64,000 nucleotides of DNA from Diphasiastrum complanatum. Taxonomy: Eukaryota; Streptophyta; Lycopodiopsida; Lycopodiales; Lycopodiaceae. The translations under genes and the position numbers were made by a program. The notes beneath the pieces were generated by a model. That model saw nothing but the letters and a program-made list of their open reading frames with translations, was not told the origin of the DNA and searched no databases. The stretch spans positions 21,640,709 to 21,704,708 of the forward strand of contig CM055103.1 in assembly GCA_029204225.1 (NCBI GenBank). The letters run 5' to 3'. This document shows positions 1-64,000 of the stretch, piece by piece (the first letter of the stretch is position 1; every line of letters starts with the position of its first letter).

Positions 1-195
1 GATCCTATGCACATATTCAAAAATGTGGGTGAATCAATATGGAAACACTTGGTGGGCGACAAAGACAGTATTTCTGCCAGGCATGATCTACAAGAATCAA
101 AAACAAAAAAAGAGTATTGGCCAAAATTATCTACTGATGGAAATACCTATAATATTCCAAGAGCCCCTTGGACTTTTACAAAATTGTATCAATAG
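1..195 (+). pseudogene. CACTA (En/Spm)-type transposase fragment
   Basis: Frame 1 is open from the window edge to a TAG at 193-195 and starts DPMHIFKNVGESIWKHL, followed by an ARHDLQESKTKKEYWP stretch. This pattern (MHIFKNV near a D/ARxDL segment) is, from memory, that of plant CACTA-superfamily transposases just before the DUF4218-type region. Only about 64 residues are present. The 5' part lies outside the window and no downstream transposase domain follows, so this is an edge fragment or relic. The assignment rests on recalled family resemblance; a profile search would settle it. Confidence 0.5.
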
Positions 196-1253
196 AGCTA
201 GTTAATAATATTGTTGAAGCACTTATAATAAGTGAAAGTGCATCAGACAAAAATGATCGATATTCAAAGTTAGTTTTGAGTGACGGTTGTATCCGCTATT
301 GTCTTGTGCTCGCTATTCATCTGATTTGTACATGCTACTTACTAAATTCAATCCTACTACAATCTTATTGCATTCAATAATATGTGAAAATGAATAGATG
401 CTTTTCTAATCTATTGTAATTTGATTACGTTTTCTTATAGTTTTGTCTAATCTATCGAACGTTTTCATACAACAATATTATCTCTGTTTATGTTTTTCTA
501 CGAAATCAATCTCATACATTTTGATGATTTCAAAGTTAAAATCAAGCAGAGTCAAACGTGACGCTTGTCGCAATAGTATGTTCGAATTTTATAGGCGTAA
601 TCATGCATTAAAGAAAGGACCTTTTCGTAGAGCCCAATAGCAGCATCTATCAAATGTTGTTTTTTTCTATCTGACATTCTTCCAACACAACCATTAGAGA
701 AGTTTTATAAGTCCAAAAAGACCATCTAAGAAATGCCTTGTAGTATGGCAAAATTTGTCAATGTAGATTATCAAAATAAAATCTTTTCCTACTCGTTGCT
801 TAATCATTTCTGCCCACACCATCTCTGATGGTTAACTATTTTGAGTATAGTATAATCTGTTGCTCATTAAATTTTATAAAAGAAAAAGCTTTCAATTGAA
901 ACTTCCAATTGAGACCATTTCTATGCCATTAAACTAACACTAAGGCTTTTTCAATTCTTTTGTTGTAGATTTGTAAATTAAGACCTTATTTTTCTTTCCT
1001 TTTGTTCTTAATATATGTGTTGTGGTGTCTTGTATCCTTTTTTTGTCCTTTTGAATGACAAATGTGAAACTTGCTTGTTGCAAAGCTTTTTACTATTGAC
1101 GAATGGTTGTACTTGTCTTTATTCTTGTGCTCTTAGTTTTTGTTTTATTGAGATACAAAATGCAACGTAAAAGGTATGAAGACTTAGGGGTGGTACTTAT
1201 AAAAGTAGCATAACCCTTGTTGTGAGCACTAAGTTGCTCCTAGTTGCAATTTA
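196..1253. other. Non-coding AT-rich stretch
   Basis: The ORFs here are short and carry no recognisable domain. I see no terminal repeats, RNA gene or exon-like segment. Confidence 0.5.
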
Positions 1254-1269
1254 CTTGTGTGTGTGTGTG

Positions 1270-1340
<71 letters not shown>
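1254..1340. repeat. (GT)n then (GA)n microsatellite
   Basis: A short GT run (about 1254-1269) is followed by a nearly pure GA run (1273-1340). Read on the minus strand, the GA run is a (TC)n tail directly after the LINE-like 3' end that begins at 1341. It may therefore be the element's tail rather than an independent satellite. Confidence 0.8.
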
Positions 1341-1344
<4 letters not shown>

Positions 1345-1979
1345 CATTAATGTCTTCTCATGCCAAAAGGCATATAAGACGAGAGTAGTACATCCAAGTA
1401 TGATGTAAAGCTAAACGGATCAATGTCGTCAAAACAAAATTACTGCATTATCTAAACGACTAGAATATGACAAAATGACAACTAAGAAGAGAGAGAGATA
1501 TATATAGTCCAAGATTATATGGTACTGAGACCATTTACATGTTCAATTGGACAACTCTTCATTTCTCTAAACTCTGCTCTAACTCAGTTGAAACTACATT
1601 CTCAATATTAGCTCTATGCTTGATCTCAACAAAATGAGTGTTCCCATCTCTGTAGATCATTCGTAAAATGTTGTTAGTACTTTCCTTTCTAGCAAGCTTC
1701 CACAATCTCCCTTGAGAGCCCATAATACTTCACTCCATCTCAAGGTACCTCCAAGGTTATACTCGCTACCATGCTTGCAAGCAACCTCTCCTGATAAAGC
1801 AAAACACACCTTCCTAGAGAGTCCGTCTGTACTTTTCCTTTCCAACAATTTCCACCTTGCTTTGAATTGTCCTTGATTGAAAAAGTCCTAGCATTTCTTG
1901 AGTGGCCCCATTGCTGATTAAAGGGAAAAGCCTCCATTGTTTGTTTAGCTTTTAGTGAATGTTTGCTAGTCTGATCCAT
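1341..1979 (-). mobile_element. Probable LINE 3'-end relic
   Basis: Immediately right of the GA run is a short hairpin (ATGCC, four A's, GGCAT) flanked by TTCATTAAtGTC and ATAAGAC. The same flanks surround a different hairpin at the 3' end of the clear LINE at 43871, again next to a GA run. The minus strand from 1979 to 1657 has overlapping broken frames with weak LINE-like content (LGGTLRWSEVLWALK). I infer an old 5'-truncated LINE inserted on the minus strand. The right boundary is not defined. Confidence 0.45.
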
Positions 1980-3050
1980 TGTTGTTAATTTGTGTTTTTT
2001 TCTCCCACCAATTGATCATTTTACATTTCCAGTCCACCTTTTATTCTTGAGATGTTTTCAGCTTTGAGATGTCTTGACCGTAATTCACGGGATATCAAAC
2101 ATCCAATTTCACAGGTTTTGACAAGCTCAATATAATCTCCTTTGAGGCAACTATAAAGGTTTGAGATCTACGTACATCATCCTAAATGAGGTACAAATGA
2201 AGAGTCTAATCCTCAGGAGGTAAAGTAGAAATTCTGGAAAATTTCACTTTTGATAGACTGTATTCATGCAGTCAATGAACAGCTCTTACAATCTCAGTAT
2301 ACACTTGTCTGTGAAATAAGCTTTGCTACTAACAAAAGTTCCAGTAACTCAAATTCTACAACAGACCCAATATTGAGTCAAAACTCAGGTACGTGAGGGC
2401 AAATAAAGGTTCTTGTGCATCGAACAAATCTATGATTCTTTCAATAAGGATTGGTATCTGTACTTTGAGCATAAAATCAGATATGATGAACTTCCATGGA
2501 AAACTCAAGGACTAACGCAGCAGCCTATATGTTATTTTGCAACAACCAGTGTTAATACGAACTCCCCAAATCACAGTCATAATCTGGAAGATAAGCAAGG
2601 TAATCATTTCCTCTGATGGCCTGAAGAAGAGGTTTTAATCAGGTAGTAAGACTTTTATTTGCCAAAAGACGATGAATAAAATTCAACCAGATTTCCGTGA
2701 TGACTTCAAAGAATCAGCTTACTGTCTCATGGCTTCAAGTTCTGAAATCTGCTCGATCGAACACGAATACCTACAGCAATATTTTGATCTTTAAGGTGCT
2801 TTAATACATTTAAAATCATCCTATGACAATTCAATTATGGACAATTGTATGAACGTATTAAATAAGGAACTTCCCTTTGGAAGAAGGGACAGGGAGCACT
2901 GCTTCGAACGATTACTGCATCTCCAAAGGCACATTGTAGATCCAACACTAGCCCAACTTCAAATTTCTTGACAAAAATGGATACAGATCTAGCTATGCTC
3001 CGAAGCTCTCTCTGTATGAATCAATAGGAATAATATGAGTGTGAATGTGA
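1980..3050. other. 3' flank of the carrier gene
   Basis: This stretch has no coding signal. It is the 3' flank of the minus-strand carrier gene and should contain its 3' UTR and poly(A) site, which I could not place confidently. Confidence 0.4.
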
Positions 3051-3269
3051 TTAAAGTACAGATGCTTCTAGCCATCTCGAAGCTTTTTCGTAAACCACAA
3101 AAGTAATAGCTGAAGCAGGTCCTGCTTTCACAACTGAAGGGAACATCCCTTTGTAAAGTCCTGCCCAACCCTCTGATTCGAGTATTCTGTAGACCGCATG
3201 CCAAACACTTTTGTAAGCTCTTTCTTCTACCTTTGCACCATATCTTGGATGTCGAGCCAAACCCTCTAT
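3051..3269 (-). CDS. Carrier exon 7 (residues 252-323 and stop)
   Basis: Acceptor ...TGCAG at 3271-3270. Encodes [20 protein letters not shown] to the C-terminal [12 protein letters not shown], with TAA at 3053-3051. This holds the last helix and the conserved GLYKG motif. Confidence 0.92.
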
Positions 3270-6200
3270 CTGCATATTGCAAAAGCCAATTATACAGCCT
3301 CCTAAATACCCACACCAGTACTCAAATCACCTGCACTTTCCTCAATTCTGCTTGTTTGTTGCATGGAAAAACCTCATCTATCATTCTTCATGTTTATCTT
3401 GTTCAGCCCTCATAAAAATCAAGAATGAAGCTCTCATTACTCAGCTATTCTAGAGTAACTCATCTCCATTTATTCAGAACTTACTACTAGCAATACAGCT
3501 CTCATCACTATGTATGTATCCTGGTATGTGACGGCAAGCAAAAACTTGACAGCAAAAGCAAGTACCTGATATCGCTTCTTAACAACATCCAACGGATGAC
3601 AAAAGACTTTGGCGAGTGTTCCAGCTCCTAATCCACAAAGAAAATGTTGCAGTCCAGAAAGCTCTTTAGCTTGTCCACTCTCATGGGCTGTTATTTTTTG
3701 TTGGTTCCAGGCCTAACAGTAACAACATCAGACGCAAGTTACAAGACTTTGGGTATTGCTGTGACAATTTACCAGCCTGAGGACCAAAACTGAATCAAGA
3801 GAATACTAATCATCATCATTCTAATCCTCCATTCTAATCATCATCATCATGCGAAAACTTCCAAAACTGCTACCTGTGATAAAAAAAAGAATGTGAACCT
3901 TCAAAATTAATTCTATTTGCCACAAATAGCATTTCTGTGCAAAAGTAGCTAGCTCCTAAAACTATCCTGTACGATATATCTGACAGTTGAACAAATTCCT
4001 CCCATTCTTGAAAAACAGGAAGGGCAATTACTGGAAGCAATATCCTAGAAGGTTCCTTACTTGCAAAATACAGTCTGCTAAAGATGACAAGCTATCGAAA
4101 CTCATCAGATCAGTTTCACATCATTCTGTTTGTTCTTTTAAATGAACAAGTTTATGATTTCTGACCTCAATAGTATTCCAAAACGAAAAGGGGTACACTT
4201 CTGGTTATTCAGGAAGTCTGGAAGAAGGAAAATATGGCAACACGTGAGAGCAGACCTTGTTTTCTAATTTGTTCTACCAGCAGGGTGTGTTGTCAACATT
4301 GCAAGCCAATCAAAACTTGACCCGTATTTGACATACAAATCTATAAGTTCAACACAAAAGACCTCCGCATACGCTAGAGCTTTGCACATCATACTTGTAT
4401 TAGCAGCTAGAAAGAGCACTTATTTCAAAAGTAGCTTCAAAGGAAGTTGGAACCTTTAACCATGCTCATTCTCACACCTCAAAACCGTACAACACTGAAC
4501 ATATAGCACTTATATGTAAATTGTAACTACTCAAGAAACTTGTACTTGGGCATCAGGGAATAACAAAATGCTGAAAAATATTCTAAAGTCATCTTCAGTT
4601 CCGCAGAGTACTAGGATTTCAATAGCCTTTTGAAAACATGATTAGGATGCAGAATTTTAATCTTGCAATGATAATAAATTAAAAATGATTTAAGGGAAAA
4701 TTGTCAGGTAGGTTTGCAAGCTAATTTGGTCCTTCTAAGTTCTGTCACCTAAATGCTTTATCCTACATGAGCCTCTAGTTGTTTGCTTTCAAATCATGTC
4801 TATCTGAATGCAACTTGACTCTTTCTGGACTTGCACCATCCAAATATAATCAATGTTCAGTTTGAAATGACAACAAAACAAAACAAGCAAGCTGTGGAAT
4901 CTTTGACTTGATGCACTCCACTAACAGAGTATTAAACTTCTTTTCCATCATGAACAGATGATGGCAGGACTAAATGCTATGAGTAACCCTAGTCACATCA
5001 TCAATGGTAGCTACAGGGCATTTATACACAATAGTCTAGGCCCTAGGTTCCCAGCCTGATTATTTGTCATTATACTTCATGCCTTCTGCAGTTGGCCTCT
5101 ATTTGACACGACTTGGAATTTAGTCACTATTTTTAGTCATTCAGGTCATACTAGAACCCTACTGGGTGGGCGCTGCCCAACCCTTTTCATGTGCCCTCTA
5201 GCAAGTATAGATAGGCCTGAGAACCTCATCATTGATGATCAATTAATCAATCACTTCCTCTTAGTTCTATTACCTTAAGTAGCTCAGTTTAGCATCAATT
5301 AGATTGCTTAGATCAGGCTTTGTTAGCTTTTTATCATCAAACTTGTCAGATGCTTTTAATTCTTGTCCCTTTTGTAAACAATTATGAACGTTGATTGTAT
5401 ATTTGTGATTTTCAATGGCTCGGCACCAGCTGTGGTGACCTTTTTGTAAGTACATTGTGATTAGAAGATACAGAACTATCAGAGTCATGCTTAGCTTTGG
5501 CATGGGGTACTGGGTCTCAGATTGAGACCGGTTGGACTGACCTCTGAAAAAGTAGGCGTCGAGCAATCAACGATACACATGTCATATGCCCAATTGATGA
5601 GTGATACTTATGAAACGGTCCTCCTATTTGCTTGCCTATGTGTCAAGGTGCTGCAAAGTGCTGGCAACACATGGAGTTTGCCATGTGTCAACATTAGGAG
5701 CAGTTCAGGGTCAAGGGGTGCTTGAGGATTATGGATATGACACCCTAGAGAGAGGCATTCCAATTACTTGCCCCATGTACCCCCCATTATGAGTTGGGCC
5801 CCTCCAAACTTGAGTACATGGACCAAAAGTAAAAAAATGCTCCTTGGGTCCTCAAACCCATATACATTGCCCCAACTTCATTAAATATGGCATTAACCCC
5901 ATGAAGTCACGCAATCCAAGCCTGGAGAAAGCTCTGTACTCATCGTACTATCTCTGGCGAAGATTTCCCCCAGGGAGAATAAACTCTGATGACCCCTGAC
6001 AGCCGTCCAGGGTGTACCTTCTGGTACCTCGACTTCAAAGTCAGAGCATCAACAGAGGAATCTCCATTAAAGGACAAATAGGACAAGTAGTGACTTCTAA
6101 CACTTCCTTGGTACACTTTCTTGCTATTCCTTGAAGTTGTAAAAGTAAGCTTAGTTTCTTCAGTTAGACATTCAGCCAAGAGATGCGTTGTGCAATATGA

Positions 6201-9200
6201 TGGAAAAAGTTGTGAACACTGTTAGAAAACCGACTTGATCATACAAGACAAGATTCCTATTGTTGTTAGATAATAGTCATATCCATGAGAGAGAACAATA
6301 ATGATGAAGAGATGTACTCCAACTATGTCCCATTACATTTGAGGTAGGGCACCAGCCTACATATATACTTTCTCTAATCTATGTGTAAGCTAAAAAGCAT
6401 AAAGCAAATAGCAAAAGACAAAAAGCTAATTGCTATGATTACTACCTATATTGGGTAAACACCCAAGATGTATTTCTAAGTAGCAAAAAGAAATCTTATC
6501 CAATTGTATTGCGCCCACCTACATGCATGACTTAGCATGCAAACATTGCCCAATAAGCCTAAATTACAACATTAGGGGTACTAATGTTAACATTAATTCT
6601 AGCAAACACTTACCTCCATGCATCAACACCTTAGTAATTGGCATTTGCAACTTAAGTGCCAAGTATAAATGTTTTGGAACCATCAATTTTTATGGTATGT
6701 ATAAATTGAAGTGCATCTATTGGGCCCCAAAATTAGGTCACTAGCTTGCAACCATTACTAGGTTGATCTTAGGGCTATATTGACTATAAATAGGCTTGTA
6801 GCTTCATTCTCCTTGGTAAATTTATCAACATAGCTCACACAATGATTTTATGCTTGGATTTAACTTATCTTCATAAGCATGCTTGCTTGCATATTTTTTA
6901 TCAGTATTCTTCAATGATTGATCTATGTAGTTGCATATCTTCTGTTGCATCAACATATGTGTGTGTCTTGGTCATAACTACAAAGGACTAAGTCGATGAT
7001 GGTAGTGAATTTGATGTATAACTCAGCTACTAAATGCATAAAAAAAGATCCATTGAAAATTTGAATCGTAATAGCACTAAGATCTAATATCTTGCTCATG
7101 GACTTCTCAATTGTCTAAAGAATGGCATCCTATTTATGAGCAAGTACCTAGCTTGATGCACTTGTTCTTTGCTCACAAATTAACAATCATCCCATGACTT
7201 GTCAAGAAAACTTTCTGCTCAGAGGTTTCTAAAATTGTTGATTATGGGCTTAACAAACAATGAAATTATTTTCCACAATATATTTCTTTTGGCCGAAATA
7301 AAGTAGCTACACAATAAAAAAGTGGTGTTTCTTTGAATTGTGATTCAAACCTAGTCACTTGCAACTTAATTAGGCTTTCTGATCTAGATCAGAATGAACT
7401 AATCATGCCTTCTTCGAATTCATGTGTAAGACTAGGCACAAAAAAATGGAGCCAGATTTGCATTTATCAAGCTACAAGGAGGACAAAAGGAAAGGAAAAA
7501 GGAACGGAGGAGGAAGAGAAGAAAAAAGAAGAATGAGGACGACATGGTGGTGGAGGAGAAGACATTAAAGAAAAAGCTAGTGTGTAGTATCTCTCTCTTT
7601 TTCTCCCTCTTGTCATATTTCAAGTTTCGCCATGGTGAGGTCTTCGGGCCATATGGTGGTTTTCACCACATATGGAAGCTCTTGCACTAAGACAACTATT
7701 GTAGGATGAGCTACATAGGTAAGCTTACAAATATCAAAGTCCACCTCTTGGGTGTGTTTTGTGGTTATGGGCCAAATGCACAAATGGAGCTTGCATTGAC
7801 CATGTCAAGGCTCAATATTCTTCAAAGGATAAGGCAAATCCTCCAGCCACAAGTGACCACTCTTTCTTTGCTCCTATATTGTTTCTTGTGGGAACATGGC
7901 ATTTGAACTATCTAGGCTTTAAAGTTTAAAGTACACATAGGCAAATGACTATCACTAATGGCAGAATCCAAAAAAACTTAAGCTCAATACGAAACTCGGC
8001 AATTGAACTCTCAGAAAAAATTTACTGTTACAAAATGGTCAATGGGCAAAACTCAACGTGGAAAAAGATGTGACTTACAGCAGCCCAGCGTTTGAATGTA
8101 TCATATGAGCCGAATTGAAGGCCAGCATAAGGCACTATCTCCACTAGTGAAGGTGTCAAACCAGAATAAAGTCCCCTTATGCCTCTCGTTTGATATATTT
8201 CCCAAAAAGCAGATCTCATATTTGGATACACCTACATCAAAAGGAAACCCCAAGTACATTCACATGTGATGCACCTATCTCCTCTATGAAATATGAAATA
8301 ACAAGTAATGACTGAATATCTATACTTAGTTGCTATTTGGAGATTGCAGACATAATTAGGATGGACTTTTAGTACTAAAATCCTTATTTTACATATTCAC
8401 TGATTGTACATAGCATGCATAAATGTTAGCCAAGTGATTTTTATACTGCAGAATAGATTGTCCACAAAGACACTATAATTTTTTTGGGTTTTTCCTTTCT
8501 TTTGCATTTTCTTCTCCTCTACTTGGGTTTGGTCCACAAGCCAGGGCTGAAGGTTCCATTCAAACTTAAAGCTTTCCTTCGCAAACATGTACAAAAAGTA
8601 CTATCGTTCTCATATATTTCTGCTCTTTATGATTGAAGGTATATTATTCACTTTCGAAGCAGAGACCATACGGGTTTGATTCCACTTATCCGCCATGGCC
8701 AGAAAAACATAAATTTTTCAAAACCCAGCTGCTAAGACTTTTCTAGACAGTACATTATTATTCAAAGCTCTCATCAAACAATTATAAACACAGTCACTCA
8801 CCTTAGGTTCACCCTGTGATGCCAGAACTGTACGCAACAAGTCAAATGGGTAGGAGCCTATGGTTGCAGCACATCCTGCTAGCGCGCCACCTACATATGA
8901 CATCACTGGACTAGAATTTCCTGGTCATCCATCCACAACAAAAACTATGAGTTTGGGAAGGTAACACCTCATATCAAAAAGCATGTGAACATGCATAACA
9001 GTCAATGCCTGGCATTGAGTCAAAGAAACAATTATTCTCATAAAAACCACCAGCCCTTATAGAACATAAAATGGAAACAAAATCTGGAATATTGGGAAAA
9101 TTATAGCATATCAACTAGATGTGTGAATAATTATGCCACAATGGCTGCATCTTCAGCAGTTCAAGAAGGCGTTGCTATAAACTTAAAAAAAAAAAAGATT

Positions 9201-12200
9201 GTCAGGAATGGGAAGCAACTGTAAACAAGACGTGCAGTTAGCTACCAATGCTGACTGACAGGAATTTGTGACAACAAAACAAGCATCACTCCGTATAAGT
9301 CTCTGCATGCTACAAATTCATGTGTGCAAAGGATGTCTTTTAAAAACCATTGTTAAGGACATGGCTGTCAATTTTTTAATGAGTTAACAGAAATTCAAGA
9401 TGCATGTTAAAGGTCGCAGAGTGGATAATTACAACACAAGGCTAGTGTTGTACACGAAAGGTGCATAGGCTTAACGTGGGGTACAGTCCCCCTCATGAGC
9501 TGCTCCTACTCAGCTCTAAGGTGCCATCGGACCACCCATTGCACGATGGCCCCCGATGTTCGTCACACCTTTTGGGTTGTGCCGAGATGGCAAAGCTATA
9601 GAGCAAGGTCACCCTTGCCCGCGGTGTGGCCATGACCGCACACTATCCCATCCCAATATGAAGTAACCATTAGTCCATACACCATTCTAGTGCATAGCGC
9701 CATGGGATTTCAATTAATGTTGTCTCGATTGAGTGTTAGACACCTCATAGAAAGAAGAGTCAACCGCCCACGAGACCATACTAATGCTAGGTCTCCACTG
9801 CCCTAGTCCAGTACACTAGCACCTCTAGGTCTAGTAATAGCTCTAGCACCTAAAATTTAACTCTTGTTGTCTTTGATTTTTGGCCCCATAAATAGATTCG
9901 GCCCTTGGGCGCCGATATAACATTTAATAATCCACTTAGAGATGACAAAGGTACAACTAAAGGACTATCGCAGTGGAAACAATCATCACTCAAACAGGAA
10001 CACTTGCTGCCAGGCTGAGAGGAAGGGTTGCTGCTAAGAGGACAGATCCACCTGTACCTGGTTAATAGGAAGGGTTGCTGAAAGGAGGGTTTGTTTTCTT
10101 TAATGTATTGAAAGAAAAATGGAAAATTTGGTGAAGATCTTTTGAGATATATTGAAAGTTTCAGCTGATTTTAAACCCTTTTGCACGAGCTCCAATCTCT
10201 TGACAGTCTCTGGTAGTATCACTAGGCTTTCCAGCCCTGAAGCACAAAGTGCAAAGCTTCTCTAGTAGCAATCTATCCTCAAAAGAGCTGCTTGCAGCTC
10301 CAAATGGAAAGCATCAAGGTTTTCCAGCTGCACTAGGTATTGCGACAGCTCTGTGAAAATTTATGATTGTTGCTGGTTTATGCAGCAAGCAAACTTCCAG
10401 CACTAAGTTCAAAAGAGCAAAAGTTCTACCATCTGCAAGCAGGTAAATGTCAAGTTATGGTTTCAAAAATAAAAATCTCAATAATTCTCACAAATTCAGC
10501 TCCGGCATGCGTGTTTTTCTCAGTTAACATAGGCTTACAGGATAGAGTTCCAGATTTTCATGCCCATTCCCTATAGAGCTACTTGTGCATGAACTAGATG
10601 ACCTGCTTATGGCCAGGATTCAGCTTCAATGTTGTGTCATTGAAGACTTAGTTTCCCAAGGTGTAAACATGGCCTCTGACTTTTCATTATATATCATCTT
10701 TAAGACCAGGTCTGCTCAAGAAGTGAAATCTGATTGCCAATTTCTACATTGACAACGTCCTTTGAAACTTGCCCTTTATAAATTGCAATCTCTACTGTGT
10801 CTCACATAAGAATGAACGAGTAAAGATATGATGGTAACTAGGTATCAAACTTGGAAACTTTTTTAGGCATCTGGAAAGTACACCTGAAAGTTTCTGGACC
10901 TAACTAACAAGAAAATTGTAGACTTGAAAATTCTGAGGCCGTGTATATTCAGAAAACACCTCAAATAGAAACTGCAAATACAAGTCAAGATGACCTGCAT
11001 AATCAGAAAAGGAGAAAAATAAGCTTCTATTGTTGACACAATGATATGTAAGGAAAAAGCCAAAGATCGGAGCTACCCTGCACAGGCTAAGCTGTACTGC
11101 ATAATAGAGTCAACTGCTAGAAATTGGACAGATTAACAGTCGTGCAAGCTGTAATTTTAGCACCACAACTCAGTGAGATGAACACTGAGGCACACCCCAC
11201 TTCTTCGTATACACTATCCAACTCATTAAGAATGAAATAAACTTTGTGGAATGGCTGGCTTTCCAATGGTTTTACTTCCTGACATAATTCTATCCTGGTT
11301 ACTACCTTCTACAATTCAGCAGTTCAGCATGTGAAATAATCAAAAGTTACAAGCAGGCCATGTTCTGAAAAAAGAACTGCCTGAAGTCTTGTGAAAAATT
11401 GTTAATCGAAGGGAAAGTTTGAGCCTCATTATAAAGAGGAATACCCTCCATTTCTTGCTAGAAGTTCGTGAAAGGTTTCTAAAGTGTTTACCTCCCTTGA
11501 CCACATGTGTAGCCACTGCTTGTAAAACTACGAACTGAATTGCGGTGTACGGCATCACCAACAACAGCGCAGGAACATTTCCCCTCCATAATCCCTGCAC
11601 ACCACCATTCATAATTCATAGCAGGTCAAATGAACAGATTCTAATTTAGAAGATGGTTTAATAAACATGTCCTGACATAATAATAAAGGTTCAAACATGA
11701 TATGCCCAAAAAATGTACGGTCTTAAAGTATGGTCAAATTAAACTCAAACAGAAAAATATTCACTCTGCCTTTAGCTATAATTTATTTCCATCCACCAAG
11801 ACACCAGGAGCTTGTCATTTCAGATTATAGAACTCACCCAAAGACCCTCCTCTTGCAGAATCTCACGCATTGCTTGTATGATTCCGGTGTATTTTGAAAC
11901 TCCATGCGGGACTCCTGATAAAAGTCGAGTACTAGTCGGTTCAAGTTGCACCTGTCATAAGACACAATCCAAAGTAAAATCAACTAGCTACTAAAAAACC
12001 AGGATTTCAGATTGTGTTCCTTTGAGACTAATGCTAACGTCATTGGCTTAGGAGCCATCCTCCATCTAGAGAACAGAATGATGGCCAACAAATAACAAAA
12101 ACTCCAATCATAAAACAGTTCCTCTTCCACAAATGAGAGAGTCCTCTTGGGCATTGTTTAATTGAAGACATCGCATAACTATCTCTAGCATGTTCACTTT

Positions 12201-15200
12201 AATACCAAACGGACATCATAGGAAATCTATTGCAGGTATAAAGGATGATTTGTCAACAGACCCCAACTTCATCAACATTTAAATTGACATCCGAGCCCTT
12301 ACAAGAAATAGCTTTGAGATATTCTGAGTTGCAACCTGCACGGTGAATCTACAACCAGTCTAAAAAGCAGCTTCAAATCCAAAGAATCTCAACTATCTAA
12401 AAGACTCATTCACTGATTTGATAGGTTACGAAGAGCAGCTATATGCCTCATTTGAGAACTCTTGATGACCATTTGAGAATAAATGTCCTCCACCTGAAGT
12501 CTATCACATGGAAAGATTCAGAAAGTTTTTCCTGAATCTTTTGCGATCATAAATCAATCAGTTAAATATTATAGAACCATTACTTATTGTATGAGACATA
12601 GGAGTTTACATATGCATATCAAAAACTCTAAGAATTTTTTAAGATGGGCCATGTTAGGCCTAGTAAGTCCCCTCGGGGGGGCTCCAGTTATTTTAGTTGA
12701 TAAAAAAGACGGAGGTACTCGTCTGTGTGTGGACTTTAAAAAGTTAAATAAATTAACGATTAAAACCGTTATTTTGTACCTCGAATGGATGAACTGGTTG
12801 ATCCGTTACATGCTGCGAAGTACTTCACCAAAATCGATTTAAGATCAGGGAATAAAGAGTGAGGATGTGGAAAAAACCACGTTTATGTCTATGTATAGTT
12901 ATTATGAGTTTCTGGTTTTACCATGACAAATGCTCCCGCGACTTTCCAATAGATGATAAACGATCATCTTCGTCCATATCTGGGAAAGTTCGTCATAGTT
13001 TACTTGCCCATCTGGTTTACCTCATTTGTTGGAGATACCCCACACTTGTTGGGGGAGCATCTCTGTGGATTTTATTGTAGGATTACCAAGGACACGGAAT
13101 TTGATGGATTCGATCTTCGTCATGGCAGACAAGTTCACTAAGATGGCTCATTCTATTGCCACCGGAAAGAAAGTGACAGCTCAACAAGTCGCAAAATTGT
13201 TCATTGATTATGTAGTGAGAATGGGCTTCCAAACTCCATTGTCTCAGACAAAGATCCCAAGTTCACAGGAACATTCTAAACAATAGTTTCACCAAGCTGG
13301 GAACACAATTGCGGAGGAGTAGTAGTGAAGATCCACAAACGGATGGGCAGATTGAGAGAGTCAACCAGGTCCGAGAGGATATGCTTAAAGCATATGTTAG
13401 TGAAACACAGACTAAGTGGGTGAAATATTGCCACTAGTAAAGTATGCGTACAATGACAAAAAAACATTGTCTATAGGGACGAGCCCATTTGAGCTCAATT
13501 ATGGATTCCAACCGACAAGTCCAACGACTCTAGGGATGTTGGAATATCAATCCACACTCTAGAGAGAACTATCAAACAGGGCGGATAGCTCAATGGTAGA
13601 GCATCCCATCCGGTATGAGGGAGAACCTGGGTTCGAATCCTAGTCTGTCCATCCATATTATGATTTATGGATTTCTAACATGGTATCAGAGCCAAGTTAG
13701 ACCTAACAGTTCATGGTGTCAAAGCCATGGCTAGGTGGCCCAAGTTGTGGGGCAGGTGACAGCTAGGACCCCAACCAAGTGTGGCTTGAGGGGGGGTGTT
13801 GGAATATCAATCCACACTCTAGAGAGAACTATCAAACAGGGCGGATAGCTCAGTGGTAGAGCATCCCATCCGGTATGAGGGAGGTCCTAGGTTCGAATCC
13901 TAGTCTGTCCATCCATATTATGATTCATGGATGGTATCAGAGCCAAGTTAGACCTACTAGTTCATGGTGTCAAAGCCATGGTTAGGTGGCCCAAGTTGTG
14001 GGACAGGTGACAACTAGGACCCCAACCAAGTGTGGCTTGAGTGGGGGTGTTGGAATATCGATCCACACTCTAGAGAGAACTATCAAACAGGGCGGATAGC
14101 TCAATGGTAGAGCATCCCATCCGGTATGAGGGAGGTCCTGGGTTCGAATCCTAGTCTGTCCATCCATATTATGATTTATGGATTTCTAACAAGGGATTCC
14201 CACAAAGGTACCTAGTGCTGCAATGTTCTTGACTCAGATGCAGGCTGATTTGAATTTAACACATCAAAGTCTTTTCAAGGTTGAGCTAGAGCAAAGACTT
14301 ATGTACGTGGAAATTGTTCATACAAGGAATTTTCACCAAGGTAGTGTGGACCATGGCAAATTATTAGAAAGGTCAATGAGGTAGCTCATAAGTTGCAATT
14401 GCCTGAGGGATGCAAATGCATCAATTTTTCATTTAAGTCGTTTGAAGAAGTGCTTGCATGGAGGTGACAACCTAGTGGGAAAAGTCATAGCCCTACAAGA
14501 ACAAGATATCACAGATCATGGAGATGAAAAAAATATAGAGTGAAGGTGGCGACGACTGAGAAATTCTATGATCCCCGAGTTTTTGGTAGCTTGGAAAGGA
14601 TTAGCATTTTTCGAAGCGACACGGGAGAGTCAAGCCCAACTACAAAGGTCCTAGCCTGAGTTTGTCATCGAGGAGCGATGACAGTCTGGGGAGAGAAAGA
14701 ATGTTAGGATCCAGTCATGGATCCAACATATTATGGCGAGAGTGGTAACCCCAGAGGTCATAGGACCAGTTTCAGATTGTCGATGACTTCCCATCAAAGG
14801 CATCTGGGGCCAGTCGTGACTAGGTGTGTTGCAGTCACAACCCGATGTACTTGCATGCGAAGTGTTGCATGGCGAGTTTGGTAGAGCTGACGTACAATAG
14901 ACCAAGTTAACCCGTGACTTGGCGGGCAGTGACTAGGGTTAGTCGGCACATGACCAGTGTGGTCCTATAGACAAATGTGTGCAACGGGCATGGGGTTGGC
15001 ATGGCATTAAGACATTCTATCCTTGAGTCAATCCGGGTAGACTTAGTAGGCCAAGTGGACTGATAGACCAAACTATTAGGCAGTGGGCTTAAAGGCTTGG
15101 GGGAGAAGCTTAGAGTTACCGGAGTACACACGACCTCTGAATCCTTTGTAGAAAAACTCACAAATCTCAATTATCATTGATTAGAATTAAGGACCTAATT

Positions 15201-18200
15201 AGGGTAGTTAGCATTAGAAACATACTCCAATATATCATATTAAGGTTGAAGCCCATTTCTCCAACTCCTACTAAGGAGTTACCTTGAGAGAAATAACCAG
15301 CCAATTACTTTAAGAGTCCAATTATGATAAATGACAACCCAAGTTATTACTAAAACGTAATGCCAAGTGCTTGGATTTTTCTTGTATTGTGCTCATGCCT
15401 TCTTTACAAGCAAAATTTGCCTATTGACTTAACTAAACTATTACCTTCTACAAAATTTTCATCGAGACATTTGTCCACAAGAGAAAGGTAAGAGATTCAA
15501 GAGAAGAAAATTTTGCTACTTGACATTATGATGGCGAAGTCCCAAAGGCCTTAGGGCTTCCACTCTAGTCGAACCTTGTCCTCCAAGGGCAAAAGGCCCT
15601 TGGACTAAGAAACGAAGACGAATCACTTGAGTACTCATAACTCAATTGTTCACATATGATACAACTTTAATCTCAAAGAATAATATACATTGTCTACCAT
15701 TGATTGTGAAAGAGTTCTAATATCGATGTGTCATAAACAGAACTGCATTCACAATTTCACATCAAGTAGATTTGAACCAAAATTTAGATGATTCAACCAT
15801 CTTTCAAAGAAATCAAATTAAGCAAACTATGAAAAAAAATTATGTGAAAAATAGCAAGAATGTTGTGCTTAGCATAGAGGTGCCATAATAGGGCATCTTA
15901 ATGTTCCCTCTCAACTTCCAAAAACAAAAATTTAAATGGCTCTATTTGAAAATTTATCTAAACAAGTTACAGATTTGGCCTAAAGGAATGCGAAGATACA
16001 AACCACACAACCTTAAATAACTATATTCAAAGACCTAACTAAAAAAATTTCACGTTCTGGTCTGCATTGAATGGACGCATTCCCAAATCAAAATCCGTGA
16101 TAGCTCTGTTTTGAGTCAAAGGAATTTCATAGTAGATGCTTATACTTATGGACCATGATCTCATTTTAGAGTAATCATGTACCATTTCGGCCCCTTAGTT
16201 GATTTTTGGGCCCATGCTTGGGCCTCGAGGAACAAACATTTTTTTGACGTTTAGTGTCATTGTTTGGCCTTTGACCATAAAGTTGGGCCCAAGGTGATAG
16301 TTCATAATACTAGCCCTAATTGGGTCCCAATAATTGATAACCTATGTGGGGTAAATTTATAACTAATAATCATAGAATGTATGTCTACTTAGCTAGCATA
16401 CATCGATTTCTAACAAATATTGTCTTGACTTACTTAGTTAATTGAATGAATACCAAATTGTCAATATTCTTCTCCATTCAAATGATTGATATATTGACAT
16501 TTATAGGGCACCTTGTTTTATGTTGCTCCTAGCTTTCTGTCTCCAAGATGATTTGAAGCACTTTTAATGCTATCTAATAGAGCTATAAGAAATCCTCAAA
16601 GGGAAAAGAGGTATTTTTAGGCGATCCTCCATAGAAATGTATCAAAATCCTTGAGTAAAGATTAATATCAAGCATAGATACCCGTTCCAAAACTTTTGGT
16701 TTGGAACATTCCATTCCGTATGTTTGGAGTGGAATAGGTTTTGTATGTATGGAAGTTGGAACACAACAAAAAAGAAATTTAACTTTTTTTCTTTGAAAAA
16801 CAAAACGTCCTCAAAAAATGTTGCAATCACATTTTCTAAAGACAACTAGTTTTGGGGTTTTAGGGAATCGTTTGGAAAGTCTGTGTTTGTATATTGTTTG
16901 GATCAGTATTCTTTTGAATGCCAGTGGCCACGATGATTGAGCCTTTTCAAAAAGCAATGTGAAAATGGTTTTAAAGTCTAAACAGTCTGTTTAAGGCCAA
17001 ACAACGTCATTCCCTATTTTTCATCTTCTTACGAGTGGTGAATTGGTGTATCATGCTTGAAATTGATAAGCTTGCCCACCCAGGTTTGATTCTCTGCGAT
17101 CTCGCGCGTGAGAATCATTCCCTATTTTTCACTAATTTAAAAAATACATAAATTACAAGCATTTTTCTTTTTCCGTCTAGAAAAAAAGAATTGAGTCCAA
17201 TTTCGAACCAGAACGCGTTGAGAACAGTTCTGAAACACAAAAGAACAGGCAACTTTGATATCAAGTACAAGGTCTAAAAATCGCAGTGCGTGAGAAGCTT
17301 ATTCTTGTGAAAAGTAGTTAGTTAGAAGGATGGTTCTTCTTCGAATGAGCATGAGGTTTAAAGGCAACTGCCAATGTTAGCAAATCCTGAATGCAGCAGA
17401 CAGATGCAGAGAAGGGCTAACAACAATTGAAAGCAAGAAGGTAGTAATAAAGTATTACAATCTGGTTGTCAAACAGCTTCAAAATTTAACAATATAACGT
17501 AGTTGGAGTTGGATTTGGGATCATTGCGGGAGATAGCCAGGAAAGCCACTGTTCATTGTAAACAATCAGAAGGAAGAAAGATATAGTAGGCCACTCGTCA
17601 CCTGTTTGTGTGCTTGACCTTCGTAAGGTAGAGCAGATTATAGGAGGAAGTAAATTTGTGCTTGTTTGCTATGATTTCAATTGGAAGACAGAGAGGGTTA
17701 TGAGCGTTGATGAAGAAGACTCAAGGTAATAAATTGGGAAGCTGAAATGGTTTGAGTGGCCAGTCATAACTAAGGGCCTACTAATTCTAGCAAAATTGAG
17801 AATAAATCAGGAAGAATGTCTGGTCCGTGGCGTAGAGAAAAAGATTCAAACACCTGTTTTACACCTGCTGAAAACAACTTTGGAAGGAAAGAAGAGGCTT
17901 ACCAGGAAACTGAAGAAACATGGTAAAATCTCGATTCCTGAGAAAAGGATTCTCCTGGGAAACTTGGCCACCATTAAATTTTAGCAAGTTCTTAAATTTA
18001 TATTGTGCTCTGCATCTGTAAGACTTCTTCGGAGGGGAAATAGGTACTGTCAGGTGGCCCTGTCAAAAGTCAGGTTGCAAAATTTATGAGCAAGTGCTGG
18101 ACGAGAAACGCTCATTGAAAACTGGAACGACAGGTGGAAAGATAGGAAGCAGCCAAAATTTAGGGTAGATATACATTGAGCTAGACCGTTCGTAATTTGC

Positions 18201-18592
18201 AAAGAAGAACCTGGTAAAGGTACATCATAACTGTGAGACAATACGGCATAAACTGTAGACAAATAATGTATCCTGTCAAATCAATCTGGGTTGGACACAA
18301 TTTCCAGGATTAGGACAAAGAATAAAATTTCTGTAGGTAATCAATCCTTAGAATTATTCATGAAAGACTACAAACGATCTAGCAGTAAGCCGCAGGATTG
18401 AAAATGAAATTCATAACTTTAGGAATGTTTCAAACGGCATCATATAATCTAATCCAGCGGTAGCGGCAAACCTGCCTGAAAACGAATTTTGACAACGTCC
18501 AAAGGTGATACAATGGTGCGTGAGACACCTCCAGAAATTGCCCCGGCGACCGCATCAACTACTGCCCGCCTGCTGCTGCTCCGCTCGTCCAT
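3051..18592 (-). CDS. Mitochondrial thiamine diphosphate carrier (SLC25 family), complete 7-exon gene
   Basis: Exons in transcript order are 18592-18476, 11951-11838, 11594-11492, 8920-8802, 8231-8079, 3712-3566 and 3269-3051. They total 972 nt and give 323 residues plus stop. The product has the three tandem repeats of mitochondrial carriers, each with the P-x-[DE]-x-x-[KR] signature: P30-L-D32-V-V-K35, P136-F-D138-L-L-R141 and P242-L-D244-V-V-K247. Repeat-specific stretches such as [20 protein letters not shown] and [15 protein letters not shown] match the plant thiamine diphosphate carrier subgroup (Arabidopsis At3g21390/At5g48970 type) as I know it. These inner-membrane proteins import cytosolic thiamine diphosphate for matrix dehydrogenases. 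Introns 2-6 begin GT and end AG; intron 1 begins GC. All exon phases join without a frameshift. Introns 1, 3 and 5 are large and carry transposon insertions. The start is the first ATG in frame and is followed by the usual short N-terminus of the family. Confidence 0.9.
3566..3712 (-). CDS. Carrier exon 6 (residues 203-251)
   Basis: Acceptor ...GTTAG. The exon opens [20 protein letters not shown], then [10 protein letters not shown] and the third signature [12 protein letters not shown], and ends before donor GTACTT. No methionine falls in this exon, so an ATG-based ORF scan misses it. Confidence 0.9.
3713..8078. other. Carrier intron 5 (4.4 kb)
   Basis: No intact coding element is seen. It contains mixed-composition sequence (about 5.1-6.2 kb), a possible solo LTR (6220-7255) and a purine-rich patch near 7465-7560. 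The remainder is ordinary AT-rich intron. Confidence 0.5.
6220..7255 (+). mobile_element. Possible solo LTR
   Basis: Starts TGTTAGAAAACC, contains an LTR-like TATAAATAG near 6785, and could end ...GGCTTAACA at 7255. Flanking 5-mers are AACAC and AACAA, only four of five identical. There is no adjacent PBS and no second copy in the window, so this is a tentative call. Confidence 0.25.
8079..8231 (-). CDS. Carrier exon 5 (residues 152-202)
   Basis: Acceptor ...ATGTAG. Encodes [20 protein letters not shown] and [20 protein letters not shown], and ends before donor GTAAGT, phase 0. Confidence 0.92.
8802..8920 (-). CDS. Carrier exon 4 (residues 112-151)
   Basis: Acceptor ...GACCAG. Encodes [15 protein letters not shown] and the second signature YPFDLLRT, and ends QGEPK before donor GTGAGT, phase 0. 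Confidence 0.9.
8921..11491. other. Carrier intron 3 (2.6 kb)
   Basis: Mostly AT-rich intron without coding signal, apart from the GC-richer block listed at 9446-9922. Confidence 0.5.
9446..9922. mobile_element. GC-richer insert, possible solo LTR
   Basis: This 477-bp block differs sharply in composition from the surrounding intron. It begins TGTTGTA and ends TATAACA, near-perfect inverted ends of the TG...CA kind. The flanking 5-mers (GCTAG and TTTAA) do not match, so the target duplication is lost or the boundaries are wrong. Confidence 0.3.
11492..11594 (-). CDS. Carrier exon 3 (residues 78-111 plus first base of codon 112)
   Basis: Starts [20 protein letters not shown] after ...TGCAG and ends in phase 1 at GGAG before donor GTAAAC. 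Intron 2 (11595-11837) is only 243 bp. Confidence 0.9.
11838..11951 (-). CDS. Carrier exon 2 (residues 40-77)
   Basis: Starts [13 protein letters not shown] after acceptor ...ACAG and ends ...EEGLW before donor GTGAGT. It is 114 nt with phase 0 at both ends and encodes the matrix loop and start of helix 2 of repeat 1. Confidence 0.9.
12570..13536 (+). pseudogene. Decayed Ty3/gypsy pol (RT to integrase), left part
   Basis: In shifting frames one reads [41 protein letters not shown], then [12 protein letters not shown] (reverse transcriptase). After a deletion come [20 protein letters not shown] and [15 protein letters not shown] (integrase core), [12 protein letters not shown], and [18 protein letters not shown]. 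The catalytic RT YXDD region is deleted at about 12990-13020, where RT runs directly into integrase, and frameshifts and stops are frequent. The last codons are cut at 13536 by the TRIM insertion. The fragment lies on the plus strand, antisense to the carrier gene whose intron 1 contains it. Confidence 0.8.
13532..13536. repeat. Target-site duplication AGGGA (left)
   Basis: AGGGA directly precedes the first TRIM LTR and recurs directly after the last one at 14192-14196. Confidence 0.85.
13537..13680 (+). repeat. TRIM LTR1 (144 bp)
   Basis: TGTTGG...CTAACA ends. About 3 differences from LTR3 across the whole length. Contains the tRNA-like sequence at 13579-13650. Confidence 0.88.
13579..13650 (+). 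ncRNA. tRNA-like sequence in TRIM LTR1
   Basis: 72 nt. The acceptor arms GGGCGGA and TCTGTCC pair over 7 positions with G-U wobbles. D arm GCTC-AATGGTA-GAGC. T arm CTGGG-TTCGAAT-CCTAG. A box TAGCTCAATGG and B box GGTTCGAATCC both fit the Pol III consensus. The anticodon arm (TCCCA-TCCGGTA-TGAGGGA) needs a bulge and lacks U33, so I do not call an anticodon or a working tRNA. Confidence 0.7.
13681..13693 (+). other. Primer-binding site, initiator tRNA-Met type
   Basis: TGGTATCAGAGCC abuts LTR1 with no spacer. This is the usual PBS of plant LTR retrotransposons. Confidence 0.88.
13788..13796 (+). other. TRIM polypurine tract 1
   Basis: GAGGGGGGG directly in front of LTR2, as expected for plus-strand priming. 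The second copy in front of LTR3 is interrupted by one T (GAGTGGGGG). Confidence 0.75.
13797..13931 (+). repeat. TRIM LTR2 (135 bp, 3' end shortened)
   Basis: Same start as LTR1 but the final TTTCTAACA is missing, so ...CATGGA runs straight into the PBS TGGTATCAG. Contains tRNA-like copy 2. Confidence 0.85.
13839..13910 (+). ncRNA. tRNA-like sequence in TRIM LTR2
   Basis: 72 nt. A box TAGCTCAGTGG and B box GGTTCGAATCC are intact. The T stem here is fully Watson-Crick (CTAGG/CCTAG), so this copy is the closest to a standard tRNA fold. The anticodon arm is irregular as in copy 1. Confidence 0.7.
13932..13944 (+). other. Second primer-binding site
   Basis: TGGTATCAGAGCC at the start of the second internal domain. 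The two internal domains differ at about six of 116 positions. Confidence 0.85.
14048..14191 (+). repeat. TRIM LTR3 (144 bp)
   Basis: Full-length LTR ending ...TTTCTAACA at 14191, followed directly by the target duplication AGGGA (14192-14196). Confidence 0.88.
14090..14161 (+). ncRNA. tRNA-like sequence in TRIM LTR3
   Basis: 72 nt with the same A box as copy 1 and the same B box. It differs from copy 1 only in the variable region. Confidence 0.7.
14197..14690 (+). pseudogene. Decayed gypsy integrase C-terminus and chromodomain (right part)
   Basis: Continues the pol interrupted at 13536. The reading resumes [20 protein letters not shown], and later [20 protein letters not shown] resembles the chromodomain of plant chromoviruses. 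Several stops and frameshifts. A purine-rich tract (GGGGAGAGAAAGA, about 14687-14699) just before 14702 is the likely PPT. Confidence 0.7.
14702..15180 (+). mobile_element. Probable 3' LTR of the gypsy remnant
   Basis: Starts TGTTAGGATCC directly after the purine tract that ends the pol remnant. The segment near 14895-14970 (GACCAAGTTAACC, GGCGGGCAGTGACTAGGGTT) recurs with changes at 46150-46225, so this LTR family has at least two copies here. The right end is not resolved. Confidence 0.55.
15181..17006. other. Carrier intron 1, AT-rich
   Basis: No coding or RNA feature is seen. An LTR-like end (ATTTCTAACA near 16405-16415) has no partner that I can find. Confidence 0.45.
17007..17131 (+). 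mobile_element. Small tRNA-related (SINE-like) insertion with 17-bp target duplication
   Basis: TCATTCCCTATTTTTCA occurs at 17007-17023 and again at 17115-17131, enclosing 91 bp. The insert contains TGGTGAATTGG (10 of 11 matches to a Pol III A box) and GGTTTGATTCT (B box with a CpG-to-TpG change and one other difference). A long perfect direct repeat around a Pol III-type sequence is the signature of SINE retroposition. There is no clear A tail. It could be a tRNA-fragment retroposon. Confidence 0.6.
17132..18473. other. 5'-proximal part of carrier intron 1
   Basis: No coding feature recognised. A plus-strand ORF at 17796-17984 has no homology that I can name. Confidence 0.45.
18474..18475 (-). 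promoter_or_regulatory. Non-canonical GC splice donor of carrier intron 1
   Basis: The exon ends TTCAG and the intron starts GCAGGT. The acceptor in front of exon 2 is a normal ...GACAG at 11953-11952. Using GC keeps KIRFQ joined to VQLEPT, the join known in plant homologues. Using the GT at 18471-18470 adds 4 nt and gives a TGA within a few codons. Confidence 0.75.
18476..18592 (-). CDS. Carrier exon 1 (residues 1-39)
   Basis: Begins at ATG 18592-18590 and encodes the first transmembrane helix and first signature ([11 protein letters not shown]). It ends on codon CAG with phase 0. The next bases are GCAGGT, so the donor is GC. The nearby GT four bases further on would shift the frame to a stop in exon 2. 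Confidence 0.9.
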
Positions 18593-19130
18593 TTGATCGA
18601 TAGATCGATCTATGTTTCTAACCTCCCCAGCCCAGCCCAGCCCCGCCCCGAGCGTATGATCAATTCAAACTGGCGCCTGCGTTAATAAGGTGTGTTGTCC
18701 TTCCTGGTTGAGAAGCGTTTGTCAATGTATGAATGTAATATATGTAGGTGTGTTTGAACTTTGAACTATAACTCTGTTTGTTGATAAAAATAATAAAAGA
18801 AGGCGCAAAAACTTGAAAGGGTCCGCCGTCCAGGGTCCCATGCCAAGAAGCAGCAGCAGCAGCATATACCCACTTTTTACTTTCCCTTCCAATCTGCTGT
18901 CAACTTTTACACTCCACTTCCGATTTTTGTGTAATGGTGCGCTATGCCAAGGGCTTTGGAATGTGGGTTAGTTATATGGAGAACGCGAAACCTTTACCTT
19001 TTGGGTCTGCTACATCTCATCTCCCTTCATTAGCCAACTCACCACCTCTTCACTTTTCCGATCTGCTGCAGTCAGTTGGCAGACTCCCACGGACATCATC
19101 ATAGTTTATGCACTGTTATTTTTAATGCCA
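18593..19130 (-). promoter_or_regulatory. 5' UTR and promoter region of the carrier gene
   Basis: Upstream of the ATG on the minus strand lie palindromic GATCGAT units (18595-18613), a C-rich CCCAG repeat patch on the plus strand (about 18625-18650), and AT-rich sequence. No TATA box can be assigned with confidence. Confidence 0.35.
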
Positions 19131-21485
19131 AGATTTGGATTAATCTTAGCTTTACTACAAGCTTCGCTCTTGTTTGAGCCTACTTTTGTTTAAACTTCCC
19201 CTTCGGGGTGTATATATCTTTTTCATCAATGTACCTATTACTTTTTCCTATGAATAAATGCACTAGGGTGAAAATTTTTACAATAGAACAGGGGTCCATT
19301 GCAATGTGGAGTATAGGTAGAGTTCATGACTGAGATCGGCAAGGCACATGCTCGAATCCCAACTCTTGTGCAGTGGCATTTTAGGAGCTTACAAGGTGTT
19401 GCCCACATGTCATTGCTAGGCTGTATATGTTGTGTATAACTACTAGTTGTCTAACAGAGAGTCTAACTCCGTATACAAAAAAAATACGACAAGGGAGCAC
19501 CACTTCATCATGGTAATCTCGCATATGGTACATCAGAAGGGCTTCAATTGAGGCCTTCAAACCTCTCTCACCACAAATTTACATTTTTTTTATCATGCAA
19601 AAAAAAAAGTGTTAAAATTCAATCAAGGCAATACATGAGGGTTTTATAATAAAATGAAAAAGCTAAAAATTCTAATAACATAAAGCCAACTTTGGAAGTT
19701 GTACTAAATCTTCTATTTAATCCAACCAAGCTAGGGAGGTTCTCTCAAACAAAATTACATTATAACACGACATATGGTGCACATTGTATATTCAAAATGT
19801 AACATGTACTAGTTTTAACAACTATCGGAATGGTCCATCACAAGGTTTATCATCAAAGGGATGAAGCAAACCCATGAAATATAAAAAGCCTAGTCTAGTC
19901 CATGTGAAAGATTGGAATGTTGAATATCCACAAGGATTATTTCGAATCATCTGAATTGGACATGGACGTAACAAGGTGCCTATATATATCTATAGAAACT
20001 CATCCTACTCCACTTTCACAATACGGTATTTAGTTGCTAGAAACCTCTCTTCTCCTATGTTCAATCACTAGCTCGAGGGCTATTGAAATTTGATCTTCAA
20101 TTTCTACTTGGTTGGGTGGTTTAGCCTCCACAATGCTCCTTTTGGCGTATGCAGTAGGATCTTAAGGATCTACACTTGGCAATCTTTACAATGGTATTAC
20201 AAGGGGCTTCTATTGATCAGAAGATAGAGACGCTTTTTGCTCTTTTGCAGCTTTTTGATATTAGGTATTCGCCTTTTTTTCCTGGCGGTGGAATTGACCT
20301 TCGAGTAAGTGGTTTCTCATAATCTTATTTGGTCTTAGCCTAAATATCAGTGTTATGGGCATTCTCCATAGCTGTAATTGCAATTCACTCGATTTTTTAT
20401 AGTTTTTCAGCTAGTATTCACTATTTTGACTTGAAATTCATCAAACGTAATGTATGTTAATGATTTTCAAGATAGTAATTGTTATATTTCAGTCATTGTG
20501 ATAGGTGATAATGATTACAATGCCAATGCTTGGAGGCTTAGACACTGTTCACCAAGCTTTTCATGATTGGCGCCCTCCATCAAGTCAATTTTTGATTGAT
20601 CTGAGCCTATAGACCTTTGTTAAACCTAAATAAACCTTTGATTGATCTCTACTTAGCCTTTATAGACTATTTATAATGTCTATTTGATGGCATGTGAAAC
20701 ATAGGCATGATTTTTGAGTAATCCATCTTAAAAAGTGTGTTTGCTTATTGGATTTTCCAACATTAACAACTCGCATGTGTGACTAGTATGTTATGTGGTG
20801 ACATAGCAGTCCTCTTGCTAACCTCATCTCCCTTAGTATTGTGTTTTACAACATCCAATTTGATGCTCTGTGGAAAAAGTTATGATCGTCGGAAGTTTGG
20901 CAATTTTTAGTTCAAAAATTAACAAATATTCAAAACGTTCTGATTGCGTGTCAGAAATTTAAGCAATACATTGCATATCCGCTGAGAAAAAATCATTTTT
21001 AAGACACTTTTTATGTATGAGAACATAGCACGGTGAGTCATACTAATTTTGAGGATGAAATTTCATGCATTAGCACTGTTTAATTAAAAGCATTTAAAAG
21101 TGATTTTTCAATTCAGTTAGGCAATTTACGTGAAAAAGTCAATTTTTTTCGTAAATCACTACATGTGAATTCATTGCATACCGAATGTTTCAAAATCATT
21201 TCAATCTATACTAGTGGTAGTGAAACTAAGTTTTGAAAAGGAAAATCAAACCTCACAATTTTTTAGTCTATAGCAAATAGAGTTTGAAAATCCCGGTTAC
21301 AATACATTCTTAAAGAATTGAAATTGTTTCGACCTTTTTCTAAATTTGTTGATTATTAATTAGAATGAAATTGGATTCAAAAGTGAATGCTCTTACTTAG
21401 ATGTAATCAGTCATATTTCAAAGTCATAGTTAATTTTACTTACAGTTGATGATTTTAGGATATGTTAACTAATTGAAGCAATTTT
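19131..21485. other. Intergenic AT-rich DNA
   Basis: No gene seen. About 19310-19490 has a GCTCGAATCCC B-box-like motif and ends near an A8 run (about 19480), so it might be an old SINE, but the A box is poor and I see no target duplication. Confidence 0.4.
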
Positions 21486-22904
<1,419 letters not shown>

Positions 22905-22984
22905 TAAGCTTGATCTTGGTGATTAGGTGTAAGGGAAAGCTCCTCAAGATCCTACTTACAAGACAAAACACATGAGAACACGTT

Positions 22985-23960
22985 GTGGAGTGAACCACGT
23001 TGACATAGCATGTGCATCCAATGGTTCTTAAAAAGTTGACACTCGGCCTCCTCTTGAATAGCATCTCAAAAGGTGTCCTTCCATCCAAAATAGCACTCGA
23101 CCACCTATTGCACAAGAAATTGGCACACAACAAAGCTTGATCCCAAAATGGTTTGTCAAGATTAGCACTTAACCTCATAGCTTTAGCACTTTCACATAAA
23201 GTCCTATTCTTCCTTTCAGCCACTCCATTTTGTTGTGGGGTCCTTGATGTTGTATACTCCCTCTTGATCCCATGCTCATCACAAAAGGCCTTGAACTTGG
23301 TAGATATGTACTCACCACCATTGTCACTCCTTAAGCACTTGATCCTTGTGGAAAATTGGTTATCCCTTGCATTCTTGAACTTGATAAAGACATCATACAC
23401 TTCATCCTTGCTCTTTAGTAGATAGATCCAACAAAATCTACTAAAATCATCAATGAATGTTACATACATCTTAGCTCCACTATTGCTAATTGTAGTAAAT
23501 CCATGAATATCCGAATGTACAAGTTGAACAGGCTTTGTAGATCTAGACATAGATCTAGTATAAGGTAGTCTATGTGACTTAGACAAAGCATAAAACTCAA
23601 AAACATGTTTGATGCCACTTAAGGAACTTGGAACTGTCACAATCTTCTTCCTAGCCATTACCTCCAATGACTTGAAGTTGAGGTGTCCCATCCTTTTATG
23701 CCAAACTTCTTGAATAGGTATTTGCTCCCTTGCAACACATCCAACTTGGTTAGCAATAAAACAAGCATCTGGTTTGAACAACTTCCCTTGCCTTTTACCT
23801 TTTCCAATCAAGACATCCTTCCTTTTGATCATACAAGCATCTCCATCAAACTCCACCTTGAGGCCTTTACGTAGCATTTGACTCACACTAAGCAAATTCT
23901 TGGTAATAGATGGAATAAATTGCTTAATCTCCAAAGGATTCACCCCCGAGCCACAGATTA
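22985..23960 (-). pseudogene. Ty1/copia GAG-pre-integrase and integrase fragment
   Basis: A long open minus frame reads from KNLLSVSQMLRKGLKVEFDG through WHKRMGHLNFKSLEVM (pre-integrase), a degraded zinc-binding part, VHSDIHGF, YVTFIDDFSRFCWIYLLKSK, LRSDNGGEYISTKFKAFC and TPQQNGVAERKNRTL to IGCTCYVNV. The integrase core Asp residues (HSD, RSDNGGE) and the Glu in VAERKNR are present. Both ends are truncated: no protease Asp or reverse transcriptase follows. The open frame suggests a fairly recent fragment. The tail of the open frame below 22985 is translated microsatellite. Confidence 0.85.
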
Positions 23961-24079
23961 GGAAGCAAGAGTAGAGTGAGAGAACCTGGCAATGAATCGC
24001 CAAAAGAATGAGGTAGTAGGGCGAGTTTCCAATGGATAAAGAGACTCCAAGCCTTCCTGTGCATGTAGTCATGCAAGGC

Positions 24080-24493
24080 CTAAACTCCCCAATTAAAAAA
24101 ATTCATTGCTATTGATACTCTACATATGCATTGATTGTCCTTCATCAAGACAGTTCTCAAGTGTTCTATGTGTTTCTCAAAGGTCTTATTATAGATAAGA
24201 ATTTTATCTTGGAATAATACCTCAAACTTTCCCAAATATGGACGAAACAAATAGCTCATCATTTGTTGGAATGTCGTTGGAGCATTTGTTAACCCAAATG
24301 GCAACACCAAAAACTCATAATGGCCAAATCTAGTATGAAATCCAGTCTTTTGGACATCTTTCGATTTAATTCTTATCTGATGGTACCCTGTTCTAAGATC
24401 TATTTTAGTGAAATATTTTGCTCCACCCAAGCGATCTACAAGGTCATTCATTTTGGGTAACGGATATTTATTCTTAATAGTCATCTTAGGCAA
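24080..24493 (-). pseudogene. Ty3/gypsy reverse transcriptase fragment, active site lost
   Basis: Reads [76 protein letters not shown]. The catalytic FLDD box is FQDK, so one of the paired aspartates is gone. Truncated on both sides and abuts the copia fragment. Confidence 0.8.
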
Positions 24494-24989
24494 CCACTTG
24501 TGTAAATGATCGCTAAGTGAAGATCCGACTAGATCCTATTGCATGCAACCAAAGGACACCTGCGGAGCAAAACCACCCAACCAACAGTAAATGGCTAGTC
24601 AATACCCTAACCACTTCACCCCCAAGTCATGGTGAATGAATGCAAGAGAGGAGGGGATCCTGGCTTCAAGGATCATAAAATCCAATATAGAGATGGGTGA
24701 GTTTCCATAGTATATATAATCTCCTTTAGTATTCCTCTTAGGATCCCACACAATCCAAATATAAGCAATTGACCTCCTATTCTTGCATTATAGCAGTCAA
24801 ACACCATGCAAGTGCTCCTATGTCCAATTATAGGTCTGGGCCCTCATAAGATTATTAATTACATTACCGGCCAAGCTCGGAATGACGAGGCATAACCTTA
24901 TCCAATAGAGTAACCGGCTATCTATGTCAAGAATTATTCTCACCAGTTATATCCTCATAACGAGCAACTAGGGAAGATCCACTTTGCAT

Positions 24990-25520
24990 GCTTTTAACTC
25001 TTTCCCACAAATCATTATCCTCACTCCTAGGTAATCAAGCACTTATAGATAGAACGATTTCTCAATTGTTTATCTCTGATTTTGAGTACTCTTTCAGGTT
25101 CCAAAGGTACACTGAGCGATAAGTCCTCCAAATGGGTAAGATCCTCAAAACATTCAACTGCCATCATCATATAAAATAAATTTACATGATACACTGGATG
25201 AGCAGTCAACTAATCTTGAAGATCAAGTTCAAAAGCTAACTAACCAATCCTTCAACTTTCACATTTACCCCAAAAATCATTATCCTTAGTCTGACTTCAA
25301 TAATCGTACTTATAGATGGAACAATTCTCTAATTATCTATCTCTGCATCGAAGTACTATACCTGCCTTTAGACACTAAGCAATAATATGCCTATTGGGTT
25401 TGATTCTCTCCAATTTAGTAACGTCACTTTCATTATCCACAATTTATATGAACCATTGGGTGAAATGTCATGATACATTGGAAATACATGTTCAAAAGTT
25501 AAAGAAACAACCAATTACAG
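24990..25520 (-). pseudogene. Gypsy integrase C-terminal/chromodomain fragment, present as two diverged tandem copies
   Basis: Minus-strand HPVYHVNLFY and PLEPERVLKIRDKQLRNRSI (25027-25209) resemble the C-terminal HPVFHVS...PE.IL..R..QLRNR region of gypsy integrases. A related but more decayed copy follows (about 25245-25500): TCATTATCC, GTACTTATAGATGGAACAAT and GATACATTGG parallel the first copy in the same order. Confidence 0.5.
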
Positions 25521-28500
25521 TACAAGACTATCCACAATTTTAGACATGTCATAAATGCTTCTTGGTACAAATACACTTAGAATTTAAGAAAAACTAAGGT
25601 ATAACAATTCATCCTACCAGAATCTCTAGGAAATCCATCAAGATAAAAATGACTTTTAACTCAATCTACTTGAATGATCTTCGGTTAGAAAGAGAAACAC
25701 ACTACCAATCTCACCAATGTAGAAAAAATCACTCTCTTGAATTAAGTGTTCTATTCCTAGCATCTCATGCAAGAAAATAACAACCATTCAATCTCGATAG
25801 ATTTATCTGTCTCCTGATTAACCGGAGATTTAGGCTGAAAACAATACACAAGCATTCATTGGCTACAATCTGTAGTAGAATTACATCCACTAAGGTAAGC
25901 AAATTCCTCATAAGTAAACAAATTACTTATCACGAGAATGTATGTGAGACCCACACAATCTCAAGTATGCACTGTAGTAAAGAAATTTATATTTCAAATA
26001 ACTAATCTAAATCCTTAGGTCTTCCAATTGATTGAGAATTACTCATTATCTTAAGAACCATCACATTTTCTTATAATCTTCTAATGACAATTAAGTATCA
26101 ATTTATGATCCATCAATCATAAACATTCAGAATCTTATGATTCGACAATCATAATTTACAGGATTCCAAATCCATACTTAATCATTGAAAGATACTAGAG
26201 TATATGTACAACATACCACTTAGGAAATATAAGAATTATTCTAAAAAAAATCCCCTCAAGGAAAATGACTGGATTCCAAGAATATTCTTCCACTAGATTC
26301 TTAACTAGATTATGAGTTATCCAAACTCTACGATGAATCAGATAATTAAAGACAAAAGGCATACCAAAACCCTTTTAACACTCGTCTTTAACACCATAAA
26401 CTTCATACAATCACCTATAACGAGATCTAGAGACAAAAAAGTTCTGCTGAATTCCAACTGAATCCAGTGATTATCCTTGATATTAGTTAAACTCTGTCAT
26501 CCAATATGAGCTCACTGGGATACAGTCAATAACTTGGGATATATTTCTCATTCAATAAATATTCTATACCAAGAATTTCCTACATAACTTTTGTTAATGA
26601 ATCGTAATGATTCACAAATCATGTGTCTTATAAGCAATATAGACCAAAATACACAGCTCCTGTTGAATTCTCGTCACACTGCTTATTCAGCCAATTAACT
26701 TCTAATAGGGAGTAATCCAATTACTCAAGTCAATTGTAAATGATTCAAAAATATCAAACGTCTAGGTGCCAAATTCTTATATTCTGGAACAACACCATAT
26801 TTAGATCCTCTTCTAAACCCTAACTAAGTTATTAAATTATTCTTCCCACAGAAAGAATCATTAACCTGCAAGTAACTGTTCCGAACATTACTTGTTCATA
26901 TGTCTATGCACACTGACTATTTTAAGTATACAATATAAACTCAATACATAGGAAATACATAGTAGATCCACAAGATTAGGACGTACATAACCAACATATC
27001 CAATTATGTTCCTATACATAAACATAGGTTATAATTTGGCAGATTCATCCATAATCCGCATATGTTACATAACTCACTGAGCTTCTTGCAACTCAGCTAA
27101 AAAAGAACTCTATTTCTCATGAGCAATTAACATATCTGGGAAATCTCTGAAGTGAATGATTCCACATCACAAGTTTTCAAACCATTACCAATCAACCTAC
27201 ATAAGATCTTAGTATTCAAACCAAGATAAGGCCGACTTATACATACATCTTTGGACAAAAGGTTAAGATTAAAGCTTTATTTCCACTTGATCCCGTCCAT
27301 AACAAAATGGTACTTGTCAAAACCGATCAGCGGAACCTAAATTTAATCTTTACCACTACTATCCATATTCATGAATATCTCTCTGCTTATTACCCCCAAA
27401 ATTTCTCTAGTTCCAGATTATTCAAAACAATCCCTAGAGAATTCCTATATTTCAACTGGATAGTTCAACCTTTGCACACGTACTGATTTTTTCACAAAAA
27501 AATCTATGCAATTGGCTAATTCATCAAAAGTCTTATTCTTGTCTTTTCTTCTCCCCCTTTTAAAAGAAATTCCATAATTTCCATTAAAAATTTCTCAGGC
27601 GACAATGTATAAGATATCAAAGATTAGAAAAAGTCAGAAATGAGTATCCAATACTATTACAAACCGGACTTTCTCCAAAACCATAAAATGTCTTATCCCA
27701 ATTGATAGAAATATTACATCTCAATAATCAACTATCAAATAAAAATAATCATTGGGTCCACGAATTCAGTCATTTCTCTTTATTCCGAGCCATATCCACA
27801 ACGTTTATATGGAAGTATAATTTCATATAACTATAATTTGTCATTCAGAACATAGTTCTACACTGGAAGGAGTTATATGAATCTCAATCCAATTGTCTCA
27901 TATTTAAGAAATTTCTAAAAAGTGAGGTTTAAAATAAAAGAGAAATAGATTTAAGGGCCTCCAGATTTTGTAAATAATGAGATACCATTTGGGATCCGGA
28001 TCTATATCTCATAATTTTCCAAAATATCCTAAACAAAATAACCAATGGATTCCTCTATTAGTATTACCAATCACTAACCATCGGTCTACAGATCACTCTA
28101 GCACAAGAAATTATCTTCAAAATCACTAATGTCCCATACCACCAGCTTTCCCTCCAAGAATCCTCTGCTTCTAAATTTGTTTTTCCAAAAAGTCAAAAAG
28201 ACTTTTTGGCTATCCTATACCTAGATATAGGATCAAATTCACAACCTTTTAGGAGATACTTCTAGCCATTGAATTCTCTAATGCCCCTTAAGCGTTACAC
28301 AAAGAATACCAATAAGCACAACACCCAGTGAACGAAAAGTTTGTACAATACCGTCTGAAATGCCTCATGAATATTCACTGAACCAAAAGGAACATTAAGA
28401 ATCTCAAGATAACTGAAAGCAATACTGTCATAGATATCCAATATCCATTTCAAAATCGGTAAATTTTTTTTTTTTTTACAGGTTAGAAGTTCTTTTGGTT

Positions 28501-28791
28501 GTTTCATAATGTAAAAAGGGACGCAAGTAGTTAAAAAAGAATTCAATGTCAATTTTTTGTGCAACTCAAGTTGCTATATGACACCTGTCTTCCCCACTAT
28601 ACTAACTCGTGTGGTTTTGTGTTGTGGGATGGTGGCAGGTATCAGTTGGACGTTTTGAAAGTGGTTATGCTTTATGGTGCTTTTCAGTACTATATTTTAC
28701 TTTTCAGCTTTACTCTACCTTGTTGGTTTATGAATAAAGGCTTCAAAGGGTTTAGTCTTGCTTTGTCAAGATGAACTATGTGAAATTGTGT

Positions 28792-28793
<2 letters not shown>
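25521..28793. other. AT-rich intergenic DNA
   Basis: About 3.3 kb with stops in all frames. The composition matches the decayed gypsy fragment to its left, so it may be eroded retroelement, but I can identify no domain. Confidence 0.4.

Positions 28794-28860
<67 letters not shown>
28794..28860. repeat. (CT)n microsatellite
   Basis: Pure CT/TC run. Confidence 0.9.
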
Positions 28861-28863
<3 letters not shown>

Positions 28864-30590
28864 ACAAAATTAGAGGAAACTCAAGCTCTCTATTTCTCAA
28901 ATGAGATACGAGAAAGCAAAATACATAGGAAATGAGTTTTTTATACTTGGGCCCAAAGGAGCTAGTGTGGCCATTTCCTATTGGCCATTCTACTAACTTA
29001 GGATGCCTAAGTTAACTTGCATTTTAGCTATTTTGGCAAAGTAATTTGACTTTTGCAATGTATATGCCATATGGTATTGTTTTTTTTGTCCACGCCACAA
29101 ATTTTCTAATGTGCTTCTAAGGCACATGCTTTTCATTGTGAATATATTTACTGCTATTTAAAACACATTTCACGTATTTACAAATTATCTAACTGTGGCA
29201 CATTATTATTTCACATAAGCACAAATGCACATTTAGGTAGTGTTTGACTTATTTATATACAATCTATGCAAAATCAAGGGTGTTGCTCCTCATTTTTTTA
29301 TTAAAATATTTGCATAACAAGGCAATTGAGAATCTTTTGATGGATTTGTTGGGAATCTCCCAACATAGCATTACATTTATTAGCATTTGTTGGGTATTAT
29401 GATTCATATTCTCTCTTAAGAAATTCCTCTTCCAACACTTCTCATCCTGCACCTCAATTGTCTCAATAAGTACTTTTACACAAATCCCCCCCCCAATCTA
29501 GTTCACCAATACCCCTATGATTGCTTATATTAGAGCTAAATGGAGTATAATAGGCACAAATTCTATTTCCATTTCCACTTTCCACTCTCGCCCCTACCTC
29601 ATTCTCTAGCAAATACCCCTGTTTGAAAATCATCTATATTTAGCACAGACTTCAACCTCTTTTGAAAACACTATTCACCTTCTTGCATTTCCAACTTTTG
29701 TAACAAAATCACATCATCTTCTAAGATTAGCATACTTGCAATTCTATGACATATGACAATCAATAAAATCTCAACACAAATAATCATGACAAATAGATGA
29801 TCAATGAAGTCATTTTATGATATTGAACTTCGAAGGAAGGTTATCATCACCATGCCACTTGATACATATCATAATGTGAAAGATTGTGTTGGCATTTTAC
29901 TTCATATGTTTGACATGCATTAAATCATGCAAAGGACTTTATTCCTTTGGAATTATGATCCCAACTTTGTGTGTGAGTTGTTATATGAAAAAGGACCGTA
30001 AAATATCATTTGTGGAAGTGACATGCGACATGTCATGAAATCTTGAAGTTCATAAAACTCTTCAAAAGTGGTTTATAGCTCATAAAATGTCCATAAAAAA
30101 TTTGATAGAACACATTACACCTCCTAAAAAGTCAAAATCTATGAGTCATAAAAATATTTTCAGCTGTAATATAAAATGCCAAGACAATCTTTCATGCTTA
30201 GAAAAAGTCTTTTTGAGTGGCCTTTATACTCAATAAAACGATCTTTTAGTTATGGCTCGGCTTAATGGACTTATCATGATTTTATGATCGTGTTTAATCG
30301 AGTGCAAAAAAGATCATTTTCTCAATACATACATAATGGCCAATTCCCCTTTAGCACACATGCATATATTTGCGAATTAAATACTCCATTTCTCAAATAT
30401 ACATACATCATAACATAAATAAATGTCCATAACATAGTAAGTACACGTCCAACTCCTAAAAGTATAGAGAAGATACAAGAAGAACAATTCCAACCATTCT
30501 CACATCCAACACATCTCAGCCCTTTATGAATCTATTATAATTAAAATTTAGTGTTTTCGGGCAGCGCGCAGCACTCACGCTGTGACAGGC
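28861..30590. other. AT-rich intergenic DNA
   Basis: No coding or structural feature is seen apart from a C10 run near 29487. Confidence 0.45.
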
Positions 30591-30789
30591 AACGTTGAGC
30601 GCTGCCCGAGACCCTTTTAAAAAAAACATTCATATTTTTTTTTTTGAGCAGCAGTTGCGCTACCCCACGGGCAGCCTGACCCTGCCCAAAAAAAAAAAAA
30701 AAAACTTCCCATTTTTAAAATTTTTCACCCTCCCCTTTGCCCACCCACCCAAAATGCCTGCCCGCCCACAAACTTGCGGGCTCACATTG

Positions 30790-30824
<35 letters not shown>

Positions 30825-30918
30825 GAATCAATGAGGAAAACATATGAAGGTTGAAAAGAAAGAAAACATAAGAGCTATTGTTTAAAGATTTTGGAAACTC
30901 ATCACAGTCACAATTTGA

Positions 30919-30950
<32 letters not shown>

Positions 30951-31416
30951 TCAATCACAATTGAGAGAGAGAGAGAAAGAGAGAGATAAGTTTCGGCTAT
31001 GCCCGTTCATTAGGACCGGCCTTGTACTCCTTGGCGGGCCTTCCCATTCTACAGCTCTCTTCGCTCCTCCCTCTAGTGTCTCTGTCTGCTTTACAACGCA
31101 ATCGCTCTCACATTGCTCTCACATTCCAGAGAGAGAGAGAGTGAGCGAGTGAGAGAGAGTGAGCGAGTGAGAGGATGCATGTATGCACGTATCTATCTTC
31201 CTCCTATTTTGTAGCTGGCCTCCGACTGAGGGGGCTTTTGCTTCCATTTGCGCACAGCTGCTTAACCAACGTGCATGTTTTGAGAAAAGGAGTGGTGGAA
31301 GGATGATGCCGGAGGCAGAGAGAGAGAGAATTGCATAGTTGAACGTTTTTGCAGCTGAAGGTTGAAGGAAGGGAAGGGGAGCATACACTCCTCTGGGGAG
31401 GCTGAAGTCTGAGGAT
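30591..31416 (+). promoter_or_regulatory. CK2-beta promoter and 5' UTR region
   Basis: Contains a GC-richer block with A-tracts (30591-30790), a (TA)n run (30793-30821), and GA-rich runs (30917-30950, 30964-30987, 31129-31172, 31316-31330). GA/CT-rich leaders are common in plant housekeeping genes. Transcription start and TATA box are not assigned. Confidence 0.4.
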
Positions 31417-31681
31417 ATGTACAAAGAGCGGAGCTTGTCCCAAAGGGTGACAGAAGGAAGAGGTCGCAGCGGTAATAAAGAGGGTTATTATGTGGAAGCT
31501 GTAGATGCTGCTAGTAATAAGCGGGTAGATGATGTGCGAGAAAGAGCCTCTCCATCAGCATCGTCTAAGGGGCCAAACGTCAAGGACAAAGATCGTTCAG
31601 TACCTTCAACGTCAACTGGTCGTCATACAGCAAATCTAGATACGCGAACTGCGTACGAAAAGACCGAATACCCCGATGATG
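31417..31681 (+). CDS. CKB: CK2-beta exon 1 (residues 1-88 plus first base of codon 89)
   Basis: ATG at 31417; [20 protein letters not shown]. Ends in phase 1 (GATGATG) before donor GTATGC. Encodes the variable plant-specific N-terminal extension. Confidence 0.9.
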
Positions 31682-34600
31682 GTATGCAATCTGGTGTGGC
31701 AATGCGTTGCTTGATTTAAGAGGGAATTAATCTATCAATGCCCTATCTTTTAGACCAGCAGACATGTATGTCTAGGATAAGGAAGTTCGCATTTGAACCT
31801 TAGGAACAGTCGCAAAAACGTTCAACTATGCAAATGCGACGTCAAACGGATTCTCACTGCTTTTGTGGGCTGGATTCGGTGTTGCCTGTGATTTAGCGCA
31901 AAATTTGATAACATGCGGTAGTCATTTTAGTATCACAGAAACACAATGCACTGGCTGACAGTTTGACGTAGGTAAATTGAGTTCCTTATATTCGAGCTGA
32001 CTTCCCGAAAGTTGTAGATGAACACATTTGAAATTGGATTATATATGCATTGCCGGGCTCACTTACTTGTCTATCAAAAGCTGGCCCCCACCATTCAATC
32101 CACAATGAAGCCATAATAGTTTTTTAATCAAGTGCGTGCGCTACTTTATTGAGGTAGAGTTTGCAGAGTAGCATTCATTAAGCATGATTTCCAACCATTT
32201 ATAGTTTTATGATTTGGTTTTTCAATACAGTTGGGTGGCTGATTGCTTATGCTCCTAGGCCAATAATCAAACACAATGTTTGTGCCTTCTGGCACGGTTT
32301 AGGAAGTCATGCTCATTGCTCTTTAAAAGGAGTAGTATTTTTTCAGCGAATCTAAAAACTCCATCGATCTCATATATCGGGTTAAATGATTTCCACTTCA
32401 GCTTTTATGCGTTTGATTGTGCTTATTTCAGATGCTGAGTTTGATTGTTTCGATTTTGCCTGACAGATTGGAATTTATTGATTTATTTCAGGTGAAGATT
32501 CCAACACCAATACAGAAGAGTCAGATGTAAGCGGTTCAGATGGAGAGGATCCCTCGTGGATTTCTTGGTTTTGTGGTTTGAGAGGAAACGAGTTCTTTTG
32601 TGAAGTTGATGAAGAATACATACAAGATGATTTCAATCTTAGTGGCCTCAGTAGTCAAGTACCATATTATGATCATGCACTGGACCTGATTTTGGACATA
32701 GAACCGCCGAATGGTGCGTATGTCCTGCAAGATGCAGTGGGTTTCTTTTGTTTGTGGGACAAGTGGGGTTTACTGTGGTTATTGTGTCTGGACATCTGAT
32801 CAAAACGGAGCACTCAGGGGTTACTAGCTATAGAAGTGAATGGAGTTTTTAAGGTGCTCACTGCTATTGAAATTTGAGTTTGATATCCTTCGTTTTTTGA
32901 GTGTCAAGTAGTTGATTTTTTTTGGTTTTGTTGTACCATTTAACTAGGAAATTGGTCCATAATTGCAAACAAAGGCTGACAAATGACATCAGACAAATGC
33001 AATTAGAAAGCACTTTGAAAACTGTGAAATTACACCTCCTTTGAAGTTTGAACATGCTTTAAACATATTAATGTTGAAACATGTTGAAGCTCATTTGTAA
33101 GTTTGTAAACATGATTCTATGCAGCTCAATTGTATTAATGAACAAAAAAAAATCCGAGAAGTTGAGAATTGGACACTCCACAAGTCACAAATTACAACCT
33201 TTTTTTTTCAGAAACAAACATGATTCGAATATCATAATTTACTTTGTGGATTGTACCTGTGGCACTTAAAAATTGGACCGCCCAATCCTAGCTTAGTACG
33301 TAGTTTCCAAAATCTCCTCATCCTTGTCCTTATCTTGATGTTGTTGTAAAACATGGAGCTTTATGTTCGTGCGGCGAGGACAATCTTTGACAAGATGTTT
33401 GCCAAGACAAAAAGCATAATCCGTCTTTCTTGGCCTTGTCCTTTTGTTCTGGACTGAGAGGAGACTTGTTGTAAGCCTGATGAGCCAAAGCAAATGCCTC
33501 TCTGCGCTTCAAAGTCTGCTGCATCTAGATAGGATCCCTCTGCAATAAGTTCTTCTGACCAGCTTGGCCAAACTCTCGCGAACCCTTCTTCTGGGGCCCA
33601 CTTGCCACTCCAGATTCAGCCTTGTTATGCACGTTACCTTTGAAGTTAAGGGCTGTTGCAACGGCCTTGTAATAGATCCTAACACCACAGTAGGGCAAAC
33701 ACTAACTGATCCACCCAACCTTGCCTACTCCCTGATATAGAGTAAGCCCCTCCTAGCCCAGTGTGAGGACTGGTAGCATGCTACTGCCAAGTGTCGGCCA
33801 CGTGGCACTGACGTGGTCGACTGCACGTCGGGACCCAACTGGGGGCCCTATCCTGCTGACAGGGTCCCTAGGCTGTGTTAGGCCCGCCATGGCTATGGAC
33901 CGTGCTGGGGCACACTACTCACACTGTCTTGCCCTGTTGGTCATGTACGCTGGACACGACCCTGACTGTGGTATCTGACCTATCTGTGTTCTCTAGGGTT
34001 CGGCACTGGTTACGAGCTCGTAACACTCCCTCCCCCTTAAGAACCGTCTTGGTCCTCTAAGACAAAGTCTGGAAAAATCTTGCGAAGGACGCTGCCTCTT
34101 TCCCAAGTGGCATTCTCAACAGGCTGATCATTCCACTTAACCAGATATTCTCGGTATAGAGTATGACGAGTCTGCGTCTCTCTACTATCAAGAATCTCCT
34201 CTGGTTCATGTGGAGGTTGTTGAGGATCCAATGGGAGAACTAGAACACTGTCCCCTACCAGATTGTCTGATCTGGTTAAGGCTTTTCGTAACTGACTTAC
34301 ATGAAAGACTGGAAAAACCTTACTGCTGTGTGGGAGTTCTAGTTCATAGGTGACCTCGCCTAGTCTCCTACTGATGGTAAAGGGACCACAATACCTTGGA
34401 GACAACTTAGCACACACTCCTGATTTGAGGGTTTTAGAGTCAACTGGGACTCTCAAGTAGACTTTCTCACCAGTGGAGAACTGCACATCCCGTCTGTGTG
34501 GATCTGCATAATGCCTGGCTCGATCCTGGGATTGTCTAATGCTACGCTTAGCATGTTCTATCATCTGGTTTAGGTCTTCTAAAAAGTTTCTGGCTGCTTC

Positions 34601-37600
34601 AACTTTTTCTTGTTTAAACCCTACAGCTGTGGGTGAGCGTGGCTGAAAACCGTACATCAGCATAAATGGGCTGTATCCCGTAGCTGAATGTTTGGTACTG
34701 TTGTAAGCAAACTCTAATATCGAGAGATACTCCTCCCAATTAGTCTGCTTCTTGCTGACGTATGCACGAAGCATATCCTCCAGACTTGATTTACCCTTTC
34801 TGTTTGACCGTCCGTCTGTGGATGGTCGGTGGTACTCATATTAAGTTTAGTATGGGATGATGGAATACTGCCCTCCAAAAATTTCCAGTAAACTTACTGT
34901 CCCGGTCGCTGACTATGCCGAAAGGTTGACCGTACAATTTAAATAGCCCGTCTACAAACAACCTTGCTAACTCTGGAGCTCTAACGGTTGTTTTGGTCGG
35001 AATAAAATGAGCCATTTTGGTCAGACGGTCAACTGTGACCCATATAGCGTCATTACCCTTTTGGGTTTTAGGCAGGCCTACTATAAAATCCATGGAGATA
35101 CTCTCCCATTTACCAGCTGGTATTTCTAAGGGATGCAACAACCCTCCTGCCTTTAAACGCTCTGCTTTATTTACTTGACATTTCTGGCAACTGGTTACAT
35201 ACTGGTGGACGTCCTTTTTCATACTGGGCCAGAAAAATTGCCTACGAAGAAGCTCATAGGTCTTCTGTATGCCTGGGTGTCCCGCGCTAGGATTGTCATG
35301 ACATTCATATAGGACCTGCTGCCTATAATCCTCTGAATTGGGGACACATACTCTATCTCTATAGAGCAAGTACTCATCCTGAATGGAATACTGTTTCCAT
35401 TTGAATCCTTGAGTCAACTGACCCTCAACCACTGGGGTTTGCTTGGGTAATACAGGCTCAGAATCCTCAACGTCATCTGACGACGTATACTCGGACTCAT
35501 CGTCATCCTCAACGGAAGCTGCCGTATTCTTGGATGAACTGGTACCAGCCCCGGGAACTAGTTATGGAGTCTGTAACTGTCTGTTCTGGACTGAGTTTCA
35601 GATAATAGAGAAGAATGCATCATGCTGGCATTTCCCTCTCAAGGACTCGAGTAACTCATTACGAATCTGAGTAAAACTCAGCTCGTTTATCATAGGCATT
35701 CTGCTAAGGGCATCTGCTACTGTATTGAATTTTCCACGCCTATATCTGATAGACATGTCAAACTCTTGCATCAACTCTGCCCAACGAGCTTTCCGACCTC
35801 TCATGGTCTGTTAGGACCTCAAAGTTGGCACCATACAAATAATGCCTCCAAGTCTTAAGGGCATGGACTATAGAAAAGAGTTCCTTTTCATAGGCACTGT
35901 ACCTAGTTTGAACTGGCGCGAGTTTTTTACTCTCGAACGCAACTGGTCGTCCACCCTGAGTTAGCACAGCACCTACTGCAAAGTCGCTAGCATCTGTTTC
36001 GACCACAAATGGCTGATTGGGATCGACGACTTTTAAAACTGGTGCTGTAGCTAAGGCTGTTTTGAGAGCATCAAAGCTCTCCTGTTGTGCGGACTCCCAA
36101 ATGAACTCCTTTCCCTTCCCCTTAAGGAGATTTGTCATAGGGATTGCTATCTGAGCATATTCCTTGACAAATCGTCTGTAATATCCCGCCAGACCAAGAA
36201 AGATTTGAAGTTCCAAAATATTCTGAGGTCTCAGCCAACTGAGTATGGCTTTAACCTTATTTGGGTCCATCTTAATCCCATCTGAAGAGATAATGTGACC
36301 CAAATATGCTACTTCTTCAACGAAGAATTCACACTTGGATTGTTTAGCATAAAGCTTATGCTTTCTGAGTAGTCGAAACACCTTTCTGAGGTGTTTTAGA
36401 TGCTCCTTCCTCGTTTTGCTGTAGACGAGGATGTCATCTAAAAATACGACTACAAACTTACCCAAGTATGGTCTGAGGACACTGTTCATCAAGGTCATAA
36501 AGGTAGCTGGAGCATTTGTGAGCCCAAATGGCATCACCTTAAACTCATAATGACCGTGACGAGTCCTAAAAGCTGTTTTCGAGACATCTTCTGATTTTAT
36601 ACGGACTTGATGATATCCCGATCTGAGGTCTATTTTGCTGAAAAACTTAGCCCCGTCGAGTTGATCAAACAACTCGTCTGCCCGAGGCATAGGGTATTTA
36701 TTCTTAATTGTGACTTTATTGAGGGCTCTGTAATCTACGCAAAGACGCATAGACCCCTCTTTCTTTTTCACCAATAGGACTGGTGAGGCCCATGGTGAAC
36801 TACTGGTCTGAATTTGGCCTTTCCCAAGATAGTCTGTTAACTGCCTAGTTATTTCTTCATCCTCTGTTCGGCTGACCTGATACGGAGGTTTAGAAACAGG
36901 TGCTGTACCTGGTACTAGGTTTATTACATGATCTACCTCTCTGCTAGGTGGTAAACCATGTGGCAAATCTTCAGGAAAAACATCTTTAAATTTAGACAAT
37001 AAAGTTTCTAATTTACTGATTTTCTGCTGAATAGAACTGGAAATAGAAACTTCAGGAATAAACTGAAAGTCACATAAGAATACCTGATGGTCTTCGTCTC
37101 CGATTAGCTGACAGAGCTCTGAACTGCAGACCATAGGGCTGTTGGGAACATCATGCTCCCCATGCAACTGGATCTCTCGGCCTTATACTGAAAGCTGAGG
37201 GTGTTCTCCTGATAGTTTCTGTGGAGGGAAGGTCCTAAACTGTAGAGCCAATCTCTCCCGAGAACAATGTCTGTTCGATCCAGGTGCATTATCTGAAAGT
37301 TTATTTCATCTTGGTACCCCTGAATACCAAGATTTAACTTACTTACCATAGGTTCCCATATTTTTTTATCTTCACCCTTAGCTAATGAAACTATGTACCT
37401 ATGCTGACTAGGTACTTCTGGTAGTTTAAGCTTTTTAAATAGGGTGTGGTTGATGAAATTATGGGTTGCCCCATCATCAACCATGACTCTTACTGACTGA
37501 TTACCAACTTTCCCATGCATACGTACTAGGTCATGCGGCCCAAAGCTGAAGGGTCTCGCTAGCATTGCAGAGGTCAGCTGGCAACAATGTTCATGATCTT

Positions 37601-40600
37601 AGTCATCCATATTTTTAATCTTTAAAATTGCTTCTCGATACTGCGAGATATATTGCATGAGGGACTTGTCCATTACTGTTCTTTCCCAGGCTCTATCAAG
37701 TTCATTCTCTGGTAGAAATTCTCTTAGGAAAGCTTCTTCAAAAGCTTTCCATGACCGGGGAGTCTGCCCAGTCTCCTGGAGATTTAACCACCACTTATAG
37801 GCCATAGGCCCTAAAGAAAGACTGGCCTCAATTGCTTGCAAATGGTCAGGGGTCTGTTTAAGAGCATGAATGTTCTTCCATTTGCTGAGGAAGGTTTGTA
37901 GAATATCTGCATTTCTATCCTTCTCTTCCCCATTAAAAGTAGGAGGCTTTAAATCTTTAAAAACACTGGGGTGAGACCGTAAAGTCTCACCCGAAACTGA
38001 TGGAAGTGGAGAAGGGGATAACTGAGAAGTGGAGGGAAGGCTTCCTTTCGCGGAACTCAAAATCAAGTTTTTGAGTTCAGCGAACGAGTCGTCCACACTG
38101 GACTTGAAATTGGCTAATGCCAACTTCAGTTCATCCACTTCTGTTACCAATTGGAGGAACTGCTCCTTGGTAACCAGTTCGTCGAGTTCTTCGGCGAACT
38201 GTTCCTGTTCTTCTACTTCCATGGGTTCCTTCCCTTTTCTGTAAGCCAAGGCTTCTGTTTCAAGTTCGTCGAAGCCTCTCTTCGGGGGTTGATCAGGTCC
38301 CTGAGGAGTGGTCATCTTCGGAACTGAAAGAGAGCTACCTTAACTTCTGAAGGAAAAAAAGTCTAAAAGACTAATTTACAACTGTACAAGGAAAAGGAAA
38401 GATGACTTAGCTGTTTGTGAGGACTGTACCTCCACAGAGAGGATCAAGAAAAGCCCTTTCAGCTCTTCCTCCACTGATTTGAGGTTGGAAAATGTGCAAC
38501 AAGATCTGAAACTTTTGCTATCCCCCCTCGCTGGTCTGACAGCATCTCAATTTGTCCACAAAATGGCAAGTCTGAAGTCCAAAAACCCTTCTGAATTCTG
38601 AAATTTCAGAAGTCTCCTGCTCGCTGATCTGGTAGGAATCCTCTTGCTCCAAATCTCTGACGTTGGGGCCCGAAAACTTGTCCAAAAATCAGATTTTCAG
38701 AAGCACTGGCAGCGCTGGCCCTGCTCCTCTTTTTTGGTTTCAAACTCGTTGAGAACCAGTAAATTTTTCCCTGGGAATCAGATGCAGGTCTCTGGCTATA
38801 CAGCGATGGAGGTGCTGGCTTCTTCCTTCTCTAATTTCGCTGGGAAAACTATGGAGAATCTTCTGAACTCAGTGAGAAACAGCTGTTTTTCCAGCGAGTT
38901 ACCTACAATTGGAATCTGACTCCTTGCTACAGCGATCCTCCTCCTCTATTCCTCTCCAAGAATCTGAGAAACACTTCCTATCTTCTAATAGCTTTCTCTA
39001 CTGCTGCTCCTAACTCCCTAGGATGGAGATGGCTCTGATACCAGTGTAATAGATCCTAACACCACAGTAGGGCAAACACTAACTGATCCACCCAACCTTG
39101 CCTACTCCCTGCTATAGAGTAAGCCCCTCCTAGCCCAGTGTGAGGACTGGTAGCATGCTACTGCCAAGTGTCGGCCACGTGGCACTGACGTGGCCGACTG
39201 CACGTCGGGACCCAACTGGGGGCCTTATCCTGCTGACAGGGTCCCTAGGCTGTGTTAGGCCCGCCATGGCTATGGACCGTGCTGGGGCACACTACTCACA
39301 CTGTCTTGCCCTGTTGGTCATGTACGCTGGACACGACCTTGACTGTGGTATCTGACCTATCTGTGTTCTCTAGGGTTCGGCACTGGTTACGAGCTCGTAA
39401 CAGGCCTCCTCCAAGGTCTTGCACCTTTCATTAAGAGTTGAAGGCCTCAACTCTTCGCGAAGGCCCAAAATAAACTTGTGGACTACGATCCACTCGGGAA
39501 TCTCTTCTGGAATCTTGATAAGCGTCTCACGATACTTATCAGCATATTCCTGCACCATGTATTGCCTCTGACGATGCAAAAACCAAGCATCCGTCGCACA
39601 CACATGCTCATGTGGAGGAATGAACCGAGCTCTAAAAGCCCGCTTGAAATCAATCCAGGTGGATGGAGCCTGATTAAACTTTAACAACTTGCGCCACCAC
39701 CTGTCAGCAAAATCAGTGAGATGGTAAGCAACTTTGCGGACTCGCCAACCCTCCTCGGTTGGGGCCCGCTTCAAATCAAAATAATCGTCCCACTGATGCA
39801 ACCACTGGTTTACAACATCAGTTGTTCTCTGGGAAGTATTTCCTACGAAATGAGTAAGCTTTAAATCTTTGTCTTCTGGGTAGAGTGGAGGTAACACAGG
39901 ACGAACCGCAGAAGACAGAAATGGATAAGGATAAGGCGGAGCATGTTGCGAGGAAGACGCAAAACCACCAACTACAGAGGAGAGCATCTCTCGCATCTCT
40001 GCGATGGTCTTCTCCATACTATCCATGCGAGCTTGCACAGAAGAGGAAACATCAGCAGACGAACTAGTAGCCACTAAAGGCGGGTTGCGGTCAGGGCTAA
40101 GCACAGGGCTGGGTGGTGGTGATGGAAGAGCAACGGGAAGGCTAAGCGGAATATCAACTCTATCATCTCCCATTATGAAACAAAAACAGAGACAACACGA
40201 AATCAAGCTAGAAATTGCACTAATTGAAACACACTCACGAAAGGGAAATGTGGAAATTTTCAGCTTATTCACAATTTAGAACTGAAAGAGAAAAAGGCAA
40301 TTGGAAAGTAGTAAAACTTTGGGGAAAACACAAAGCCAAGGACAGGTAGTACTTCCCTTGCATCCTACGCTGGTACAAAAGTCGGTAAAAAACTTTTTTT
40401 GGGCCCCAAATTGGCTTGAAAGTCGGAAAAAAAACAGGAAAAAAGCGGGCTATTTGACGTCGAATTTCTTCCAAACGGCAAAAGCTTTTCACAAATTGTC
40501 AATTGGTAGTAGGTCGCCCTCCTACTAGGCCCAATCTGCACCCTTAACAGCAGAAACCGGAGAAAAATCAGAGAAGTTATGCCCAATCCAAATCTGACCT

Positions 40601-43306
40601 GTTTTTTGCTTGAAAACTGACTTTTTGGTGAAACAGAGGCAAATCTGCTCCAAAACCGACATATGATGGCTCTATAGGATCGCTGTGGATGCTAGGAACA
40701 TGCTCCCAAAATCTGATCAGGATCTGAGAAGGTTCCGGAGAGTTATGAGCAAAAAACCTTCAGGAAAAATGCGCTGGCCCTACAAAACTTTGAAATTTTC
40801 TGAAATCTCAGAATTTGCAGCGTGAATCCCTGCTGATCTACAGCGACTGCTCACCAGAAATGATCTGAGACAGATCTCCCTCAAATCTGAGCACTGTAGA
40901 CCAAGTTATGGTGAAAAAACCAAGTTTTTTCTCACTTTCTCTCTCTAGAACGGACGTTTCTCTCTCTAGAACGAGGCAATTGTCACAAGCCAGTCTCTCC
41001 AAGCTTGTGAATCCTAGAAGCCGGTGTGTAGAATGAACCTCCCAACCATAGGCACCCCCTCCTTGAGTCCACCTACCTGCTATTCCCATCAACTGGCACA
41101 TGGCATCCACCTGTGGGTGATCAGTCCACTTGGCATGCTTGGCCCCTGTGACCTGAATATTGAGTGACTCATAGGGTACCACCCTCGTGCCCCGCCAAAG
41201 ACCAATGACCCTCTTGGTCACCCCGACTACTTGCCGGCTAGCATCTCGTCACTGACGGCTAGGGTCCCGACGGTCAAGACACACCGCGTCTCTGACAGCT
41301 TGTCAGGCGGCCACACCTGGTCACTGCTCGTGACGCACCGGTCCCAACTTGGGATAAATGTCCTCATCGGTCACCGGCCCTTGCCAATACTTGGCCTCAG
41401 GCCCTCTGGTGACCGGCCGTGTCGAGATCATGATAGAGTCCTAACTGGACTCTAACAGTTCACATAAGCATCTTACCTGTACAAAGCTATCTTGCAATAC
41501 ACTGATAACAAGAGACATGACTTTGGCATCAGTGCTAGGTACTAGGGCAGATCCATGCCATACTAGCCCCAGGCACTCCCACGAACGTCGTAGGGAGTCC
41601 AAGCACCTTATGGCTTGGGCAACTCCATGCCATACAAGCGCGTGAAGATCAAGCTCTTATAAAAATCATAACTCACTCAAAATAAACCGCCGTTAAGTCA
41701 AATAAGTCATGTCCTTGTTATAAGTATTGTAAATAACTCATTTTTACAGACGTGGAACGTAAGTACTTGTTAGTAACTGCTTATAAAGGCTATCATTTAA
41801 AGTCTATTGTAGAAATCCTCATGTTGCATAAACCGTAACGTAGTATTGCAAAAATTATTCAGATCGGTGTTACCTCTTATGGCTTCATACCTAGATGCGA
41901 GGTGAAGAGTTTTCCTGTGAGCTACCCATCTCCAGTTGCTTTACTCGAAATCTTTGTTATATACTATTGATTACACACCAAGAATAACGAATTAAAGGTA
42001 GTGTGTTATTGTTATAACCGTCTCGTATTCTAACAAAGATGTTTATCCTTGATATCATGTCATTTGTCTTGCAATCCAATGTTAGTATCTTCACAAGCCA
42101 TAAACATGTCTCCATATAACTTCATAACTTGATTCGATACTACTACTTTTGCTTAATAGAACCTCTGCAAATGATAACCAGAGACACCACCTTATTTTAC
42201 CATTCTTATGAACAATTACGTAGCTCCTTCCCTAACAATGTCAATATGTATATCTGAGATACTATGAGAGTATGTTGGGCGGCCAACTGTGAGTAATACT
42301 GAGCCAAAGCAAAGTTACGTAATGCATATATCATCATACGATACTGGCTTTGCTACAAAACGGCAAATAAAGCAATAGTGCACAGATCCGCTGTCTCCAT
42401 GCATTCTATCTAGCAGAAATCCGCACTTGGTGCGATGGAGTGTTAATCGCTGTCACCATGCATTCTCAAAACGCGGAAATCCGCACAATAGGCATTCATA
42501 AAAAAATGTGTAATCATGTATACATCTACAGTGCTTCAATAAGCACATGGAAGTGCGATTTTTCGCATTATAAGCAAGCGCTGGCCACCGGCCTATCTCT
42601 TCACCAAAAGAGTCTAAAAACTACACATTCAACAGCGATTTACTATCAAGTGTATCATCACTATCCAAAAGCAATATTTCCAAAATGATGATAGGTATCA
42701 TACCTCAGTGATTGCCTGGAAGTGTGGCTGTGACAACGCTCAATCGTAGTAGTTGCTATTGAAGCCAATCCTTCTAAACCAATCAACAATTATCATACAT
42801 GTGAGCTATTTACAGCAAGCATACCTCATTCATGGGTATTTATCTAGCGATTAGTGAGCCATAGACAAATCAGATATTTTACCTTAACTCGTAGAGCTTC
42901 TCCTTACGAATACTCTTCTGTTTCTGTTTGCAAGTCTCTCCACATCCAATCCAACTAAGGTCGCAGTAGACAGAGAGAAAGGGAGAGAGAGTAGGAAGAG
43001 TAAAAGTTAGGGTAGTGTAATCTCCTTACTTATAGAAGCAAGAGAACTCTTAGGTGCACTGACTGTAAGTGAATTCACACCGTTAGATTAGATCCCCATT
43101 TTGTGCATTAATCTCAGCCATTCGAGGAATTCAAGTTTCCCACCAAATTTAAAAAAAAAAAAACTTTTTCTTTCTTTGAGGGGTCATCCAACTTAACATA
43201 ACAATTTGAGGCAATTTCATGGTCTTGGTTTCGAAGAGACAACATAAGAAGCTTTCTCAACAAAAAAATTTCGTGGAGCATTTATAGTAAAATTTGTATA
43301 AAACAG

Positions 43307-43395
<89 letters not shown>

Positions 43396-43786
43396 GTGTG
43401 TGTGCATTGAGATTGTGTGAGAGAGAGAGTGTGTGTGTGTGATATTGTGTGTGTGTGTGTCTTGAGATTTTTGTGTGTGTGTGTGTGTGTGATTGTGTGA
43501 TATTGTGTGTGTCTCTTGAGATTTTGTGTGTAATTGACATGTGTGAGTGATTGTGTGTGTGTTAAATTTTGATGGGGTTCAGTGTGGGGCCTGGGCATTG
43601 TGAGAGGGGTGTGGGACCTGGGTAGTAGGGTATTACTACTTAGTTAGAAGTTAGAACTTAGGAGTTAGTCCGAGTTACTAGTTAGAACTTAGGACTTAGA
43701 AGTTAGCGGTTAGGGTTAGAAACTAGATTAGAATTTAGAATTTAGGGTATACTACCTAGATATTAGAGACTCGTCACTCGAGAGTT

Positions 43787-43874
<88 letters not shown>

Positions 43875-46800
43875 TTCATTAACGTCCTTTGGGCACCCGT
43901 GGGTGCATAAGACCAAAAAGAAAATATGTACAAGCAATAGGGGAGTATCATCCATAGGAGGACGTGGCCGTGAAATGCTATAAACTAGCTACGAATGAAA
44001 AGTAGAACAAAGCATAAGTGAAATAAGCCCACAACCTGGGCCAAGTATAACAGAAGAACAACAGAAAAAGTACCAATGCCCACAACCCGGGCCAGGTGGA
44101 GAATAAGTACATATAAGCAAAAGTAAGTGTGAAGTGTCCGCTGAGTGGAGTGTACAGTGGGCCCTGATGGAGGCAAGTGGCGACTACATCTGGGCTTTTT
44201 CCGCGGTGGCACAAGGATAGGAATCTCATCATTGGAGTCATCAGCATGTGCTCGAGTCCGAAAGAAGCCAATGCGAAGCAGCTGCCGGGAGTCTAACCCC
44301 AGGTGATCTAGTACAGGCAGATGAGACTAACGGAGAGTAACCATCAAGAAGTCCCAAGCAACGAGCATCAAGATAGGAGACAAAACTGCGAAGTGTATGC
44401 GGGCCATCGCGAAAGAGACAATAACACCTCCCTTGTATCTCATAATACAACGGACATCTAAGGAGGAAATGAGCTTCATCTTCCACCTCCTGCAATGAGC
44501 ACAAGCGACATAGACGACGATCCTGGGGGATATCCCATGCACGACTGCCACATGCGACATGTCTGATGATAAATCATGATGTGTAAACAGCTCAAGAGTC
44601 AATGCTCATCTAGTAACATCTACAATCTACAATGTACCATGAGCACTCTAATTTATATTGATGATCTTGAGCGCCTCATTTGTGAAGAAGGTGGAGATGG
44701 TTGCCCGCTGGTTCATTTGCTCATCCCCATTCTGCTTTATGCTGATGACATTGTTCTGCTTTCTCCCTCACCAGAAGGGTTGCAATGTCACTTACAGGTC
44801 TTACATCGGTTTTGTGTTGCTTGGGGTCTCTCTGTTAACTTAAAAAAGACGAAGATCATAATTTTCAACACCAATCGACAGAGCCTTCACAATTATCAAT
44901 TCTTCTATGACGGCCAGGAAGTTGATATTGTTGCCTCTTATACTTACTTGGGAGTCCTATTTACTGCGCCCCTTCTTGGTTTCCGCCAGCTGCATTTGTG
45001 CACATTTCCTCCGGTCTTTCAGCATTGGTCCAGTTCGAGCGTGGGTGTACAATGAATCATATTTTTGATCCCGCTACTAGATGCCAGTTGTTTCACATAC
45101 GGGTGGTTCCAGCAGTGATGTATGCCTCCGAGATCTGGTTGCCAGGACTTTCTCTCCGGGACTGGGCAGGCATTTCCCGCATTCAAGCCACTATTTCGCC
45201 AAGACTACCACCCCTCATGATATCCTATGTGCTGAGTTTGCTACTCCTCCGATCATTCTTGAGGGCTTTTTCCGCCTTATTCGTTTTCTTCAACGGATTC
45301 AGGAGATTCATGCATCTTACCCGGAGAGATACATAGTTGCTGCAGTTACTTCTTCACGTGTCCTAGCTGATTCCCATGCCAAGCTATCCTGGTACCAACT
45401 GGCGTCTGATCTCTTATGACATCTGGGCATCTCTATCATGGCTCTTCCTTGTGGTACGCATTTATATATCCGAGGCTATTTATTCTGTCAATATACGTAG
45501 CAGACTTGGAGCTCCCTCCCACCTTCCCGCATTCGACTGAGCTATTACCAGACACACTTCCTCTCTCTTGATCCTTCTGGTTTGCCATTGTTGCCGCTCT
45601 ATCTCTCACAGCCCCTATCACACAGCCTGCGCTATTGTCTTGGGCAATTGCGCATTTCCTCTCATCAGCTTGCTATCTATTATGTTATGAATCATGATAT
45701 ATTATGGATTCTAATTTTTGATTCCTGAAGTTAACTGTAGTCTGTTAGTCAATTATCTAATTAGTAATATCAGGATTCAGTAATCACTAATGTTTTTACA
45801 ATTTTGATTTTGGTAGCTAATGTATTATGTTAGTAGTTACATATAGAATGTTCACAGTTCAATGTTGAATGATGAATCTAAGTCTCTAACCTAAATTTTT
45901 TTGGCTTTCTCAAACATTGTCATAACCTTCTTGTTTATTCTTTTCTCCGATCTCGACATTGCAATTTGCAAATAAGTTTGTTCAACTTTGGAACAAAATT
46001 TTAAATTACAATTTACAATCTACGGTCCTACGGTCTAGACTCTACCTAGCTACCATTATCCATATCAGACTAGTGACTCACTAGTCACTATTACCAGCTC
46101 TGAGCTCAAATTTCAGTTATACTCGTAATTTCTAAACCCACAACCGATGTACAATTGACCAAGTTAACCTGTAGTTTGGCGGGCAATGACTAGGGTTAAG
46201 CCGACATGTGACTGGTGTGGTCTTACAGCGTAGCACTATGACACTGCAGTTATGGGTCAAGGGGGTAGGCTTGGTAGGCTAAGTGGACTGATCACCCACA
46301 TGTGCGCCAGGTGCCCTAGAGCTTAGAGCTCTTGGCTTCTAACAGAATGCCTCATCAAAAAGTATACACAAAGCATGACAGGAAGGGGGAGGGAGTTATA
46401 TATAATAAATTCTTAAATTAAGTCGAAAGATAATCCATAAATTTTGTGGTTGAAGATGGAAAAAAGGATATGTTCCTTTCAAGAGAGGGTGAATTGTATG
46501 TCGATTGTGGTTCATCCTCTTGTATGACATCACAAAGGGAGTGGTTTTCCTCTTATCCATTGTGCACATCAAAATCAAAGTGATTCCTTGTGATGAAATT
46601 GAGGGATACGGTAATATATCCCAATTCTACTTGATGTAGTGAAAGAGGGATGATTCATATTGTACTTCACATTCCAAAACTTGCTAGAAATTTGTTATCA
46701 ATATTGTTTCAAGATATGAAGGCTGAATTGTACAAAGACAAGTTTTTGGTGGAAGACATCTGTCATCAAGAACAACTTGTAATTTGTAGCAAAGGGAATC

Positions 46801-49800
46801 CCTTGATGACAAACGCTACAAGCTGCAAGCCATGATGGATCATCAAGCATTTGTGGTCCAAATGTGGACAATATTCAAGCCTCAAGTTCCTCTATGACAA
46901 AGACATGGTACATGGTCCACCTAGATTTGTTGAAGTGCTAAAATTTTGTGAGGCATGTGATGGGGAAACATCATAGAATGAAGTTTCCTTCAAGTGGAGC
47001 ATATAGAGCAAAAGGCATCTTGTAATCAATCACGGTGATATATGGGGATAGACACAAACACACTTTTTGATGCTCATCCTAATACATTGGTTATCTGCTC
47101 TCAGATATGCTCTCCATTCTGCCTTTTCCTTGTCAAACTATCAGGAACTGTGTTGAAATACCCAGGGAAGCCTCAATTTTTGAAGTATGCTGTTTTGTTC
47201 TTAGTGCCTTGGAGGACACAGAACACTCTTCTGTTCTACTCAATGCTCATCAATGTGGCTGCGTCTGTCTTAGCATTCTCCTGGATTAGCCTTCTGATCA
47301 GATGCTAATTGCCTCTCAATTGGGCTGAATTCCACTTCTACTTAATGTGTTTTTAATGGTGATGAGTCTTGTATTGCTCTTGCTAAAGTAATCTGCTTTG
47401 TTGGGCCATTCAGGCTCCTGTCTAGCTGGGACTCTTTGCACAGATTTTCCTGATTTATATTTTTTTGTCTCCTGTGCTATCTGTGAAGTTATATTGATGA
47501 AGGATGATTTGACAAATACGTGGTGGGTTGGTTGATGCATTTTCTTCGCGATTTGTTTCCACCTTGCTAATTTGTGGTTCTGTTACTTCAGGAGCTTTCA
47601 GCGATGTAGTTTTCAAGTTGATGTCTGGTCTGAATGTTCATTCTTGACCTGGTTGCTTTTCTTGGGGTCTAAGAGTAGTTATTTTCTTTGATAGTGGTTT
47701 TTATCCCCAGTTATCACTTCATAGAAATTCGTACATTCTGCTTTGCATTGTCGACTGATACTTTGGGGTGACATTCAGCTATTTGAGCTACATAGTCGAC
47801 TGTTCATGTTTCTCCACTATGCTGGACCACATGCACCATGGTTCCTCAGGTGGTAGATATATTGTCCTTAGGAGCATGTGGCAGATTGATCTCTCTTTGG
47901 AATGCGATAATTAGAATCCACCTTTTTGGATGTAAGCACCTAGTTTGTAGCATGCCTTCAATGATTTTGTCTCGACTTTTCTCAATGAAATTGGAATGAG
48001 TGTGCCAAGTTCCATGGTCATTCAATTTATGTGAATGTTCCTGCCCAGCATTCTTGCTAAATCATTGATGACAATTGTTGATTAGGTCCACCAGATGGCT
48101 CATGCGTGGATATTTTCTTTCATAACAAATCCATAGCGACTGGCCCCCAACTGGATTTTTATTGTTTGCTCCACAGTACCCTTTTGTGACTAAAGTCTCT
48201 TTTTTCATTTTGTGCTGTGATCCACGGAGCTCACTTTTCTGGTGAAAACTTTGCCCCATCAAATGGATGCTATCTTGTACTTTCTTCCTTACTCTTACCG
48301 ATCTAACAGGCTCTTTCTTTGGAACCTTTTTGGTCACCCCAAGCAGTGGATCCTGAGCTGGGGTCGCGACTTCCACTATAGATCAGCAAAGCTGATGTGT
48401 TCTCAAGAGATGAGGACAGTTGGTTGGGAAACCGTGGTTTGTGTATCTTTCTCATTTGACTTGAGTTTCATGGCCTATCTAACTTCCTCTATGTTCATGT
48501 CTTTACAACACAGTGCCTAGTGCTTGCCTTCCAACCTTATTTGCCGTCCATGTAGCCGCTTTGAAGGCCAGATTTACTTAGCCTTGATTTGCAGGGCCCT
48601 TGGCCCTTATGGAGTCCATTCCTGCCAGCAGCGATGTTTCTCTCAATAACAGGGTCCGCTATTTGTAATCAATCATTTGTTTTCTTTTTAGTTGTTCCCC
48701 TAGCTGAATTTGGCTCAAATAAATTCGTACCGAGACTTTGTCCCACAGACATTTATGATGTATCGATAAAGGTTGGAAGTTGGGATCTATTATATTTGTT
48801 GTCTGTGAGACCTTTGAATAATGAACATAGTGCTTGATGCATTTTTTATGAGAGCTAGTGTGTACCATCCATTCAATTCACAGGAAATTTAGTTGACCTA
48901 GATTGTGAACATACACTCTAGCTCCTTTTCAATACATGTATTTCCATCAACACATTCTTTTTGGTGGACAGCATCAAAAGTTCAATAGCCTTCACCTAAC
49001 AGCTCTACAATTGGTGTTCTCTGAACGTTTTTGAGAAAGCTGAAGCAATAGAATGCACCTTTCGTTATGATTGTTTGGTCCAAAGCTTAGAAACCCATTC
49101 CGACCCTTTTGGGCTGGAACGTACTGGGTCGGAACGTTTTTTTTTATTAGCTCTAAATTAAAATCGACTGATATAGTTAAGATAGCCATAAACTATCAAC
49201 AACAAATCACCAAATCTACACCTAAGATACAGCTGCATCTGATATGTGGATAACCATACTGGGCTGCTGAGTAATCGAACTAATACATCAGATTCATGAG
49301 TAATCCATAATGGCCATTTGGTCCTGCTGCGCCTAGGCTACATGATTACCTGCTAGATATCAGAAATCTGGATGAGTGACCTCCACGGCCGGCACTGGGG
49401 CGATCAGATTCATGAGTAATCCATAATGGCGATCCACTTAGGCTACATGATTAAAGTGCCACCTGCTAGATATCAGAAATCTGGATGAGTGACCTCCACG
49501 GCGAGCACCTGGGGCGATCATAAGGACCAGCTTGATCTGGCAAAAATGATTGAAATTCTTGCAGCTCACATTGATCCTAGAATCGTTATTCTGTTCCTTA
49601 TCTCGATTCCTGATTGTCATGGAGGTAAGTAGGAACTAAACATGGAGTTTTTTTTTCCTGTTCTTCACATCAATACAAGAAATTATATTGGGGTCTTCAT
49701 ACGTTGACTACATTATTTTGGTTTCGCATTATGTATTGTGTGACAAAAGGCATAGTTGGTCATATTCTGCTAGTCTGCTTCATTAGGGTACATTCCAAAG

Positions 49801-52344
49801 CTTTGCTTGCAGAACACTTGATGTTCAGGTGCTTGCAAGGAACTCAATTTTTGTTACAGTTATTCAGCAGACTGTTTTAGAAAACCAAAGTGGGCATATT
49901 AAGAATGTGGAAAGTGAATGTATATGTTCCTTGTTACTCACCTTCCCGGAGCTTGCAAAAGGACAGATGGTTGGAGAAATGGTGTGAATATCCTAATCAG
50001 GAATCAGGTTAAACCTGGACAACATCTAACGTTTCACATAGTGTTTTGCAGATGACATATTGACTGAAGAACAGCATGAAATGGTGGAGTCTGCAGCTGA
50101 AATGCTTTACGGGCTTATTCACGTGCGTTACATCTTGACAAGCAAAGGGCTAAATGCAATGGTAAATTCCTACTTTGACAAGGGACAGCTGCGGGGCTTC
50201 AAAATAACAAAGCTGAACTTTTTCACTCGCTGTGTTGTAGAAATTGTCATGCTCCTGCATTGTAAAAACCTGATCAAAATTTCTTGCTCCTGTGATGTGC
50301 AGCTTGAAAAGTGCAAGAATGTCGATTTTGGCAGGTGCCCGAGGGTGTATTGCTCAGGACAGCCTTGTCTGCCAATGGGTCAGTCGGACATTCCAAGGAC
50401 AAGCACTGTAAAAATATTTTGTCCAAAATGTGAGGACATCCACTACCCAAGATCAAAATATCAGGGGAGTATCCTTTTGAAAGAATATTGTAGCTGAACG
50501 TGAGCATGTTTATGATGTTATTTTAAGAAATATAAATAGGGATCCTTGTCAATTCTTGCCATTACAAGTGCTTCTTGCCATCACAAGTGTTTGTACGAAC
50601 CATAGTTGCAGCGAATCTCGATTCGCTGGGTCTGCGATTCGCGACCCAGAATCGCAAAAAAAAAAAAAAAAATTTTCTTTTTTTTTGGAAAAATAGCTTA
50701 TTGCTGAAATTTTTTTTAGGGGATTAATGGTCAAACCAGCGTTTTGCCTCTCATAAGTGCAGTAGATGAGGCACAAACAAATCTTATTTTCAGTAGCTAT
50801 CCGGTTGTCATTTGCTCTGGTTTTCAGTAAATGTTAATGCTACAGTTTGGACTATCAACTGTATGGATGATGATCACTTTTGCAATTGGTTCACTGGAGA
50901 TGTGAGTGCAATGTACATACAGTTGGGGGCATAAATATTGGGCCCTTCTCGGCGCGCATTTGGACCCCATTTTTATCTCCAGGGGGGCGGTGGCATTTTT
51001 ATCTACAATGTCTATATAGCAAGAAGCTCTAGGGGGTTCGGGGGACAGTAGCCCCCCGGGAAACGGGGGGTTCGGGGGGTTCGGGGGGCGGTAGCCCCCC
51101 GAGAAACGGGGGGTTCGGGAGGCGGTAGCCCCCTGGTGGGGGGTTTGGGGGGCAACGCCCCCCAACGGCGGGGTCCGGGGGCTGCCGGTAGACCCCGGCC
51201 CCGACGGTAAGGCCTCTTCACGATTTAGCCTTCCAACTTCCCGAGTGAAAACACACTTTTTGGTGTTTCGCACCCGAAACAGTCGGCAAACTACACAATC
51301 ATAATCCCCTCGATCAGAGCTTTCATCTGATATCCATATTGCCTAAAAAATTTTCAAAAAAAAAAAAAAATCGATTCTACACGATTCTGGGAAAATCCCG
51401 AATCGTGAATCGGAATCGCGATTCTGATCGCAATTCTGAATCGCGATTCAGGAATCGCGCTGCAACTATGGTACGAACCTACTGGAATAACAATTAAAGT
51501 TGCAGCATTGGCTTGCTAATGTGGCACTTAATTCAAGCTGATTAGTTTATGCTTTTCACTTCTAATTGTTAAACTGTACGATGTGTCATCATACAATTCT
51601 GGTATATGCCAAAGTTTTTATGAATTTTGGCTGCTATTTTATCTTGCAAGGTAGATTCTATCATCACCATTGACTGCTTCTTTGCCAGTGAAAAGTCCAT
51701 AGTTCGTCTCTTAATAAAATTGGGTGATTTGATTATAGCTAATGTTCCAGTCGTGTCATACATTTGTCAATCATCCCAAGATGTGCCCTACCCTTACTGG
51801 TCTGGTACGATGAGTGTTTAAAGCATCATTGCGAGATTCTTACTGTTGTTGGAAAAGTTGTCTGGCTCTACTCACCAGTACCATGCACAAGTGAATCAAT
51901 AGTTATGTTCACGATGTCCCTACCTAGCTTGATTTTCTATGCTATTATTCATGAAAGCTAGCTCTTATTTGAATTTGTGCTTGATTAGTGCTAATGTGAC
52001 TAGTCCAATTAAGGATCAGGACAATAGACTTCATGAATAACCTTCTTGAACTTTTCCAGAGACACTTTTCGGTTCAGCAGTTATTAATAGACATTGAACT
52101 TGGACACTTCAAGCATTAAAAGACGTGATGATGGAAGTTCATAATCAATCTATGAAGTGAAGATAGGGTCAATCATGGCTTATTGTAATGCTTGACTGTT
52201 ACATAAGATATCGATGGTGCATACTTTGGAACCACCTTTCCACATCTCTTTTTAATGACGTATCCTTACATCAAGCCGGCCAAACCTACTCAAAGCTATA
52301 TACCAAGGATCTTTGGCTTTAAACTTCACAAAAGTGCAAGGTGA
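31417..52344 (+). CDS. CKB: Protein kinase CK2 regulatory (beta) subunit, complete 5-exon gene
   Basis: Exons 31417-31681, 32492-32713, 50052-50161, 50303-50468 and 52208-52344 total 900 nt: 299 residues plus stop. The plant-type N-terminal extension (about residues 1-100) has the SVPSTST motif and an acidic [20 protein letters not shown] segment. The CK2-beta core follows: [56 protein letters not shown]. The zinc finger uses C211, C216 (CPRVYC), C239 and C242 (CPKC), and mediates dimerisation of the beta subunits. The C-terminus [20 protein letters not shown] to FGFKLHK docks the catalytic alpha subunit. All introns are GT-AG and all phases join. CK2 is a constitutive Ser/Thr kinase acting in clock, light and growth control in plants. 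Intron 2 is 17.3 kb because of nested retrotransposons. Confidence 0.93.
32492..32713 (+). CDS. CKB: CK2-beta exon 2 (residues 89-162)
   Basis: Acceptor TTTCAG. Encodes [20 protein letters not shown] and on to [11 protein letters not shown], and ends in phase 1 before donor GTGCGT. Confidence 0.93.
32714..33292. other. Left end of CK2-beta intron 2
   Basis: Ordinary intron. It contains no LTR or polypurine tract that could close the outer gypsy element on this side. Confidence 0.5.
33293..33667 (-). pseudogene. Outer gypsy gag, C-terminal part
   Basis: Continues the gag interrupted at 39403: [20 protein letters not shown], then [20 protein letters not shown]. The nucleocapsid segment is frameshifted in a T run at about 33409-33413, so that [13 protein letters not shown] is in another frame than DGLCF. 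The frame ends at TAA 33295-33293. No pol follows to the left, so the outer element is gag-only or truncated. Confidence 0.75.
33663..33667. repeat. Target-site duplication GGCCT (left)
   Basis: GGCCT directly precedes the inner element and is repeated directly after it at 39403-39407. Confidence 0.9.
33668..34025 (-). repeat. 3' LTR of the inner chromovirus
   Basis: Minus-strand ends TGTTACGAGC...TATTACA. On the plus strand it is followed by the polypurine tract complement. Confidence 0.93.
34026..34038 (-). other. Polypurine tract of the inner chromovirus
   Basis: Minus-strand AAGGGGGAGGGAG directly adjoins the 3' LTR. Confidence 0.85.
34037..34835 (-). pseudogene. Integrase C-terminal half and chromodomain (inner chromovirus)
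   Basis: The open frame 34774-34037 reads [38 protein letters not shown], the [20 protein letters not shown] and [14 protein letters not shown] segments, and a C-terminal chromodomain-like [34 protein letters not shown]. Upstream codons ([14 protein letters not shown]) lie in another frame, so at least two small indels separate this from the integrase core. Chromodomains target such elements to heterochromatin (family knowledge). Confidence 0.85.
34836..35432 (-). pseudogene. Integrase core (inner chromovirus)
   Basis: Contains the zinc-binding HHCC region ([31 protein letters not shown]) and the core [20 protein letters not shown] with catalytic Asp, then [18 protein letters not shown] with the second Asp. 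The frame breaks right after, and the catalytic Glu region is displaced by a frameshift. Confidence 0.88.
35433..35804 (-). pseudogene. RNase H tail / connection (inner chromovirus)
   Basis: [20 protein letters not shown] and [16 protein letters not shown] are the typical RNase H end of gypsy pol. The frame is shifted relative to the RT/RNase H part and stops at 35598. The acidic linker to integrase (35433-35597) has no clear frame. Confidence 0.8.
35805..37167 (-). pseudogene. Reverse transcriptase and RNase H (inner chromovirus)
   Basis: Long open frame. [58 protein letters not shown] and the intact catalytic box [12 protein letters not shown]. RNase H begins [20 protein letters not shown] and continues to FEVLTDHE, where a frameshift breaks it. 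The N-terminal end overlaps the protease frame at about 37104-37167 because of another frameshift. Confidence 0.9.
37104..37565 (-). pseudogene. Aspartic protease region (inner chromovirus)
   Basis: [20 protein letters not shown], then [20 protein letters not shown], the retropepsin active site with DDG in place of the usual D-S/T-G, and [14 protein letters not shown]. It runs out of frame before RT. Confidence 0.8.
37599..38315 (-). pseudogene. gag, lacking the zinc knuckle (inner chromovirus)
   Basis: 238 residues. A coiled-coil-like acidic N-terminal part ([20 protein letters not shown]), then the capsid-type domain ([57 protein letters not shown]). It stops at TAA right after NMDD, 33 bp before the protease frame, so the CCHC nucleocapsid segment expected there is missing. 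Confidence 0.85.
38316..39030 (-). other. 5' leader of the inner chromovirus
   Basis: Untranslated leader between PBS and gag. CT-rich plus-strand sequence with no ORF of note. Confidence 0.6.
39031..39043 (-). other. Primer-binding site of the inner chromovirus
   Basis: Minus-strand TGGTATCAGAGCC one base inside the 5' LTR; initiator tRNA-Met type. Confidence 0.9.
39045..39402 (-). repeat. 5' LTR of the inner chromovirus
   Basis: 358 bp, near-identical to 33668-34025. Followed by TSD GGCCT at 39403-39407. Confidence 0.93.
39403..40173 (-). pseudogene. Outer gypsy gag, N-terminal part
   Basis: [20 protein letters not shown], a Pro/Ser-rich start, [18 protein letters not shown], then a capsid-type domain ([77 protein letters not shown]). 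It breaks at TLEEA, exactly at the inner element's target duplication, and resumes at 33667. The frame is open from 40173 with no stop. Confidence 0.85.
40174..40850 (-). other. Leader of the outer gypsy element
   Basis: Non-coding. I found no TGGTATCAGAGC-type PBS here, so the primer is another tRNA or the site is mutated. Confidence 0.4.
40851..41457 (-). mobile_element. Probable LTR of the outer gypsy element
   Basis: On the minus strand the block starts TGTTAGAGTCCAGTTAGG at 41457. It is GC-rich and lies upstream of the outer gag, where the 5' LTR should be. The inner boundary is unclear (somewhere between 40850 and 41000). No partner LTR is present left of 33293. Confidence 0.5.
41458..43309. 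other. CK2-beta intron 2, no gene
   Basis: Ordinary AT-rich sequence. Two imperfect repeats of CCATGCATTCT...GCGGAAATCCGCAC type lie at about 42395-42425 and 42455-42485. Nothing coding. Confidence 0.45.
43310..43565. repeat. (AG)n followed by (GT)n compound microsatellite
   Basis: Pure AG at about 43311-43392, then an irregular GT-rich tract with interspersed TTGAGATT units to about 43565. Confidence 0.85.
43620..43765. repeat. Degenerate TTAG-rich repeat
   Basis: Repeats of GTTAGAACTTAGGA-like units with one GGTTAGGGTTAG core. It vaguely recalls telomere repeats but is too degenerate to call telomeric. Confidence 0.5.
43788..43870. repeat. (GA)n tract, LINE tail
   Basis: Pure GA run adjoining the LINE 3' end; (TC)n when read in the element's direction. 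Confidence 0.85.
44240..44580 (-). pseudogene. LINE C-terminal zinc-finger-like segment
   Basis: [40 protein letters not shown] with C-x2-C...H...C spacing typical of plant LINE ORF2 C-termini, ending [10 protein letters not shown]. Confidence 0.78.
44590..45680 (+). pseudogene. LINE reverse transcriptase segment (inverted part)
   Basis: Intact YADD active site near 44733-44744 ([10 protein letters not shown]). Open to about 45055, then a frameshift, with continuation in frames 44998-45336 and 45081-45419, and a stop near 45500. The N-terminal endonuclease domain and early RT motifs are absent. Confidence 0.8.
45681..46139. other. CK2-beta intron 2, AT-rich
   Basis: No feature seen; an imperfect TTAGTAATT-like repeat only. 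Confidence 0.4.
46140..46343 (+). mobile_element. Truncated LTR related to the 14.7-15.2 kb LTR
   Basis: Shares ACCAAGTTAACC, GGCGGGCAATGACTAGGGTT and GGCTAAGTGGACTGAT with 14905-15063, with substitutions. It ends GGCTTCTAACA at 46343, a plausible LTR terminus. The 5' part is missing. Confidence 0.5.
46440..47040 (+). pseudogene. Copia protease/pre-integrase relic
   Basis: In one mostly open frame with several stops: [16 protein letters not shown] (eroded protease), then [20 protein letters not shown] and [16 protein letters not shown], matching the copia [14 protein letters not shown] region. Downstream is a decayed pre-integrase ([20 protein letters not shown]). Both catalytic and zinc-binding residues are mostly lost. 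Confidence 0.6.
47041..49290. other. CK2-beta intron 2, no gene
   Basis: Balanced composition with scattered short ORFs, none with a recognisable domain. Could include old transposon DNA. Confidence 0.4.
49291..49520. repeat. Two-copy tandem repeat, about 115 bp unit
   Basis: Units 49291-49406 and 49407-49520 both run from GATTCATGAGTAATCC to GGGGCGATCA. They share AGATATCAGAAATCTGGATG and differ by small indels. Confidence 0.85.
49521..50051. other. Right end of CK2-beta intron 2
   Basis: Unremarkable; ends with the pyrimidine-poor acceptor GTGTTTTGCAG. Confidence 0.5.
50052..50161 (+). CDS. CKB: CK2-beta exon 3 (residues 163-199)
   Basis: Acceptor TTGCAG. Encodes [20 protein letters not shown] to LTSKGLNAM, phase 0 at the end, donor GTAAAT. 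Reading on through the intron gives a false 145-residue ORF. Confidence 0.93.
50303..50468 (+). CDS. CKB: CK2-beta exon 4 (residues 200-254), zinc finger
   Basis: Acceptor [23 protein letters not shown] to [16 protein letters not shown]. Ends in phase 1 (GGGA) before donor GTATCC. Confidence 0.93.
50593..50600. repeat. 8-bp target duplication GTACGAAC (left)
   Basis: Exact copy at 51471-51478 on the other side of the element. Confidence 0.85.
50601..51470. mobile_element. Non-autonomous hAT-like TIR element (870 bp) in CK2-beta intron 4
   Basis: Perfect terminal inverted repeats CATAGTTGCAGCG (50601-50613 and 51458-51470) and 8-bp duplications GTACGAAC, which point to the hAT superfamily. 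Both subterminal regions are packed with GATTCGCGATTC-type palindromes. The left one folds as a CTGGGTC/GACCCAG hairpin. A-runs border both ends of the interior. There is no transposase; the only long ORF is a translation of the G/C-rich core. It lies 132 bp past the exon 4 donor. Confidence 0.85.
51031..51205. repeat. G/C-homopolymer-rich inverted and direct repeat core
   Basis: Units such as CGGTAGCCCCC, AAACGGGGGGTTCGG and runs of 5-7 G or C repeat in both orientations. Strong hairpin and G-quadruplex potential inside an otherwise AT-rich intron. Confidence 0.8.
51479..52207. other. Rest of CK2-beta intron 4
   Basis: No gene or repeat seen. Confidence 0.5.
52208..52344 (+). CDS. CKB: CK2-beta exon 5 (residues 255-299 and stop)
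   Basis: Acceptor CATAAG at 52207. Completes codon 255 (Asn), then [20 protein letters not shown] and ends [10 protein letters not shown] with TGA 52342-52344. Missed by ATG-based ORF scans. Confidence 0.92.
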
Positions 52345-54127
52345 TGACAAGGAGCATGTAATACCTGTGCAAATGACAGACAATATAATATATTTTTCCA
52401 GTTACTAGGTTATTCAGCCATCCGGAAGGAAGACTGTATGCCATTCATTGTGTTCCTGCCACCACAGCTAACTGTTGCAGAAATGGATTTGAAGATCCTC
52501 GGTAGTCTTGCATATATGTTTTTGCATCTAGGTTAAAATATTACATGTCAACAGACTCCAGTTTTTACGCCTCACTTTGTTTTGAAATGCATGTCCACAT
52601 ATTTTGGGTGTTTTCACCTGAGGTGATGAAAATATATCTTGGTATGGGTTATACTAATGCAAGCCTGAAATTGTGCTGGACAACTTTGGTGCAATACTGC
52701 GTCACGATTTTGCTGCTATAGCTAGATTCCTCCAGGCAAAGAAATGACCGAATTTCAAGGTCATGTGAACCATGATTGGCAATTATGATCATCTGCATGG
52801 AGTACTTATTTCATATTTGTCGTTCATTGCTAATAATTTCCTTTGGCAGCGAATCAAAGAGGATGATCTATCACAGCATGCATGTGTCTTTTCTATATGA
52901 ACTGAAACTTTGTGGTGCAGAACTCTTATCATAAGCAATTTCACAAATTGTTAGCTAGTGCAAGTCAATTTTTTATTGCTAAAATTCAGCCAGGTTCTGT
53001 CTATTGTCATTGAGTGGGGACTTTGTGGCGAGTACATTTAACATTCAAATGTGAAGTTACCTAGATACGTCCCTGAGCCAAACTGGCAATGATTTTTGAA
53101 CTTGAGATACTTGTCCTCCAGTAAGTCGTATGTTGGTGAAGGCCTCCTGTCCTCTTAGAAGGTTGGAGTTTGACTCCTCTCAGCCTCACAAACGACATGG
53201 CACATGCAACTCTTTAAATGGAGGAGCCCTTGTTCCTCAAAAACCCTCTTGCCTAGTTTCTGTGTCCAGGCTTTTGTAAAAAGTTTAATATCTTAAGTGA
53301 CAAGGAGGTGCATTCCCGCTGAAGTGGGATAAGGATTTGTAACTACTTCCATCAGGAATAATATGCATATATTTCATCATAAACATTGAATACATTTCAT
53401 GGCCTTTTTTGTAATGTTAAGGCATTCTCTTTTTTCAAGACAAGATGAATGACTGGTGAGCTCTCAAGCCCATGCATAGAGTAATATTTAGGAGTGTAAT
53501 CAGTGTTTTTGAAGGAATCGGAAGACAATAGTTGGCATTACTTAAGAGTCTAAGACATGACAGGCAGCATGCAAGCTTGTATATTCCATGAAAAGTCACA
53601 GTTCTTGGTTAGCATCTTAATAGCACTGAGCATTTACGATGCACTGAAACTGTGTTTGGACCTTCAAAAAGCAAGCAGTTAAGTATTATTAGTTTTAACC
53701 TAAAAAAGTCATTTGAGCTGCTTAGCAAGCAAGCATACATGGATCCATGGAAATTATTCACACTTGAGAAAGTTGGTTTGTTAAAACCGTTATTGTTTTG
53801 ATTCCAGTAACTATCTAGAATTTAATATGTTCAGTTTTTCTGTGTGGTTGTTACGTCTCAACTTGTTTGAGAAACTGTAGGTTATGTTTAAGCACTGTTT
53901 TTGGTAGCATCATTCAATTATTCAATCTTGAGGTACAGTTAATCAGCTGTAAATTAGATGCAAGAAAAGGTCAGGATCTTCATAGCTGCAAAAGGGTTTC
54001 TAATACTAGCAACGTTGAAATGACAACTCCTCAATGTAGCTTTGCCATGGGGCAACAGATCTTTTCCATTGAGTGCTGAGTGCAACTGTATGAAAATGTG
54101 GTTTTTCATACCTTGTGCTAAAATTAT

Positions 54128-54128
<1 letters not shown>
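52345..54128. other. 3' flank of CK2-beta
   Basis: Non-coding; should contain the 3' UTR. No clear poly(A) signal is assigned. Confidence 0.4.

Positions 54129-54182
<54 letters not shown>
54129..54182. repeat. (CT)n microsatellite
   Basis: CT/TC run interrupted once near its start. Confidence 0.9.
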
Positions 54183-54188
<6 letters not shown>

Positions 54189-55710
54189 TGAAAAAAGGAA
54201 ACCTCTTTTAATATGCATCATGTCTATGCATTCGCAGTTCCAGCATATGGTCAGCTATGTACTACAGCAATTGGCCTACTAGGCCTTACCATATATTTGT
54301 GATTGATCGTTCAATTCTTTGGATGTTTTGATTTCTTCCATTTGATCTAAATTGATTTTTTTCAAACCTTTTCAATTTGTGAACTTAAATCTTTCAGTTC
54401 TTTGGATGCGGTTTCGCAGTATTTGTCAGATTACAAGACAACATGAATATGCAAAAGCACATGAATCTTCGTCTGAGTTTGTTTTGATATTGCACATTTT
54501 GCATTACATAAGAAATTGCAGAATGTTGAGGTCGTTTTTTCATTGTTCAGAATGCATTCAAGGCTTGCTTAGGCTCAGTAGCCATGCATTCTGCTCGACA
54601 TATCATGACATCCCAAATGTGCAATGTTTCTCTTCACAGAGCATTATGAATAGTTGTGTAGTGATATATGGTGTGAAGCTTCTGTTTATTTTTATCCTAT
54701 CTTATGCTCGCTAGCATTCTATGCTGTGATAGTCACAGGGTTTTGAAAGGTACATGTATTTTATTTTACACTTCCACATGCCAATGTAAGATTGTAGTGA
54801 CAGTGAATGTTCTCAAGGATGCTTATATTCTTTTTTAAGCTGAAGATGAACAATGTGAGTGTGTATTGGAACTGTTGCAGTCTCATTGGCTTCTTCATTT
54901 CCTCCTTTGCTAGCGTTGTCTTTTTAGCATCAATTATACTCTCCTTTTCAAAAATTGTAAAGATCATCTTACCATTTTCCCTTTTTCTTGGCTAATTTCA
55001 CGTATCTTATTAGCTTCAACATTAGCAGGAATGACTATTTTCAAAATGTATTGACCTAGTCCATGATACAAGCTACTAACTGCAACATATCTTAATTGAT
55101 TCAATTCAAGTTTAATGATGATATGTTACAGGCAGGTTGTTGTTAAGTGATATTTGTGTAAATCTTCAATTCTCACATTTGATTGCACATTTATGGATAT
55201 AATTTGTTATCTTTATAGTTTACTTGATCATATGCTATATCTTGATCATTTATAGTTTTGGTATGACTTGATCATTTGTTAACACTTTCTCTAATTCTAA
55301 ATCCAATAGATTCAACCTTTATTAAAGATTTTTGCTTGCCTTTTGTCTTCAACTAGCTTATGTCCAATTTTTGTAAAACGTCCTCTACAACATGTTCTTG
55401 TACAAGGCCATTCGTATTTGGGGCTGTGTATTGTCCTTGGCAATTCCAAATGTGGGCTTGCACATCATCTATTTCCAACCAAGTTTATTCGCCTTGCATC
55501 AGGTTGGGACCTATGTTGCCCCATATCGTTTATTGCTTTTGTGAAAAATTTGTTCTCTTGGCCTCGTGTTTATGTTTCTCCTCATTGAGTTTATTGAATT
55601 ATAAGGCCAAAGAAGCAACCTGTTGGCATATTAGGTATTGGCAATGGGAAAGCATGCTGTAGGTTGTTTCTCCTTATTGAGTTGAGTTATAAGATTACGG
55701 GCTTCAAAAA
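54183..55710. other. Intergenic AT-rich DNA
   Basis: No supported feature. Confidence 0.4.
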
Positions 55711-55719
55711 GATGTCGTT

Positions 55720-56160
55720 ATAGCTATGATGCAAGAATTAGGCAATCCTAAGCTGGAATCGAGCCGGAAGGGAGGCTTGCAAGCAAGCATGGTAATTGAA
55801 TTTAAATTCTAATAGCTTGTCTTTAATTTCAGATGATTTACTTTTTTTAAATACGCATCTTGATTTTTAAGGCGACTAGCTCCAACCTTAAACTAATTTA
55901 AACTTAAATTGTATGGATAATTGGCGGATTATGGACATCTCCCAACTAAAGAAGAGTACGACTTTGCCTTTAGGAAATCCTATGATGCATTAGTTGATAA
56001 ATTGAAGAGCGAGGGTCCTCCTCCATGTGTAAGTTGCTTTGAAACATTTAAATTTTGTATTTGTTGCATATTATTGTAAAAACATATTCACCCTAAACCA
56101 TAAGCATTGCTTGTGTTCATGTAGAGCGAACGTCATGACGACAACAACGACGACAAGTAA
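55720..56160 (+). pseudogene. Exon-like fragments of unknown origin
   Basis: Three short open pieces: MMQELGNPKLESSRKGG, then ADYGHLPTKEEYDFAFRKSY and ALVDKLKSEGPPPC, followed by a strong donor (TGTGTAAGT near 56028), and after an acceptor (ATGTAG at 56125) SERHDDNNDDK and TAA. I do not recognise the protein. It could be a transposase-associated exon remnant or a gene fragment. Confidence 0.3.
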
Positions 56161-56369
56161 ATTAGATGAGTAGATTAAGTTTATGTTAAAGTTTACTTCT
56201 AAATATATCAAGTTAGAGAGAGTGCGAAAACATCATTGTAATCCATTGAGTCATTACTAATATATTATTGCTTTGTAATATTGTTATTGTGCTTTTTTTT
56301 TTTGTGTGAAATGCATTTTATAATTTCAATGATGTATAATTAATGTAGTTTACATATTGAATGCACTGC

Positions 56370-56600
56370 ATTGTGTTTTCATGCACTAAGAAGTGCAATG
56401 TCGGATTCCGAAATGTGCAATGTCGAAATTTAAACTGTGTAATGTCACATGAAATGCGCAATGTTGGATTCCGAAAGACAATGTCATATGAATCAAAACT
56501 TGCTATTTGATCCAAATGTTGAATGCAATCAATATTCAATCCAAAAATGTTGCTCCAAGAACATTTGCTCCAAGTACATTTACTCCAAGAACAACTCGTG
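56370..56600. repeat. Short imperfect direct repeats
   Basis: TGCAATGTCGGATTCCGAA-type units (about 56390-56490), and three 15-bp units TGCTCCAAGAACATT at 56551-56595 with one or a few changes each. Confidence 0.5.
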
Positions 56601-56659
56601 ATCAAAATGAATGTGCTATTTTTTACGCTTTTTTTTTAATTTTTAAAAATCTAATTCAA

Positions 56660-57040
56660 CACGTTGAAAATCGAGATATCATTAGGCGTCGAATTTCGAC
56701 GACTATTGTTACGTCGGGCATCCGTGGAACATTCGTCGGATGATTTGGAAGGACTCTCTATCCGTCGGAAATGCAAACAGACATCGGAATCTGACGACTT
56801 CTAGGGATGCTGCAATGTGATTGACACGTCGGCAATAAGACATTGGATCGCGTCAACGGCCACATGGATTTGGATGTTGCATTGCGACGTCCAATAGGAC
56901 AACCTCCGTCCAGCTCTAAGGAAGTCACTCGGCGGGTCGATTTTAAATTGTTGTCGGAATTTGACAGAGCTTGCGATCGTCGATTTCGACAATTTCATTG
57001 TGACGTTTTTTGCGATGAGCATGCCAAACAAAAAGAAAAT
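56660..57040. other. CpG-rich block with recurrent CGTCGG/CGACG motifs
   Basis: At least ten copies of CGTCGG, CGACG or close variants in both orientations, unlike the AT-rich flanks. This resembles subterminal repeat regions of some DNA transposons, but no TIR pair was found. Confidence 0.4.
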
Positions 57041-57128
57041 TAAACCCGTGATTATCCGTGATAGATCACGTCAAAAATCGTGGTGACCACATACAATTGA
57101 TCGATCTAATCACTACTCTGATTCCTAT

Positions 57129-57584
57129 TTGTTGTTTTTACTGTGTGCTTCTACAGTTCAAAAGTACGCCAGAAAGATTGAAGTGCTTTACAAACCTAAA
57201 CACACGAAGATGAGCATGGCCACTTCTGTTGATTTTGAGTTTATGGTTGGAATCATCGTTGTTCCCATCAACCTGAGTCTAATGGACACAGAGGACATAC
57301 AACAGTGGTATGAGGAGGCACAGTCAATGTTCTAGAAGCTGGAGTTTCCAATCCCTCTGACACACGGTTTCCAAAGCCATTTCCTCATGACAACGGCCTA
57401 CAATCTTAACCCTACCTTGAAAGAGTTTTCATTCAATCTCTCAAGGAACGGCAATCACATGTACATTGTGCCACTAGCCACCAAAGACCTGATGGAGTTT
57501 GGATTTCTAGAAGGACCAGTCTGGATTACCAAGAAGTTGAAGGAGCTAGAGAGTTCCTTGTTAAAAATGTCACTTCCAACTTGA
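57129..57584 (+). pseudogene. Unidentified ORF with one in-frame stop
   Basis: A single frame of about 150 codons from 57129 to a TGA at 57582-57584, interrupted only by TAG at 57333-57335. Stretches include VQKYARKIEVLYKPKHTKMS, TEDIQQWYEEAQSMF, LTHGFQSHFLMTTAYNLNPT and EGPVWITKKLKELESSLLKM. Amino-acid use looks protein-like. I do not recognise the family. It lies just left of the copia A LTR. It may be a recently broken gene or a transposon ORF, and no splice pattern is evident. Confidence 0.35.
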
Positions 57585-57619
57585 ATTACTTGGTTAATCT
57601 TGATATATTTGACCATGAT

Positions 57620-58398
57620 AGGATATCATGCGTGTGGAGCCGGTTCCCATGTGTGAAAGGTTGTACATAACTTACTTTTATAAAGTTAGATTGTTCTTAG
57701 AGTGTGAAATTGACCTTTGAGTAGAATCTAGAAAAAAGTCATTTTGGTCAAACTTTTTGTAAATAGATTGCACTTTCATGCGAATGAGTAAATGATCCCA
57801 TATGTCAAGATGCTATTCACACGTGTGGATAAGATTGTAGATGATAAGATACAGAGATTCCATTAGAACGTATTTTATAGGGAATATTCCCATAATTGTG
57901 GAAGACTAGCTTTTTTGTTTCTAGCTAATGAAAATAGTCAACTTTGGAAAATGAGCATATATGGCTCCCATTGGTGGATCTGAATGACTAGGCACTCTTC
58001 ACACGTGTGAAGGCTTGTTGGACAGTACTCAGCTCGTGGATGTACTTGATCTATAAAGGGATCAACCAAATCAATGAGAAGTTGATGAGACATTGGCAAT
58101 TTCTAGCTTTGCTTGTAATTCTCACATTTGTCTTGAGTTTTTATGATTGGAATGCATTTGTATGTAAAAGTACTCCACTCTCAGTTTACAGTCCATATTG
58201 GTACTGTCCTCTACACGTGGGAGCCGCTCTTAATAGTTTTCAATCATTTGATCCATTGCTCTTGCTAAAATCATAGTGTAATGTATCTAGATCAAGATCT
58301 AACACATAGAACTTGATAGATCTTTGGATTTAGCAATCAATAACTCTTAAAAATTGTTTTGTACAATCATAATTGTCCTTTTTATCAAAAAGTTTACA
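57620..58398 (+). mobile_element. 5' LTR of copia element A (left end uncertain)
   Basis: Ends AAAGTTTACA at 58398, one base before a PBS. The left end is somewhere around 57.6 kb and not pinned down because no second LTR is in the window. It contains CACACGTGTG at 57818-57827 and 58000-58009, and CACGTG at 58214-58219. Confidence 0.55.
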
Positions 58399-58399
58399 T

Positions 58400-58410
58400 T
58401 GTATCAGAGC
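58400..58410 (+). other. Primer-binding site of copia A
   Basis: TGTATCAGAGC, one change from TGGTATCAGAGC; initiator tRNA-Met type. Confidence 0.7.
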
Positions 58411-58981
58411 TAAGTATAAGAGTGATTTTATGATTAATAAATCTTGTGAAAATCATTGACAATGTGTTGTTTTTGAACTTTACTTGAGTGGCGAGTTCAA
58501 GGAGAGTGGTAACTTCAATATTTTTGGTCAAGATCGATTTGTGGGCTTCAAATGTACTTTCCACACGTGTGAAACCATACATAAACCTTCAAAACATCTT
58601 CTTATAGTGTTTTTGGTCCAAAAAAATGTGCATACTAGTCCAAAATTCATGATTTTTGGTGCATTGTCTAGATCTAGGTTCAATCCATTGAATGCTAATG
58701 ATCAAATAGAGATTTGAGTCATTGAAGCAATTCATTTTGAAGCATTAGATCAGAGCTTTAAGGCTGATTTGTTTAGATCTTATGTGTGTGTGAAATATCA
58801 AGCAAAATTGTGCTAGAATCAATCTTGTGAAGGAGTGATTTGCTAGGATTTTTGAGTGGATCTATTACACCATCATCCAAGTTTGAACTAGGTTGATTGG
58901 GCCGACTTAGAAAGCTAGAAATCTATCTTAGATCATTCATTATCAAGAGATCTTTGTGCATCTCATAAGCATTCATTCATA
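58411..58981 (+). other. Leader of copia A
   Basis: Non-coding; contains a further CACACGTGTG at 58562-58571. Confidence 0.5.
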
Positions 58982-59809
58982 ATGTCATCCATGGGTGGAT
59001 ATTTGTTAGAATCTAGGGAGAAACTAACTTTCACAAACTATTCCATATGGAAAGTGAGGATGGAATCACTACTTGTGATCCATGACCTCTTGGATATTGT
59101 TCTAGAAATTGAGGAAGAGCCTCAAGGAGCCCAAGAACAATTAAAATACAAGAAGAGGGCTAGATTGGCCCTACATTGTCTAAAGATGAATGTAGGCAAT
59201 GACCTCTTGAAAGAGGTGGCTTCTTGTGCCTCATCAAAAGAGGCTTGGGATTCACTAAAGAACCTTTACGAATCCAACAACAATTCAAGAGCGCTTATGC
59301 TGAGAAACTTGATCTTGCAAAGCATGAAGGGAAGTGGAGAAAATGGACAAGAATATGTCCTAAGGATAAAGTCTTCAAACAAAGAATTGGGATCTATAGG
59401 AGAAAAGATTCAAGATAATGAACTAGTACTGGTGATATTGAATGGATTAGGTGATGAGTTCTCTAAACTAGTTCAATCTTTTGCAATTCAAGACCAACTT
59501 CCATCAATAGATAAGTTGCATAATGTTCTTGTGGCTGAGGAGAGTAGGATTCTACACCTCAAGACAAGAATGGGGTCTATGTCACTACATGGTGGTGATG
59601 AGAAAGCAAACTACACATCAAAGGGCAAGAAGAAGACTCAACCATTCAAGAAGAACCAAGGCAAGGAGGCCGAGGTCAAGGATGGAGGATCTACCTCCAA
59701 AGGGAAGCAAAAGAACAAAGCCAAGATAAAGTGTTTCTTTTGTGGAAAGAAAGGACACTTTGCTTCCAAATGCTATAAGAAGAAGAATGCACAAGGGAGT
59801 GAAAATTGA
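58982..59809 (+). CDS. Copia A gag polyprotein part with CCHC knuckle
   Basis: 275 intact codons. N-terminal LTFTNYSIWKVRMESLLVI (gag UBN2-type start with the W of NY..W), KEAWDSLKNLYESNNNSRAL, EYVLRIKSSNKELGSIGEKI, a Lys-rich linker, and an intact zinc knuckle CFFCGKKGHFASKC near the C-terminus. It ends with TGA at 59807-59809, where copia elements usually read on into protease, so the stop separates gag from pol here. The frame is open and probably young. Confidence 0.88.
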   Translation: MSSMGGYLLESREKLTFTNYSIWKVRMESLLVIHDLLDIVLEIEEEPQGAQEQLKYKKRARLALHCLKMNVGNDLLKEVASCASSKEAWDSLKNLYESNNNSRALMLRNLILQSMKGSGENGQEYVLRIKSSNKELGSIGEKIQDNELVLVILNGLGDEFSKLVQSFAIQDQLPSIDKLHNVLVAEESRILHLKTRMGSMSLHGGDEKANYTSKGKKKTQPFKKNQGKEAEVKDGGSTSKGKQKNKAKIKCFFCGKKGHFASKCYKKKNAQGSEN

Positions 59810-60687
59810 GGCAATTTTGCACAAGGGGAGGAGGAAGAGGATGGCTTTAACACATCCTTGATGGTAGCATCTACACCAAAATCAAGCCAAGAGACATGGT
59901 GGATTGATAGTGGGGCTAGCTCCCACATGTCATTCAACAAGCATTATTTTTCTACTTTACTTTCTTGTAATGATTTTAAGAAGTCAATCTACACTGCTAG
60001 TGTTAATGTATGATAGATGGCATAGGATCTATTACATTAAACTTAGGATCATCTAAGAGGATAGATCTTGATAATGTTTTGTATGTTCCATTCATTACAA
60101 AAATTTGTATAGTGTTGGTCAACTAATGGACAATGGACTAGATGTACATTTCAAGAATGGAGTATGTTCCATCTTGAAAAGTGATTGGTGCATAGCTAGT
60201 GGCATCAAGCAAGGAAGGATTTTAAGTTGGATGCTAATGTGGCCATTGAAAGTGTGAATATGGTTAGGGAGGAGTTGACTCAAGTGGAGCTTTGGCACAA
60301 AAGATTAGGCCATCCTAATCTTCAATCAATGGAGTCCATGGCATCAAAGGAGCTAGCTCTTGGCCTACCAAAATCATTCACAGAGCGTGGCAAAGTGTGT
60401 GAGGCTTGTGGCCTTGCAAAGTCACACAAGACTTCCTACAAGAGATCTTTGACAAGATCTACTTCACCCTTGGATCTTATTCATTCAGATGTACATGCTT
60501 TTTCTCATGAAAGTAATGGAGGTGCCTTAATGTATGTGACGTTCATAGATGATTGTACTAGATTCACTTGGATTGACTTATTGTCTAAGAAAAGCCCTGT
60601 ATATGAGGCTTTTGTGAAGTTTAAGTCTCTAGTGGAAAAGTAACTTAGTTCTTGCATTAAAGTTCTAAAATGTGATAATGGAGGAGA
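59810..60687 (+). pseudogene. Copia A protease and integrase N-terminal part, interrupted
   Basis: Protease WWIDSGASSHMSFNKHYF (DSGAS active site) at about 59900-59940. Frameshift near 60010-60110. Then an open frame 60227-60643: ELWHKRLGHPNLQSMESMAS, CEACGLAKSHKTSYKRSLTR (HHCC), HSDVHAF, YVTFIDDCTRFTWIDLLS. After a TAA, KVLKCDNGGD is cut at 60687 by the LTR of copia B. Confidence 0.85.
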
Positions 60688-61722
60688 TGTTGGAGTTTAA
60701 TCTTACTCCTACTCTTCCTAACTGCCCTCCTTCCTTCTCTCAATTTTACTCTCTCAAATGAAACTTGCAAAAAATGAACTGATTTTCAACAATTTGCATT
60801 TTTTGACTGATTGTCGCAACAGTCTGCATTTTTCTTTGCAATTTCTGACAGGTGAAAAACCTGACACTGTCACCTTTTCACCTTCGGGTCATCCTGAGCA
60901 ACTAAGTATTTTGCAACACTGGTGCTAACTTGGTTTTTCGGCCATTTCAGACACTTTCATAAATGCAAAAAATGTGACACTCTGCAGAAATACACAAGAT
61001 TCCAAGTACAGATTGTCTATGTCTTCACGCTCCAATAACAACTATTCTAATTAGTCAGTTAATCAACTGTTAAGTGATCTTGTAAATGTAAAGCTAGAAT
61101 AATACAAGATCTTTCAGTTGCTATATATATGTAAATGAGCGATTGAATCGATTATCGAAGAAGATCAAAGAGATAGATCTACAACCAAAATCGGTCTCCC
61201 AGTAGCTGACTCCTCAGTGTTAGTGATTATAGAGAGGGAGAGATATTTAGAACTTTAGCAATTGCTTTGAATCTATGAGTAGGATCATGCGCATATCAGT
61301 GCAATTGTATTGTGGTCTGATCGTTGTTACTACAACTTTATTATATAGATTCGCTACTGTACTACATCTTTTGCATTCTTGTTGAATGAAATTAACTCTC
61401 ACTCCTCTTTCGCAAACATCAATATAAAGAGAGATGTATGGTTGTCTATGACGCTTAAATTATTTCTACATTCTCTTCATATCAAATTATCAGTATTAGA
61501 TGATTGCATGGCTATCTCAGACGCCTAATCATTTCTGTAATCTCTCTTTCACGGCAGTCTAAGACTCCTACACTGATAATATTATTCAACACATAAGAAC
61601 AATTTGTAATCTCCATTCTCTAAGTAATCCACAATCCTGTTAAACACAATTGTCATTGTTCTTCATAGTATTCATTGTCTTTCTCTTGTTGGTTGAGACT
61701 TCGTTCAAAAGTTTCCCCAACA
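60688..61722 (+). mobile_element. 5' LTR of copia element B (1035 bp)
   Basis: Starts TGTTGGAGTTTAATC inside copia A integrase and ends GTTTCCCCAACA at 61722, with inverted ends TGTTGG/CCAACA. It is followed after four bases by a PBS-like site. The 5 bases in front are GGAGA, the expected target duplication; its partner would be outside the window. Confidence 0.8.
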
Positions 61723-61726
61723 AAAG

Positions 61727-61738
61727 TAGTATCAGAGC
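61727..61738 (+). other. Primer-binding site of copia B
   Basis: TAGTATCAGAGC, one mismatch to the initiator tRNA-Met type site. Confidence 0.7.
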
Positions 61739-61852
61739 GCTAGTTTATTGGATTACTAGAGTCTAGGATTTATAATAGAACTTAATATGTTCTTATTTCA
61801 TAAGAGCTAGTTCATTCTGTTTGTGTTCAATCTGATCTGTTCCTCAATTTTA

Positions 61853-62395
61853 ATGGAAGGTTCAACCTCAAAGATCCGCTTGATTAACAAATTCAACGGA
61901 GATGACTTCCACATGTGGAAGTTCACGATGAGCATGGTCTTAATTGAGAAGGAGCTATGGTGATACGTTAACGGTTCTATAGCCAAACCGGCAGAACTTG
62001 AACTACTTTCAGCATGGGAAGCAAATGATGGCAAAGCACTTGCCATTGTATCCTTGAATTTGAAAGACACTCAGATTGCTCACGTATCAAACAATACCAC
62101 CTCCAAAAAAGCGTGGGATATTCTAACAAGTATCTATGAGACTTCAGATGTATCGACTCGCATATTTCTAAGGAAGAAGGTCCTCACACTCAAGATGAGT
62201 GAAGGCACCTCAGTCATTAATCACCTGAACAGATTCAAACAATTGCTGAATGAACTTGCTACCATAGGTTCCCCTATTTCAGAAGAAGACTTAACAATGT
62301 CTCTTCTCGCCAGTCTTCCATCCTCCTACAACAATCTAGTATTGCTTCTGAGCAATACTCTTGTGCTATCTTTTCAGAAGCCGATAGCAAGATAA
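61853..62395 (+). pseudogene. Copia B gag, interrupted and truncated
   Basis: ATG at 61853. IRLINKFNGDDFHMWKFTMS, a TGA in place of a codon after EKELW (near 61960), then the same frame continues AKPAELELLSAWEANDGKAL, KAWDILTSIYETSDVSTRIF, LNRFKQLLNELATIGSPISE, SLLASLPSSYNNLV. It breaks off near 62380 where minus-strand copia RT begins. Confidence 0.82.
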
Positions 62396-63640
62396 AAGAA
62401 TGTTGCACTGTCTTGAAGTAGAGATTAGAATTTGAAGTGCTTGGTTTATAGTCGTGATTGATAAGAAAAGTGTTGATCCCTTGAAACCATGCTCTAGTAG
62501 ATCTTGCTTCAAGCCATAAAGTGCTATGTGGAGTTTATATACATGATTCTTTTTGCCTAAGATAGTATATTCTTCGAGTTGTATCATGTAGATATCTTCT
62601 TTGATAACTCCATTAAGATATGCTAATTGTACATCCATTTGATATATTTCTAGATCGGTTGTAGCAGAAAACAACAATAGAATTATGATCGAAGAATGTT
62701 TAACTTTTTACTGAAAGTCTAGTCAACATTATGTATCTGTGAAAATTTTATCGCGACAAGTCAAGATTTCCTTCGATCAATGCTTCCATCGGCCTTGTAT
62801 TTGATTTTTAATATCCATTTGTAATCAACTACATTTATGCTGGCAGGCAATGCGACAATAGTCCAAGTCTGATCCTTCATGAGAGATGAATATTCTTTAT
62901 CCATAGCTTCCTTCCAAAGATCGGAATCAGGTTGACTAAGTGCTTCGTCAACAATAATCGGCTCCTGAACAAGAAGCCCGCAGATTCGTCGATATACCTT
63001 ATAGGTGGTCTATGATTTCCTGTTGATCTTCTACGAGATGAGCAAAGTTGATTGTTTTCATTATGTTGCTGCAGTGGAAATAGCTTCAGCCTAGAAAACT
63101 TTCGAAAGTGTCGCATGAGCATGCTTAATCTTAGCCGATTCCACTAAGTTTCTGTTCTTTCTCTCAACAAGTCCATTAGACTGAGGTGTGTCCTAATCTA
63201 TAATGCCAAAGTTATGCCTTATTGACAAGAACATAGGTTTTCAAGGCTTGATTTGTGTCAGAATAACAATTAGACAGTCTATATAACTATCCATGCCTCT
63301 TGCCGAGTGCAATGATCTTGTTTGTCTTATCGATAATTTGACATTGATCAGTATCAAACTCTATCCTATGACCTAAATCAGTAATTCTAATTATTGATAA
63401 CAGATTTGTAGAGAGTTTAGGTACATACAAAACACTTGATAGCAGTTTGAATTGATTATGTTGGAACAAGAATCTTACAGTGCCTTCACCTTCGATAGTG
63501 TGTGTGTGTGTGTGTGCTATCGTCACCAAGATGAACAAATTTCTTTGTACTGTAAGACATATAGGAGTGAAGATCCTCATGATGACTGGTCATATGTTGA
63601 GTAGCTTTTAGAATTCTGGATCTAATGATTAGTGCGCTTG
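62390..63640 (-). pseudogene. Copia protease-integrase-RT fragment in opposite orientation
   Basis: On the minus strand from right to left: FKLLSSVLYVPKLSTNLLSI (63470-63400), the integrase end TPQSNGLVERKNRN (about 63160), a connecting region, and RT (TDLEIYQMDVQLAYLNGVIK, VYKLHIALYGLKQ, 62680-62460). Stops and frameshifts separate these. It may be the inverted pol of copia B itself or a second element inserted head-on. Confidence 0.7.
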
Positions 63641-64000
63641 CAATACTTACAAAACATCTTCTTCTTTGACTGTGGATCGGATAATTGTTTTTTTTACTTT
63701 GTGTTAGCTTCGATACGGACAGCTTAGAGTTTTTCTTTTTCTGTCGCTTAGAACCTTTGTTGACATTTGTTGGAAGAAGTAATGACGACTCACTAATTCG
63801 AAGGTTATGGACAAACTATCGAGCGTAGCGGAATGAGCCTTCTTTCCTAGTGCATGACTACGCCTATCAATAATTGAACAAAGCTATAATGACAGAAGTC
63901 ACATTCAATCCTTTTAGCGACTAACTTTGAAATCATTAGTACTAAATTGATTCTGTAGCCAAACAATTTAGAGTGTAAAGTGATGTATAGAATATCACAG
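63641..64000 (-). other. Window end, probably further copia sequence
   Basis: No clear domain. The position upstream of the protease on the minus strand suggests gag/nucleocapsid remnants. Confidence 0.3.

Follow-up and report, generated by a model that had tools for sequence, protein, structure and literature searches.

A candidate Helenus-type TRIM in tandem form, with tRNA-like sequence in its LTRs, at a locus of Diphasiastrum complanatum

Anatomy and insertion site of the array

The window, i.e., the whole stretch of 64,000 nucleotides (64 kb) of Diphasiastrum complanatum analysed here, carries at 13537-14191 on the forward strand a 655-bp array of the order LTR1-INT1-LTR2-INT2-LTR3, in which a single unit would comprise 404 bp. 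Delimited by sequence comparison, LTR1 (13537-13680) and LTR3 (14048-14191) are 144 bp long each, open with TGTT and close with AACA; LTR2 (13797-13931, 135 bp), the middle LTR common to both units, also opens with TGTT and is without the 3'-terminal 9 nt. Those 9 nt are the LTR 3' end just before the PBS and would abut the integrase recognition site. The two internal domains, INT1 (13681-13796) and INT2 (13932-14047), both 116 bp, begin with an initiator-tRNA-type PBS (TGGTATCAGAGCCA, at 13681-13694 and 13932-13945), which we take to match plant initiator tRNA-Met, and end with a G-rich PPT (GAGGGGGGG at 13788-13796 and GAGTGGGGG at 14039-14047). By blastn, LTR1 and LTR3 are 97.9% identical over 144 positions (three sites differ), LTR1 and LTR2 96.3% over 135, LTR2 and LTR3 97.0% over 135, and INT1 and INT2 94.8% over 116 (six sites differ). 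The array is bordered by the target site duplication AGGGA at 13532-13536 and 14192-14196, found by direct reading and by the joined-flank test described below. The three LTRs of 144, 135 and 144 bp claimed in the preliminary description were recovered almost to the base, and coordinates together with blastn reproduced its order LTR-PBS-internal-PPT-LTR-PBS-internal-PPT-LTR with the AGGGA duplications. No ORF in the window's list, which comprises ORFs of at least 120 aa, overlaps the array, and pattern search and blastn found the element at this one locus within the 64 kb.

The array lies in a decayed Ty3/gypsy integrase region (13011-14678, forward strand), as delimited by tblastn with two of the window's gypsy ORFs; this region is the insertion target and not part of the TRIM. 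For the joined-flank test, the flanks were fused over one copy of AGGGA and searched by tblastn with the gypsy integrase-chromodomain ORF at 34037-34774. One alignment crosses the junction, with 233 columns, 30.5% identity, gaps and three stops, and the E value of 2e-17 belongs to this alignment together with a short linked piece. With the same query, the filled sequence yields a left piece (E 8e-11) that ends 77 nt inside the element after a weak extension, and right pieces (E 2e-14) that resume at 14291. Since the integrase match crosses the joined junction, the whole three-LTR array at 13537-14191 is, as judged from this alignment, a real insertion, and a single one, in a decayed Ty3/gypsy copy. 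The proposed TRIM anatomy is thus borne out by the layout of LTRs, PBS, PPT and target site duplication as well as by the insertion test.

The ORF used as query belongs to a chromodomain Ty3/gypsy element on the reverse strand (33668-39402), with 358-bp LTRs of 98.9% identity, a 5-bp duplication AGGCC and a coding part distributed over several ORFs; a second gag ORF (39370-40272) adjoins it. This element carries the 14-nt PBS string TGGTATCAGAGCCA of the TRIM, a G-rich PPT and similar LTR tips. Likenesses of this sort are common to many plant elements, and because the resemblance goes no further, we claim no helper role for it; it is an example of the type of element that could serve as helper. 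Elsewhere in the window, an ORF at 50060-50497 on the forward strand matches the casein kinase II regulatory subunit (CK_II_beta, E 1.1e-27) and is possibly a piece of an intron-split host gene; upstream of it, at 49287-49520, lie two adjoining direct repeats of about 120 bp with 80% similarity. Two forward-strand strings at 58399 and 61727, one mismatch away from TGGTATCAGAGC and possibly the PBS of other LTR elements, flank a copia gag and pre-integrase region (58982-60643), and the copia gag in the window bears a DUF4219 domain match. This gag, the chromodomain gypsy element and the CK2-beta fragment, all of a sort typical of plants, point to a probable plant host.

tRNA-like segments of the LTRs

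Each LTR contains a tRNA-like segment, at 13579-13651, 13839-13911 and 14090-14162, all on the forward strand. ARAGORN called three tRNAs in the 64-kb window, one per LTR and all labelled tRNA-Thr(GGT), and the same three were the window's Rfam tRNA matches, scoring 50.3, 53.0 and 49.8 bits, respectively, against a gathering score of 29 (E 1.5e-8 to 1.1e-7). Both programs give a length of 73 nt, so that of the 72-nt segment previously described for each LTR the presence was retained in three out of three and the length was not. A box and B box lie at 13586-13596 (TAGCTCAATGG) and 13630-13640 in the first segment, at 13846-13856 (TAGCTCAGTGG) and 13890-13900 in the second, and at 14097-14107 and 14141-14151 in the third; the A box fits TAGCTCA(A/G)TGG in all three LTRs, the B box GGTTCGAATCC is identical throughout, and the box starts are invariably 44 nt apart, which is the normal spacing. 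Their agreement with the consensus, as originally reported, is thereby borne out in every LTR. A 24-nt A-box pattern allowing up to three mismatches matched these three sites only in the window, with none expected from 100 shuffles.

The arms give a more divided picture. Acceptor, D and T arms pair as described before, and these arms together with a four-pair anticodon stem contain no non-standard pair in any copy; the anticodon arm, however, is non-canonical, with 19 nt in all three copies against the 17-nt consensus (5 bp and a 7-nt loop), consisting of four outer pairs followed by A-A and 11 nt in between. In the minimum-energy fold this arm takes the form of four plus two pairs around a bulge. 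The tRNA-like RNA folds no better than its shuffles (28 to 50 of 200 shuffles fold as well, z -0.6 to -1.0); we therefore rejected folding energy as evidence and rely on the covariance-model match together with the boxes. As the anticodon arm is off consensus, the Thr(GGT) label is untrustworthy, and a functional tRNA gene was rejected since a canonical anticodon arm is absent from all three copies. An antisense similarity to a plastid 3'UTR family was weak (22.8 bits, with gathering at 68; E 0.035) and was taken as chance.

The ARAGORN labels and Rfam scores far above gathering are what a tandemly duplicated cluster of genuine tRNA-Thr(GGT) genes, formed without transposition, would also display. 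Such a cluster is highly improbable, given anticodon arms of 19 instead of 17 nt throughout, a repeat unit bearing LTR termini, PBS and PPT, and a 5-bp duplication and junction-crossing integrase match that mark one inserted piece. LTRs of such kind are, as seen here, annotated by ARAGORN as tRNA-Thr genes.

Similarity to the segments was also found outside the window. A phage search with the 73-nt unit of LTR2 returned 146 records, and among the 20 matches listed 16 were annotated tRNAs (six Thr, five Arg, three Val and two Lys); as these span four isotypes, the parent tRNA of the segment cannot be named. The external collections comprised bacteria, archaea, plasmids, phages and viral contigs, where silence says little on plants. 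The plasmids gave one record covering 59 of the 655 bases, all within the tRNA-like part. In the viral contigs, the A-box pattern matched five contigs, with four matches inside ARAGORN tRNAs (three Asn, one Gln) and one (contig L001) at a place without a tRNA call, while two PBS/internal patterns and a pattern that begins at the B box and extends one base beyond the tRNA-like 3' end had no match, and the gypsy ORF query confirmed no relative there. A PBS pattern and a B-box pattern likewise had no match in the genome contigs.

Promoter reading, proposed cycle and origin of the tandem

From sequence and structure, we consider the array to be probably a TRIM of the Helenus type, in which two units in tandem have the middle LTR in common, within an old Ty3/gypsy copy; the tRNA-like half of each LTR most likely represents a type 2 Pol III promoter and not a working tRNA. 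Intact boxes beside an off-consensus anticodon arm are to be expected of a promoter that has no function as a tRNA. The earlier proposal of a type 2 Pol III promoter in the LTR stands as the best structural reading, with the motifs present in three out of three LTRs, while Pol III use itself is the conjectural part of it. The primer, the helper, Pol III use and present-day mobility are features that we infer from the sequence.

The absence of a terminator does not contribute to this assessment. The element contains no TTTT, and the first one downstream begins at 14272; yet TTTT is likewise missing from 3914 of 5000 dinucleotide and 2628 of 5000 plain shuffles generated from the 260-nt unit, and from 46 of 83 GC-matched 260-nt windows, so that a missing Pol III terminator, not unusual for such a composition, was rejected as evidence. 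This unremarkable absence would suit an ordinary RNA polymerase II TRIM whose LTR had captured a tRNA or SINE fragment as a passenger, and so would the unexceptional folding of the tRNA-like RNA and the fact that box conservation has one locus only to be weighed against drift. We nevertheless regard a Pol II element with such a passenger as unlikely, because all three LTRs contain both Pol III boxes intact and at normal spacing although the anticodon arm is off consensus, and a scan of LTR1 for four TATA-like strings returned a single one, TATTAT at 13656, which lies downstream of the tRNA-like unit.

With the tRNA-like half as a putative Pol III promoter, the following cycle can be proposed. 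In the 5' LTR, TFIIIC would bind the B and A boxes, and Pol III would start near the tRNA-like 5' end, at about 13579. The opening 42 bp of the LTR would then correspond to U3, the tRNA-like segment to the start of R and the remainder to U5. The transcript would pass the PBS, the internal domain, the PPT and U3 before it reaches the tRNA-like segment in the 3' LTR and continues beyond; as the element is without TTTT, Pol III would be expected to transcribe the entire array. Priming at the PBS would be by initiator tRNA-Met; the tRNA-like 3' end is, as judged by eye, not complementary to the PBS, which makes self-priming unlikely, and for Helenus a tRNA 3' end not complementary to the PBS is likewise stated in the available part of Kojima 2024 (PMC10886601). 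Strong-stop synthesis, from the PBS to the tRNA-like 5' end, would yield a cDNA of about 102 nt that covers U5 and R and moves to the 3' tRNA-like segment, a transfer that would be possible even if the RNA continues past this segment, because R lies inside the transcript. The PPT would prime the second strand, and the enzymes of an autonomous LTR element would carry out integration with a 5-bp duplication.

Taking this further, a TRIM lineage of plants, separate from the Helenus elements of fungi, animals and Selaginella, may have captured a tRNA-type Pol III promoter, with R starting at the tRNA-like 5' end, so that one segment would provide both the promoter and the homology for strand transfer, no terminator would be needed in the LTR, and tandem arrays of Cassandra-like form would occur. 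This scenario is put forward tentatively, at somewhat less than even confidence.

Concerning the tandem itself, the two units may have derived from already divergent family members that were joined by recombination or template switching before insertion, and not from later unequal exchange at this site. Six of 116 sites separate INT1 from INT2, and three of 144 separate LTR1 from LTR3; the gap is small and no significance is attached to it. Had the duplication come later, the internal domains would be predicted to have diverged no further than the LTRs. On the other hand, recombination and tandem cDNA have both been proposed in print for tandem TRIMs and LTR elements, which may bear one outer 5-nt duplication, as far as the available parts of these papers go (PMC7215508, PMC11899658); Cassandra is reported to occur in short arrays with about three LTRs (PMC7215508), and rice LTR elements in tandems that have two internal regions, three LTRs and a 5-nt duplication (PMC11899658). 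Joining before insertion, although compatible with the reading as a Helenus-type TRIM, is on balance a doubtful option with perhaps a third of our confidence.

Comparison with known systems

Several known small elements resemble the array in part. Cassandra, likewise a TRIM of plants, has a Pol III promoter in the LTR and arrays of about three LTRs, and TGGTATCAGAGC is also the PBS string used in the search described for it (PMC7215508, in the part available). The two differ in that Cassandra has 5S rRNA sequence with promoter and terminator, whereas a tRNA-like promoter without TTTT is predicted here; a 5S rRNA match was found neither in the window at gathering score (Rfam) nor in 13450-14300 up to E 0.1, and membership in Cassandra was rejected, the LTR being without 5S rRNA-derived sequence. 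Retrozymes are small non-coding LTR elements of plants whose tRNA-Met PBS, PPT and LTR ends resemble those of Ty3/gypsy, according to the part of that report available (PMC4918200). Here, Rfam gave no hammerhead ribozyme match in the window at gathering score and none in 13450-14300 up to E 0.1, and membership in the retrozymes was rejected for an LTR without hammerhead ribozyme. tRNA-derived SINEs share the tRNA-like internal Pol III promoter; in contrast to the array, SINEs are described in the available part of Kojima 2024 as being without LTR, PBS, PPT and integrase (PMC10886601).

The closest counterpart is Helenus. Although the preliminary description had regarded a family of this kind as undescribed, the architecture is already published as Helenus/TRIMp3, according to the available part of the paper by Kojima (2024, PMC10886601), in which TRIMs whose LTRs contain tRNA-derived sequence are named Helenus and recorded from fungi, animals and a single plant, Selaginella moellendorffii. 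That paper also groups Helenus, Cassandra and Ajax as TRIMp3. The analogy to Cassandra drawn earlier is supported. According to the same part of the source, Helenus elements are non-coding and 311-1263 bp in size (the screen having covered less than 1000 bp), carry a box A with TRGCY and YGG and a box B with GGTTC in most families, contain a tRNA mostly predicted to be non-functional, and occur in tandem arrays in the case of LTR-11_DR; their origin is proposed to be a SINE insertion into the LTR, and Pol III transcription is expected, experimental validation lacking per Kojima (PMC10886601).

Compared with this account, the D. complanatum element agrees in size (unit 404 bp, array 655 bp, within the TRIM range) and in being non-coding, in tRNA-derived sequence in three out of three LTRs, in boxes TAGCTCAATGG or TAGCTCAGTGG and GGTTCGAATCC that match the box A and box B features in every LTR, in a PBS after the 5' LTR and a PPT before the 3' LTR, and in its 5-bp duplication AGGGA, 5 bp being also the length in plant and fungal Helenus families. 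Helenus-1_SMo, the one plant family in that paper, has an LTR of 120 bp and an internal region of 85 bp against 144 and 116 bp here. Judged by these lengths, the kind is known and the 144/116 family seems to be a new Helenus-type member. No plant report of tRNA-bearing TRIMs beyond Kojima 2024 was found among the matches listed, as judged by title and start of the abstract, and the main text of a 2016 survey of plant TRIMs contains neither 'tRNA' nor 'polymerase III' nor 'pol III' (PMC4717578). Since the available part of Kojima 2024 gives one plant only with a characterised Helenus family (PMC10886601), a second and tandem plant family would widen the kind, and the element would offer a system in which to test the R region and the Pol III start predicted above.
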